From: Nannochloropsis oceanica
Lineage: Eukaryota; Sar; Eustigmatophyceae; Eustigmatales; Monodopsidaceae
Reading direction: 5' to 3'
Length of the DNA: 64,000 bases
NCBI GenBank assembly: GCA_004519485.1
Contig: CP038116.1
Location: forward strand, 496,001-560,000
Under the pieces are notes generated by a model that saw only the letters and a list, made by a program, of their open reading frames with translations, did not search any database and was not told the origin of the DNA. This document shows positions 1 to 64,000 of the stretch, one piece after another. Positions within the stretch are counted from its first letter, which is position 1, and the number at the start of each line of letters is the position of its first letter. A program made the position numbers and the translations under genes.

Positions 1-114
1 GTGGTTACCACCGAGCCGGCGAGGCATTCACAGGTCAGGGCGTTTTCGGAGGATATCGAAAAGCAGGATTTCACCAAGGGTCCGCCGTTGTTCTTCGCGT
101 TTTTGCTTTCGTAA
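1..114 (+). CDS. 3' end of an unidentified gene (partial)
   Basis: From the first base an open frame runs 37 codons to a TAA at 112-114 and ends in ...GPPLFFAFLLS. The piece is too short to identify. Another frame (third) also stays open to about 150, so the frame is uncertain. It may be the last exon of a + strand gene that begins left of the window. Confidence 0.25.
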   Translation: MVTTEPARHSQVRAFSEDIEKQDFTKGPPLFFAFLLS

Positions 115-768
115 AATGGGTTTGGTTGGGTTGAAGGGAGTAGTAAGGGAGATCTAGAGAGAGGGTGAGAGGACGATGAAATATGGTAAGAAAGGATTGG
201 TATAATGAAAGAAAGAAATTGAGCAGTTTTGCGTTCACCTGTTTCGTAAATATTTTGCTTTCTTGCGGCCGCAAGGCTCAAGATGTGAGAAAGGGGAGGG
301 CGCAACACACTGATGTCTGGCATCACCATCGCCAACAAGATGGGGCGAAAGGGACGCGCTCAAACCCTTATCCTTTTCGTCGTTCACACCGCTCGACCTC
401 GTTGCAACAGCGACGCAAGACCGTGCAAAAGTTGTTAGAAACGCGGAGAAGCGTCTACGGCCGTGCTTCAAAGTTTAATCGAAGCATGAAACGGTCGGTC
501 CCCTCGCGTCCTCCCTCATCATCACAGTCACCAAGCGGCCCACATTTATAAACCAGCTCTCACTCTCCTCCCACCCCTCCCCTTCCCTCGCAAGAAAACA
601 CGCGACGGCGCCTTCCTGGCTAGCCTAGACAGGCAAGCAGGCAGGGCGCGTCCTTTGTCGGTCATTGTCCTCCTTATTCATCGCAGCCACCATCTCGTCC
701 CTTTCTCCGCCTCCTCCGGCCCTCCCTAGCAGCCCTCCTCCTGCCTCTCCTCGTTTCTCATCATTATC
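115..768. other. Intergenic, upstream of coronin
   Basis: No convincing coding sequence. Open frames of 60-120 codons occur on both strands but have no recognisable domain. The last 200 bases are pyrimidine-rich (TCC-type) and should hold the coronin promoter and 5' UTR. I see no clear TATA box. Confidence 0.5.
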
Positions 769-2876
769 ATGTCTCACTTCGTCCGCGCCTCCAAATATCG
801 GCACGTGTACGTGCAGTCCCCACGGACGGGGGAGGCGTACTCCAATATCCGCCTCTCTACCGCGGTGGGCGAGCAAAATTATATCAAAGCCAACCCAAAG
901 TACTTCGCCGTAGCGCTCTCGGTACGTTTGTTCAGTGTGTATGTTGATGGGTGGGTGGGGCTACAGCATGTTTGTGGGACAGGAGAAGACGAAGGGAAGG
1001 GCTTTATTGTTTTCCAATCCGATTGTAGCTCTTTGTGTGGCTGGCCAATCACCAATCCTCCCTCTCCCTTCCTCCTTCCCCCCTCTCCTTCCCCTCCCCC
1101 CCTCCCACCTTCGATCTCTCCCCATCAGGGCGGTGGTGGACCTTTCACGTGCATTTCCTACGAAAACAAAGGCCCCCTTCCGATCGCTCCCCCCGTCTTC
1201 AGCGGGCACACCAGCAACGTGCTCGACTTTGACTTCTCGCCCTTCCACGACCATTTAATTGCTTCGGCAAGCGAAGACACCAGTGTAAAGCTGTGGGGGA
1301 TTCCGGAAGGGGGGATGGTGGGTAATCAAGGTGAGGCAATGGTGGGAATGAAGAGGAAAAAGGGACATGGCGGGAAAGTGTGTGTACGTGCATCTTTAAA
1401 GATATGTCATGCTTATTGCCTTCTCCCTTTCCCACGCCCCCCCATCCACACACAGCACAAAAAACGAACATCTCTACACCCTTGATTGACCTGCGCGCAC
1501 ACGAAAGGAAGGTAACCCTGGTAAAGTTTCATCCGACGGCAGCCAATGTCCTGGCGAGTGTGAGTGCGGACGGCATGGTGAAGCTGTGGGACGTGGAGGG
1601 AGGGAGGGAGGGAGGGTCCTGCGACGTCCACCAGCAGCTGGTGCAGGACGTGCAATGGGATTGGAGGGGGGAGACTTTCGCGACGACGAGCAAGGATAAG
1701 ATCCTCCGGGTCATCGACGGGAGGACGGGGGCCGTGGCGGCTGAGCGGAAAGAGGCGCACGAGGGGACGAAGAGCAGCAAGTGCGTGTGGTTAGGGGAGA
1801 AGGGATTGCTGTTGACGGTGGGCTTCACTAAGCAGAGTCGACGGCAGGTAGGGAGGGAGCGGGGGGAAAGATGGAGGGAGGGCGTGAGGAAGTGTCACTT
1901 TATCGCATCCTTGCCTGCCTGATTCGCTTGTATCGTGTTTGACATCCCACCCTCCCTCCCTTCCTGCCTCCCTCCCTCCCTCAGATGAAAATCTGGGACC
2001 TGAAACACCTGAAGCAAGAGATCAAGACGGTGGACATCGACCAGGCAGCCGGGGTTATTATGCCCTTCTTCGACGCGGATACCAACCTCCTCTATCTCGC
2101 TGGCAAGGTTCGCGCTCTGCCTCTCTCTTTCCCTCCCTCCCTCCTTCCCTTCCTCAACGCGGACACCACCCTCCACTACCCTTCAGTTAAAATTCACCTT
2201 CAGTGTGTGGATCTTCCAATATAGTGATTGACCGAAAAGTTCACTGATCAATTTCGATTTTATAATCATTCATCAGTCTATTTTCTCACGGCGACGTCAA
2301 CATCCGTTACCTTCCACTTCAACCTCCCTCCCTTCCCACCAGGGCGACGGCAATATCCGCTACTACGAAATCGTCGACGGTGCCCCCTACATCTTCCCCA
2401 TCTCGGAGCACCGGTCCACCACCCCCTGCAAAGGCTGCTGCCTCGTGCCAAAGCGCGGCCTTTCCGTCCTCCGTTGCGAGACGGCCCGCGTGCTTAAACT
2501 GACGTCCAACACCGTAGAGGCCCTCTCCTTCATTGTGCCCCGCAAGGGCGATTTCTTCCAAGAAGATCTCTTCCCTCCCTCCTTCTCGGGTGTGCCCTCT
2601 CACACGGCCTCTGAGTGGTGGGCTGGCTCCAGCAAGCCTCCCAAGGTGATGTCTCTCGACCCCGCGGCCAGGGAGCGGGGGAAAGTGGCCAATGGAGGGA
2701 AAGCGGGCAGTGGGGTGGTGCCGAAGGCAGCGCTGGGAGGGGGAGGGTCCGGGGCAGGAAAGCCGCCTGCGGGGGGAAAGACAGTAGGGCAGCTGCAGAA
2801 GGAGCTGGACGTGGCCTTGGCGCGAATTTCACTGTTGGAGAGCCGGTTGAGGGCTGCCGGATTGGAGTATACGTGA
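769..2876 (+). CDS. Coronin (WD40 actin-binding protein)
   Basis: Exons 769-921, 1129-1330, 1456-1847, 1985-2107 and 2343-2876 join in phase (GT-AG throughout) to give 467 aa. Coronins bind F-actin and Arp2/3 and regulate actin turnover in the cytoplasm. The start MSHFVRASKYRHVYVQ is the typical coronin N-terminal strand. WD repeats are visible, for example FSGHTSNVLDFDFSPF...SEDTSVKLW and RAHERKVTLVKFHP...SADGMVKLWDVE, followed by the coronin signature GFTKQSRRQ/MKIWDLK across the exon 3/4 junction. After the propeller come a basic Gly-rich linker and a short C-terminal coiled coil (QLQKELDVALARISLLESRL). A GGGA repeat in exon 3 adds a Gly-Arg-Glu-Gly loop between propeller blades. Intron 1 (207 nt) is a multiple of three with no in-frame stop. 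The 3' end faces the hydrolase gene. Confidence 0.93.
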
Positions 2877-3637
2877 GTCCCTAAATCTAGTTCTTTCCCT
2901 TCTTCCCTCTCTCCCTTCTTGGGACGAAGAGGGGAGGCTTGGTGACAAAGCTGGAGGGAGGGAGGGAGGGAGGGAAGGAGGAGGAGATTGTCGATATCTG
3001 GAAGAAGAAACAGAGGTGGGGAGGGAGGGAGGGCGGATGACTGAAAATGGGACATCCAAGCCATGTACCTTTAGTTCTGTTTGTGACGTGACTTTGTACT
3101 ATTATTATCGTTCTTTATGTGACGACGACGACGACGAAATTGAACCGGTCGTAGAGAAGAGATGGGGAAGAGGAGGTGGAGGAGAACGAGGGGGGGCACG
3201 GACATTGTCGAATAATGGGGTGAGGGTCATGGAGGGGTGAAAGGGAGAGGGAAGGGAGAAAACCTTAATGAAAATTTACTGTCAATCTACCGAGGAAAAT
3301 TGGGTCAGAGTCAAAGCACAGTTGGCGGACGAAGAAGACGGAGAGAAGGAGGAAAGGGGGTGGGGGGGGGAAGATGAAGGAAAAGATATAGAAGGAGGTA
3401 AAGAAGAAGAAGTGAAGTAGAAGTACGACAAGGACAAGAAGAAGAAGAGGGAGAAAGCCTATCCACCCGCACAACGTCAAATTGCCCGATGACATATATT
3501 CGATGATACTCCGAAATTCATCTTCTCTCTGCCTCATCCCGTTCTGTCTACAATTCACGTTTACCTCCGTCCTTTATCGATTATCGGTTCTCATTTTTTC
3601 AACATTCCCTTCTTCCTTACCCGCTACCTGCTGCCCT
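2877..3637. other. Convergent intergenic region, purine-rich
   Basis: Lies between the 3' ends of coronin (+) and the hydrolase (-). It holds a (GGGA)n tract at about 2951-2980 and further GGA/GAA-rich sequence on the + strand to about 3450. No coding or RNA gene seen; both 3' UTRs and poly(A) sites should be here. Confidence 0.5.
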
Positions 3638-5653
3638 CTACCTCCCCCTCTTCACAAATTCCACCACTGTCTCTACAAAGCGACCCGGCACCTCTTCATG
3701 CGGCACGTGCCCCACCCCCTCGATCTCCACCACCTCCACCACTCCCTTCCCTCCCTCCTTCATCGCAATGGCCAGCCTCCTGCTATTCTCCATGGCAACC
3801 ACTCGGTCCTTCGTGCCATGTATAATCAAAACCTTTAATCTCCCCTCCCTCACCCTCTCCGCCAGCGCCTTTACCAACCCTCTTTCCTCCCCTTCCTTTC
3901 CTCCTTCTCTCCCTCCATTCCTCCTTCCAGCGAATAGCGGGGCAAGCAGAAAGCGACTCAATCCCCTCTCCCACCCCTCCTTCAGGCTTGGCAGTCGATA
4001 GTGAGCCAGAGTCAAGGAGGTGGGAGGCCCTCCCACCCCCCACGCCACTCCTAACCCATCCCTCCAAAACTTCTCGGAATAACAGAGGGAACGAAGAAAG
4101 AAAGAGGTGAGGACGAGGAGGAGGGAGTGGGCCACAGGGCCAGTTTTGGAGAAGATGAATCGGAGGAGACGCGCAGGGAAGAGCCGAGGGAGGAAGGTCT
4201 GCCCGGTGGGGGGAAGACGGGAGGGAGAACGACGCATTGGCATGATGGCCGGGGCCACCAAGATGAGGATTACTGGTGGAGGAGGGGGAGAAGGAGTACC
4301 TCGCCCTTTTTCCAATGATTCCTCCCTCCCTCTGGCCTCTTCGTCTTGGCTCTCGAGTTTGTTCAAGGCCATGTGTGCGGAAGTTAGACTACCCATTGAA
4401 TGCCCTATGTAGACATGCTGCTCCTCCCCCCTTTCCTCCCTCCCTCCCTCCTCCCCCAACGCCGCCATCAACCTCCCTCCTAACCTCGCATTGTTTTCGA
4501 ATGAATATAACCCTTCTTCCTCTTGTCCTCCCCCGTCCTCCATCTCCGCTGGTGACTCACTAAGACCGAAACCAGGCGCGTCGTGGGCAGCAGCAAGAGT
4601 AGGAAATTGTTGACCGAGAGTAGAAGAGAGGGACTCGAGGACAGGCTCGTATGAGAGAGAATTGGCGCCAAAACCATGGTTGCAATGGACAAAAAAAATA
4701 TTGGTTGGAGAGGAAGATGGGGGGAGGGAGGGCCGATGACGATGGACGAGGGCGTGGAGTTTGAGGTGGCTTGTTTGGCTGGGTTTCGAAGCAGGAGCAG
4801 TAGATTGGGCGAAAGGAGAGGCAAATGCGGAGGTGGAGGAAGCGGCAGCATCAGAAGCAGCAGCAGGTGTAAGACGTCCAACGCTACTGTTCCTCTTTTC
4901 CCTCCTCAAAACCGGCATAAAGCGTGATGCGGGTAGTCCCAACTTCTCCGCCGGCACCACCTCGGGTAGAAAGAAGCTCTGTAACTGCACTTGTCTCAAT
5001 GGAATCATGTACACATACGCTTCCATCAATACGAATAGCACCATGAACAACCCTCCGGCAAGACGAGGATGTGCTACCTTTTCTAAGGCCTTGAAATGCC
5101 ACCTGAATTTAGGGGAGAACGGCAAAAACTTCCGTCGACCCACCGCGAGCAACGCAGCTGTACTGTAGGCAAACAAGCGGCTAAACCATGAGCGGGGTCG
5201 GAAGTTAAGTGTAAGGGCACGCCCGTCTGAGAGAATGATTTCAGAGGCAGACCCGCAGATAGACGGGGTAGAGGTTGAAGAGGAAGCAGGAGGGGGGGAG
5301 GAGAGGGGTACGGGGGCTGAGGCACTGCTGTAGAGGCGGGTGTTGGACGAGCGAGAAGACGCCGCCAGATTGGGGCTGCTGCTACTGATGCCGCCGCCAC
5401 AACGATTGAAAAGCATGGTGTTTGAAAAAGGAGTGGGTGACAGAGACAGTTTTCGTGCGAGACACATACTTTGGAGGGAGAAAGGCCGCTGCAGCAAAAC
5501 CATGGCGCTTACAGTAGTGGGGATGAACAGCGAGGTGCTTGCGGTCATTGGGAAGGAGACGAGCGTAATGAGACAGAGGATTAGTGACGGCCTTGCGCTG
5601 ATGTAACGATGACGGCCAGGAAACATTTCTGATGACATCTTGGCATGAATCAA
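3638..5653 (-). CDS. Alpha/beta hydrolase, membrane-associated
   Basis: Single exon, 671 aa. The C-terminal half is an alpha/beta-hydrolase: oxyanion/loop region FVHCNHGFGANSLSYEPVL (about 321-339), DAPGFGLSES (358-367), nucleophile elbow GHSMGS (Ser419), acid IIHGTKDRVV (Asp616) and GVGHVPHEE (His649), so the catalytic triad looks complete. A lid-like insertion (about 430-570) includes a Pro run and a GREGG repeat. The first 100 residues hold a hydrophobic stretch (21-50) and Ser-rich sequence that could be an organelle-targeting region. A membrane segment is likely at about 201-219 (GLFMVLFVLMEAYVYMIPL). Met6 is an alternative start. The substrate cannot be told; esterase, lipase or thioesterase roles are all possible. 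Confidence 0.82.
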   Translation of the reverse strand: MIHAKMSSEMFPGRHRYISARPSLILCLITLVSFPMTASTSLFIPTTVSAMVLLQRPFSLQSMCLARKLSLSPTPFSNTMLFNRCGGGISSSSPNLAASSRSSNTRLYSSASAPVPLSSPPPASSSTSTPSICGSASEIILSDGRALTLNFRPRSWFSRLFAYSTAALLAVGRRKFLPFSPKFRWHFKALEKVAHPRLAGGLFMVLFVLMEAYVYMIPLRQVQLQSFFLPEVVPAEKLGLPASRFMPVLRREKRNSSVGRLTPAAASDAAASSTSAFASPFAQSTAPASKPSQTSHLKLHALVHRHRPSLPPSSSPTNIFFVHCNHGFGANSLSYEPVLESLSSTLGQQFPTLAAAHDAPGFGLSESPAEMEDGGGQEEEGLYSFENNARLGGRLMAALGEEGGREERGEEQHVYIGHSMGSLTSAHMALNKLESQDEEARGREESLEKGRGTPSPPPPPVILILVAPAIMPMRRSPSRLPPTGQTFLPRLFPARLLRFIFSKTGPVAHSLLLVLTSFFLRSLCYSEKFWRDGLGVAWGVGGPPTSLTLAHYRLPSLKEGWERGLSRFLLAPLFAGRRNGGREGGKEGEERGLVKALAERVREGRLKVLIIHGTKDRVVAMENSRRLAIAMKEGGKGVVEVVEIEGVGHVPHEEVPGRFVETVVEFVKRGR

Positions 5654-6220
5654 TGCTCCCTGTTCTTATGGTTGGGGTTGGGCAGCGTCGTGCGCAGGAA
5701 GACATGAGAACACAATGAAGAGGGGGGAGGTCAACTTTGTATAAGAAGTAGCCAAGCTACCATTACTCAAGCTGGAGCTCGCAAAGGTAATTGGATATCG
5801 TTCTCCTCGCTGTCTTCTTTGGCTACTTTTCTTTTTCATTTTCCTGTGCGAAGTATAAATGCCGTACCAAAGGAGTGAACTCGATGTTCTCCTAGCCCTT
5901 CTCCAGTTGCACTTCATTCGCGCCATGGCCAAATTGAGGTGCCTGGTGGCCGTAGAGCCCTTCTCCATTTGCCCATCTTCAATCTCCGTCCACGCACGCA
6001 TTCTAAGTATACGAAGCACAGGTAGACGTGCTTCTACCCCTTGCCGGCGCAGCAGAGGTGGCGATGCGCTTCGGCCTCCTGCCTCAACGCCTTAGAACCA
6101 GGGACCGATGATGCCGCAGCAAGCCCTTCGTATCCGTCCAATCAATCATCAAGCAACGCTTCGTTGCGTGCGTCCATCTAACTGAAGTCCACCACAAACA
6201 ACACAGCGACCCTCAAGAAA
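5654..6220. other. Divergent promoter region, hydrolase / SAP-S1-RRM gene
   Basis: 567 bases between two start codons facing away from each other. Small open frames (about 60-117 codons) show no family features. Promoters of both genes are expected here; no specific motif recognised. Confidence 0.5.
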
Positions 6221-8020
6221 ATGCCGGTGCGCAGGATGGTCATCCTGTCACTAGCTTCCTTGTGCCTATGGCGTGGCCTGTCCCCAGCCGCTGCCTTCCT
6301 GTCCGCCCGTGTCCCCTCCTCCACCTCCACCGCCGCGGCCGCGCGTCGAGTGCTCCTAATGCCTGGCATCGCCACCACTATCACCACGAATGGCAAGAGC
6401 AGGAGCCTCCGCTTGTTTTCCTCCTCGTCATCATCCGAATACTTCGCCGTGATTGACGAGATGAAAGTGACCGAGCTAAAGGAGCACTTGCGGCGACTCA
6501 AGAAGCCCGTGTCGGGCACCAAGGCCTTGCTCCAAGAACGGTTAAAGGAAGCATTGATTGAGACTCCTGTCCAACTCAGCAGCATTTCGGCTGCCCCTGC
6601 TGCTGCCCCTGTTGAAGATGATGAGGAAGAGCAGCTTTTGCCTCCTTCCGGAGGAGAGGAGATGAACGAGGAGGAGGCGGATGGCGGGTACGTACAAGAG
6701 CAATCCGCTGCACCTCGTGGTCGTGCTGCGCGCCCGGCGGCTACCCGTGGGTATGGTGATGACGATGAAGCGCAGTATCAACGCGGTGACAACAGCAGGG
6801 GGGGCAGTGGCTACAACTATAGGAATGAAGGAAGGGGGGCAGGAGGGCGGTACACAGAGGGAGGGAACACTTGGAGAGCGGATGAGGAGGAGTGGGTCCC
6901 GGCGACTGAGGACGAGGTGGAGCTGGGGCAGGAGATGGAGGCGGAAGTGATGTCGTTTTCTGACCTTGGTATCACCGTTAGGCTTGACGGGAAGTACCGA
7001 GGGTTGATTTATGAGGATGAGCTCGACTACCAGACCCAGAGGAAGGGGTTGAGGGTGGGGGATCGTTGCCCTGTGTATGTGCAGAAGGTGCGGAGGGATG
7101 GGAAAGTCGATGCATCCTTTCGTAAATATGGGACTTTCCCGAAGCTTCAAGATGGGAGGCAGGTGGTGCTGGATGCGCTGCTCGCCTCGAGGGACGGGAG
7201 TTTGCCGCTAGGCGACAAGAGCAATAGCGAGGAGGTGGTAGCGACGCTGGGTATTTCGAAGAGTCAGTTTAAGGCTGCTGTGGGGATGTTGTACAAGGAA
7301 AGGCAATTGGCGGCACCGGAGGGGTTTCGAATTTCCCTCTTGCCGGAGGGGGAGAGGAGTGAGGAGGTGGGAAGCTTTGGAGGGGAGGAGGGGAGAGAGG
7401 AAGTCGTGGAGAGAAACCAGAAGGCTTTTAGCGTGAGGGCAGAGGGAGGGGAGGGAGGCAGGGAGGGGGGATGGGCGGAGGGGGGGGGATGGGATGCGAA
7501 GAGGGAGGAGGCAAAGTGGGCGCCGACAAAGGTGTTTATCCGGGGGCTGCCCTTTTCGTTGACGGAGGAGGATGTGGAGAAGATGATGAGTAAGATTGGA
7601 CCGCTTGTGGGGATTAGGGGCATGATACGGCGGGATGACGGTCGGCCGTCAGGTGTGGCGTGGGTGGAGTACGAGGACGAGGCGGATGCGGTGACTGCGA
7701 AAAGTGTGTTTAATGGCAAGACGTTTCGGGGACGGTACTTGGAGGTGTTCAACATGGAGGAGATGAGGAGCGATCAGCATAGGAGAGGTGGGGGAGGAGG
7801 AGGAGGAGGATACAATAAAAGGGGCGGTGACGGAGGAGGGGGAGGTTATGAACGAAGAGGGAGGGGTGGGGGCGGCTATGACAGCCGAGGGGGCGGAGGG
7901 GGAGGAGGAGATTGGAAGACTGGTGGGGGGCAGCGACGTGACTTTTCCTCGAGCCGTGGAGGAGGAGGAGGAGGAGGAGGGAGGTATGGGGGGGGGCCGA
8001 GGAGCGGAAGGGGAGGATAG
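6221..8020 (+). CDS. Plastid-targeted SAP-S1-winged helix-RRM nucleic-acid-binding protein
   Basis: 599 aa, no intron needed. The N-terminus MPVRRMVILSLASLCLWRGL then SPAAAFLSARVP resembles a signal peptide plus an Ala-Phe transit motif, so plastid import is inferred. Domains: a SAP motif (about 79-113, VTELKEHLRRLKKPVSGTKA); an S1 fold (about 234-302, ending VYVQKVRRDGKVDASFRKYG); a winged-helix-like part (about 305-375, LPLGDKSNSEEVVATLGIS...AAVGMLYKERQL) like the C-terminus of bacterial CvfB proteins; an RRM (about 436-512) with RNP2 VFIRGLPF and RNP1 RPSGVAWVEY; and a Gly-rich RGG tail. A role in plastid RNA metabolism is inferred. The frame closes at 8018-8020 after a run of nine G; skipping one base there would extend the protein to 8165 (see findings). 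Confidence 0.85.
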   Translation: MPVRRMVILSLASLCLWRGLSPAAAFLSARVPSSTSTAAAARRVLLMPGIATTITTNGKSRSLRLFSSSSSSEYFAVIDEMKVTELKEHLRRLKKPVSGTKALLQERLKEALIETPVQLSSISAAPAAAPVEDDEEEQLLPPSGGEEMNEEEADGGYVQEQSAAPRGRAARPAATRGYGDDDEAQYQRGDNSRGGSGYNYRNEGRGAGGRYTEGGNTWRADEEEWVPATEDEVELGQEMEAEVMSFSDLGITVRLDGKYRGLIYEDELDYQTQRKGLRVGDRCPVYVQKVRRDGKVDASFRKYGTFPKLQDGRQVVLDALLASRDGSLPLGDKSNSEEVVATLGISKSQFKAAVGMLYKERQLAAPEGFRISLLPEGERSEEVGSFGGEEGREEVVERNQKAFSVRAEGGEGGREGGWAEGGGWDAKREEAKWAPTKVFIRGLPFSLTEEDVEKMMSKIGPLVGIRGMIRRDDGRPSGVAWVEYEDEADAVTAKSVFNGKTFRGRYLEVFNMEEMRSDQHRRGGGGGGGGYNKRGGDGGGGGYERRGRGGGGYDSRGGGGGGGDWKTGGGQRRDFSSSRGGGGGGGGRYGGGPRSGRGG

Positions 8021-8779
8021 CTGGGGGGAGGTTGGGGGCTGGAGGAATTCGGGGGCTGGAGAGGCTGCGGCGGTTGCAGATGGGGAGGGAGGAGGATATT
8101 TCAACCCAAAAAAAGTAGGGGGGTTGAATTTTGATGCGGATTTGGACTTTGGGGATGATGAGTAGAGAGTGAGAGGGGGGAAGTGTAGTAGAGGGGATGA
8201 AGGATACTTGGAGGGCAGATGAGATTATTAAGTTGGCGAAAGGTTTGACCTACGACACACGATTAAACTGGCAGGAAAGAGTCAAAACTAACAAAATTGA
8301 AAGAAAAAAAGTACGTCCGGCACGTGCAAGAGAGATGAGGTTACGAGTTCTTGGAGTGATGACGAAGGACGGGGAGATACGGAAGCCCCAAAAACTTCCT
8401 ACATGCGATGTATATAGATCAATCGTAATCCCTTGCAACTCCACAAAGTGCTGTCAGGATCTGTAAAAACGAGTCCTGCAAGATTTGATCAAGAAATGGG
8501 GACATTAATATGGGTCTCGGGGTGGTACATGGACCCCGCAGGGTTGATCAATTATGCCCTATACCTCCCAGCCTTCTTCAAGCGTAACACACCTGTTCTT
8601 TTGTCCAACCCGCATGCACAAATACCTCGCTTATCCTCCGGGTCCCCCTACACACCCCATATGTAACACAGGCATCTTTTCAAGCTTGTCCTCAAGTCGT
8701 CGGTGGTGCTGAATCGTCCAGCCAGGTCGGAAGCCTTCTGTCGCCCCTTCACAAAACACGTCCCCCAGCCTACCCCTCC
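8021..8779. other. Intergenic, SAP-S1-RRM gene to PDZ-ferredoxin gene
   Basis: Bases 8021-8165 are open in another frame that ends FNPKKVGGLNFDADLDFGDDE and may be the true C-terminus of the preceding gene. From 8166 on no coding sequence is recognised. The region should contain the 3' UTR of one gene and the promoter of the next, both on the + strand. Confidence 0.45.
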
Positions 8780-10090
8780 ATGGCGCCGCGCTCGACATGT
8801 AGCGTCCTCCTGGCCGCCTATTTTATATGCCGTGCAGTCACCCAGGCATTCGTCCACCTTCCTGCTCCCCCCCCCTTATCTCCTGCCACTGCTGCTGCGG
8901 CTGCTGTACGTAGCCACCACGCCTACCGACACGCGACCATGCGCCTCTTTATGACGGCTGCGGCCAATCACAACAATCCACTAAGTCTCGAGGAGATTTC
9001 CCAGAAAATCAAATTTGAAGTCACAGATTTGGACGCAGGGGCCTATGGGCTGGAGAGCAAGGACGTGGCTTATGCAGGTACGTGTTGGTGTCTATATTTC
9101 ACTGAGTGGTGATTGCCTTGAAGTAGGAGTCAATGTAGAAGAGGACTGGGTCTGTGTACAGCGTGATCATGTGTACTCCATCAAAGAATTTGTGGCCCAG
9201 AAAATACCTTTGATTGTGATCCAGATGTTTCTTCTCTTTCGTCGGTGTCTCATCATACCATCCCGGCTCATTCACACCTCCTCCTTACCATCTTTTCTCT
9301 CTTCCTCCCTCCCTCCCTCCCTCCCTCCCTCCCTCCCTCCCTCCCTCTCTCCCCCAAATAAATAGTGGAAATTGCCAAGGTCAAAATCCCCCTTCCTGAA
9401 GGGACCGGGTTAGGACTGGGCTTGGAAGAACTCAAACGCGGGCGTGACGGACGTGGATGTGTATTGATTTCCGCCATCCAACCGGGGGGGAATGCCGAAA
9501 AGGCTGCAGGCGAAGAGCAGAAGATACGTGTGGGGGACATGATTTGTTACCTGGGACGAGAGCCAAACGGGATGGTACGCACAGAGGGGTTGGATTTTGA
9601 GCAGACCATGGAGGCACTACGTACATATATCCAAAGTAACGACGCCACTTCCATCACCCTCGTTCTTAAGAGACTCGTCTTTCGCGAGTCCGTCGATATC
9701 TCGCTGTCTTACACCCCCTCCCCAGAGGAAACAGAGAAATCGGGCACCGAACCCTGGACGCAATCGCTGTCCATGCTATGTGGCTCACAATTGAGGAAGG
9801 AGCTGTTGCGCTCCGGCTTGCCTGTGTATGATAAGAACACGCTCCGGTTCGATCAGCCCTACGTGACGGGGGACTGTGGCGGGGAGGGAATCTGCGGGAC
9901 GTGTCTCGTGCAGGTGCTAGAAGGAAAGGAGCTGTTGAATGAACCGGATGCGATCGAGGAGATGGTAATTCGGAAGTGGGGGGCGGCGAATTGGAGGTTG
10001 TCGTGTCGGGTGGTGGTAGGGGCAACAAATACTCCGGGTACAGTGAGGTTTCGATTGATGCCTCAGGCGCCGTTTATTAGGAAGAGGTGA
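8780..10090 (+). CDS. PDZ domain-2Fe-2S ferredoxin fusion, probably plastid
   Basis: Exons 8780-9077 and 9366-10090 (junction codon G|TG) give 340 aa. The N-terminus (MAPRSTCSVLLAAYFICRAVTQAFVHLP) is a hydrophobic signal followed by a TQ-AFVHLP site, matching bipartite plastid targeting in ochrophytes. A PDZ domain covers about 102-200, with carboxylate-binding loop GLGLGLEEL, then CVLISAIQPGGNAEKA and IRVGDMICYLG. A ferredoxin-like domain follows (about 205-330), with cluster ligands in GDCGGEGICGTC (Cys270, Cys276, Cys279) and a fourth Cys in WRLSCR (Cys313). The spacing C-x5-C-x2-C is that of adrenodoxin-type rather than plant photosynthetic ferredoxins. An electron-transfer or scaffold role at the thylakoid is inference. 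The intron ends in a long CCCT tract. Confidence 0.85.
9303..9348 (+). repeat. (CCCT)n microsatellite in intron
   Basis: About eleven CCCT units just before the 3' splice site of the PDZ-ferredoxin intron, serving as its polypyrimidine tract. The other strand, (GGGA)n, could form a G-quadruplex. Confidence 0.9.
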
Positions 10091-10971
10091 AGGAGGGGGG
10101 GGAAGGGGGGTTGGGAATGAGGATAGGGATGTCAGAGATGGTGGATGAGATGCACAGATAGGTAGGTAGATGGACCGAGAGAGAGGGACGACGCGCGAAG
10201 CACAATGAGAAGTAAACAAGTATGAATTTCGGTCGTTTTGTAAAGATGAAAGAGAAGCTCACGCCGTGGCCCCATACACAAGAAGACAAGAGTGAGAACA
10301 ATTTGCTTGCGTTGCATCCAATGATGATGACGGCGGGAATAAGCCTAGTACGACTGACGAAAAAAGTGTAGTGGTCATCATGATAGAATGCACGAGCCGA
10401 AGAAATCATGTTATGAATAAGAATGACAAAAAGAAGGGATCCGACCTCGCACTGCTAAGGGGGTGCGCTCTGTGTCTCTGCCATCTTAACTTTACCTTTT
10501 GAGCTTGCCGCTATTTAATATATATGTATACTGACTACTGACTAAGCGTGTCCAGAGCCCGGATATCTCTTCCTTCTTGTCTTACATCTTCTTCTCCTCC
10601 TTCTTCTTGTCTTATTCCTCTCCTTATTATTCTCTTATTCTCTTTTTCTTCCTTTCCTTTTTCTTGTTGTCCTTCTTCTTACCTTCCCTCACCTTCCTCT
10701 TTTTCTTCTTCTCGTTCTTCTTCTTTTTTCCATTCTTCTTCTAAAGGTGTTCGTGGGCGAATTTTGGACTTGGGCTGTTGTCGATACGGAAATGTCGCTG
10801 GGCTCTTCTCATTGTTTCTTCAGCTTTACATACACTCACACAGTCACTTAAATCCTCATAAACAAGCATGAGCTTTCATAATCCTCCCTCCCTCTCTTCC
10901 TCCCTCCCTCCCTTCCTCCTCCTCCTCGTTCCAACAGTCCTCGTCCCTTCTATCCACCCTCCACTCCTTCC
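10091..10971. other. Convergent intergenic region, PDZ-ferredoxin / CEP104
   Basis: 880 bases between two 3' ends. The part 10560-10750 is a (TTC/TCC)-rich pyrimidine stretch on + with an open frame of Ser/Leu/Phe only, which I take as non-coding. No RNA gene seen. Confidence 0.5.
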
Positions 10972-13900
10972 TCAAATCCGCCCCGCACCCTCCCTTCGCG
11001 GGTTCTGCGGACACTGCATCAAATAATGAGCCTTCACCCCCTCCTCCGTCGCAGGATCAATCTCATAAAAACACAACGGGCACAGCGCCTCCTCCCTCCC
11101 TCCCTCCCTCCCTCCCTGCCCTACCTCCTCAAAATACGCGCCTGGCCCCATTCTCCAGGCGTCGAGCTGATCTCTCCTCACCGCCAACCCGCTCATGGCG
11201 CAGGGTACGTACTCCCCCTTGGCCTCCTCACACTCCGTCAACAAATGTTCCGACAACCCGAAGATCTCGATAACCTGGCCGCACTCCACACACCTCATTA
11301 ACAACGGACAATCCGTGAAGTAATGGTGGTCCAGGGCGTCCTCTGTCAAACCCGGCTCGTACAACCCACAGAATTGACAAGTCATCTCCTCCTCCTCCTC
11401 CTCCTCCTCCTCCTCCTCCACCACCACCACCACCTCCTCCTCCACCTCCTCCTCCTCCTCCTCCTCCTCCTCCTCCTCGCTCTCCCTCCCTTCCTCGTCC
11501 CCTTCTGTGATGGTCGTGTCGCCTTCCTGGTGTGGTTGGGGGGAAGGGGGAGGGCTTTGTCGTCTTGGTGCGGCAGCAGCAGCAGCGGGAGGAGCACTTA
11601 TGGGGGAAGCAGCTTGCTTCTTTCGTTGCTGCTGCTGCCGCTGCAGCACCAACTTGTGTTTTTGTGGCGGACTGTGGACGACGCCGCGAGAGGGTCGAAC
11701 AGCCGCAGTAGTAGAAGAAAGCTTCCCATGTGCTGCTGCCTTCAAATCCCCTACACACACACCCTCCTCTCCCTCCTTCATACCTCCTCCCTCTCTTCCC
11801 CACCCACCCTCTCTCCCGATCCCAACCGGCAAGGTGCCCTCCGCCAACACCTTCCGGAACGCCTCTTCGTATTCATCCTTCTGCTTCCGCCTCAACAAAG
11901 GCTCGATGTACCCATATACCCTCCCCCCCACCACTCGAAAGAGGGCCACCACCACCTCCCTCCCTCCCTCCCTCACCTCATGACTGGAATGCGAAAACAC
12001 TTTAGCCCCCCTTAAGAATCCCATCACCCCCTCCAGCCCTACCGGCCCTCCCTTCCTCCCCCCTCCTCCCAACTCTACCAGCTTCTTCAAGAGCACCAAC
12101 CGACACACGACCGTCTTGGCGGCATTTGCTTGCTTTCCCTCCAGCTTTCGCAGTGCATACGGTCCCACCCCTCCCACCCCCACACAAGGGGAGGACGCAA
12201 GGGAGAGCAGGCCCGATAGAGCCGCGTCTCGCACCCGCTGCTGTCCGTCCCCTAGTCTGTTGACGAGGGAGGCAATGACCGGCTCAATTAACGGGCCGAC
12301 GACCGAACGCTTGAGTTTCGTGGCCTGCGCAGCAGCAAGGAAGGCGGGAAGGAGGGCGAGCACGGACATGAGCACCTGGGTCATTTTATCCTCCACTGCG
12401 ATCGTCAGCACGTCCGCAACAGCGGACAACCCTTCCTTAATATCAAATCCTCCTTCCCTCCCTCCCTGTCCTCCTTCGACCCCTCCCTCCACCAAGAGCT
12501 TGGCCTTCAGCACGGCCGCGTCCCGCAACGCCCAGCTTTTGCTCAAAAAGCACCTTGTCCAATACTCCCCGAACACATACACCAGCTCCGCCACCTCTCC
12601 CTCCCTCCCTCCCTCCCTCCCTCCCAGTGGCTCGGGAAACGGAAGATCGCGCCAGTCATAGGTGGGAATCCCGTCCAAAGGGTGAGGTCCTTCTCCCTGC
12701 CATGCCCACTCTCTCTCTCCCCGTCCCTCCTCTTTTCCCCCTCTTTCTCCTCCTTCTTCTCCTTCTTCTTCGTGCCCTCCCTCCAACCCTCCCCCCCTCC
12801 CTGGCACACGTCGGTCCACTGGCAACGGCGCGTCTTCATCAAACACAGGCAGTGCCCGGGAAGAACGAATTGGTGAAGGAGGGTAGGCCAAAGGCGGGGG
12901 GGGGGGCATCCCTCTATCTTCTGCCTCTTCTTTTTCTTCTTCTTCTCCTCCTCCTCCTCCTCCTCCTCCTCTTCCCTTTCCTCCTCCTCCACCTCCATTT
13001 CCTCCAGGGACGATGGCCTCCGAGTCGTGGTGCAATGGATGCTGAAACACGTGTGCGCCTCCTTCTCCTCTACTTGGTGATGGGGGGCGGGGAAGGGACG
13101 GAGGGAGGGAGGTCCGCCCTGCTGCTCCTACTGGGATCTCGTCATACTCTCGAGCGGGGATGACACCCCCACTTGCACCACGACTGCTGGTTGCGGTGGT
13201 GGTGGCAGTGCCGCCTCCACCTCCCACCCTCACAGGCTCGATCGGCAAGTGCAGCTGATGCTGTGGTTGCCGTTGGAACCCACCCGCTGTTAAAGGAGGG
13301 TAAAACGACGGTGACAGACCCCCCTCCCTCCCTCCCTCTCTCCCTCCCTGTCCCAAGTGACCGTGCCGAAGGTACGGCCGGAGCTTTCCCTCCATCTCTC
13401 GTCTCAAAATCTCGATCTCAAATTTGAGAGCCTTGGCTTTATCGTATTCTTCTGCCCTGACCGCCTTCCTCTTCTCCTCCTCCAGAGCACTGATCCTTCC
13501 TCCCATCCCCCGTAGGGCTGACTCGGCCGCCTTCAGTCGTTTTGCCTCGTCGTAATTCTCTTCCTTCACGGCAGCTTCTTTGGCCAGGGTCAACATCCGC
13601 AACCTGCGGGTCGTTTGTGGGTCGAACGGCGACATCTCGTACACTAAATCATGCACACCCTCCTCCCCCTCCTCACTCACTCCCTCAGGGCGTGAGGGGG
13701 GCTGTCCGACCTCCCCTTCTTCTCCTCCGAGGAGGTTGATAGCTATTAGGCCCACTTGATTGAAAAGGTTGTACTTATTGACGTAACATTGGTGGATGAT
13801 CAATTTTAAGTACCGCCCTGAGCAGGATAAAAAGACGCTCTTTAATTCGCGAGCTTGGAAGTCGGAGCGCTGGTTGCTATTGAGGGAGAGGTAGCCGAGA

Positions 13901-14202
13901 CGGGCAAAGGCAGCACTCTCGTACGTAGACCCGTCACCGATAAAAAGCTCGATTTTGGTTGCAATTTTACATTGGTGGGAGAGAAGCTGGACGCGGGTGA
14001 GGTGGGGAGGAGGGCCGGACAAGCAGGGATCGAAGGGGGGGGGGGACGTGGAGGAGGAGGAGGAAGAGGAGGTCAGGAGGGCGAGGCCGAGTTCTTGCGG
14101 GTAGTCGCAGAACCGTGGAGATTGCCAGCCCTTGGTTCCAGGGCTGTGTACGTTGAGTTCATCGGCTGGATAATCGGGGTCTTGACCCGATGCGTAGACC
14201 AC
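10972..14202 (-). CDS. CEP104: CEP104-like ciliary tip / centrosomal protein
   Basis: Single exon, 1076 aa. Order of parts: N-terminal jelly-roll domain (about 1-160; CKIATKIELFIGDGSTYESAAFARLGYLSLNSNQRSDFQARELKSV with VNKYNLFNQVGLIAINLLG is characteristic of CEP104/FAP256); coiled coil (about 199-272, KEENYDEAKRLKAAESALRG repeated as RAEEYDKAKALKFEIEILRR); low-complexity Pro/Gly/Glu linker; TOG-type HEAT region (about 550-800, VYVFGEYWTRCFLSKSWALRDAAVLKAKLLV, VNRLGDGQQRVRDAALSGLLSL); poly-Glu; and a C-terminal zinc-finger array (CQFCGLYEPG...HHYFTDCPLLMRCVECGQVI...LSEHLLTEC...CPLCFYEIDP...HYLMQCP). In other eukaryotes CEP104 binds tubulin at growing ciliary tips. Glu, Gly and Pro runs coded by TCC/CCT repeats make it longer than usual. 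Confidence 0.9.
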   Translation of the reverse strand: MVYASGQDPDYPADELNVHSPGTKGWQSPRFCDYPQELGLALLTSSSSSSSTSPPPFDPCLSGPPPHLTRVQLLSHQCKIATKIELFIGDGSTYESAAFARLGYLSLNSNQRSDFQARELKSVFLSCSGRYLKLIIHQCYVNKYNLFNQVGLIAINLLGGEEGEVGQPPSRPEGVSEEGEEGVHDLVYEMSPFDPQTTRRLRMLTLAKEAAVKEENYDEAKRLKAAESALRGMGGRISALEEEKRKAVRAEEYDKAKALKFEIEILRREMEGKLRPYLRHGHLGQGGREGGREGGLSPSFYPPLTAGGFQRQPQHQLHLPIEPVRVGGGGGTATTTATSSRGASGGVIPAREYDEIPVGAAGRTSLPPSLPRPPSPSRGEGGAHVFQHPLHHDSEAIVPGGNGGGGGGKGRGGGGGGGGEEEEKEEAEDRGMPPPPPLAYPPSPIRSSRALPVFDEDAPLPVDRRVPGRGGGLEGGHEEEGEEGGERGGKEEGRGEREWAWQGEGPHPLDGIPTYDWRDLPFPEPLGGREGGREGEVAELVYVFGEYWTRCFLSKSWALRDAAVLKAKLLVEGGVEGGQGGREGGFDIKEGLSAVADVLTIAVEDKMTQVLMSVLALLPAFLAAAQATKLKRSVVGPLIEPVIASLVNRLGDGQQRVRDAALSGLLSLASSPCVGVGGVGPYALRKLEGKQANAAKTVVCRLVLLKKLVELGGGGRKGGPVGLEGVMGFLRGAKVFSHSSHEVREGGREVVVALFRVVGGRVYGYIEPLLRRKQKDEYEEAFRKVLAEGTLPVGIGREGGWGREGGGMKEGEEGVCVGDLKAAAHGKLSSTTAAVRPSRGVVHSPPQKHKLVLQRQQQQRKKQAASPISAPPAAAAAAPRRQSPPPSPQPHQEGDTTITEGDEEGRESEEEEEEEEEEEVEEEVVVVVEEEEEEEEEEEMTCQFCGLYEPGLTEDALDHHYFTDCPLLMRCVECGQVIEIFGLSEHLLTECEEAKGEYVPCAMSGLAVRRDQLDAWRMGPGAYFEEVGQGGREGGREEALCPLCFYEIDPATEEGVKAHYLMQCPQNPRREGAGRI
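11385..11482. repeat. (TCC)n/(GGA)n repeat coding poly-Glu in CEP104
   Basis: Near-pure TCC units interrupted by a few ACC units. On the minus strand this is the Glu-rich stretch (with a Val-rich interruption) just before the zinc fingers. Confidence 0.9.
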
Positions 14203-15300
14203 CTGAGAAGGTGGGGAGGGAGTGGAGAGAGGAGAGGGAGGGGAGGAATGAATAGTGGAGGAATTGATTGGTTAGAGGAAATTGTCGACTCAATGCACTG
14301 GCTCAAATAGGAGTCTGTGGTGCTCAATGGATCGATTTGTAGTGTGTCCGTGTCTACAAGAGTCTCTTTGCAACTTATACAGCACCCGGGGGCGAAAAGA
14401 AGTCGAGCGTGCCTCTTCTTTCCACACAGCAATGCACCATATATGCAGCGCATCCTCCCCTATTATTCAACCCCATCCATCAGATTCGCGGCATAACTAT
14501 TCCAGCTTGCATCGTCTGCTCATTTAATGTAACAATCGTCTAGTTGCCCTTCATCCTTTTCATACCCAGTCTCTCCCCTTTTCGCGCGCAGGCCCAAACG
14601 TACCTGGAAATTTATTTTGCTCATGGTTAGGCGGCGAGGGTGGCACCCTCAGCGTTGCGGCAAGGCCAGTTAGCCCCTCTACGTGCCCTCTCGTTGTCAC
14701 GGCGGGCGAAGCAGTGCCTGTGGTCGTTGTATGGGAAGAAAGAAAGAATGGGCAAAAAGAAGTAAGGCAAAAAGCGATGATGCCTTCTCGTCAATCCACA
14801 CCTGCTAGCTATGTAAAGAGATGGAATAGGGCGCTCGTGCGCTCCCTGCACACAGTGTCTGCTTGTTGTACTCAAGGGGCTGCATAACTCGGCCATAAAG
14901 TGTTAAAAGGCACAGTCGTCTTTCAGTTCCCCATTCCCAGACCAACTTCCAGCGCGCCAAGCTGCCGTTTGGCCATTTTCTGTGGTCCCTTTTTTTTTAA
15001 GAAGATAGGAATCTGCCTCATTCACGCCTTTGTTGGGTGTGTCCTCTTATATTTCTGTGGTCTGTACCTGGTGTGAAATCCCCCACATGCTCGCTCTTAG
15101 TCTTGGGCGTGCTCTCCTGAACCGGTGGTGGACTCTATGCAGCGAGCTTCACTTTCCTAGCACGTGCAGACACGTGCATAGCAAAACTTCCCATCAAGAA
15201 GCAGTCACCCTCTAGCCCAATCCGTTTTCCCGATACATGGACGTATGCCTGACTCCAATCTTATCGACATTTCCACCTCCTTATACATCCACAGGAAGCT
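14203..15300. other. Divergent promoter region, CEP104 / dioxygenase
   Basis: 1.1 kb between start codons pointing away from each other. It has the composition of non-coding DNA, with a T9 run at about 14991. No domain-bearing frame and no RNA gene found. Promoters and 5' UTRs of both genes are expected here. Confidence 0.5.
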
Positions 15301-17263
15301 ATGTCTTCTATTGAAAACCACGCCACCGCCACCCTCCCTCGCCCGGGCATGCCTGCCGTCCCACTTTCTCCGTCCAGGAAAGCACGTCCTCCAGCAGGAC
15401 CTGAGTCTCGCCTTTTAAGCATGCGAAACATCTCCTTGGTAAGAGATCGAGCGACAAAGAGACGCCAAAGTGTTGGGACGAGGCCTCTCAAAATCACCCA
15501 TCTTCGGACCCCGTCCGGGTGTCTCTCCCCTGCTGGCATCATCGCTTGTCGCCTCTACAAACATTCCCGAACAGATTCTGGAATCACTTCTGCTCCGCCT
15601 TTCTTATATTATAGTCTTTGAAAGTCTTTTCTGAGTCCTTTCGTGTTAGCAAACGAAACACTGCATTCCCAATCTGTAATTCTCTTAGATTCTCGGACAC
15701 CCCGTTACCCCATTTTCCCTCCCTCTCCCTCCCCACGCGCTTACCTTTCCCACCCTCACCACTACCTAGGTGAAACTGCATCAGGAAGACGGGATAGTTG
15801 AGGTCGCGTGGCAGGATGGGGCCCGCGGCCTGTTCCATGGCGCATGGTTGAGGGACAACTGCTCCAAGTATTTTGACCCTTCCGGCGGGCAGCGCATTCA
15901 AAATACCTTGAATCTCGGAGCCGATGCCTACATCCTTACGCAAGCAATGTCATCGTCTCTGGCTGGTGAAAATGCGAGCACCCCTTCTTCTTCTTCTCCC
16001 ACCACCCCGCATGAGCTCTTCAAAGTGACCTGGAAAGACGGCTTCTCCCACGCCTTTCCATCCGCGTGGCTTCGTCAACACTGCTTTGAGACCCGCCAAT
16101 ACCACCATGTTCAGCCCCGATTATGGGGCCGAGATCTGGTGTCTTATTTTCCTGGGCATGTTCTTCCCACAATTGCCCACAGTGACGTCGTCAAGGTTGC
16201 CGCGGGGAAGGAAGCCGGGTGGGAGGTAGCTGCGCATGGTTTTGTCCAGTGGATCACCCACTTGCGTGATTACGGCGTAGCGCTCGTGGAGGGTGTGCCG
16301 ACAGTCCCTGGGACAGTTATGCGCATGGCGGATTTGATTGCCTACCACCGGAAAACGCACTACGGAGATTCATTTCAGGTTGTCTCAGCGCGCAAGCCCA
16401 AGCACTTAGCGTACACGCCTGTGGAACTCGAAGGTACATTCTTCTTATTCATTCTTCGTTCCCTCCTTCCTCTTCGTCTTTTCTTTCCCTTATTTACATC
16501 TTTCTTTGTCCTCTTTGTCTCTCATCCTCCCAACCCAGTTCACACAGATCTCAACTACCGCGAGTCCAGCCCGGGCATCCAGCTATTGCACTGCCTGGCT
16601 TCGGATGCGCAAGGTGGGGAAAGCACGTTTGTGGATGGGTTTTTGGCGGCGGAGACCTTGCGGCGAGAGAGCCCTGAGGATTTTGCAACACTGTGTGAGG
16701 TTCCAATCCCGTTCAAGGTCAAGGATGGCTCTGGCTTCCAGTACTACAAGATTCCTACTATTTGCGTGGACGATGCCGGGCAGTTAGTCGAGGTTCATTT
16801 CAACGAGCGAACGCGCGGGCCTTTAGAGCTACCAGCAGCGGACATGGCTCGAGTGTATCGAGCGTTGGCCCACTTTCAAGAGATAGCATGCCGGCCCGAC
16901 TTGTGCGTGGAGGTGAAAATGAAAGCAGGGGATATGGTGGCGTTTAACAACCGCCGGATCCTGCATGGGCGGAAGGCGTTTGATCCGAGGACTGGGCTGC
17001 GGCATTTGGAAGGAACGTACGTGGACATGGATGAGTTTGGATGTTGCTTGCGCAAAAATGGGATAACGCCCTTGGGCATTGTGCGAGCGCAGGGCGGGCG
17101 AGGCGGAAGGGGGATGGAAGGTAGTGAAAGCAAGGGGGGGGGGAAGAAGAGGGCGCAGAATCAACAGGCATTTGCATTAGCCTCTGTGGCGTTGACGCAG
17201 CTTGGGCAGCAAACAGGGGATGGGAGGCACGGGAAGGCGACCGCGCCGCGAGCGTCACTTTGA
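15301..17263 (+). CDS. Gamma-butyrobetaine / trimethyllysine dioxygenase-like protein
   Basis: Exons 15301-15438, 15770-16433 and 16539-17263 join in phase to give 508 aa. The family uses Fe(II) and 2-oxoglutarate in the carnitine pathway. N-terminal domain: EVAWQDGARGLFHGAWLRDNC and a second strand pair FKVTWKDGFSHAFPSAWLRQHC. Catalytic domain: metal ligands in VHTDLNYRESSPGIQLLHCL (His269, Asp271), distal His in NNRRILHGRKAF (about 409) and 2-oxoglutarate Arg in GLRHLEGTYVDMDE. The N-terminal zinc ligands usual in this family (C-x-C-x2-C after WLRDN) are reduced to one Cys. A Ser/Pro insert and a Gly/Lys-rich C-terminal extension are unusual. Intron 2 (105 nt) is stop-free and a multiple of three, so it is easily misread as coding. 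I cannot separate BBOX from TMLH by eye. Exon 1 is the least certain part. Confidence 0.85.
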
Positions 17264-17948
17264 AAGGCCAGGCAGATATCATGAGATGGCAGCAGAAAGA
17301 TATAAAGGAAGCGGTCCGTTGTTGAGAGCAAAGGCAGGTTTGTTCATGAGATGCATGGTTTGCGAGTTTGTTTTGGAGAAGACGAGGAAACATATGGTTT
17401 GTGCGCCGTTTCGAGTATGTGTATGACGTATTGTTTTTGCAGGTATCTACCTTGGATTGTGATATTCATTCAACGCTGAGCAGCAATTTAAAAAAATGGG
17501 CGTGGAAATATTCAAGTTGTCGAGGAGAGACAGCAATCTTTGCGTGAGAGCAAGATAGGAAGAGACGAGTTTGTGTAGAAACATGCACATACGAGCATGA
17601 GTGTAGTGATATTAGAGATAAGGAGAGGTTGGACTTAGACGGAGAGTTTCCGTTCAAACGAGGGCACATCCAGGAATCGGAGAGAGGGATAAGGGATGCA
17701 CTTGAGCGAGTGTTAAGTTTTCGTATTCGCCTGCGGAAGCATATGTGAATCAAAAGCAAAACAAGCGCGACAGGATAAATCAGAAAGGCGAAGGAGACGA
17801 CCGGTAAAAGGAAGACACAGAGCCAGGAGAAATTTGGAGGGGGGAATCGAAATCCCGTGCCAGATACATTTTCTTCATTCTGTCCAAAATCGTCATCTAT
17901 TCTACACATGCAAATTTGCCTGTCTTTGAAATTCACCTACCCCCATAC
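17264..17948. other. Convergent intergenic region, dioxygenase / MRS2
   Basis: 685 bases between two 3' ends; relatively AT-rich near 17460-17500. A 156-codon frame on the minus strand has no recognisable family and looks like chance. 3' UTRs expected. Confidence 0.5.
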
Positions 17949-19787
17949 CTATGATGGTGACGAATGCGAAGGTGGTGTTGTCTTTCCTCCAGCGACATTT
18001 CCTCCCGCAGCGGTCCTACCGGCCGCACCAGGCACATCTTTGCCATCCAAGTTTGCGTTCGAATTTTCTATGTCTTGGGCGGCCAAGGATTCAAAAAGCT
18101 TCATGTAAATTTTCTCCTCACTCGTCTCGTCGCTGTGGAGCTTCTGTTGTCGAAGCTGCTCCGCCGAGGTTCGAATTACTTCTAGCAACACGTCCACTTC
18201 CTGCCAGGACACATCGTAATGTCGATAATCAGTCAAAAGCTTCTTAAAATACGCACGAAACTCCTTAGAATCGCTCATGTCCACATCCGTAGGGTCGACG
18301 CCGGTTTGATAAATGGCCTGGGAGACGGAGCGAATATGTTTGAAAATAGATTGATAAGCTGCAACACTCTGCAAGTCTTTGCGCATTCGGTCCTTTCCGT
18401 GCCCGCGTGCAAAGGCAGTAGCAAGGGCAAAAAGCCCTGCGCCCAGTCCCAAGGCCCCGATGGTTATGTACATGAAGGCCTCAGGATTCGTGTCGAGCGA
18501 GCCAGGCAATTTGACATTCATGCCAAAGAATGCACCCATTGTGGCTGCAGATGCTAAACTGGTACTGACCACTGTCAACAGAAGGGTAACGCGCAACACG
18601 CGATTCCTCATAAGATCGACATTAATCGCGAACACCTCCTGAGCGCTCTGAACCCGCGCCTGGAGAATCTTGATCTGCTGTCCGATCAAAGACAATTGTC
18701 GGAGATAGTTCTCGAGGAGGAGCTCTACTTCCGAATGCAGGGTCGGGTCCAGGCACTGAATTTGGTTCGATTGCCCATCATGATTCTTCTCCATCATGGC
18801 TTTTTCAGACAACAGCATCGCCAACATATCCTCTTCAGAATTGACCAACTCCTGAATCACGTCGACGGTTTCCTGCATATTGCTGTACGCAACGGCCAGA
18901 CCATCTTTCAATGGGACCAGCTTGAACAATTGCTCTTCTTGGTCGGAACCTTGCGAATCCACTAGCTCCTTGAGCTCCGTCTCGACGATCAGCGTCAGAA
19001 GTTCCTTGATCCGGCTAAACTGGTTACAGAAACTCCGTAAGGCCTGTTCCACCACAACTAGCTCGTACGAGACTTCGTAAGTCCCAATTGCAGACAAGGC
19101 AGCACCCTCGGTCTTGGCCAAGTGCGTTTGCTGCAAGTGCTGGATTTTTATTGCGCTGGATATATCAGCAATTACGGATTGGACGGTCGGGTCTTGTGGG
19201 TCAAAAGCTAAGCAACTATCTTTCGAAATGACAAGCCGCAGGGGATGCATGACAAAGATGATGACGTCATTGCGTGGGAGAATGACAGGTGTGAGGCGAC
19301 CGCCGCGCTTGTGAAGGGCGTCGGGCGAGAGCGCAATAAGGTCCCGTACGTGCATTTCAGTGTTGAGCAAGAGTTCCTTTATAGAGGTCGTCCGCGTCGT
19401 AACTTCTCCCTTTGCGTCCACTTGCAAGGCTTGCATGCTTCGGTCGAAGCGGCCGAGCTTGGTGGCCAAAATCTCGTATGGGGAGAGCGACGTGCGTTGC
19501 TGCAGTTTGGTGTTGTTGCCGTACAGATTGCCCTGCTTGCCTTTTTCCATCATGATGCCCCGCCGCTGGCCGAGGCCACCGCGAAATGTAAGGGAAGACG
19601 TTGGACCGCAGAGGCTAAAAGTGGCCAATGGACTGCCACGGTGAGCGGCGAAAGTGGAGGGCTGACGCCAGGCTTGCCGCTGGCAGGGCCGGAGGAGACG
19701 GCGCATAGTGCCCGGACCCGGAGGCGGCTTCAGAGGGGCAATGTGCCTGCCTGTTGAGATGTAAGCGGTCTTTGATGAGAGCCACAT
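17949..19787 (-). CDS. MRS2/CorA-type magnesium channel, organellar
   Basis: Single exon, 612 aa. MRS2/CorA channels move Mg2+ across the inner mitochondrial or plastid membrane. The long helical N-terminal domain (about 100-395) ends in the pore helix. The signature GMN triplet is at 422-424 (GAFFGMNVKLPGSLD), right after TM1 (about 400-420); TM2 is about 438-460. The periplasm-type loop is short and carries Asp and Glu, as usual. Family N-terminal motifs are seen: KELLLNTEMHVRDL and PRNDVIIFVMHPLRLVIS. After TM2 there is a tail of about 150 residues, longer than in plant or yeast MRS2. The first Met codes an ambiguous leader; Met28 (MRRLLRPCQRQAWRQPSTFAAHR) gives a classic Arg-rich mitochondrial presequence and may be the real start. 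Confidence 0.9.
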   Translation of the reverse strand: MWLSSKTAYISTGRHIAPLKPPPGPGTMRRLLRPCQRQAWRQPSTFAAHRGSPLATFSLCGPTSSLTFRGGLGQRRGIMMEKGKQGNLYGNNTKLQQRTSLSPYEILATKLGRFDRSMQALQVDAKGEVTTRTTSIKELLLNTEMHVRDLIALSPDALHKRGGRLTPVILPRNDVIIFVMHPLRLVISKDSCLAFDPQDPTVQSVIADISSAIKIQHLQQTHLAKTEGAALSAIGTYEVSYELVVVEQALRSFCNQFSRIKELLTLIVETELKELVDSQGSDQEEQLFKLVPLKDGLAVAYSNMQETVDVIQELVNSEEDMLAMLLSEKAMMEKNHDGQSNQIQCLDPTLHSEVELLLENYLRQLSLIGQQIKILQARVQSAQEVFAINVDLMRNRVLRVTLLLTVVSTSLASAATMGAFFGMNVKLPGSLDTNPEAFMYITIGALGLGAGLFALATAFARGHGKDRMRKDLQSVAAYQSIFKHIRSVSQAIYQTGVDPTDVDMSDSKEFRAYFKKLLTDYRHYDVSWQEVDVLLEVIRTSAEQLRQQKLHSDETSEEKIYMKLFESLAAQDIENSNANLDGKDVPGAAGRTAAGGNVAGGKTTPPSHSSPS

Positions 19788-20216
19788 TTCGCGAATCTCA
19801 AGTCAGGTAAGTTACGAATGTCCTCCTCGATGCTTCTTCTTATAGTGCCTGGACTGTAGTGTGGTCTACGGTGTGAATTTTGAGGGACGGAGTAGCCCGA
19901 CAAATGAGGAGACCGACCATCGCCGAAAGGGAGTGGCGTTTTGCGAGCGACGGGGCAGCGCCTTCTTTGCTTGTCACAAGCAGAAGCACAAAGCCGCCGC
20001 GGCGCCACCCTTTTAGTGTTCACACGGAGGACTGTGCGTGCTTCCGGGTGATGTCGATAATGGTTTACAGGCTTTGGATGGTGATCCCTTCATTTCACAA
20101 CCCGCCGGCCTTTACTATCGGAGGCACACCCTGTCTTGATACAGCGCTTCGATTCTCACCCTTTCCTTTCCCGTGCCACATTCACAGGAAGCACATCCTT
20201 GACGACAACGACAAGC
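19788..20216. other. Divergent promoter region, MRS2 / C2-U-box gene
   Basis: 429 bases between start codons. A possible 3' splice site (CATTCACAG, about 20188) lies just before the C2-U-box start, so a 5' UTR intron is possible. Nothing else recognised. Confidence 0.5.
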
Positions 20217-22298
20217 ATGAGCAGCAGCGGAAAGGGCAAAGGGCGTTCGTCCATGGGAAGCTCTGCTGCGGGCAGCAGCGACGCCGAGCGCAGCTCCCCT
20301 TTAAAGGCCCACAACAGGAAAGCGCAAGAGGACGACGCTGAGTACTACGGCCTAACAAGCGTGGGCACCTTGATTGTCCGGATCGTAGCCGCTCGGGGCT
20401 TGCCGGCTGCGATTGCGGGAGGATTCTTCTCGAGCGGATCTTCGAATCCCTATGCCTTGTTGGAGTTTGAGGGGAGCACGCAAGGCTCGTCGGTGGTCCC
20501 CAATACACTTGATCCGGTCTGGTCTCGGGAGCAATATTTCTTTCAGGTCAAGATGCCGGTGATGCATGCGGAGGATGGGGAATGTGGATGGGACGGTGGA
20601 GGGGGAGGGGCATGCAGCAGCCGGCTCAAGAGAGAATTAAAAAGCGAAGGAAGGGAAGGAAGAAGAGGAGGAGGAGGAGGAGGAGGAGGAGGAGGACAGG
20701 TGTGGAAGGATGATGCGGGCGATTTCAAAAAGATGCCTAAGGGTGAGGGAGAAGATAGAATGACCATGTTCAGTAGCTCGGAGCCGCACTTGTACATAAG
20801 ACTGGTGCATCGCAGTGGGGAGGGTGCAGCCGTGTCTACTCCCTCCGTCACTCCTACTGTTGGCACTTCCGCTCCTGCTGCTTCTTCGTCAAGAGGGGCC
20901 ACGTCAAGCTTCCCCCCCGGGGGCCGAGGCAGCAGCCGTCAGGTGCAACAGCAGCATCAGCGGCGAGATGCTGTCAAGGATCCCACCGTTTTCACCAAGC
21001 CCGGCAAAGGTCCGAAACGCAGCAGCAGCAGCAGCAGCAGCCACAGCAGTAGTATTCCCGCAGGCGATAAGCTCCTAGGAGAGGCCTTCGTCAACATTGT
21101 CGACCTCACCACCGCCCGTGCGAAGACTCTCGACGAGTGGTTCCCTCTCAGCGAGGGCGGAGCTGTGAGGTTGGCTGTTGAGTATGACGTGCTGGAACCC
21201 CCGCCGGCCATCGGCGAGACCGTCCGCCTCATCGGTTTCGGTGCCGCGGAGGACCTGTGGCCCCTCCCTCTCAAGGACGAGATGGTTGTCGAGCAATACG
21301 TGGATGCCAACATGGACCGCCTGATGGTCTCGTACATTACCTCCGAGGGATGGAAGTGCATGGCTGAAGTTCATCGCTTCCACGTGTTGTCTGCGGGGAG
21401 GCACAAGACCGTCGTGCACGAATACCAAAATAAAGCCCTTGACCTTGCCTTGGCTCTGCAGGAGATGCCGGCCGCACAGGCCGTGGGCGACGTGCTGGAT
21501 AAACTGTGTGATGGGGCCCCGGCGATGGATGTCATGAACGAGGTGATTGAGAGGATGGGGGGATTGCAGGAGCGGTGGTGGGAGGGAGGGTTGGGCTTGG
21601 CGTTGTCTGATGTGGCCAGGGCGTTTCAATTGCCCGATATGCCAACTTATGGAGCGGGGGAAGGTGGAGTAGGGAAGGAGGAAGAGGAGGAGGAGGAGGA
21701 GGAGGAGAGGGAACAGCGTGTGGTGTACGGGCAGGAGAAAGGGAGGGAGGTGGATGTGTATGAGGAGGAAGACGAGGGAGGGGCGTATCAGTTTGAGTTC
21801 TTGCCCAGAGAAATGTTGGCAAGAATTTCATGTCCTATCACGAGCTTGCCGATGCGAGATCCAGTGAGTGCGGCGGACGGACATACGTATGAAAGAAATG
21901 CGATTCTGAGGTGGTTTGCTTCTTGCAGGGAACAGGAGGAGGAGGAGGAGGAGGAGGAGGAGGAGGAGGGGGACGGAGGGCGGAAAAGAGGGGAGGAGGA
22001 GGAAGGAGGGCAGAAACGAGGGAAGGGAAATAAGTTTAGGAGTCCTGTGACGGGGGTGGTATTGGAGACCATTCAAGTGTTTGATTGTCGGGCCATGCGG
22101 GAGACGATTGAAGAGATGAAGGTGAAGAATGAGGAGTTAAGACGGGCGGCAGAAAGAGGAGGAGGAGAAAAAGGAGGATGGAGTGGAGGATTGACGAGGA
22201 GGTTGATGGAGGAGGAGGAAGAGAGGGAGGAGGAGAAGGAGGAGGAGGAGGAAGGGGAGGGGAGGAGCGGGGAAGGCAGGAGGAGAGGAGGAGGGTGA
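20217..22298 (+). CDS. C2 domain / U-box protein, probable E3 ubiquitin ligase
   Basis: 693 aa from the ATG at 20217 (MSSSGKGKGRSS). A C2 domain starts near residue 50 (GTLIVRIVAARGLPAAIAGG...NPYALLEFEG...SSVVPNTLDPVWSREQYFF). It seems split by a Gly/Ser/Glu-rich insert of about 170 residues and resumes at KLLGEAFVNIVDLTTARAKTLDEWFPLSEGGAVRLAVEYDVL. A middle region (LIGFGAAEDLWPLP...RLMVSYITSEGWKCMAEVHRF) is not assigned. A U-box follows at about 535-640 (ARISCPITSLPMRDPVSAADGHTYERNAILRWF...FRSPVTGVVLETIQVFDCRAMRETIEEM), broken by a poly-Glu run. U-boxes recruit E2 enzymes; membrane or Ca2+-guided ubiquitination is inferred. The C-terminus is poly-Glu/Arg/Gly and may be extended by splicing (see 22570-23001). 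Confidence 0.85.
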   Translation: MSSSGKGKGRSSMGSSAAGSSDAERSSPLKAHNRKAQEDDAEYYGLTSVGTLIVRIVAARGLPAAIAGGFFSSGSSNPYALLEFEGSTQGSSVVPNTLDPVWSREQYFFQVKMPVMHAEDGECGWDGGGGGACSSRLKRELKSEGREGRRGGGGGGGGGGQVWKDDAGDFKKMPKGEGEDRMTMFSSSEPHLYIRLVHRSGEGAAVSTPSVTPTVGTSAPAASSSRGATSSFPPGGRGSSRQVQQQHQRRDAVKDPTVFTKPGKGPKRSSSSSSSHSSSIPAGDKLLGEAFVNIVDLTTARAKTLDEWFPLSEGGAVRLAVEYDVLEPPPAIGETVRLIGFGAAEDLWPLPLKDEMVVEQYVDANMDRLMVSYITSEGWKCMAEVHRFHVLSAGRHKTVVHEYQNKALDLALALQEMPAAQAVGDVLDKLCDGAPAMDVMNEVIERMGGLQERWWEGGLGLALSDVARAFQLPDMPTYGAGEGGVGKEEEEEEEEEEREQRVVYGQEKGREVDVYEEEDEGGAYQFEFLPREMLARISCPITSLPMRDPVSAADGHTYERNAILRWFASCREQEEEEEEEEEEEGDGGRKRGEEEEGGQKRGKGNKFRSPVTGVVLETIQVFDCRAMRETIEEMKVKNEELRRAAERGGGEKGGWSGGLTRRLMEEEEEREEEKEEEEEGEGRSGEGRRRGGG

Positions 22299-23369
22299 TA
22301 CGCATAAGGGGGCAAGGAGAAGTAAGGAAAACGCAGAAGGCAGAAGTGGAAGGAAGAAAGAGAAGAAGAAGAGAGAGAAGAGAAGAAGAGAAGAAGAAGG
22401 GGAGTCGAACAAAGGAGGTGAAGAAAACGCAGAATGTGGAGTTTGAATGCGTGGGGGAGACTTGGGCTTGGAGAGTAAATGGAGGATAGGAGGAGTCTTG
22501 CGTGGATTCTTCTACTTTAAGGGGTGTCTAGGAAGGCAGGAGGAGTCTTGAAGAGTGTCCAGTTCGGATATGGAGGAGGAGGATGAAAATGGCAACGACG
22601 ACAAGAGGACTGGGGAGGGGAGTGAAGATGTAGAACAGGCGCCAGGACCGTCGCTGGTGACGCCTGTGCTCGCTGAAGCAGGAGGAAATCATGAATCAGG
22701 AAAAAGCAAGCAAGGCCCCATTCCCACCCTTACTGCTCCTGCGTCCCCACCTCACTCAAATCTTGCCCTCCCTCCCTCCTCTCCCGCGCCCTCGCCTATT
22801 CTACCCGTCGGTGCTGCCATTGCTGCTAATGCCCTTCCTCCCTCGATTTCTACTGCCGCCCCTACATCTGCCGCACCACTTTCTTCCTCCTCCCTCTTGC
22901 CGTCGTCTGCACCGCACCCGTCACCCGGCAGCAAGAGCCACAGCAGCAGCAGCAGTAGCAAGAAGACCAACAAGAAAGTTTGCCGCCGTACAGCGACGTA
23001 GGGAGGGAAGGAGGTGGTGAAAGAGCACGGGCTCAAAGACACAGTTTTGGATTTACCGGTAATGCGCGAGGGGAGGTGTAGGGACCAATCAAATAACGAA
23101 GCAGCGTGCAGATCGAAAGTAAGAGTACAACGGGTAGAGGCTTTCTATTCATCTCTGCGTCAAAGTCAAGGAACCTCAACCTCCAACCTCCACCCTCGGT
23201 TGAAAAGTCGTTCTGGTCAGTCGATGTGCTATTACACTGTTTTTATCTTTTTTTGCGCCTACTCCCTCCTTTCAGTGTGTCTTTTTGACTCGGCATTTCT
23301 GCGCCTGAACAAACGCTCTTCAATCCTCCTCCTCCTTTCTCGTTATCCCTTCTGTCCGTCACTCCCTTC
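22299..23369. other. Convergent region, C2-U-box gene / MinC
   Basis: Holds purine-rich repeat sequence (22300-22420), the uncertain frame 22570-23001, and 23002-23369 with no recognised gene. Confidence 0.45.
22570..23001 (+). CDS. Uncertain Ser/Pro-rich open frame, possibly last exon of the C2-U-box gene
   Basis: 143 codons from ATG: acidic start (MEEEDENGNDDKRTGEGSED), then Ser/Pro/Ala-rich sequence and a basic end (KKTNKKVCRRTAT). No domain. A GTGATA donor at 22295 and a TCCAG acceptor ending at 22562 would join it in phase to the U-box protein, just before that gene's TGA. Against this, the putative intron has no pyrimidine tract, unlike the other introns here. It may also be chance. 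Confidence 0.3.
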   Translation: MEEEDENGNDDKRTGEGSEDVEQAPGPSLVTPVLAEAGGNHESGKSKQGPIPTLTAPASPPHSNLALPPSSPAPSPILPVGAAIAANALPPSISTAAPTSAAPLSSSSLLPSSAPHPSPGSKSHSSSSSSKKTNKKVCRRTAT

Positions 23370-24711
23370 CTAGACCTTAAACGAATGGAACACCAAGCTC
23401 CCTCCCCGCTCATTCAAACTCACGCTCGTCGGCGCACCCAAAACAACCCCCTCCCTCCCCTCCTCCATCTCCTCCCCGAAATCGCATGTCGTGAATACAT
23501 CGGCAATCGCTACCAGCTCCGCATTGAACTTTCCCGCAAAAATCTTACTCTTCCCATCCCCCCCTAACCCCGCCAGAGCCCTACCAGACAGTCGTCCATA
23601 AATGTGTATATCACCATCCGCAGACACCTCTGCACCGGAATTAACATGTCCCAGAATGACGAGAGAAGCACCTTCGGCCACTACTTGCTGTCCAGTACGG
23701 ACACTGCCTTGGATTACCTGGGAGGGAATGGAAGGAGGGGGAGAGAGAGGACTGGTAAATGGTCTCATGCAGATGACGGGAGAGTCGCTTAAGCTGCCTA
23801 TTGCGCATTTTTACCTTTGTTGGGAGTATCGGGGCAGCGGAGGGGGAGGGTGGAGACAAAGGCTGGGAGGAGATAGTGGCTGCGTTCGGCGAAGTCGGGG
23901 AAGTTGATGGTTTTGGCGCTTCTGACCGTGGGGACGTGGAGGGAAGATGCGCGGCGGCCATGGTGGGCTTTCGCGCTGGTCTTGCAGTCGACGGTGTCAT
24001 CGCAGCAGCAGGAGCAGCAGCATTAGCAGGAGCAGCAGCAGAACCTGGTGAATTACTACTATTAATACCATTACCACCATGCCTTCCCATAAAACACGGC
24101 AAACCCAAAGCCATCGCTGCAGCTTGGATATCTGTCGCTGTGGCATTCGCGATCCCCACGGGTTGCAATCCTGCCTCCCTCAAGGTCTCCACAAATTCCC
24201 CTAACAAGACCGCGTCTAACACCTCGCCTCCCTTTCCCGCCGCTTCTGTCCGAACCCCTCCCCGTGGTAAGGGCTGCGAAGTCATCCATTCGCCTAGGTC
24301 GACCACAATAGGGGCACATTTAAAGTAACCAGCGCTCAAACTAGTGGTGGCTTTTAGACCGGCTTGAAGGTCCAGGGGGCCCACACCGCGAGGCAAGCGC
24401 AATGTAGGCACCAGATAGGATTTGCCGGCCACAGTAAGAGTGATGGGGTGGCCGGCGGAAGAAGGGTGGGGATGGTGATGCTGGTGGGACGCGACGGGGC
24501 CAGTGGTGGTGCTACGGGTGGTGTTGAGCGTGCCCGTGCTGCCCATCCAGGCATCCAAATATTGTCGTAGGTGCGCGTGAGGCTTGCCGGCCTCGGCTTG
24601 TTGCGGAGGGGACGTAGCTGTGGTTGCTGCTGTTCTGCTGCTGCTACAACGGATTGCGCGGGGGTTGGAAAGAATCGTAGAGGCAGACGTGACGGCAAGT
24701 CGTGCCCGCAT
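23370..24711 (-). CDS. minC: MinC division-site protein, probably mitochondrial
   Basis: Exons (minus strand) 24711-23815 and 23717-23370 join in phase at PILPTK/VIQGSVRTGQQ to give 414 aa. MinC blocks FtsZ ring assembly away from mid-organelle, together with MinD. The C-terminal domain (about 300-414) is classic: VRTGQQVVAEGASLVILGHV, GAEVSADGDIHIYGRLSGRALAG, then KFNAELVAIADVF. An N-terminal MinC-like domain (about 77-220; HPITLTVAGKSYLVPTLRL...FKCAPIVVDLGEW...LREAGLQPVGIANA) precedes an Ala/Pro/Ser linker. The leader MRARLAVTSASTILSNPRAIRCSSSRTAA is Arg/Ser/Ala-rich, has no acidic residue and no hydrophobic signal peptide. That points to mitochondria rather than the plastid, as known for Min proteins in several protists. 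The last residues (SLNERGGSLVFHSFKV) are a lineage-specific end. Confidence 0.9.
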
Positions 24712-25507
24712 CCTATTGCTGTTGGGGTGCTGAACGAGGATGCAAATCTTCCTTGTGGAGAGACAATGGTGTGTGGGGATTGTGAGATGGAGATAGGGAA
24801 TTTGGGGGAATGCTGAAGGGCCAGACTTTTGAGCGATGATCCATCCACGACGCCGAGTTGGCGAGGATGGCCAGGTCTGTTAAATGCGAAGGACCTGCGC
24901 ATAACCCACACCAGCCTCATCCGCACCAGGCACCTTCTCGCATTGACATTGGCATGAGGACAAGCGCTGCGATGAGGCGGTTGTGGACTGTGTCCTTTGT
25001 CGTGTTGGCTTATGAGGACTGACCAGCGGCATGTGAGAGTCAGGGTTACTCCAACTTGAGCCTTTCATCGATCAGTCAAAGCCGTCATCGGGAAGTTTTT
25101 TCTCCTCTCTCAGCCACCCCATCATTACCACTCCACGCAAACAAATGTGGAATTGCTCCACCATTTCAACAGTCGGAAGTAGAATGATAACAAGTGCTAG
25201 GCTTGGCTGCCATGCTCGAGCCTGGACTTAATGTTTGATCTCACTATTCCCGAACACACCCATTGTCAAACGAAACCCAGAGGCGAAGGCAAGACACATT
25301 GCCGCCTTCAAGAGTCTCGTATCGATATCAGGACAGACAATCAGGCACATCATGCACCGGTGACAACGCTGACGGGGAGCTCAAGGGCACGCCTCGCAGC
25401 TAGCTAGGACAGGGCAGGTGGCGTTGGATAAGTCGTGTGTTTCTTTTCAATCACACGCACAGACAGCAAGCGCCACACACGCCGACAAGTGTACAACTAC
25501 TCAAAGT
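24712..25507. other. Divergent promoter region, MinC / SPT20-like gene
   Basis: About 800 bases between start codons. A minus-strand frame over 24354-24926 is out of frame with MinC and has no family match by eye. No other feature seen. Confidence 0.5.
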
Positions 25508-29785
<4,278 letters not shown>

Positions 29786-29790
<5 letters not shown>

Positions 29791-30340
29791 CAAACGGTTC
29801 CGTAAATTTGTGTATCTACATGCGTGCACCTGTGCAAAAAAATGTAAAAATTAAGAAGGATGAGCTCTATAACATTTAAAGGCATGTGTCGTGCGAGAGA
29901 AATGAAAAACCAGAAGATGCTAAAAAAAGGAGCGTGACAGAGCAGAGATAAGAAGAGAGAGAAGGGAAGAATTATCAACAAAGTCCACAATTACCCTTAA
30001 CCATTAATGGCACTTCAACCCGTACAATCTAGATAACAATGCGTCAACCAACGCGCAGAACTGGATCAAATACAAAACGGACTTAATATCTAGAATGCTC
30101 CGCCCCCTGTGAACTTCCTTGTACGTGTAAAATAAAGCCGAGGAAAAGAACGAGACAATAAACAAAGCTAAAGAATGAAATGATCTATTTTGATTGAATC
30201 ATCGCAAAATTTTCCCAAATTGCCCATGAATCGAAATCGTGATGTCACCCCGACCTTCCTCTTCTTGCTCCCGATTTCTCTTTTCCATTCCCTCCCATTC
30301 TCCTATTGCAATAGCCTTCCTGACCACCAACTCTCGCCTC
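29786..30340. other. Convergent intergenic region
   Basis: 555 bases, more AT-rich than the rest, with AATAAA-like hexamers (for example about 30130 and 30156) that may be poly(A) signals. No gene seen. Confidence 0.5.
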
Positions 30341-30868
30341 TCAGCACAAGCGAGGCTCATATCTGAGCAGAGGCCCGTCCACCGCGGGTTGAAAATCGTA
30401 ATACAAGAAGATCGCAGGCAACATCATCTCCTCTCCACTTCCAGGCATTCTAACTGGCACTTTCCTGGTCGTCATTGCTTGATTCGGTGTCACTACTCCT
30501 CCTGCCGTCGGTGCAGTAAGGCCAAGACATTTTTCCAATGTCGTGTGGGTGGCGTCGAGGAGACTTAGGGTGGTGGGGGGATATTGAGAGGTATATAGAG
30601 CAAGATTTTGCATGAGTCCGTGGCGAGTCTGGAGATGGGAAAGGAGGGTGGCAAGGGTGGTAGTGACGGGGAGGACGAGGTCGAAGGAGGAGGGGACTTG
30701 GGGGACGCCGTGGAGGAGCTTCATTTTCAGAAAGAGAAGGGGAACTGCCGGCTCGGAAAGTGATGAAAGTGACCGACGGGTGAGCAAATGAAGAGGTGGA
30801 ATTGGAAGCGTGGTGGATGGGGTTTTCAAGGTCTTCTTCTGAATCGAGCCTGTTTTCTTTGGCGGCAT
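30341..30868 (-). CDS. Small protein of unknown function
   Basis: 175 aa, single exon. I do not recognise a family. The body (MKLLHGVPQVPSSFDLVLPV, TLATLLSHLQTRHGLM, LALYTSQYPPTTLSLLD, TTLEKCLGL, AIFLYYDFQPAVDGPLLRYE) alternates short strands and one helix in a way that suggests a ubiquitin-like fold; this is only an impression. The basic N-terminus is uncertain: another frame starting MHSVDAAKENRLDSEEDLE at about 30905 looks equally protein-like, so the true 5' end may be spliced or begin at an internal Met. Confidence 0.45.
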   Translation of the reverse strand: MPPKKTGSIQKKTLKTPSTTLPIPPLHLLTRRSLSSLSEPAVPLLFLKMKLLHGVPQVPSSFDLVLPVTTTLATLLSHLQTRHGLMQNLALYTSQYPPTTLSLLDATHTTLEKCLGLTAPTAGGVVTPNQAMTTRKVPVRMPGSGEEMMLPAIFLYYDFQPAVDGPLLRYEPRLC

Positions 30869-31791
30869 CTACGGAATGCATGGGCCAAGCAAATGTGTAT
30901 AATTTGGGATAGTTAAGAGATGGTTGAATGTACAACAAATACAATCCTATGGCTGTATCAATGCTCCTTCTGCTCTCTCATGTCTCCGGCGTCAAGACTC
31001 TTTGTGTCTCTAACAAAGTAATGAAATCGGGGACACACACCACAATTTAACACCAACCGTAGAGCACGCCGCCGCCACATGCCCAAAACCTTTGACCCCT
31101 GTCACATTATTTTTATTGGAAAACTTTCATGTTTTTGCCTGATCTAGAATTGCGGACACATGGCTGACGGGAAAATCACTTTATACCTGCCCCAAAATTC
31201 AACCTCCCGACGAGAAAGACCCTCACCGAGAGTCTCCCTCTCTTCCTCCTCACACCTTACCAAGTAGAAGAAGAAAACGGAGCGATAGCAAACAGGCAAG
31301 CTTCTTATTTCTGTGTGAATCGTGTCGTTCTGAGAGCCCTGTTAACCGGAGCTACGGTTTTTTTGGGGCGTCAAGGCCGTCTATTATTTCAGCGATCTCT
31401 CAGGGCAAGAGAGCTCAGAGACTGCGTGGGAGAGAAACAGAAGCGAAAACGAGCCCCATCACAACTCCCAAGAGAAGGACCAAGTGGAGCATGCATGAGA
31501 TGGTTTCACCAAATACGGACTCAATTGTTTCCAAATTCAGTGTCAGCTAAGCTGCTTCCGTTAAAGCGACCGCTTGCCTTATGTGTTTGGTGCCTCGACT
31601 CCTCCGGAGACCGGCATGCTTCATTCATCCCCTCATCTAAACCCTTCTAACACCCGCAAACTTTCAAATAGGTCAATCCATTTCGCGGTCAGGAAGCCAG
31701 AAGGAGCGAGTCTTCGAGACGTTCAGGGGCCTCGCTATTTGCTACCCCTTCCCTCCTGCGCGCCCCGTTCCTCCTTCCCCTACCTTGCACC
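30869..31791. other. Divergent promoter / 5' UTR region
   Basis: About 920 bases between the small minus-strand gene and the PAH gene. Open frames at 31315-31650 and 31574-32053 have no domain and no link to the PAH frame. No other feature seen. Confidence 0.5.
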
Positions 31792-34700
31792 ATGGACCGG
31801 TTTGGCAACCACCCCCAGAATGGCCCTGGCCTTGGCGATCACCTCAACGCTAGCGCTGCCAGCGGTGGAGGTGGGAACGATCCGCATATGTACCACCAGC
31901 GGCATCTACTGCAGCAGCAGCACCACCACCACCACCAGCATCACCAGCATCACCATCAACATCCTCACCCTTCCTCAATGCCTCGGGGCCGGGACATTCC
32001 GACGGGAGCACCACCTGTATACCAACGTGAGTCAAGCGGGGAGAATGAGCTAGTGATGGAAGTAGGAAAGTAGGGAAGGAGGAAGGGAGGGTAGGGAAGG
32101 AGAGGCGACGGTTGAATTCTGCATTCACTAGCTCATGCGCCATAAAATTATATGAATGAAGAGTCACTTCGAATTACAAAGTACTGATCCTGTATCATCA
32201 CCCTCCCTTCTCCCTCTCCCTTTCTTCTTCTGCACATACAATCACAGGCCTTGCATTCGCAGGACCTTTGGGCCTACCACCCAGGACAGGAAGCAGCGGC
32301 TTGAGCTCTCTCCTTTCAAACCCGAACACTTTCAAAAACTTCCCTTCTTCTTTCGGGGTTGCCGGCAATAGCATTGGCTCCAGTATGGACAGCAATACTA
32401 GCAACTACACCAGCGGAAGCAGCGTTGGTGACGACCGCGGCGGCGGCGGCGGAGGAGGAGGAGGAGGAGGAGGAGGAGGAGGAGGAGGGGGAGGAAGAAG
32501 TACTTTTGCCATGCCCGGCAACAGCTGGGGAGGCCTCTCCAAACACCCCCCCTTCGCCCCGCACACCCTCCCTGTACCCGTTCCTTCTTCTCAAGCTCCC
32601 CCTCCTCCGCATTCCTCCTTCATTGCTTCTTTCCGCTCTGCTCCTCCTCCTACCTCTCACCCCTTAGTCGCCACTGCCCCTGTTCCGAATTCTCTTCCTT
32701 CTTCTACCTCCTCCTCCTCCTCCTCCTCCTCCTCTTCAATTACCTCCTTCCAGCTCCCCATCATGCAGGATGCTCTCGCCTACCTCGAGCTCGTCCAGCT
32801 TACTTTCCGTGACCGTCTTGACATTTATTTGACCTTTTTGGGCGTTATGCGAGATTTCGCCGCAGGGACTATCGACACCGCGGGCGTTGTGTCGTGCATC
32901 TCGCAGCTCTTCCAAGGACAAGAGGCCCTGCTGAGAGGCTTCCACAATTTCTTGAACGGTTTTTCCCGAGCCGATCCAGTCACATCCTCGGCTGCTGGTG
33001 CCGTTGATGCGGCTGCTGCGGCGGGTTCGCAAATGCTTGGAGTGGGTGGTGGTATTAATGGTAACAAGCACGAGGGAGGAGGAGGAGGGGGAGGAAGAGG
33101 GCAAGTGAAGATGAAGGACGCAGTTATGTTCATGGATCTTGTCAAAGACGTCCTGAAGGATCGTCCCGAGGTATGTCCTCCCTCCCTCCCTCCCTTCCGC
33201 CCTCCCTCCCACCCACCCTCCCTCCCTCATTCCTTATGTTTCTGTCGTCCAAGACCAGCCCTTGGAGCCCCCCAAAGCGTAATTTCTCCACTCACCCCTC
33301 CTCCCCCCCCCCTCCTTCCTTCCTTCCCTGTCCCTAGATCTACATGCAGTTCCTCGACGTCATCCAGCGTTTCCAAGAACAGCGCATCGACACCCCCAGT
33401 CTGATCATGTCCGTGACTACCCTCTTTCGAGGCTACGACTCCCTCCTTGAAGGGTTCAGTTCCTTCATTCCCGGCGGCCAGGGAACGTCTCTGACTGCCT
33501 ACCCCCCTTCCTTCCCTCCCCCCCCCCCTCCCTCGTGTCCATCCTCGAGTGAGAAGGAGCAGGGGCTGGGGCTGGCGCAGGCAGAGAAGAAGGAGAAGGA
33601 GAAGGAGGAGAACGACGAAAACGGGGACCTCCAGAAGAATGGAGCAATAAAATACATGGAACAGGTGCAGGAAATCTTCGGGAGCCAGTCTGACACCTAC
33701 CTTGAGTTCTTGGCCGTCATGAAGGGCTTTGAGGCGGAGCAGCTTAGCATAGGGGAGGTTATGGGGAGGGTGGTGGGTCTCTTTCAAGACCACGAGGAAC
33801 TTTTGGAGGGCTTCAAATGCTTCTTGCCGTCGGAACAGAGGAGGCATCTCGCTGCTGCTGCAGCTGCGACTGCCTCTGATCCTGATCCTGCGACGGGGAA
33901 AGAGGAGGGAGGAGCGATATCGGACGCGCTGGGTTACATGGACCGTGTTCGCGTCTCTTTCTTGGGCACACCCGAAGTCTACGTGGCTTTTTTAAACATA
34001 ATGAAGGCCTTTCAAACGGAGCTCTTGGACACCCGGGGCGTAATTGAGGAGGTAGGGCGGCTCTTTCGAGGCTACGACGACCTCCTGCAAGGGTTTAATG
34101 CCTTCCTCCCGCCGGGCCGCAGCATGCCTTTCCCCCCCTCCCCCTCCACCACCACCACCACCACCGCTGCCGCCGGAGCAGCGACAACATCAGCAGCAGC
34201 AGCCGCAGCAGTAGCAGAAGCAGCGTCGGTGGTTCCACCGGCCATGCCTTCCGTCGTCGAGGCGGGAGGGGAGGGGTCGAATCCCGCCATCGTCTTTGTC
34301 CAGAAAGTGAAGGAGCGCTTCGCCTCCGAGCCGGCCAAATACCAGACATTTTTGGAGGTCCTGCAGCGACGCGAGATAGTGGACGAGAAAGGGGAGGAGG
34401 AAGGGGGGGCTGGTAGTGGTGGCAGTGAAGCGGGAGGGAAGGAGGGGGATGTGGCGCGAACGGTGTGTGAATTGTTTGGCGGATACGACGATTTACTGGA
34501 TGAATTTTGCCTGTTTCTGCCTCAGCGAGTCCAAAAGGACCTGGCTCGAATCAAGGGTAGGGAGGGAGGGAGGGAGGGAGGGAGGGAGGGATCGGAGGAG
34601 GAGCCGGAGGAGGCGATGGCCATGGCACAGGGGTTCTTGCAGCGGATGCAGGAGTGGTTGGCGAAGGAGGAGGGGGCCGAGGAAAAGTACGCTATGCTCT

Positions 34701-36283
34701 TGGAAGTGCTGCAGTCTTTTCAGGGAAGAACGATGGGGGCTGAGGAGGCGATGGAGAAGGTGAAGACATTATTGAGGGTGGAGGAAGGGGGGGAAGGAGG
34801 GGGCGACAAGGAGGGGTTGGCGCTATGGGAGGAATTTGGGCGATTCTTGCCGGCCGTGGGAGAGGAGGGGATGGAGGGAGGGACGGAGGAAGGACAGGGG
34901 AAGGAGCAGCAGGAGGAAGAGGTGAGGAAGGTGATTGCGATGGTAAGGGAGTGGGGCGGAAGGAAGGAAGGAAGGAAGGAGGGAGGGAAGGAGGCGGGAG
35001 AGCGGTTGGTGAAGGCATTGGAGGGGCTTATGCAGGAGGAGGGAAAGGCGGACGGGAGGCAGAGATGGAGGGAGGAAGTGGAGAGGGTGGCAGCTGAAGT
35101 TCTCCAAGGGAGAAGAAGGCAGGAGGAAGCGCTCAGGAGGGCCGTGGCTGCTGTCGTACAGGAGTTTGGGAAGGAGGGAGGGAAGAAGGGAGGGAAGAAG
35201 GAAGGGGAAGATGGAGAAATAGAAGTGGTTGCGGCGTCGGCGGCGGCGAGGAAGAAGGACGAGAGGGAGGGAGGGAAGGAGGAAGAAGAGGAGGAAGAGG
35301 AGCTGGATGATGAATTGATTATCCATGATGACGACTTGAGCGAGGACGAGGAAGCGAAAGAGGGAGGGGGGAAGAGCGGAGGGGAGAGTGGGAAGAAGGA
35401 GGAGTCTGGGACTATCATGGAGGGTGTTAAAAAGAAGGGTAAGGACGCTCCGGCTCCAGTAGCAGCAGCAGCAGAAGTTGTAGCAGCAGTAGCATTAACA
35501 ACCTGCAGCAGCAGTAACAGCACGAGCGAGCGAAGCAGCAGCAACAGCACCAGAAACGTGACAGGGATAGAGGTGAAGGATGGCGAGATGGTACTGGCGG
35601 TGAAGACAGAAGGGGGAAAGGACGAAAAGGAGGAGAAAGAGGCGTCAGCAGCAGCAGCAACATCACTACCAGCAGCATTATCACCGAGGGCGGCTATGGA
35701 GACGGTGAATAATGACGCAGAGGAGAAGGAGGGAACGAGTAAGGAGTCACCAACAGCTGCAGCAACAGCAGCAGCAGCAGTACCAGCACCACTGGCAGCA
35801 GCGAAAGGGCAAAAGAAAGACGAGGGTCAGGAGAAAGAGGCGGAGGAGAAGGAGAAGAAGGAACAGGGAGGCAAGCGTTCTATCCTTCCTCCTGCCTCTT
35901 CCCCTTCTTCCGTCTTGACTTCCAACGCCCGGAGTGCGCCCCCATCCTCCCTCTCTCCCTCCCTCCCGTCGTCGACCGCAAGCCCTCTCCCGTCGGCGAC
36001 GCATAAACGAGCACTCGAAGAACTGAATTGCAATGAGGGCGTTGATAGTCAGAGCAGCAGCCGCGCCAGCAGTAGTACCAGCAGCAGCATCAATCAGGGA
36101 CAGGATAAGGGCCTGTCGCCTGGGGAGGTATCTCATCTTCCCCCCCAAAAAAAACGAGCGCGCGAAGACGGTGCGGACAAGGAGAAAGAGAAGGAGGGAG
36201 AGAAGGGAAAAGGGATGGGAGTGGGGAGAAAGGGTAGTGATACGCCGCCAATGGTACTGTCGAGCTCCCAGGCTTTTCTTTGA
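31792..36283 (+). CDS. Six-PAH-domain protein, Sin3-related transcriptional corepressor scaffold
   Basis: Exons 31792-32026, 32248-33170 and 33338-36283 join in phase to give 1367 aa. Six paired amphipathic helix domains are visible: PAH1 about 247-318 (DALAYLELVQLTFRDRLDIY), PAH2 366-433 (split by intron 2 at DRPE/IYMQFLDV), PAH3 487-553 (AIKYMEQVQEIFGSQSDTYL), PAH4 578-647 (DALGYMDRVRVSFLGTPEVY), PAH5 701-788 and PAH6 812-893 (more divergent). Each ends with the F-x-G-Y-D-D-L-L-x-x-F-x-x-F-L-P type helix. Sin3 PAHs bind short helices of repressors. The Sin3 HDAC-interaction domain is not seen. Instead the last 470 residues are Glu/Lys- and Ser/Ala-rich, with a basic nuclear signal (PPQKKRARED, about 1321). 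The N-terminus is His/Gln- and Gly-rich. Exon 2 has a second in-phase acceptor 15 bases downstream (exon start 32263). Confidence 0.88.
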
Positions 36284-36565
36284 GAGATAGTCCACTTCCT
36301 TACCCTCCTCTTCTCTCTTTACTTGGGAAAAAAAAAAGAAAAAAAAGGAAAAGGGAGAAGAATTCCCTCCTTGTCGTCCTATCTTCCCCCCCCCGAGGCC
36401 AAGGCTCCCGCGAAGAGGGATAGAGATAGAGATTGAAAAGAAACACCCGTCCTCTTAAATCTTTTGTCGCTCGTACTTTTGATTCTTTTGGCTCTTCGTT
36501 CCTTGCTTTTCTTTAGCTTTCCATTCTCTCCTTCCCCTCCGTCTCCTTCTCTTTCCCTCCCACTC
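36284..36565. other. Convergent gap, PAH gene / DDX52 helicase
   Basis: 282 bases between two stop codons; contains an A-rich tract at about 36327-36350 and pyrimidine-rich sequence. 3' UTRs only. Confidence 0.5.
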
Positions 36566-38818
36566 TCATGCACTCCCCCTCTTTCCTTCTTCCCCTCCTC
36601 TTCCTCTCTCTCCTCCTTCCCCCTTTATGTGTTTCCCCTTCCCCCACACCTTGCTCTTCCGCTTCGCCCTTTCCCGATCCCAGGCCGTGCCTGTCGAGAT
36701 CCTTTCCCGTCTAAATGTAGGCCCCTTCCCTCCCTCCCTCCCTCCCTCCTTCCGTCTCCCCCCCATCCCCTTGCTGTTGGTAGGTTTCAACGCTGTCATC
36801 CACGTCGGTACGTCCCCCCCACTCAATTTTATCACATTGGCTATGGAACGCAGGCCCTTTCCTTCCAGCATATCCCCCTCCGTCCAGAAACTCACCGCCC
36901 TTCCTTTCCTCCCAGCCCTCCCTGTCCTCCCCACCCGATGCACGTACGCTACACACGACGAGGGCAAGTCGTAATTAATCACCATGTTGACAGTCCTTAG
37001 GTCCAGTCCCCGGGAGCATATATCCGTGCAGAGAAGCACCCAAACCTCCCCTGTCCGCACTTTATGCAACAATTCGGCCCGCTGCTCGGGGCTGCGGTCG
37101 GCGTGCATGACCTCGACCTTAAAATTGTCGTAGCACAATTCATGATACAGCTCACGCGCCCGCTCTTTCGTTTGGAGAAACACGAGCACGGGGGGTAGGA
37201 CACCTTCGCGCAAAATCTGTCGCAAGGCCAGGAGTTTCCCTTCCTCTCGCCCTACAAACAGAAGGGATTGTGTCACCGTGTCAGGCACGGCGGCGCCTCC
37301 TTGGTAGTTGTTGGTTAGGGAAGCGGCATAAAGGCCGATGGAGACGGAGAGAGGGTCCCGTAAGATGGACCGTGCTAAATCCTCGATCAAGGGAGGAAGG
37401 GTGGCGGAGAACAAGGCACGCTGCACCTGAGGGTGGGAGCAGGCGGCCAAGATCTCATCGACTTGACCCAAGAAGCTCTTGTCCGGTTGCAAGACATGCC
37501 CTTCCTCGTCCCTCCTTCCCTCCCTCCCCAACTCAAGCAGCTTGTCCGCCTCGTCCAGCACGACGGACAGGACATTGCCGAGGTCTATCCCTCCCTCCCT
37601 CACCACCTGCACCAGCCTCATCGGGGTCGCCACCAACACGTCGTACGCCCCCAATACCCCTCCCTCCCTCCCGCCCTCCCCCCTGGTGGCGGCCAAGGCC
37701 TTGGACAGGAGCCCAATTTTGAACTTTTTGCCTTGCGACAGACGTTCGACTTCCCTGTATATCTGCGCCGCGAGCTCGCGGGTTGGGGCTAAAAACAACG
37801 CCCGAGGTCCCCTCCTGTTTCCGCCTGCTGCGGCTGCTTCTTCCTTTGTGTGCTTCGGTCTTCCTTTGCTTATGGGCGCCCCTAGACGAAGGAGGGTCGG
37901 GATAATGAATGCCGCCGTCTTTCCCGTGCCAGTGGGGGAGGAAGCAAGTAGGTCGCGACCGAGGAGGAGGATGGGCAGGGCTTGCATCTGAATCGGAGTT
38001 GGTTCCTTCCAGTGCGACGCCTCCACGTTCTGAAGGAGGGTTTGGACGAGGGAGGAGGAAGACGAGGAAAGAAAGGAGGAGGAGAGAAGGGAGGGGAGGA
38101 GGGAGAAGGAGGGGAGGCAGTCTGGAATGTTTTCGCCGGTGACTTTGATTCGAAGCCGGCGGCGGAAGGCGCGCATTTCATCATCGTCATTTTGGGTGCG
38201 GCCATGCCGACCGGGGGAGGAAGAGGAATGGGAGGATGAATCATCGCTATCGTTTCCATCACTGTCTTTATCTTGATCGAAAAAGGAGGAGGACGAGGAC
38301 GCCTGTGGAATCTGTGCGCCCTTCTTCGTGCCCTCTTGGTTATCTGCTTTGTTGAAAAGTTGCAAGGTGGAGGCAGCAGCACTTTGGGGAGCAGCACCAT
38401 TCGCGGCAGCAGTAGCTGCGCCCTTCTTCCTCTTCTTCTTATTTGATGAGCTTTTCATGCCATTCTGATGTTGGCCTTCGACCAGCAACTTCTTGCTTAT
38501 CTCCTCCTTTCCATCGTCGTCCTCCTCCGAGTCCTCTTCACGTGCCCGCCGCGGCCTCTTTCGCTTCTGGTGCTCCTGCTCCACACCCTTGACCTTGATC
38601 GCGCCGGCCGACCGAAAGAAATCCAAAGTGGATGTTGTTGATACTGCGGCAGGGGCATACGAAGAAGAAGAAGGAAGCTTCGAGGCGTGCTTGTAAGGAG
38701 AGATGGAGGCCGAGAGGGCGGCCGCAGCATTGCCATTCGCAGCAGCCGCGGCAGAAGTCTTGGCAGTTTTTTTTTTACACCGCGTCCCGGCCCGGAGAGC
38801 TTGGAAGAGCTCGTCCAT
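36566..38818 (-). CDS. DDX52: DEAD-box RNA helicase, ROK1/DDX52 type
   Basis: Single exon, 750 aa. ROK1/DDX52 acts in early 18S rRNA processing and small-subunit assembly in the nucleolus. The N-terminal MDELFQALRAG and the motif LDFFRSAGAIKVKG match this subfamily, as does RIKVTGENIPDCL before the Q motif. Helicase motifs: Q motif WKEPTPIQMQALP (about 270), motif I SPTGTGKTAAF (294-304), Ia APTRELA, Ib ATPMRL, DEAD (422-425), SAT (LFSATLP), IV VLVFLQTKERA, V CTDICSRGLDL and VI YVHRVGRTGRAG. The catalytic core looks complete. Lineage-specific inserts include Lys-rich nucleolar-type sequence, acidic Ser/Asp stretches, and a GREGG repeat between motif Ia and Ib. The C-terminus is Arg/Gly/Lys-rich. 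Confidence 0.93.
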   Translation of the reverse strand: MDELFQALRAGTRCKKKTAKTSAAAAANGNAAAALSASISPYKHASKLPSSSSYAPAAVSTTSTLDFFRSAGAIKVKGVEQEHQKRKRPRRAREEDSEEDDDGKEEISKKLLVEGQHQNGMKSSSNKKKRKKGAATAAANGAAPQSAAASTLQLFNKADNQEGTKKGAQIPQASSSSSFFDQDKDSDGNDSDDSSSHSSSSPGRHGRTQNDDDEMRAFRRRLRIKVTGENIPDCLPSFSLLPSLLSSSFLSSSSSSLVQTLLQNVEASHWKEPTPIQMQALPILLLGRDLLASSPTGTGKTAAFIIPTLLRLGAPISKGRPKHTKEEAAAAGGNRRGPRALFLAPTRELAAQIYREVERLSQGKKFKIGLLSKALAATRGEGGREGGVLGAYDVLVATPMRLVQVVREGGIDLGNVLSVVLDEADKLLELGREGRRDEEGHVLQPDKSFLGQVDEILAACSHPQVQRALFSATLPPLIEDLARSILRDPLSVSIGLYAASLTNNYQGGAAVPDTVTQSLLFVGREEGKLLALRQILREGVLPPVLVFLQTKERARELYHELCYDNFKVEVMHADRSPEQRAELLHKVRTGEVWVLLCTDICSRGLDLRTVNMVINYDLPSSCVAYVHRVGRTGRAGRKGRAVSFWTEGDMLEGKGLRSIANVIKLSGGDVPTWMTALKPTNSKGMGGRRKEGGREGGKGPTFRRERISTGTAWDRERAKRKSKVWGKGKHIKGEGGERGRGGEEGKRGSA

Positions 38819-39573
38819 GGTTCAGGTTAACAAACGGGCCTAATTGGGGAAGGTGGGGTGTGCAGGGAAATCTAACTTAGTACAGGTATCGTGAGTAGGG
38901 CTTGGATACCCCACCAGGTTTCGATTTTGAGATGCTGACTGTTGGCTGAGGGCCGGCTCAACGGCGGCGTGGCGTGCACGGCAAGGTGGTAAAGAAGGCA
39001 CTGGCCCGCATGATTCACGGACTTACGGAGAAGCATGTGAGGAAGGGACATGCATGTGGGTCAGAAATAAGGTGGTTTGAGGAAGTCAGTGCTGCCACCT
39101 CCTCCCCCTTCGCCAATCCTAGAACCCCGTTCGTAGGCCTTCAAGCACACTTCCACACATTACTACAGGCTCCACTCCAATGTTTCATGCCTTGATCTCA
39201 CTTCTAGTACATGTTGTGCCTGACAGAAAAGCGAAACCAGAGAGCCGGGGACCCAGCGCACCATTGGACGGCAACCCCGGCGACAGCAACGGACGACGTG
39301 CCTCACACAGCAATTTTTCAAGCGGCGACCTTCCTAGCCCTGCCTAATCTCTCCTCCTGCAGCATCCTTTTCTCTTTCTAACTCTGGATTCACACATCGG
39401 CGACAGCCGGGTGGCTCCACCGGCACGCTGAACTAGACGGTGACAGGCAGAGGTGAAGGAGCCACCGCAGGCTTCTTCACGGCACACAATTCGACCCACG
39501 ACGTCGAGCCACGCCGTATTTTAAGTCCCCTATCTCTTCCCGTTGTTATTGGTAAGCACCCACGTTCACAGCA
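38819..39573. other. Divergent promoter region, DDX52 / kinase
   Basis: 755 bases between start codons, no coding sequence recognised; an open frame at 38974-39195 has no family features. Confidence 0.5.
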
Positions 39574-40953
39574 ATGATGCTGAATATTTCCATGTCACGG
39601 GCGAGGACAAAGGCTGTCGCACTAGCCCGCGCAGCTGGGAAGGGGCCGTCACGGCGCCTGAGCCCTCGCACCACGCCCCATCCTGCTTCCTCCTCCTCCT
39701 CCTCCTCCTCCTCCTCCTCCTCCTATTCCTCCACCTCCTCCTCCACCTCCTCCTCCAATTCTTTCAGCAGTACAATCAGCTACACTAACGTTAGAAGGTG
39801 CAGTAGAATTAGCGATAGTGGCTGTAGTATGAGCAGCAGCGGCAGCATCGAGGCGACCCGCAGGAGAATACGAAGTTGGAGTATACATTACCTTCAAGCC
39901 TGTTCCTTCCCCTCCTCCTCCCCCTTCTCATTCTCTTCCGCTTTCGCCTCCTCCCCTTTCGCCCCGCGACCATCACCATCATTCCCTCACCCATCGCCTC
40001 GACCACCTTTCCTCTTCCTCTCCGCCTTTGCCTCTTCCTCCTGTAGCTCCTCCTCCTACTCCTCCTACTCCTCGCATAGCAACACCCCCGCTACCCTCCT
40101 CCTCCTCCTCCTCCTCTTCGGTGGTGCGGCCGCCGCAGGCAGCCATACTCTTTTCTACCCCTCCCCCTGCGAGTGCCGGGCCTTGAGGAACATTCACGAT
40201 TTTTACAAGATCGTGGAGAAGCCCATAGGCGCGGGTGGCTTCGGCGTGGTATGCGTAGGCTCCCACCGCGAGACGTCCGAAATTGTGGCCATAAAGCAAC
40301 TTCCCAAGAAATCCATCCGTGAACAAAAAGTCATGACGGAGGTGGACATCCTGCGCTTAGCGGGGGAGCATCGAAACATTATTGGGTTTCGGGATTTATT
40401 CCAAGACGACGAAAATTGGTTTATTGTGATGGAGATGGCGGAAGGGGGGGAGCTCTTTGACCGCCTGGTGGAACGGGGCGCGTACAGCGAGGCGCAAGCC
40501 AGTGAGATCATGCGGGAAATCGTGGATTCGGTGTCGTATCTTCATCAACAGGGCATCGTGCACTGTGACCTTAAACCCGAGAATCTTCTCTTGGCCACGA
40601 AGGCCTCGGACACCTCCAACATGCGCCTGGTGGATTTTGGTAGGGCGGGTGGGCGAAAGGGAGGGAAAGAAGGAGGGGAAAAATAGGGAGCAGGGGGAGA
40701 GAGAGGGGAGGGGGAAGGATCGGCTCTACCAGGGAAGGGCCGGAGGGAGGGAGGGTGTCCACTCGCGCCATTTTTTATTCCTTGCCCTCCCCCCTCCCAG
40801 GCTCGGCTTTTCGCGCGGACGCCGGCGGGTTGGTGTCGAGGAAGGGCACCGGCACGATAGCCTACTCGGCGCCCGAGGTGATCTCGGGCCGGCCCTGTGG
40901 CTTCAAGGCAGATATATGGGCCTTGGGCGTGTTAATGTACATTCTCCTGTCAG

Positions 40954-41037
<84 letters not shown>

Positions 41038-43695
41038 GTGTGCCCTCCCTCCCTGCCTCCATCCCGTGAGCGCATCGTTGAAAATCGATGCACTCATCCT
41101 CCATCCCTCCCTCCCTCCCTCCCTTCCTTCCTTCCTTCCTCCGTCCAGGCTACCACCCTTTCGATCCCCTCAACGACGCCGACGACGACCTGATAGGCGA
41201 GCGCATCGTCAAGGAGAAGGAGAAGTACGTCTCCTTCAGCCACCCGGTGTGGGACCGGATATCTCCCGCGGCCAAGGAATTGGTAAAGAAGCTGCTGGCT
41301 ACGGACGAGGACAGTCGACCCACGGCCCAGGTAGGCGATCCCTTCCCTCCCTCCCTCCCTTCCTCCCTCCCTTTTTCTCGGCCCCGCTTTAGTTAGGCGG
41401 CTGAATTGTCCTATAGCGAAGATTCTCACCAACCTCCCCCCCCTCCCTCCCTCCCTCCCTCAGGAGCTGCTACACGATCCCTGGATCTCGGGAGGCTCGG
41501 AGCTGTCCAAGGAACCGCTGGAGGAGAGTGCAGAAAATCTGCGGTACGTACTCCTCCCTTCCCTCCCTCCCTCCATTTTCCCCCCCTTCCTCCCTCCCTC
41601 CATCCCCCCCTCCCTCCCTCCCTCCTCCTCGCCCATCCTGGAGCTGGCCATGGCCACCAAATTCGAAAGTCATCTCGAATCTTTAATTCCTCCCTCCTTC
41701 CCTCCCTCTCTTCCTCCACCCCTCCCTCAGAAAGTTCCACCGCGGCCGCAGGAGGCTCAAGGCACTCATGCTTGCTATCATGGCTGGGTTTGCCAACGGA
41801 CCGTCCTCCTTCTCCTCCTCCTCCCCCTCCTCCCCCTCCTCCCCCTCCTCCCCCTCCTCTCCCTCCTCCCCCTCCTCCCCCTCCTCCTCCCTCTCCCTTG
41901 CTTCTCCTCCCTCCACGTTCGGGCCGACGGACGAGGGGGGGAGGGAGGGAGGAATCAAGGCGAAGCGCTCTTGGACACAGTCCTGGTCTAGCAAGATGTC
42001 GACCACCCTACGACTGAAGGGCGCAGGGAGGGAAGGAGGGAAGGAGGGAGGGCATGGAAACCGCGGGGAAGACACGCCGGACAAGATGCCGTTGGAGGCA
42101 GGCGTCTTGTCCTCCGCCTCCTCCGCCGCCTCCGCCTCCTCCTCCTCCTCCTCCTCCTCCTCCTCCTCGGTCTCCTCCTCGGTCTCCTCCCGGACTCGGA
42201 CCACCGGCGAGATCGTCCCCGCAGATGCCCTTGGCTCTCGACGTGCCGCCGTGCGGATGCTCGATCCGGTGAACAAGGGCTTCGTTAATGAGGACGATCT
42301 TGCACGCGTCACGGCCTATTTGGGGGAAGAACTTAGTGAAAAGGTGCGTGCACTCCCTCCATTCCCCCCCCCCTTCCTCCCTCCCATCCCTCGACCTGCT
42401 GTGCACGGCCTGACCGAGCACACAAACAACCCTTCTCTCCCCCCCTCCCTCCCTTTCCCCAGGAGCTGACGGAGATGGTCCTGGCCGGCCATGGCGATCC
42501 CCACACCAAAACGCCCACCAACATCACGCACCAGCAGCTCGTCAACCTCCTCCCCCCCCTCTGCCCGTCCAAGGTATACACCCGCCGCGAGCTGCTCTAC
42601 CAAGAAGGGGAGGTGGACGCCACCTTCTACCTCCTCCAGAAGGGTGAGGCCTTGCTTCGATTCGAGTGCCCGACGGACGGCCGTAGCAAGGTTCAAGCCG
42701 GGTTAGAGACCCTTAAGGGCGGCGACAGTTTCGGAGAGATGGAAATGATGATCGAGGCCGACGGCACAGTCAGCCCTAGAACAACCTCCTGTGAGTGCAT
42801 CTCCCCCCGATGTGAAGTCATTGCGGTGGACGACCACCTCTTCTCCCTCCTTACGGACGTGTTCGACTCGACGCATTCTGCCCTTCGGCAACAAGCGACC
42901 CGGAGGTGTAAGCGAGTAGTGGACAAGTGGGTTGATAACCTGACGGTGGCCCAAAAGAAGAAATACCGGCGGTACGAGCCTCTGTGGATGGCGGGGAAGA
43001 AGGAAGCTCACCGTCTCTTCGTGGTTAAGGACGGCTTCTTGGAGGTGGAGATGATGGTGGAGGATTATCACCCTGCTGCTGCTGTTCCAGCTGCTGATGG
43101 TGCCGGCCTTCCTGGTGCTGCCGCTGGTGCAAATACGTCCGTATCCTCCTCCGCCTCCTCCTCCTCCTCTTCCTCATCGTCGTCGACCGCGCGGAAGGAT
43201 AGGGAGAGCAGCAACGCCAAGACGGCCTTTGCCGCCTCTTCCTCCCTCCCTTTCTCGTCCTCCCTCGGTTCTTCAAACGCTCTACGGACGCAGCACAAGG
43301 TTATCAAGCGGTATGGTCCCGGCACTTACGTCTATACTAAAGGTAAGCCCTAGCCCCCTTCTCTCATTCCTCCCTTTTCTTTCTCGCCCACACACCCACT
43401 CCCACACTCATCCCCACATACAGATCTGCAAGGCCGCAGCCAAAGTCGCCCCCTCACCACATCGGGTGTGACGGATTCTTGTAAGCGGGTCAAAACACTC
43501 ACAGACGCCCAAATCATTGAAGTTCCTTCTCGGGCCTTCGAGGACTTTCTCAGCCTGGAACGCCGAGAGCGCTTGGTCAGGTTTTTGATGGAGGCTCAAG
43601 AGACGGGCGGCAAGGTGGTAGTGATGCCTGGGAGGGGGGAGGGAGGGAAGGAGGGGCACGGGGAAGAGGATGGGAAGTTGGTCGCTCCGCACTAA
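39574..43695 (+). CDS. CAMK/CDPK-type Ser/Thr kinase with C-terminal cyclic-nucleotide-binding-like domains
   Basis: Seven exons (39574-40639, 40801-40953, 41149-41330, 41464-41543, 41731-42343, 42463-43342, 43424-43695) join in phase: 1081 aa. The Ser-rich N-terminus has a hydrophobic Leu run (about 176-186). Kinase domain about 210-480: GAGGFGVV, catalytic Lys in VAIKQLPKKS, HCDLKPENLLL, VDFGSAF (split by intron 1), GTIAYSAPEV; all key residues are present. A Ser/Pro region and one degenerate EF-hand-like loop (LDPVNKGFVNEDDL, about 670) follow. Then a CNBD-like domain (about 735-835): LYQEGEVDATFYLLQKGEALL, GDSFGEMEMM and PRTTS, matching the phosphate-binding cassette FGE...PRxxS. A second, degenerate one follows (about 980-1070; RLFVVKDGFLEVEM, KRYGPGTYVYTK, IIEVPSRAFEDFL). 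Regulation by cyclic nucleotide is inferred; Ca2+ control looks doubtful. Confidence 0.88.
40953..41042 (+). repeat. (GT)n(AT)n compound microsatellite
   Basis: GT repeats pass into AT repeats and back to GTATGT units, in the second intron of the kinase gene starting at its 5' splice site. Confidence 0.95.
41808..41895 (+). repeat. TCC/CCC hexanucleotide-like repeat in kinase exon 5
   Basis: Codes Ser-Ser-Pro repeats in the linker between kinase and EF-like region. A similar TCC run lies at about 42110-42190. Confidence 0.85.
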
Positions 43696-44076
43696 TGGTG
43701 GGTGGGAGGATGAGGAATCAAAGCGGGGCACCACGGCTTCTAATAGTAATGATGAGGGGAGAGAAGAAAGGAAGAAGGGAGGGAGGAAAGAATGAATGTG
43801 TAATTTTCAAGTGACTTTGGTGTGAGATTTTCCCAAACACTCCCCCCTCCCTTTTATATGCCTTCGTGTCGCACTCTCTCACAATGAGGAAACGGAAGCA
43901 GTGTTTCATTTTTAAAGTGGAGTGGGTTAAGAAGAGTGTGAACAAGATTCAGTAAAAATAGAGGAAGAAGAAGGTGTAGAAGAAGCTGTAGTAGAAGAAG
44001 ATAAAGAAGATGAAGATAAAGAAAAAGAATAGGAAAATGAGAAGAAGCAGAAAAAGAAGATAAAGACGACAACGAC

Positions 44077-44117
<41 letters not shown>

Positions 44118-44705
44118 AGAAGAAGAAGCAGCAGCAGCAGAAGAAGAAGAAGTAGGAAAGAAAGAAGATGACGAAGAAGAGAAGGATGACGAGGAGGGGG
44201 GAAATGAGGAGGAGGTTGAAAGGAGGATGTTAGGACGACGAGAAGGAAGCAGGTAATGAAGTGAGAGATAGTGGAGAAGCAGACAGAGAGTGTTGTGCAA
44301 GGCGCGAAACCTTGAAGATTGGAAGCACAACAAACACAAGTGAGCGATAATGATCCTTCTGTCAACAAGGGCAATCAATGCGAAGCTCAATTTATTGCAA
44401 TCCCCTCGCATCGTTACTTTTCACCCTGTTTTCACGTCACTATAGAAATACTCACACACGTAGGGCTCCCCAACAAAAGAAGGTTAAGGTGAGTTTGGGT
44501 CAGCACTCATACCGTACTTGGCATGTGTGCAAAATGACCCGTTTTCGAGAACAGTAGGGGGCAGAGGAGAAGAAAATGCAGGGCGAGAAAGGGGGGGAAT
44601 GCAGCAATCAAAAGTCTGGTCACTTGCAGAAGACATCCAACAATGCGAATACCAAATTTCGCTTGATCTATTTATACTTTTATTTGATTAATCGCGAACA
44701 AAACC
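43696..44705. other. Convergent intergenic region with trinucleotide repeats
   Basis: 1 kb between the 3' ends of the kinase and the SNARE gene. The part 43940-44240 is GAA/GAC repeat sequence. It is open on both strands but codes only low-complexity peptides, so I treat it as non-coding. Confidence 0.5.
44060..44120 (+). repeat. (GAC)n trinucleotide repeat
   Basis: About eighteen GAC/AAC units followed by GAA units, in the convergent intergenic region. Confidence 0.85.
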
Positions 44706-46494
44706 CTAGAAATATCGGACAAAAAGTAAAATGAATACAATCAGCACCACGAACACCTTGATAATCACCGCCCTGTTCCCACGCACGATCCTCAAGTAAT
44801 TCTCCATCTCTGTGTGTCCCTTCCGCACATCTTCCAAGGCCATTTCCATGTCGTCGTCTATCCTCATCACCACTTCCCCCTGAGCCGCCACCAGCCCCGC
44901 CATCTTACTGAACGTCTGTCCCAGCTCTACAATGGCTTTTTCGATGGCCCTTGCGTCTTTCAAGCGACTTGCTGTGTCTCGCTGAGGTTTTCTTTGAACC
45001 TGCTGCTGCTGCTGCTGCTGCTGGTGGTGGTACTGGTGGTGCGGTGGCATCATCATTCCTCGGCCGCTGGAGGAATAAGAGGGAGGAGGGGCGTATCGCC
45101 GGCGAAGACCCGCGTCAGGACCATCACCTCCTCTCCCTCGACCTCCTGCTCCAGTAAGAGCGGAACCAGGAGGAGGGGGTGGAGGAGGGAAAGGAGGAAT
45201 AGTTAAATCGTCGGAGTGTTTTTGTTGAGAGGGGTTGAATGGTGGTGGTGGAGGAGGGGGTGGTGGAGGATAGGGCAAGGCGGAGGAGGAGGATGGAAGT
45301 GGAGGAGGTGGTGGAGTGAAAGATGACAATGAAGGAGGATAAGGAGGAGGAGGAGAAGGAGAAGGCCCATGTCGAGGTGGAGGAGGAGACCGATGTGGAG
45401 GTGGAGGTGGAGGAAATCTACTTTGCTGCTGCCCCAGCTGCTGCTGCTGCTGCTGCTGCCAAGACCGTTGGTACTGCTCAGGACGTGGATGCTGCTGCTG
45501 CTGATATTGCCCATTTCGATTTCCTTCCTCCACACCAACATCAAACGGAACAGGTGGCGGTGACGACCGTTGCGGGGGAGGAGGAGGGGGAGGATGAACC
45601 CGAGGTGGAGGAGCGGGTCCGACAAACAAGGGAGAATCATAGGCTAGTGCTGGGCCGCGGGCTGAGTGGGTAAAGAGCTTTCTTCGGTCGGCCTGGTCCT
45701 TTAGGACGCCTTGCCGGACCTGGAGGGCGGCTTGGAAAAGCTTGGTGTGTTCGGTGGCGCGTATTTTGAGGCCTTCAACGACACAGGTGCAGTGTCGGTG
45801 GCGTTGTTGGCCTTGCCTGTATTATGTGCATCTGATTGAATAGAAACAAGGCAAGCAATCTCATGTGTGCTCTCCAGCCCGTCCTGGCTCCCTCCCTTCC
45901 TCCTTCCCTCCTTCCCTACCGATAGTGTTTTTCCGCGAACCGCAGTAAGCTCTCAATGTCCCCTTGCAATCTCCCCAGGTCCTTCTTAAAGACCGCCGTC
46001 ACGTCTTCTATCTCCGCGGTGGGGTCATTGTGCATGCCTTTTCGTGTCACCAAACGCTGTAACCGATGGACAAGTCTCCGAATACTCGTGAACTCCTTGG
46101 CAACTGTAGCGGCCGCAGCCCCGAAGTCAGAAGTGCCATGCGGAGGGAAGGAGGAAGTGGAGGAGGAGGGGTCAGTGGAGGAGGAGCCGTTGTGGTGGAA
46201 GTCGTCGGGCTCGTCCTGAAGGGAGGGAGGGAGGGGAGGAATTGGATCGAGACAATGAAGATGGGAGAAGAGGGCACAATTTCCATTCGGGCTGCACGAC
46301 TGGCGGAATTACTGAAACTGCACAGGGATAAAGTGAAAATGGGGGAAGTACAGCGGCGAAGCCCCGCACAACCATCACACACAAGCTACTCATGCCCCAC
46401 CTTGTCCCCCTTATATACCCAAACGTACCTCGACGGGCAAATCTGTCATGCCAAATAGTTTGAGGAGGCCCTGAAACTCGCGAGTGCGGTCCAT
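44706..46494 (-). CDS. Qa-SNARE, Sed5/syntaxin-5-like
   Basis: Exons (minus strand) 46494-46429, 46215-45920 and 45816-44706 join in phase to give 490 aa. Sed5/syntaxin 5 acts in ER-Golgi and intra-Golgi fusion. The start MDRTREFQGLLKLFG matches the family N-terminal peptide that binds Sly1. The N-terminal helices are visible (VAKEFTSIRRLVHRLQRLVTR, DPTAEIEDVTAVFKKDLGRL, RATEHTKLFQAALQVRQGVLK). The SNARE motif is about 410-468 (IEKAIVELGQTFSKMAGLVAAQ, then GEVVMRIDDDMEMALEDV) with the central Gln in AAQGEVV. A C-terminal membrane anchor follows (about 470-488, VIIKVFVVLIVFILLFVRYF). Unusual is a linker of about 220 residues rich in Pro and Gln between the helices and the SNARE motif; most Qa-SNAREs are about 300 aa. 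Membrin- or other Qa-types are less likely given the N-peptide. Confidence 0.9.
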
Positions 46495-46933
46495 GACCAC
46501 GGCTGGACTGGGGGCCCTGATCGTGGGTGGTGGGAGTTTGTGCTGCTTGAGTGCTAAGCACTAGTGCTTGAGTGCTTGTGTGCGTTGCGTTAGTAGCTTA
46601 TCGCCAAAACAACAACGGGCGAGGGGGGAGAAAGACAAGCGGCTTGGCTGCGTGGACCAAGCTCTGTATTGGCCGGCTTAGTTGTCCTGTCCAAGTATAT
46701 GGGCGATGTTTGAAGTGTGTATGGGGTAGAGAAAGTCCAGGAGGGAAATGGAGGGGTAAAGCGAGCATGGGTCTGGGATGATGATGGATGTCCAACTCCC
46801 CCCACCTACTCCGTCCACACCACCACACAAAACACCACAACCACAGAGTTTTTGGGGGGAAAAAAGAGGGAAGGGCCTGTGGTTGACTGGCCGCCATTTA
46901 CAAAGCATACAAAGAGCGCCGCCAAACAAACAC
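46495..46933. promoter_or_regulatory. Divergent promoter region, SNARE / NAT9
   Basis: 439 bases between start codons. Near the SNARE side the 12-base word TGCTTGAGTGCT occurs twice (46544-46555 and 46565-46576) around a perfect palindrome AGCACTAGTGCT (46557-46568). These could be factor-binding sites; this is inference only. Confidence 0.4.
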
Positions 46934-48178
<1,245 letters not shown>

Positions 48179-48679
48179 AAGGGTAAGAGGGGGATGAAAA
48201 AGAGGGGATAGGTGATGTGTACAAACGAAAGAGAGAAAAAACCAATTAACCATATGAAGTAGGGCAGCCACACATAAATGTGCCTTCTTCTTCTCGTCGC
48301 CCACTGCCTTTATTGTACTTTTCAATCGCTGCAAAACATTTTGCGTGGGTGTTTTCATGTGTCTTTCACTTACAGGGTGCGGCTCATAACGGCTCTTTCC
48401 AGTGTGGAGACATTCACAGCAGCTTGGTCACCCCATTTTCTATCCCTTTTGCCTCTAGGGTGTGCAATGTCACTTTTAGCTACATGCATACACACACTTG
48501 TATCAACATGGCGGCAAGCGATTTCTGAGGCTTGTCCCTGCTCCAGAGAACCCCTCCCTCCCTCGTCCCTCGTCATCATCAGACCCATATGTGTGTTCCG
48601 TCTCCTTTTTCCCAACCATGTAAACACAACAATGCACAGGGAGAGAAAGGGCACATTCAGAAGGAGTACCTGCTATCCA
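48179..48679. other. Intergenic / possible 5' extension of the dolichol kinase frame
   Basis: The dolichol kinase frame stays open back to about 48278, with other ATGs (48278, 48632), but the extra sequence has no family features. It probably holds the NAT9 3' UTR and the dolichol kinase promoter. Confidence 0.4.
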
Positions 48680-48946
48680 ATGTCAGGCGTCATTCTCCTG
48701 CACCGGCCAGGCAAGGAATCCCAGCCCCCAGACCTTTCCTATTACTCCCCCTCTTTGGGCTCGGACGCCATCATTAGCACAGAGGAAGAGATCAAGGAGG
48801 AGCGACACCACCACCACTGCAGGACTCACAATAAGGAAGCAGTAGCTGTGGATCCTCCCTCACCGAATCTGTGCTCACCCGTGAGGAGCAGCGGCAGCGT
48901 ATATAGCGACCGTGTTAGCGGGGAGATGGCGCCCACCTCCTCCTCC

Positions 48947-48978
<32 letters not shown>

Positions 48979-49977
48979 CTCCTCCTCCTCCTCCTCCTCC
49001 TCCTCCCCCTCCTCCTCCTCCTCCTCCTCCCCCTCCTCCTCCTTCTCCTCCTCCTCCTTCCTTCCCTCCTCTATCCGTCTCCTCACCCCATTCCTATCAC
49101 CACCACACCATCTCCAAAATGTCTACCTTTCCTCCCTAATCTCCCGCGATGAGAAGAACACACTTTATCCAGCCGTCGCCGAGCTTGTAGTCATCAACGG
49201 CATCCTCGCCTGGCTCTGTACCCTCCTGCTCAGCCCATCCTTCATTCCTTCATATTCTACCAAGTTGGAAGCTCTCGCTCTTTTTCTTCTTGGACTCGTC
49301 GCACACGCTGGCCTGGGTCCCTCTCAATTCCGTTTCTGTCCCGACAGCGGCCTTGCCATAGGCTTGACAGGCCTCCCTGCCATGCTTGCGAGCTGCCTCT
49401 TGCTCACCAATCACGACCCCTTCCTCGCCTCCCTCCTCCACGCCAACCTCCTCTGTGCTTTCGGGGTAGTCGCTCGTCAATTCTGTCGTCCGTCCATACC
49501 AGACATATCACGTCGAAATACCCTCGTTCCTTGGGCTGTGTATCTTGGAAGCAAGCTCCTCCTCGTCCTCCTCCGCTGCCTTTTCCATCCCTTATGGCCG
49601 GCAGCTGGGTTTTCGCTTCTTGTTTATGCAATGCACGAGTTGTTGGTGTGGGGACTGGTAAATACGCCCTTGATGACAGCTAGCGTTACCCTAGGAGAGG
49701 CCATGGTGCTGACCCAGGCCTTGAGCTTGGTGACTGCAGACGCGCTTTGTGTAGGGGTAGTGAAGGCGGGATGGGAGGGAGGGAGGGAGGGAGGGAGGGC
49801 GTGGGTGGCCAGGGTGACGAATTTTGGGGAGATGTATGCGAGAGAGAGGGTGGAGGGACGGGAGCCGGTGCTGCTGGTGCTGCAGGCTGGTTTATTGGCG
49901 ATCCTAGGACTGGGGTTTGTAATAGTGCCTTTGTTTGGTCCGAAGATGAGGAGGAGGGGGGGGGCGAAGGGGAATGG

Positions 49978-50013
<36 letters not shown>

Positions 50014-51340
50014 GCCTGAGGCTCAGTGGCGAGAAAAACAGACGTTGCCATCGGAAGGGGTGGAGATAGACGGGATGGGAGGAGGAAGAGCAGGAGGAGG
50101 AGTAGCGGGAGCAGGGATGTTGCCACGAGGAGCTACTCCCCGCAGTGGTAGTGGTAGCAGCGGCAGCAGCAACGGCAGGAGGAGTCATGCTTTCGATGAG
50201 CGAAGGGAAGCAGAAGAAGAGAGGGAAAGGAGAAGGGGAAGAGGGCGAGGAGGAGGGAAGCGCAGCAACATCGCCAGTGCTCTCGCGACTGGCAGTGGAG
50301 AAGCCTCCAACAGCAGCAACAGCTTAACCTTCCCGTCCTGTCACTCTTCTTCCCTCCCTCCCTTCTCATCGTCCTTCACCACCGCCGCTACAACCACCAC
50401 CACCACCACCACCACCAGCAGCAGCAGCAGCAGCAGCAACCCCGAATCCATCCTCCTCCCCACCCTTGCTTTTTTTAGCATCATGGCCGCCTACCTTCTC
50501 CTAATTATTTTCCCCTACCTCGCACTCCTTCTCCCAGACCACCCCAACCCACTCTTTTGGCTCTTCACGTTCCTCTCATCAGATCCCGCCTACCCCTCCC
50601 TCCTCCTCACCTGGACCTGCCTTCTCTTCCTCTTCCTCCTCCTTATCCTCCCCATATCCCGCCTCCTCTCCCTTCCTCGCATCCTCACCCGGAAGACATT
50701 CCATGTCCTCGCCGTCCTCCTATTCCTCCCTCCCACCCTTGCCCACCCCCTCCTCCTCTCCCTCTCCTACTCCATCGCCCTGTCGCTTCTCCTCCTCCTC
50801 GAGTTCATTCGCCTCGCCCGTCCCTCCCTCCCTCCCTCCCTCGGCCTCGCCCTCCACCACTACTACTCCCACTTCCTCGACGAGCGCGACACGGGGGATC
50901 TGGTCGTGACCCACCTCTACCTCCTCCTAGGTTGCGCTTTCCCCCTCTGGGTCACCTACCTCTTCCCCATCTCCTCCCTCCCTCCCTCCAACCCTCTTTT
51001 ACCGTTCGCGGGGATCGTGGTGCTGGGGGTTGGGGATGCAGCAGCTGCGACTGTTGGCTCCGTTGTGGGTCGGAACCGGTGGCCTTCCTCCCGCCGCACC
51101 TTGGAAGGGTCTCTAGCCTTTTTCATGACGACCCTCGGGATGGTGGAGTGGCTGAAAGGAGGGACAGGGGGAGGGGCGGAGTGGGGGTGGGTGCTGGCGG
51201 TGGCGTTATTGTCACTGCTGGAAGCATTTACGCATCAGATTGATAATTTGGTGCTCCCTGTGTATGCGGTGACTCTGTTCAACTTGGCATGGAGGGTGGG
51301 TAAGTTGGATGGGAGGGAGGGAGTGCTGGTGGGGTTGTAG
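48680..51340 (+). CDS. DOLK: Dolichol kinase (SEC59/DOLK-like), multi-pass ER membrane protein
   Basis: 886 aa from ATG 48680 (MSGVILLHRPGKESQPP); earlier in-frame ATGs exist. Dolichol kinase uses CTP to make dolichyl phosphate for N-glycosylation and GPI anchors in the ER. Many hydrophobic segments are seen, for example VVINGILAWLCTLLLSP, LFLLGLVAHAGLG and LLAILGLGFVIVPLFG. The diagnostic C-terminal region includes LTRKTFHVLAVLLFLPP, then GIVVLGVGDAAAATVGSVVGRNRWP with SRRTLEGSLAFF (about 775-820), the CTP-binding signature, and EAFTHQIDNLVLPVYAVTLFNL. A poly-Ser run near the N-terminus (TCC repeat, about 48935-49060) and a Gln/Gly/Ser-rich cytosolic insert (about 430-580) make it larger than the usual roughly 500 aa. 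No intron is required. Confidence 0.88.
48935..49062 (+). repeat. (TCC)n coding poly-Ser
   Basis: About forty TCC/TCT codons giving a Ser run near the N-terminus of dolichol kinase. The opposite strand reads poly-Glu. Confidence 0.9.
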
Positions 51341-52909
51341 TACACGAGAGGATGGAGAAAGAGTGTGTGTGTTGGTTGAAGGAAAGTAGAAATCAGTGTT
51401 ACATACTCGTGTGTACAGTAGAAGAGGAAGAAGGAATTAGGGGATGAGAAGTCTTGACTGAGACCTCCCGGGCATCATGCAAGGACGACTGAAAGCACAC
51501 AACAGAAAAGTAATGACGGTCTTAGCGAAGGTGGAGGTAAAATAAAATCACGGAACCGATGGCAGAGAAAGTTCGAATTGCTTATAAGGACATGCAATCC
51601 GTTTGGTGACGGGCAGTACTGCGACTGACGGGCAGTACTGCGACTGAGAGTTGCTTTTCATTTGGGTTTTTGCACAGATCAATCAAGTGCGTCTGACTGA
51701 CGTCTCCGTGGTGGAGAACGTTGCATAACGTGGCTGCCGAAAGAAGTGGAAGGCCGATGTTTATGGTAAGTCGACCATCACTTTCACTTCTGGTCGAAGT
51801 CGTATTTATTCACTGTCTATTTATCGACCGCCTTTATCAGAAAATTTGACGCAGAGCCAGAGAATCGATAGAGACGCGCGATCGCAAGGATCCTAAGTAT
51901 CGGCCTTCTTCCGCATATAGAGTGGAGAGCTTCACAGTGCCAAACTTTTTAAAATAGATGATCATTGCTGAACGACGACTCAGCTTACGATCCTTCACTA
52001 CTCTACTGAAGATGCCGCAGATAGTGTTTAAACATATGCGTGTGTCTATGAGATGGTTTCTCTGCATGGGCCTTACGATGCAAAGTCTGCCACCAAATCT
52101 CGATTTTCCTGTGCTTACTATGGTGGGAAAAGTGTCATCATGCACAAGACATGGGAACAGGAACGCTATTTGCAGTGTCGAACCCATCGCAGTCTTTTTC
52201 CCGATCGTGTATGTATGTATGCCTCAGGCACCATGGCAATCATGGCCCGCTTCAACACCAGATTTGTGGGAACGCGAGCCTTGGATATATATGGTACTTG
52301 AAGCCACCGACGCGGGAGCACTGCGCTAATAATTAATCCCCTCCCGACCATGTTTCTAGGTTTATCATACATACATCCTGGTGTGATTTTCTCGACCTAA
52401 CTATGACATTTGGGCGTTGGCGTTTTTTGGTCTGGCGTGGACGTTGCTGTGGCGAGCCGTCGCCTAGATCTGCATGACTTGCTTGGTGTCAGTGTACTTC
52501 GCCCTCTGTCCCTACGTGCGGCCGGCAGGCCATGACATGGCATCATATAGGAAGAATCATTGATATGAAAACCATCGTGTGTGCCTATGCTTGCCTTCGT
52601 CACCCTGGAACATGTCCCTTATTGCATGACCTCCCCACCACTGCTACCACGACACCTTCCACCTCATCCTTTTACCCTGTACAGGCCAACAAGACATCCA
52701 TTATTGCTTGGCTCACATAATTTAATCTAAATCATTGTCACAAGTACAATCCGTCATTGCCCTCTTTGTCCTCCTCCTCCTCCTCCGCCCTTCTACCCTT
52801 GCTCGACATCCGCTGACAGGCACGCACGAACTCACCCTTTCAAAGCACGCGGCATTCAAAACGATATCCTTAAAGCAAGAAAGCCCCGTCTATCATTCCA
52901 CGGTAGAGA
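51341..52909. other. Intergenic, dolichol kinase to ankyrin gene
   Basis: 1.57 kb without a recognised gene. It holds a tandem repeat at 51607-51644. A minus-strand frame (51837-52187) and a hydrophobic frame without ATG (52735-52926) have no supporting features. Confidence 0.5.
51607..51644 (+). repeat. Perfect tandem duplication of a 19-base unit
   Basis: Unit TGACGGGCAGTACTGCGAC occurs twice head to tail and is followed by TGA, the start of a third copy. Unlike the other repeats here it is not simple sequence. Confidence 0.95.
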
Positions 52910-54211
52910 ATGAATGGAGGGCATGATCCCATCCAAGGAGGTGGGCTTGTCTTGGACAGAGACAGGGAGGCACATGGTCCAGACACGATTCTTTACTATG
53001 CGCGCGCCGGGAATGTTGAAGGCGTAATGGCCATGGTGAAAACCGATCCCGCACAGGTAAGCGAATCATACATATATACATAAATGAGAGAAAGGGAAAG
53101 GTGCAACAGGGGTCGTAGGGAAAAGAGGGTCGTAGGGATTGATCTGCTTGGAGAGGAATCTTGAGTAATTTACTTAGACCTCAGGGCAGAATTTGGAGAG
53201 AGAGGTGGCTGACGCTACCGAGGAAAAAAGAAGGATAGAGCAAAAGGTGGTGAAGGTAGGAGACACAAATTTTGACGATTCTATAAAGCAAATGTCACTT
53301 CATTCTCTCACATTCCTCCAAATCTCCCTCCCCCCCTCCCTCTTTCCCTCCCTCCACCTCAAGGTCAACTACCAACGCATCGTCACGCCCTTGATGTGGG
53401 CGAGCTATTGCGGGCACGTGCATATTGCCTCCTTCCTGCTCCAGTGCGGCGCCAGCATTGACCAAACCGAGGAAGGAAAAGGTCGCACTGCCCTCTACCT
53501 TGCCTCTGGCCGGGGCCATGCCTCCGTTGTCTCCCTCCTGCTTTCCCATGGCGCGAACCCCACCATAAAGAGGAAAGGGGGATGGTGCCCACTCTCTGTC
53601 GCTGCCTCTGAGGCACACGTCCCTGTAGTGCAGCTGCTGCTCTCCCATCCTTTGGTGGAGGTGGACTCGAGGGACGATGATGGGAGCACAGCCCTTTACC
53701 GGGCTGCCCTCTGGGGGTGTGGTGCGGCGGTGCGAGAGCTGCTGCGGAAGGGAGCGAACCCGTCCTTGGTTGGAGGGGGGGGGTTACTGCCAGTGGCTGT
53801 AGCGAGGGCCAGGGGGCATGCGGAGTGCGTGATGGTGTTAGAGAATGAGGAGAGGATGTTTGCGTTGGCCAAGGCGAGGGCCTTGAGGAGGGTGGGAGGG
53901 ATGCTCCGGAGGGCAAAGGAGGAGGAGAAGGAGGAGAATGAGGATAGAAAGAGAGAGGAAGGGTGGAGAGAGAGAAGAAGGCTGTGGAAGGGGGAGAATG
54001 AGGGGAGGGAGGAGGAGGAGGAGGAGGAGGAGGGACGGTTGGAGGGGAAACGTTGGAGGATGAGCGTGGCTGTTGGGGGGGGGGGGTGGACGCCGGGGGA
54101 GGGAGTGGAGGAAGAGAGGAGGGAACGAAGCGAGGGGAATTTGAATGAGACGCACGGAGGCGTACAGGTGCAAAGTCAGTATGTAGAGGCAGGGCTGGTG
54201 AACGACCTGAC

Positions 54212-54253
<42 letters not shown>

Positions 54254-54977
54254 CCCTCAAAACCTTCTTCCTTCCCCTTGTTCCCCCCCTCCTTCTCTGT
54301 CTGTCCTACCCTTCCCTCCTCGCACGCCTCCTCTCTCATTCTCCCATGCTTCGGCTTCTTCCACTTCCCTCTCCTCCTTCTGTGCACAGCACATTCCCGC
54401 GTACCTTCGTGGACGGTTTATTTCTTTGTCGTTACCGGAGGTTTGGCTTCATGATGAGGCAAACGCAGAACAAGAGGAGGAGGAGGAGGAGGAGGAGGAG
54501 GAGGAGGAGGTGGAGGAGGAGGAAGGGGAAGGGAACGGGAGGGAGAAAGAGGTAGAGGGAGTGGTGAGAAAAAGTGAAGAAAGATGTTGGACTGTTGGGG
54601 GAGGAGGAGGAGGAGGAGGAGGAGGAGGAGGAGGAAAGGGAAGTAGGTCCACATCGTGGAGGAATTGGCTGCGAGGCGGAAACGGACATGCAGCAACAAA
54701 AAATATAACAGCAACAAGAGCAACAGCAACAGCAACGGGAGAAGGAGGGGCGACACCTATGGTCGGTGTCACAGGTCACACCTCCTCTCCCTCGACCCCC
54801 TCCTTTTCCTTATATGCTACTGCAGAAGCACCAGGAGTAGCAGAGGCCAAGAACGAAGGGAAAGGCCGTGGAAGAAGAGAAAGAGAGAGGGAAAGTTTGG
54901 GGCCAGCGGTGGTAGCGATGGTCGTACGGGACATGAGCTACGATGTATTTTTGAACCTGGCAGAGATGATGGTTTAG
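52910..54977 (+). CDS. Ankyrin-repeat protein
   Basis: Exons 52910-53056, 53190-53255 and 53364-54977 join in phase to give 608 aa. Ankyrin repeats run from about 25 to 225: DTILYYARAGNVEGVMAMV, TPLMWASYCGHVHIASFLLQCGASID, TALYLASGRGHASVVSLLLSHGANP, CPLSVAASEAHVPVVQLLLSHPLVEV, TALYRAALWGCGAAVRELLRKGANP. A Glu/Arg-rich helix follows, then a short polyQ run (54213-54251), a Ser/Pro part, poly-Glu and poly-Gly runs, and an end LAEMMV. No enzymatic domain is seen; a protein-protein adaptor role is inferred from the family. Intron 2 is 108 nt, a multiple of three and free of stops, so the intron-retained form is also an open frame. Exon 2 uses an AG six bases after another AG (CAGGGCAG). Confidence 0.82.
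54478..54520 (+). repeat. (GGA)n coding poly-Glu in ankyrin gene
   Basis: Roughly thirteen GAG-phase GGA units; a second GGA array at about 54600-54636 codes poly-Gly in the same reading frame because its phase differs. Confidence 0.85.
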
Positions 54978-56472
54978 GAACAGGATGAATTTAGGGAGAA
55001 GGATATGGGGGAAGAAGAGGAAGAGGAGGAGAGGGAGGGAAAAAAAAGGAAGGGGTGAAAGAAGGAGGGGTGGGGAAGAGGAGGAAGAGGAGGAGGAGAG
55101 GGAGGAAGAAAAATGAAGAAGAGAGATGTTTTGGAGATAAAGGAGGACACAAGAAGAGCTACGTCTAGACAGATCCAGGGTCGACCCTGGAAGCAGAGGA
55201 GATGAGCGAGCCACGCAAGATCAGCTAGGTAATCGCTATGTTTGGAGCTGTATTAAATATTATCGCTTGTGGTAGTGAAGACTTGCTGCTGCGAAACTTG
55301 GGGCCAGTTAACTAAAAGGTCTTATACGCGTCATGCATCTTTGGCCAAGATGTATGTTTGAGAAATGAAGAGAGAAATCAGATAATTCTTTATATATGCA
55401 TCGCTTGATTGAGAAGAAATAGATGGATTGTAGGAGAATTGTGAGGGGGTTGTGAACGTGTGTACGATGGAAGTGAAGTGGAGGGAGCCAGAAGTGCCTG
55501 CGGCCAGAACTTGGTGTGCGCAAGCAAAACTATTTAAGCTTGGCGGAATTTTTATTGCCTGACAAGAAAACGAGAAAAATGACATTCGATGGACAGTATA
55601 TTGACAATCTCTAAGGTATTTTTTAAAAAAAATCTTGAGATGGACAAATTACTTCCCGAAGTGAAATCGACCCTCAGTCTTTCGAAGCCGTTGTTGTTTG
55701 ACTTCCCCACCGCTTGCCGTTTCTTGAAACGATGTCGTAGATGTTGTCCCTTGCTTGCTTTTTCCCCGGTCTGACGTAATATCCACGCAGTTTTTTTTTA
55801 CCCATGCTTTGTTCTTCAGGTACTGAATGTTATGTTGATTGTATCTCAAAGCTTTCTGGCGATTTCCCTTCGGATGCGGACCTTCGGGAACGAATTTCAA
55901 CGGTCCCGATCCAAACCACATCTTGAAAAATCAAAAAGGAGGCCAAAATTTTGGGGAGAAGACCAATAACCCAGGAGGAACATGTGGGGACGGTACCGGT
56001 AACTTAAATCTTCCAGATCATTGTCTTCTATTTTCTCACATGTCTCAAAGTAACACCCAAATGTGCGCATGCCTGACAGCGCACCTGCAGAGAACATGAA
56101 CACACGTCGAAGAAGCAACAGAGGGGAGAGTCAAACGGTCGAAACAACACAAAAGCTCCCTCGGTGCGCTTGGCTCCGTCAGGAGGTCACCGTAATCCTT
56201 CGATCTTGTTTCTACGCCGCGGCGAGATAAGGCCCCTAATCTCCTCTTAAACACTTTGTCGATCATTTAGACACTCAAGTCCTACACCGAAGAGAGAGCC
56301 GACAGGAAATCCGCACGCACATGCACGCAATGATTGACGTCCTCCCTTCCTGCACCATATACGTAACGTGACATACACAGACTTTGCGGAGGCGATTTAG
56401 GCTGGACTGTTAGCCCCTCGCTCCACACAGGCGCAAGACAACTACAATAGCCCAAAAGACCGAGCGCCAAGC
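54978..56472. other. Intergenic, ankyrin gene to beta-helix membrane protein gene
   Basis: 1.5 kb. The first 150 bases are GGA/GAA-rich; the rest is fairly AT-rich (about 55220-56100) with several short frames and no recognisable gene. It should hold a 3' UTR and the next promoter. Confidence 0.5.
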
Positions 56473-59400
56473 ATGCGTCTTATACGTAATACACGCACCT
56501 TCTTCTTTGCGACCCTCCTTGGGACGGCCCTGCTCGTGAAGGCCGATCACAATGTTTCGGAAAATGATGATGGAATCTTGGAGACGGCAGAGATAGAGCC
56601 CCAACGAGGAGGGCCCGACCCGGCCATGGAAGAGGTATGTGCGCGGAGATAGTGTCGCTGTCCTTGATGAAAGAAAGGAGGCGTTGGGGAAATGCGAAGA
56701 TGCTCTCATATCCTCTCAGTCATCTTTCCCATTTCCCCCTCCAATTTCCATGCATGCACTGTCTACAGATGTTCCTATCACGTAAGACCAGACCGGTGAA
56801 TACCTCACGCTTGTCAAGACCCTTGAACCCCCCCTCTCCTAATGCTTACCATCCCCCATTCACTCGTCCCTCTCCCTTCCCTCCCTTCCATCCCCCTATT
56901 TTCCCGCAGCGTTACCGCGGCAGCGATGGCAGCGGCGGATTTCCTGAGATCGAACAGGACAGCAACACACTCTCCGTCTCCGTGCCTGGTGCGTTTAAGG
57001 TTACCTTCAAGAATTGCGCGGCAACCGCGGGAATGAACAGGCAAAGTGACCTGGGCCCCGTTTTTGAACGCTTAAAAGGCTGTCCGACGGGGATGGTGAA
57101 CCTTCTCTCCCAGGCGCAAGGAGGACCGGCTGTGTACACCTGGAGTTCACTTGCTCCTGCTTCGGACATCGGAAACCTCCTCTTGTATGGACCCACCAGC
57201 AGTTTTAGCAGTATCAGCAGCGGCAGCGGCAGTAGCCGCGAGGAGAAGAAATTCGAGAAGGCGGGGCTTTTTGGGGTGGGGAAGGTAAAGCCTCCCCTGC
57301 CTCCTTCTCCCTCCGTTGTGATCGAGCTTTCCGGCGACGGGCCCTTGCGGACGGGGCCGTGGGCGGCGAGTAATCTGGCCTTCCGCCCCTCCCCCACCCA
57401 GAACTTGACCAGCCCGCCTTTTTTGGTGTCCGAGGGAGATGCGGATTTGCGCGAGGTGTTATTTACAGGTTTCAATGAGACGATTTTTAGAGTCGTGGAC
57501 GAAAACGTGCTCCAGGTAGTGGAGGGCGGGTTTCTGGCAAATGGTGTGGGAGAGGAGGAGGGTGGGTTGGTGGAGGTGGAGGGAGGGACGATGTATTGCC
57601 ATCGGTGTTATTTTATTGAGAACACGGGGATGAAGATAATCACGGCTTCGGGGCCTGAATCTTTGGTGGGTTTGAGCTTTTCGCGCTTTATTAATAACGT
57701 GGCTGTGGGCGCCTTGGTGGAGGCCCAGGCCGGGAGCAGGGGTGGGTTTGCCTCCACCTCTTTTATCAATAACACAGTAATAAACGGGGCTGTCCTGGCG
57801 TTGACGAACGGCTCAGTGTTTCTCGGACAGAACTCCCTGTTTAAATCAAATGTCGGTGGAGATTTATTGGCCGATGACTCGCACTATCGCGTGGATAAAA
57901 CTCTGTTTACTGCATCGCGCATGACCTGGTTAGAGGAGGGCTTGGGGGAGGGAGAGGAAAAAGGGGAGGGAGGTTCGGCGGAGAAGCTGGAAAATGTGGG
58001 GGGGGGGGAGGGGAAGGAGGAGGAAGAGGTGGAAGAGGAGCCGTATTTGAATGGGATTGTGGAGGGCAATGAGATTGTGGACGAGGAAATGCTCGAGGCC
58101 GAGGAGAAGGACAAGCTGGCGCATGAGCAGGCAACGGAGACTGAAGATGACACCAGGCGCCGCCGTGGTCGTCGTCACCGTCACCTGCAAGATCTGGCTC
58201 AGATCTTTTTTGGCACCGCTGAGGACGGGAAACAGAAAGAGCTGGAGGGGTCTGTGGCCCGTTTGTACGGAAGCTCGAGTTTGCAGGGTTCTAATTTGTT
58301 CATAGATCAAGCACAGGGACCGGCGATTCAGAGCTCGGATGCCTCAAATGTCACTTTGGGGAGGCCTTGCTTCACCCAAGACACGCCTTCTGCAGCAAAT
58401 GTGACGCCTTCCGCACGCTTTGTGGAATCCACGTCAGAGCTCGGAGAGCTGGTCATGTGGGGGGCATGTGCCTTCCCCTCCCTCGAGGGGGAGGAAGGAG
58501 GGCTACCAGACGTGTTCCTGCAGAATATGAGCGTGGAGCAGGTGGCATTGACGCCGTACACAGATTTGAATATCGGTGGTCAGACAGAAGGGGTGCTCTC
58601 CGCACAGAACGGCAGCTGCCTCCGTGAGTGCGAGGCCTCTTTTGCTCCCCCCCGGGACTGGGATCCTTCCTACGAGCCGTCCACTGCTGCGGGAGGATTA
58701 AGTGGAGCCAAAAAGAAGAAGCCCTTCCCCCCAGGATTTACCATCATCTTCTCCGACGGCAAGGATCGAGGAAAATCAACGGCAACGACTTTTTTCCCCC
58801 CGCCTCCTGAGTCGCTGTCCCAGCCGCCGTCGGACGTGAAATTTGATGAAAAGACGGGGATGGTCAATGTCAAATACCCGGATGACTACAAGGGAGATAA
58901 AATCCCCTCCTTCCAGATTCCTTTTGGTATTTCGTTTGTCATTCCTTCGTCCTCCAGCGGTGAGAAGAAGAGTAGCAATGGGGGAGGTAGTTCTGGTGGT
59001 GAGAAGCGGGCCCTGCTCCGAGGAGGGAAGGCTACAACCACTCCTTTTCCGGCTAGAACCATCGCCACGGCCCCGATGACGACGAGGGAAACGACCACAA
59101 TGAAAGAGGAAGAGCTTCTTGTCCATGCACAAGCCGCCGGTTTGATCAACGAGAAGGATGTGACTGAAATTAAGAAACTGTTGCCTACAGGGGAGCAGTC
59201 GGAGATCCCTAATGAATTCTACAGCCTACTCCCTCCCCTCTTCCCATCGTCTAAATCCGCATCACCCACGCAGTCGGACACCACGAGCAGCGAGGACAAG
59301 AAGAAGAAGGAGACAGCGGAAGGGACGGACGAGGAAGAGGAGGATGAAGGCCTGCTGAACAAATTGAAAAATGACTTGTCGGCCCCGTGGGAGAACAACA

Positions 59401-59736
59401 GGGGAAAGGATGCTTGGATGCAGCCGGACTGGACATTCCTCGCTCATTTCCCCCTTGTCCCCAATGCCCCCATTGCTCAACGCACCGCGCAAAACAAGCA
59501 GGTTTTGAAGGCCGCGAAGGCCTATCAGGCCTACACGGAGTTTTTGGCTTCCAATCCGGGCATAGCCCTGCCTTCCTCGGCGGTGTTGACGAGAGAAGCG
59601 GGGGAGGATGAGGTCGCGATTGAAGGGCCAACGAGTGCGTCGGCGCAGGAGCCGGAGAATATCGTCGAGGGAGAGGACGGTTCAGCAACTGTAGCGGGCA
59701 TTGCTGTCGGGGAGCCCAACCCTGCTGCTCCCATTC

Positions 59737-59777
<41 letters not shown>

Positions 59778-60947
59778 CGTCGTGTCTGTCCTGAAGGGCA
59801 AGCACCCTTGATTCTCTACCTTGACTCGGGCTCGACAGGTGCTAATGAGGAATGTATGACCCAGCAAGAAGACGGCCAGGCCGCATTTTACTTCACGGCT
59901 CTGTCGGGGGGTAAGAGCGCCCGAACCCTCACCTTGCCTGCGACGGAGAAAATCACGAACGTGACATCTTCTCCTCCTCCTTCTTCTTCTCCTTCAACTA
60001 CTGAGACGGACGCAAGCACAATCGACACAGATCTCTCGGAGGTCTCGGCTATTGGCTCCGATTTCACCCTGCTGCAGATCCTGGACTTAGGGTGCCAGCC
60101 CCCAAGCAACGTCCTGGAAGTAGAGCTCCGTAATGAGCTGATGCCTGACGTGGTATGCTCTCGGTGGTCTGTGCCAGGGTGGGCGGATACGTTGGAGCAG
60201 ACTGGGATGAGTGTGATTCTGGAAGGGAAGGAAGGGGAGGTTGTGACTGCCCGGTCAGTGGACCCCTCGGTGCCGGTGGACGAGGGAGGGAGGGAGGTAG
60301 GGGTGGAGGGAGGGGTGGTACGCCGTCGCCAATTCGTGGTGCCCCGGGAACGGCGGAGACTGCAGGTAGAGGAAGGAGGGAGTGATAAAGAGCCGGTAGC
60401 TCCGACGGTGGCGACGACGAAGACTGTCATTGGTGATGTAGATTCGAAGCAGGAGGAGGAGAAGAAGGAGGAAGGAGAGGGGGAGGTGTCTTCCAGCCCT
60501 GCAAGCAGCAGCAGCAGTAGCAGCACCACCATCACGACCTTTCTCACGGCGCCCATTACACTGAGCGACGCTTCCGGCGGATCCTTCGTCTCCCTTGTGC
60601 TCATATCTGAGCCTACCTCCTTGGACGAAACCGTTATCTTCGATGTCTACCTCCCCGAGCTCTCCCGCCTGAATGGGACCGTCGGCCTTCCCTCTCGACC
60701 TCCCTCGTCTGAGGAGGAGTCACAGCTCAAGGGCGAGAAGGTTGCAGTGGATGCTACAATTCTGGCTGATGGCTCGGAGAGGCCGCAGGTGCAGCAGGGC
60801 GGGGGGGGAGGAGGGGGAGGAAAAGCGTTGGGAGGGGTGATAGGTGCGTTGCTAGCGGTGGCGTTTGTTGCGGGAGGGGTGGCGATGTACCGTAAACGGC
60901 AACTTGCGCGGCACGGAATGGTGATACGTAATAGTGAGGCTTATTAG
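56473..60947 (+). CDS. Large type I membrane / cell-surface protein with beta-helix-like repeats
   Basis: Exons 56473-56634 and 56910-60947 join in phase to give 1399 aa. A signal peptide is clear (MRLIRNTRTFFFATLLGTALLVKA). A C-terminal membrane segment (GVIGALLAVAFVAGGVAMY) is followed by a short basic tail (RKRQLARHGMVIRNSEAY), so the bulk is luminal or extracellular. The first third has short beta-strand repeats with N-x-S/T sites (GLSFSRFINNVAVGALVEA, GFASTSFINNTVINGAVLAL, NGSVFLGQNSLFKSNVGGDLL), as in right-handed parallel beta-helix surface proteins. Two strongly basic sites occur in the ectodomain, RRRRGRRHRHLQ and RERRRLQ, each followed by LQ; they may be processing sites. Acidic and Ser-rich linkers and many possible N-glycosylation sites fill the rest. 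I know no named family; adhesion or cell-wall function is inference. Confidence 0.8.
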
Positions 60948-62194
60948 AGGGAAGGAACAACAAAGGGAGGGAGGAAGGGCGGGTGAGGGCAAAAAAGGAA
61001 GGAAAAAAGCAAGTAACAAGAACGTCAAACAGAAAAGAAACCAGACGAACAAGAATGAAAGAAAGACAGGGGCTTAAACACATATACACTGACTGTACGT
61101 TCATGTGTATTTAATCTCCAGGTGACCTTTCGCGGTTAAATAGATCGTTATCCACAATGACCCTAACCTTATGCAAGCGTGGAATGATCGTAGCTGTCCC
61201 CCAGCCCTTTTCTTTCTCTACCTCCTCTACCCTTCAGACTACAACTTTGCTTCTCATTTCATCTATTAAGAGTGCTTTTCGGTTGGAGCAACTCCCTCAT
61301 TCTACTTACGTATATACTCGTTCTCACCCCCTTAAAGTCTAAGCTGCTTCGTTCCCATGGAAAATTAAGTTACGTGCCTGTCGTGTTGCTCTTATGCGTG
61401 TTTCTGCTTGGTGGTGGTGTAATGTGTTGAGCATGGCCTTACCCCAGGCGATCCCACGCATTGAATCAGTCAGGCAGGTTGGCCCCATTTATCACCTTCT
61501 TATTGTTGTTACTGGCCTTCCAAAAATGCATGTGTGGTTGTGATGGCATGCTTTACATACCCATCTTATACCTCCCTGGGAAGTTGATGAAATGGAAAAA
61601 AGACGAGACGAAGGGGGCGGTCCCTCGTGACTCACACGGTGCATTCATGCTTATCTCCCTTGTTCTGATCCTTACAGCGCCCGTCTCTCTCTCCCGTCCA
61701 TCGAGCGAACAAGAGAAAAACATGTCACAGGTCTTCCTCTCTCTTTTCTCTCGGTTGTTCTCGCTCAATCTCTCTTTCGCTCGGTGTTTTTCGCCCTGCC
61801 CCTCCCCCCCCAATTGGGGCACATCCGACTCCTTCTCTCTTGCTTTATTGGAGTCCCAACGCCAGAATACTATTTACTCTGATCTCCCTCCATTCTGCCT
61901 CTTCTCTCCACCCTCCCTTTGCCTATCCTCTCTTCGAGTCAGTCGAAAAACACTCCTACCGATACTTGACATGTTCATCTTACAAAACTTATCCTCTGCC
62001 TTCCTTGCCCCGCGTACAAAATGGCTCTCCCTCCCTCCCTTCCTCAATCAATCAATCAAACCATTCACATCCTCCTCTCCCTTTATCCTTCCTTCCTTCC
62101 TATCTCCTTTTCTAGAGCTACACCCCTCCTCCTCCTCCTCCTCCTCCTCCTCCTCCTCCTCCTCCTCCTCCTCCTCCTTTTTTCTCTCCTCCCC
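60948..62194. other. Convergent intergenic region
   Basis: 1.25 kb between the stop codons of the membrane-protein gene (+) and the right-edge gene (-). The frame 61461-62378 on + (Leu/Ser/Phe-rich, running into a TCC repeat) has no features of a real protein. 3' UTRs expected. Confidence 0.45.
62125..62178 (+). repeat. (TCC)n/(GGA)n repeat
   Basis: About seventeen TCC units next to the 3' end of the right-edge minus-strand gene. Confidence 0.9.
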
Positions 62195-62778
62195 CTATTC
62201 GCCCTGCCTCTTCTCTCTCCTGCTGCTGCTGCTGCCGGTGACACACACATCCAACCACACTTGGCCCATGCGCCCCAGCCCAACACATTCCTCGCTCCTC
62301 CCCTTCCCCCCCTCCCCCCCCCTCCTTCCCCCACCTCGACCGGAATCAGTCGAATTCGGAGATATCCCAAACGGATAATGACGCAACTCTCCGCTCCGGG
62401 GGCTGAAGAAACTCGTCGTCCAACCCTCGCTTCCCCCACTCCCGGCACCCCCTCCTCCCTCCCTTCCTCCCACTGACTCCACATTGACGTTGATCGGGAT
62501 GGCGACCGGACCTTCCATCCCCTTTTGCCCGCCTTCACCTCCTCCGCCCCCCACTTCTCCTCCTCCGCCCCCCACTCCTCCTCCACGTTCCGGAGATGGT
62601 GAGTCAAGATGGAGGGAACCATGGCAACTCAAATCAAGATTCACTGAGAACATTGAATCAGACTCACATTCCCCTTTTCCTCCTTTTCCTCCCTCTCTTC
62701 CTCCTCCTCCTCCTCCTCCTGCTGCTGCTTCTGAAAGCATAACTTGCGGTGGATTGGTTTGCGCCCGTGCTTGCAGCA

Positions 62779-62810
<32 letters not shown>

Positions 62811-64000
62811 TGCGTTGTGATTGTCGGGATGTTAATTGTGCTTTCACCTCCTCCTCCTCCTCCTCCTCCTCCTCCTCCTCCTCCTCCTCCTCCTAGACCT
62901 CCTAGACCTGCCAATTGCTCCCCCAGTGAAAAGCCGGGGGCGTGTGGAATGTGAATAGTGACCGCGCCTCCACCTCCTGGCTGCTGGATGACTACACCAC
63001 TCGGCAGGGTTATAGAAGAGAGGAAGGAAGTACCTTCTTTCTCTTCTTCTTCATCTCCTCGTCCTCCTTGTCCTCCTCCTCCTCCTGAGCCTTTCTCTCC
63101 TCCTCCTATGTTGTCTCCCCCTCCTCCTCCTCTGTTTCCCCCCCCTCCTCCTCGTCGTCGTTGCGGTGATTTGCTGGCCCCTCTAAATCTCCCTCCCTTA
63201 TTCCCCCTTGCCGGAGGTACTGTTAGTCGGGAAGAAAGTGAAGGGAAAGAAGAGGAAGAAGGGAGCGAAGGCGCTGTTTGTGGCCGTCGTTTCGCCGCAA
63301 AGGAGGCAGCAGTAGCAACACCAGCACCAGCACAAGCAGCGCTCGGATCCCGAAAGGGTGAAAATGCAGACCAAGAGGGGACGGGCGTAAGGCCCCCTGC
63401 TCCTCCCCCTGCTCCTCTCCCTGCTCCTCCCCCTCCTCCTCCTCTTCCTCCTCCTCCTCCTCCTCCTCGCGCTGCCCAGGCCACGGCTGCCCTCGGGGAA
63501 GACGGCACGAACGGCAGAGGAAGCAATGGCGTGGAGGGGCCCACGAAAGGGGAGGGCGACGACCAACTCCTTCTCGACCTCCCTCCTCCTCCTCCTCCTC
63601 CTCCTCCTCCTCCTTTCCATTTATCACCACCTTCTTCTTCCGCCAACATTTCAAATTGCAACTGTTCGTCCCAAAACTCTCCCCACCCTCCCTCGTGTCC
63701 CCGCATCCCTTCCTCCTTCCCTTCCTCCCCCCCCACCTCCTCCAATAGGGCGGCGTGGTGCATCATCTGCTGGGTGATATAGGCATGCATCTGCTCATGT
63801 AATTGAAGCTGAGTGCGGAACAGGTGGGTGGTGACAGACCTCACCTCTGCGGAGAGGGATGCTGCGGGAGGAAGGGGAGGGAGGAAGGCAGGGACATGAG
63901 GAACTTATTCGAAAACCAATATTACCCATCGACTCTTTTCTTCCCATCCGCCCTTCCGCCCTCCCTCCCTCCCTCCCTCCTTACCTTTCTGCGCGACTGC
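62195..64000 (-). CDS. Gly-rich protein of unknown function (partial, 5' part outside the window)
   Basis: Two exons are visible on the minus strand: 64000-63985 (reading AVAQK plus one base) and 63846-62195, joined across a 138-nt intron with GTAAGG donor and CCGCAG acceptor, giving ...AVAQKEVRSVTTHLFRTQLQLHEQMHAYITQQ.... The start of this part looks helical, perhaps a coiled coil. The rest is Gly-, Arg- and Ser-rich low complexity with short ordered islands (SITLPSGVVIQQPG, AVTIHIPHAPGFSLGEQLAGL, STINIPTITT, SMFSVNLDLSCHGSLHLDS, AIPINVNVESVG). I do not recognise the family. The C-terminus ends RREKRQGE; an earlier splice is possible. Confidence 0.6.
62845..62895 (+). repeat. (TCC)n/(GGA)n repeat coding poly-Gly
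   Basis: CTCC units that read poly-Gly on the minus strand inside the right-edge gene; similar arrays occur at about 63420-63475 and 63583-63615. Confidence 0.85.

What the first reader, a model, noticed from the sequence alone, without database searches (positions are those of the whole stretch)
39574..43695. CAMK-like kinase fused to C-terminal cyclic-nucleotide-binding domains
Seen: an intact kinase core, a degenerate EF-like loop, then a CNBD-like module with GDSFGEMEMM and PRTTS (the FGE...PR phosphate-binding cassette) and a second module lacking the cassette. Known: PKG and PKA holoenzymes carry CNBDs N-terminal to the kinase or on a separate subunit, and CDPKs carry EF-hands C-terminal. 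Here the CNBDs sit where CDPKs have calmodulin-like lobes. Inference: a kinase in which cyclic nucleotide has replaced or joined Ca2+ as ligand.
Basis: partly seen in the sequence, partly recalled or inferred. Interest (0 to 1): 0.72.

Follow-up and report, generated by a model that had tools for sequence, protein, structure and literature searches.

The report
Algal kinase with cyclic-nucleotide-type regulatory tail
A microalga has a gene for a calcium/calmodulin-type protein kinase whose calcium-sensing part has decayed and which ends in a cyclic-nucleotide-binding-type domain; whether that domain still binds a cyclic nucleotide is open, because its binding pocket is altered.

The parts
39574..40639 (+). 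Exon 1: Ser-rich N-terminus (start uncertain) and kinase up to DFG
   Evidence: Pkinase from residue 215; residues 1-205 GC by codon position not coding-like
40801..40953 (+). Exon 2: activation loop, APE and following kinase C-lobe
41149..41330 (+). Exon 3: kinase C-lobe
41464..41543 (+). Exon 4: end of kinase domain, start of CaMK/CDPK-like junction
41731..42343 (+). Exon 5: rest of junction (motif LRKFHRGRRRLKALMLAIM is residues 493-511), Ser/Pro-rich linker, first part of degenerate EF-hand (loop 672-683 = 42263-42298)
42463..43342 (+). Exon 6: end of EF segment, CNBD-A, first half of second CNBD-like module, Ser-rich insert
42571..42837 (+). CNBD-A core (residues 735-823); E790 42736-42738, E792 42742-42744, R804 42778-42780
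   Evidence: Pfam E=2.7e-9; coordinates; model pLDDT 85.6
42919..43629 (+). Second CNBD-like module (residues 851-1060), interrupted by a Ser-rich insert (about 903-971) and intron 6; no FGE...R cassette; borderline
   Evidence: 21.0 bits without the insert, cut-off 27.5; 8.9 bits vs best shuffle 5.9; hhalign weak
43424..43695 (+). Exon 7: second half of module 2 and C-terminus with stop

Best explanation
It is a single-gene CAMK-type Ser/Thr kinase held in check by a CaMK/CDPK-like junction after the catalytic domain, with a C-terminal regulatory block in which the EF-hand has lost its Ca2+ ligands and a CNBD (CNBD-A) plus a degenerate CNBD-like module take the place of calmodulin-like lobes. 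Shown by sequence and model: the kinase, its order relative to CNBD-A, the decayed EF loop, the CNBD fold. Inferred: autoinhibition by the junction; and that movement of CNBD-A, most likely on binding a cyclic nucleotide (cGMP favoured by Thr805 after Arg804 and by a long, CNG-channel-like cassette), releases the kinase. The ligand step is the least certain (about even odds).
Against: E792 lies at the position whose Ser contacts the phosphate in CNGA1 and which is A 29, S 6, G 3, V 1, T 1 in 40 bacterial CNBDs; spacing 14 vs 9 in 39 of 40 (11 in one); T806 where 38 of 40 have A. No binding, activity or transcript data. The model leans on an alignment whose other rows are all CNBDs. HCD instead of HRD could mean altered activity. 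The junction/EF match to the genome's own CDPK profile is weak.
Confidence: 0.48

Rival explanations
1. CNBD-A is a CNBD fold that no longer takes a cyclic nucleotide. E792 pairs with R804 in place of the phosphate (an intrinsic ligand), and the CNBD block works as a fixed regulatory or protein-docking platform.
For: E792 at the phosphate-contact position, T806, altered spacing; the second module has no cassette; a poorly scoring CNBD beside well scoring ones is seen in a solved cGMP-dependent kinase (5dyk domain 3 at 19.0 bits, the others 70-80).
Against: E790, R804 and Thr805 are kept while module 2 lacks the cassette, which suggests continued selection; long cassettes bind cGMP in CNG channels.
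Confidence: 0.35
2. The kinase is still mainly Ca2+/calmodulin-controlled: the junction binds free calmodulin, and the C-terminal modules only localise the protein.
For: The junction aligns with CaMK/CDPK regulatory segments; four other kinases of this genome have adjoining EF-hands, three over Pfam's cut-off and C13 below it.
Against: The EF loop lacks ligands; no calmodulin-binding test was possible; junction plus EF scores 9.2 bits on the genome's own CDPK profile against 6.8 for the best of 200 shuffles.
Confidence: 0.12
3. Two neighbouring genes wrongly joined: the kinase ends in exon 5 and a separate CNBD gene starts there.
For: The Ser/Pro linker in exon 5 is low complexity, parts of exon 5 are open in the other two frames too, and no transcript was available.
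Against: Exon 5 is one open frame from the junction to the EF segment; homology crosses intron 4, intron 5 (residues 666-717 against centrin) and probably intron 6; GC by codon position is coding-like in junction, EF, CNBD-A and module 2.
Confidence: 0.05

Closest known systems
CDPK (calcium-dependent protein kinase; this genome's own candidates at C20, C24, C3, C13)
   Same: CAMK-type kinase, junction after the kinase, then an EF-hand-derived segment C-terminal
   Different: One decayed EF-hand segment without Ca2+ ligands; CNBD modules follow; HCD instead of HRD; the tree does not group it with the CDPKs
PKG (cGMP-dependent kinase; this genome's at C10:574153-576711)
   Same: Kinase and CNBDs in one protein; Thr after the cassette Arg as in PKG I beta
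   Different: PKG has an AGC kinase with CNBDs N-terminal; the C10 CNBDs have 9-residue Glu-Arg spacing; here a CAMK-type kinase, CNBDs C-terminal, spacing 14
CAMK kinases with cNMP-binding domains counted in the Phytophthora infestans kinome (PMC3019232, Table 2)
   Same: CAMK-group kinase and cNMP-binding domain in one protein, in a stramenopile
   Different: Which proteins, and in which domain order, is not given in what I read; they could be PP2C-kinase-cNMP proteins, since PP2C is also listed under CAMK; orthology untested; the supplement could not be opened
CNG channel CNBD (CNGA1)
   Same: Long cassette (E546 to R561, 15 residues) followed by Thr
   Different: CNGA1 has Ser at the phosphate-contact position where this protein has Glu792; no channel here

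Membership tests
CAMK-group protein kinase | Catalytic domain closest to CaMK/CDPK kinases | tested here: met
   Best PDB hits CaMK1D (206 bits), CaMK1, CaMK4, CDPKs; in the 13-row tree it falls with CDPKs, support only 82/79, and the SNF1-like row (my label) fell outside
CAMK-group protein kinase | Intact catalytic motifs including HRD | tested here: inconclusive
   K241, D332, N337, DFG, APE present; HRD Arg is Cys331; all 10 motifs in nine other kinase loci looked at read HRD
CDPK | Junction plus calmodulin-like domain with Ca2+-binding EF-hands, usually four | tested here: not met
   One EF-derived segment, EF-hand_7 14.5 bits vs cut-off 30; loop without ligands at two positions
PKG | AGC kinase with CNBDs N-terminal | tested here: not met
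   CAMK-type kinase and CNBDs C-terminal
CNBD (cNMP_binding fold) | Sequence profile and beta-barrel fold with flanking helices | tested here: met
CNBD (cNMP_binding fold) | Usual cassette: FGE, small residue two after the Glu, Arg nine after it | tested here: not met
   E790 and R804 kept, but spacing 14 and Glu792; a long spacing alone occurs in CNGA1
CNBD (cNMP_binding fold) | Binds cAMP or cGMP | not testable with these tools
   needs protein
CNBD, second module | cNMP_binding profile above cut-off | tested here: inconclusive
   21.0 bits vs 27.5 with the insert removed; 8.9 bits vs shuffles 5.9; hhalign 2.1%

The most novel reading that the evidence does not exclude
A Ca2+-type kinase rewired to a different second messenger: the EF-hand switch has decayed and a CNG-channel-like CNBD (long cassette, Thr after Arg) gates a CAMK-type catalytic domain through its old calmodulin-style junction. 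In the bolder form, Glu792 acts as a built-in phosphate mimic that a ligand or partner must displace.
Probability: 0.4. Interest if true: 0.65.

Novelty: new variant of a known kind. Interest (0 to 1): 0.42.

Why it matters
If cyclic nucleotide controls it, one polypeptide records a switch from Ca2+ to cyclic-nucleotide control of a CAMK kinase, and it would be a further cyclic-nucleotide kinase beside PKG in this non-motile alga. If it does not bind, it is a clear case of a CNBD kept as a ligand-free regulatory part. A simple binding assay decides.

Tried and rejected
CDPK descent by EF and junction profile: 9.2 bits for junction+EF against 6.8 for the best of 200 shuffles; not claimed. Kinase tree of 13 own-genome domains: the group holding this kinase is unresolved inside, the root is a midpoint, names such as SNF1 or FHA are mine. 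hhalign of module 2: 2.1%, E 0.022. IMG/VR scan for CNBD-A relatives: 15 pattern stretches, none a relative. PDEase_I in the genome: none, but all controls were silent, so uninformative. Own-genome search with the EF-to-module-2 part: 13 matches, 3 of them this gene, the best other E 0.0033, so no clear paralogue of this block was found. Paper searches bearing on this architecture listed nothing that by title or abstract start describes it; the lists were capped (for example 20 of 168 papers, 20 of 96, 20 of 47), and one search was for the genome. Of all listed papers I opened nine: seven cited in the report, plus PMC5924475 (passages) and PMC4177888 (passages), whose passages gave no CAMK-CNBD case.

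Full report
Where it is. The window is G000:C19:496001-560000 of a genome of 29,264,788 bases in 32 contigs. The published N. oceanica assembly is 29.3 Mb in 32 pseudochromosomes with 54.01% GC (PMC6610115; start of abstract, passages), so the organism is very probably Nannochloropsis oceanica, a stramenopile alga; this is an inference from size, contig number and GC.

The gene. Joining the seven exons gives 1,081 aa with GT-AG introns throughout. The neighbours are a DEAD-box helicase on the minus strand at 36566-38821 and a SNARE protein on the minus strand at 44706-45821. GC by codon position is coding-like in the kinase (0.60/0.39/0.75), junction, EF, CNBD-A and both halves of module 2, near that of the helicase (0.59/0.49/0.66); the Ser-rich stretches, including residues 1-205, do not show this pattern. 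The N-terminus and start codon are therefore uncertain.

One gene or two. No transcript data were available. PDB alignments of the kinase run past intron 4 (residue 493/494) into the junction: CaMK1D to residue 499, several CDPKs to 508-512. The EF similarity to centrin covers residues 666-717 and so crosses intron 5. The probable second CNBD-like module crosses intron 6. Exon 5 is a single 613-base open frame. A split gene is unlikely but not excluded.

The kinase. Pkinase matches 215-475 at 1.7e-68. The kinase plus junction match CaMK1D best (206 bits), then other CaMKs and CDPKs. In a midpoint-rooted tree with 12 other kinase domains of this genome it falls in a group of 8 (support 82/79) with the four CDPK-like kinases, an FHA-type kinase and two others, with no resolved sister; the SNF1-like kinase, a CAMK member by general knowledge, fell outside (labels mine). 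The catalytic loop reads HCDLKPEN (330-337); all 10 motifs found in nine other kinase loci looked at have HRD. Loss of that Arg would normally free a kinase from activation-loop phosphorylation (general knowledge).

The pocket. Against 40 bacterial CNBDs (chosen by me from the 80 kept of 196 confirmed relatives of this genome's PKG/C15 CNBDs), F788, G789 and R804 match 40 of 40 and E790 39 of 40. But the Glu-to-Arg distance is 14 (9 in 39 of 40, 11 in one), position 792 is Glu (29 A, 6 S, 3 G, 1 V, 1 T), and 806 is Thr (38 A, 1 V, 1 T). In PKG I beta, Thr193 after the Arg gives cGMP selectivity (passages of PMC3080414); here Thr805 follows Arg804. In rod CNGA1, E546, S548, R561 and T562 contact cGMP (passages of PMC11027099), a 15-residue spacing, so the length is compatible with cGMP binding, while an acidic residue at the S548 position is not seen in the 40 and should repel phosphate unless it points away or pairs with R804 (inference).

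The genome context. Of 22 CNBD matches in this genome, measured against the 105 kinase matches, five lie within 2 kb of a kinase match: this gene's and four of the PKG at C10:574153-576711; the other 17 are 19 kb or more away. In the PKG the CNBDs come first and have 9-residue cassettes. Both searches score only the best candidates and ignore introns, so kinases or CNBDs can be missed. Four kinases have adjoining EF-hand matches (C20, C24 and C3 over the cut-off, C13 below). Three Guanylate_cyc matches are present.

What is known. The P. infestans kinome table counts cNMP-binding domains in eight kinases of the AGC and CAMK groups (PMC3019232 Table 2; passages; section 10, the CAMK section, read whole, does not discuss them). 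Six PKGs are said to carry them, which leaves at most a few CAMK ones; since PP2C is also listed under CAMK, these could be PP2C-kinase-cNMP proteins. cNMP is not among the unusual domains that the passages name; the table's own novelty marks were not visible to me. [quoted passage not shown] In the Cryptosporidium and Ostreococcus kinome papers the cNMP domains in the passages read are on AGC kinases (PMC3227725; PMC4143559).

Judgement. The architecture is real and uncommon, the ligand is open, and the class has at least a partial precedent. It is best filed as a new variant of a known kind: a CAMK-type kinase with a C-terminal CNBD block, neither a CDPK (functional EF-hands not met) nor a PKG (kinase group and order not met).

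Noticed in passing
G000:C11, L058:1426-4096 (about 712425-715095): A CNBD and EF-hands in one frame, followed in another, overlapping frame by a mitochondrial carrier (Pfam 2.6e-14, 3.7e-13 for EF-hand_7, 6.3e-72): possibly a Ca2+-regulated mitochondrial carrier with an added CNBD; the join is untested.
   Followed up: partly
G000:C15, L057:1259-3046 (about 447258-449045): Two CNBD stretches followed by an RGS domain (1.6e-6) in one 596-aa frame.
   Followed up: partly
G000:C10:574153-576711: A PKG with three CNBDs before a kinase whose catalytic loop reads YRD rather than HRD.
   Followed up: no
window 40561-40569 (residues 330-332): Catalytic-loop HRD is HCD in this kinase; TGT differs from the Arg codon CGT by one base, so a strain polymorphism is possible.
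   Followed up: partly
G000:C13:319620-321365: A CDPK-like kinase with a low-complexity insert between junction and EF-hands, rather like the linker in the window gene.
   Followed up: no
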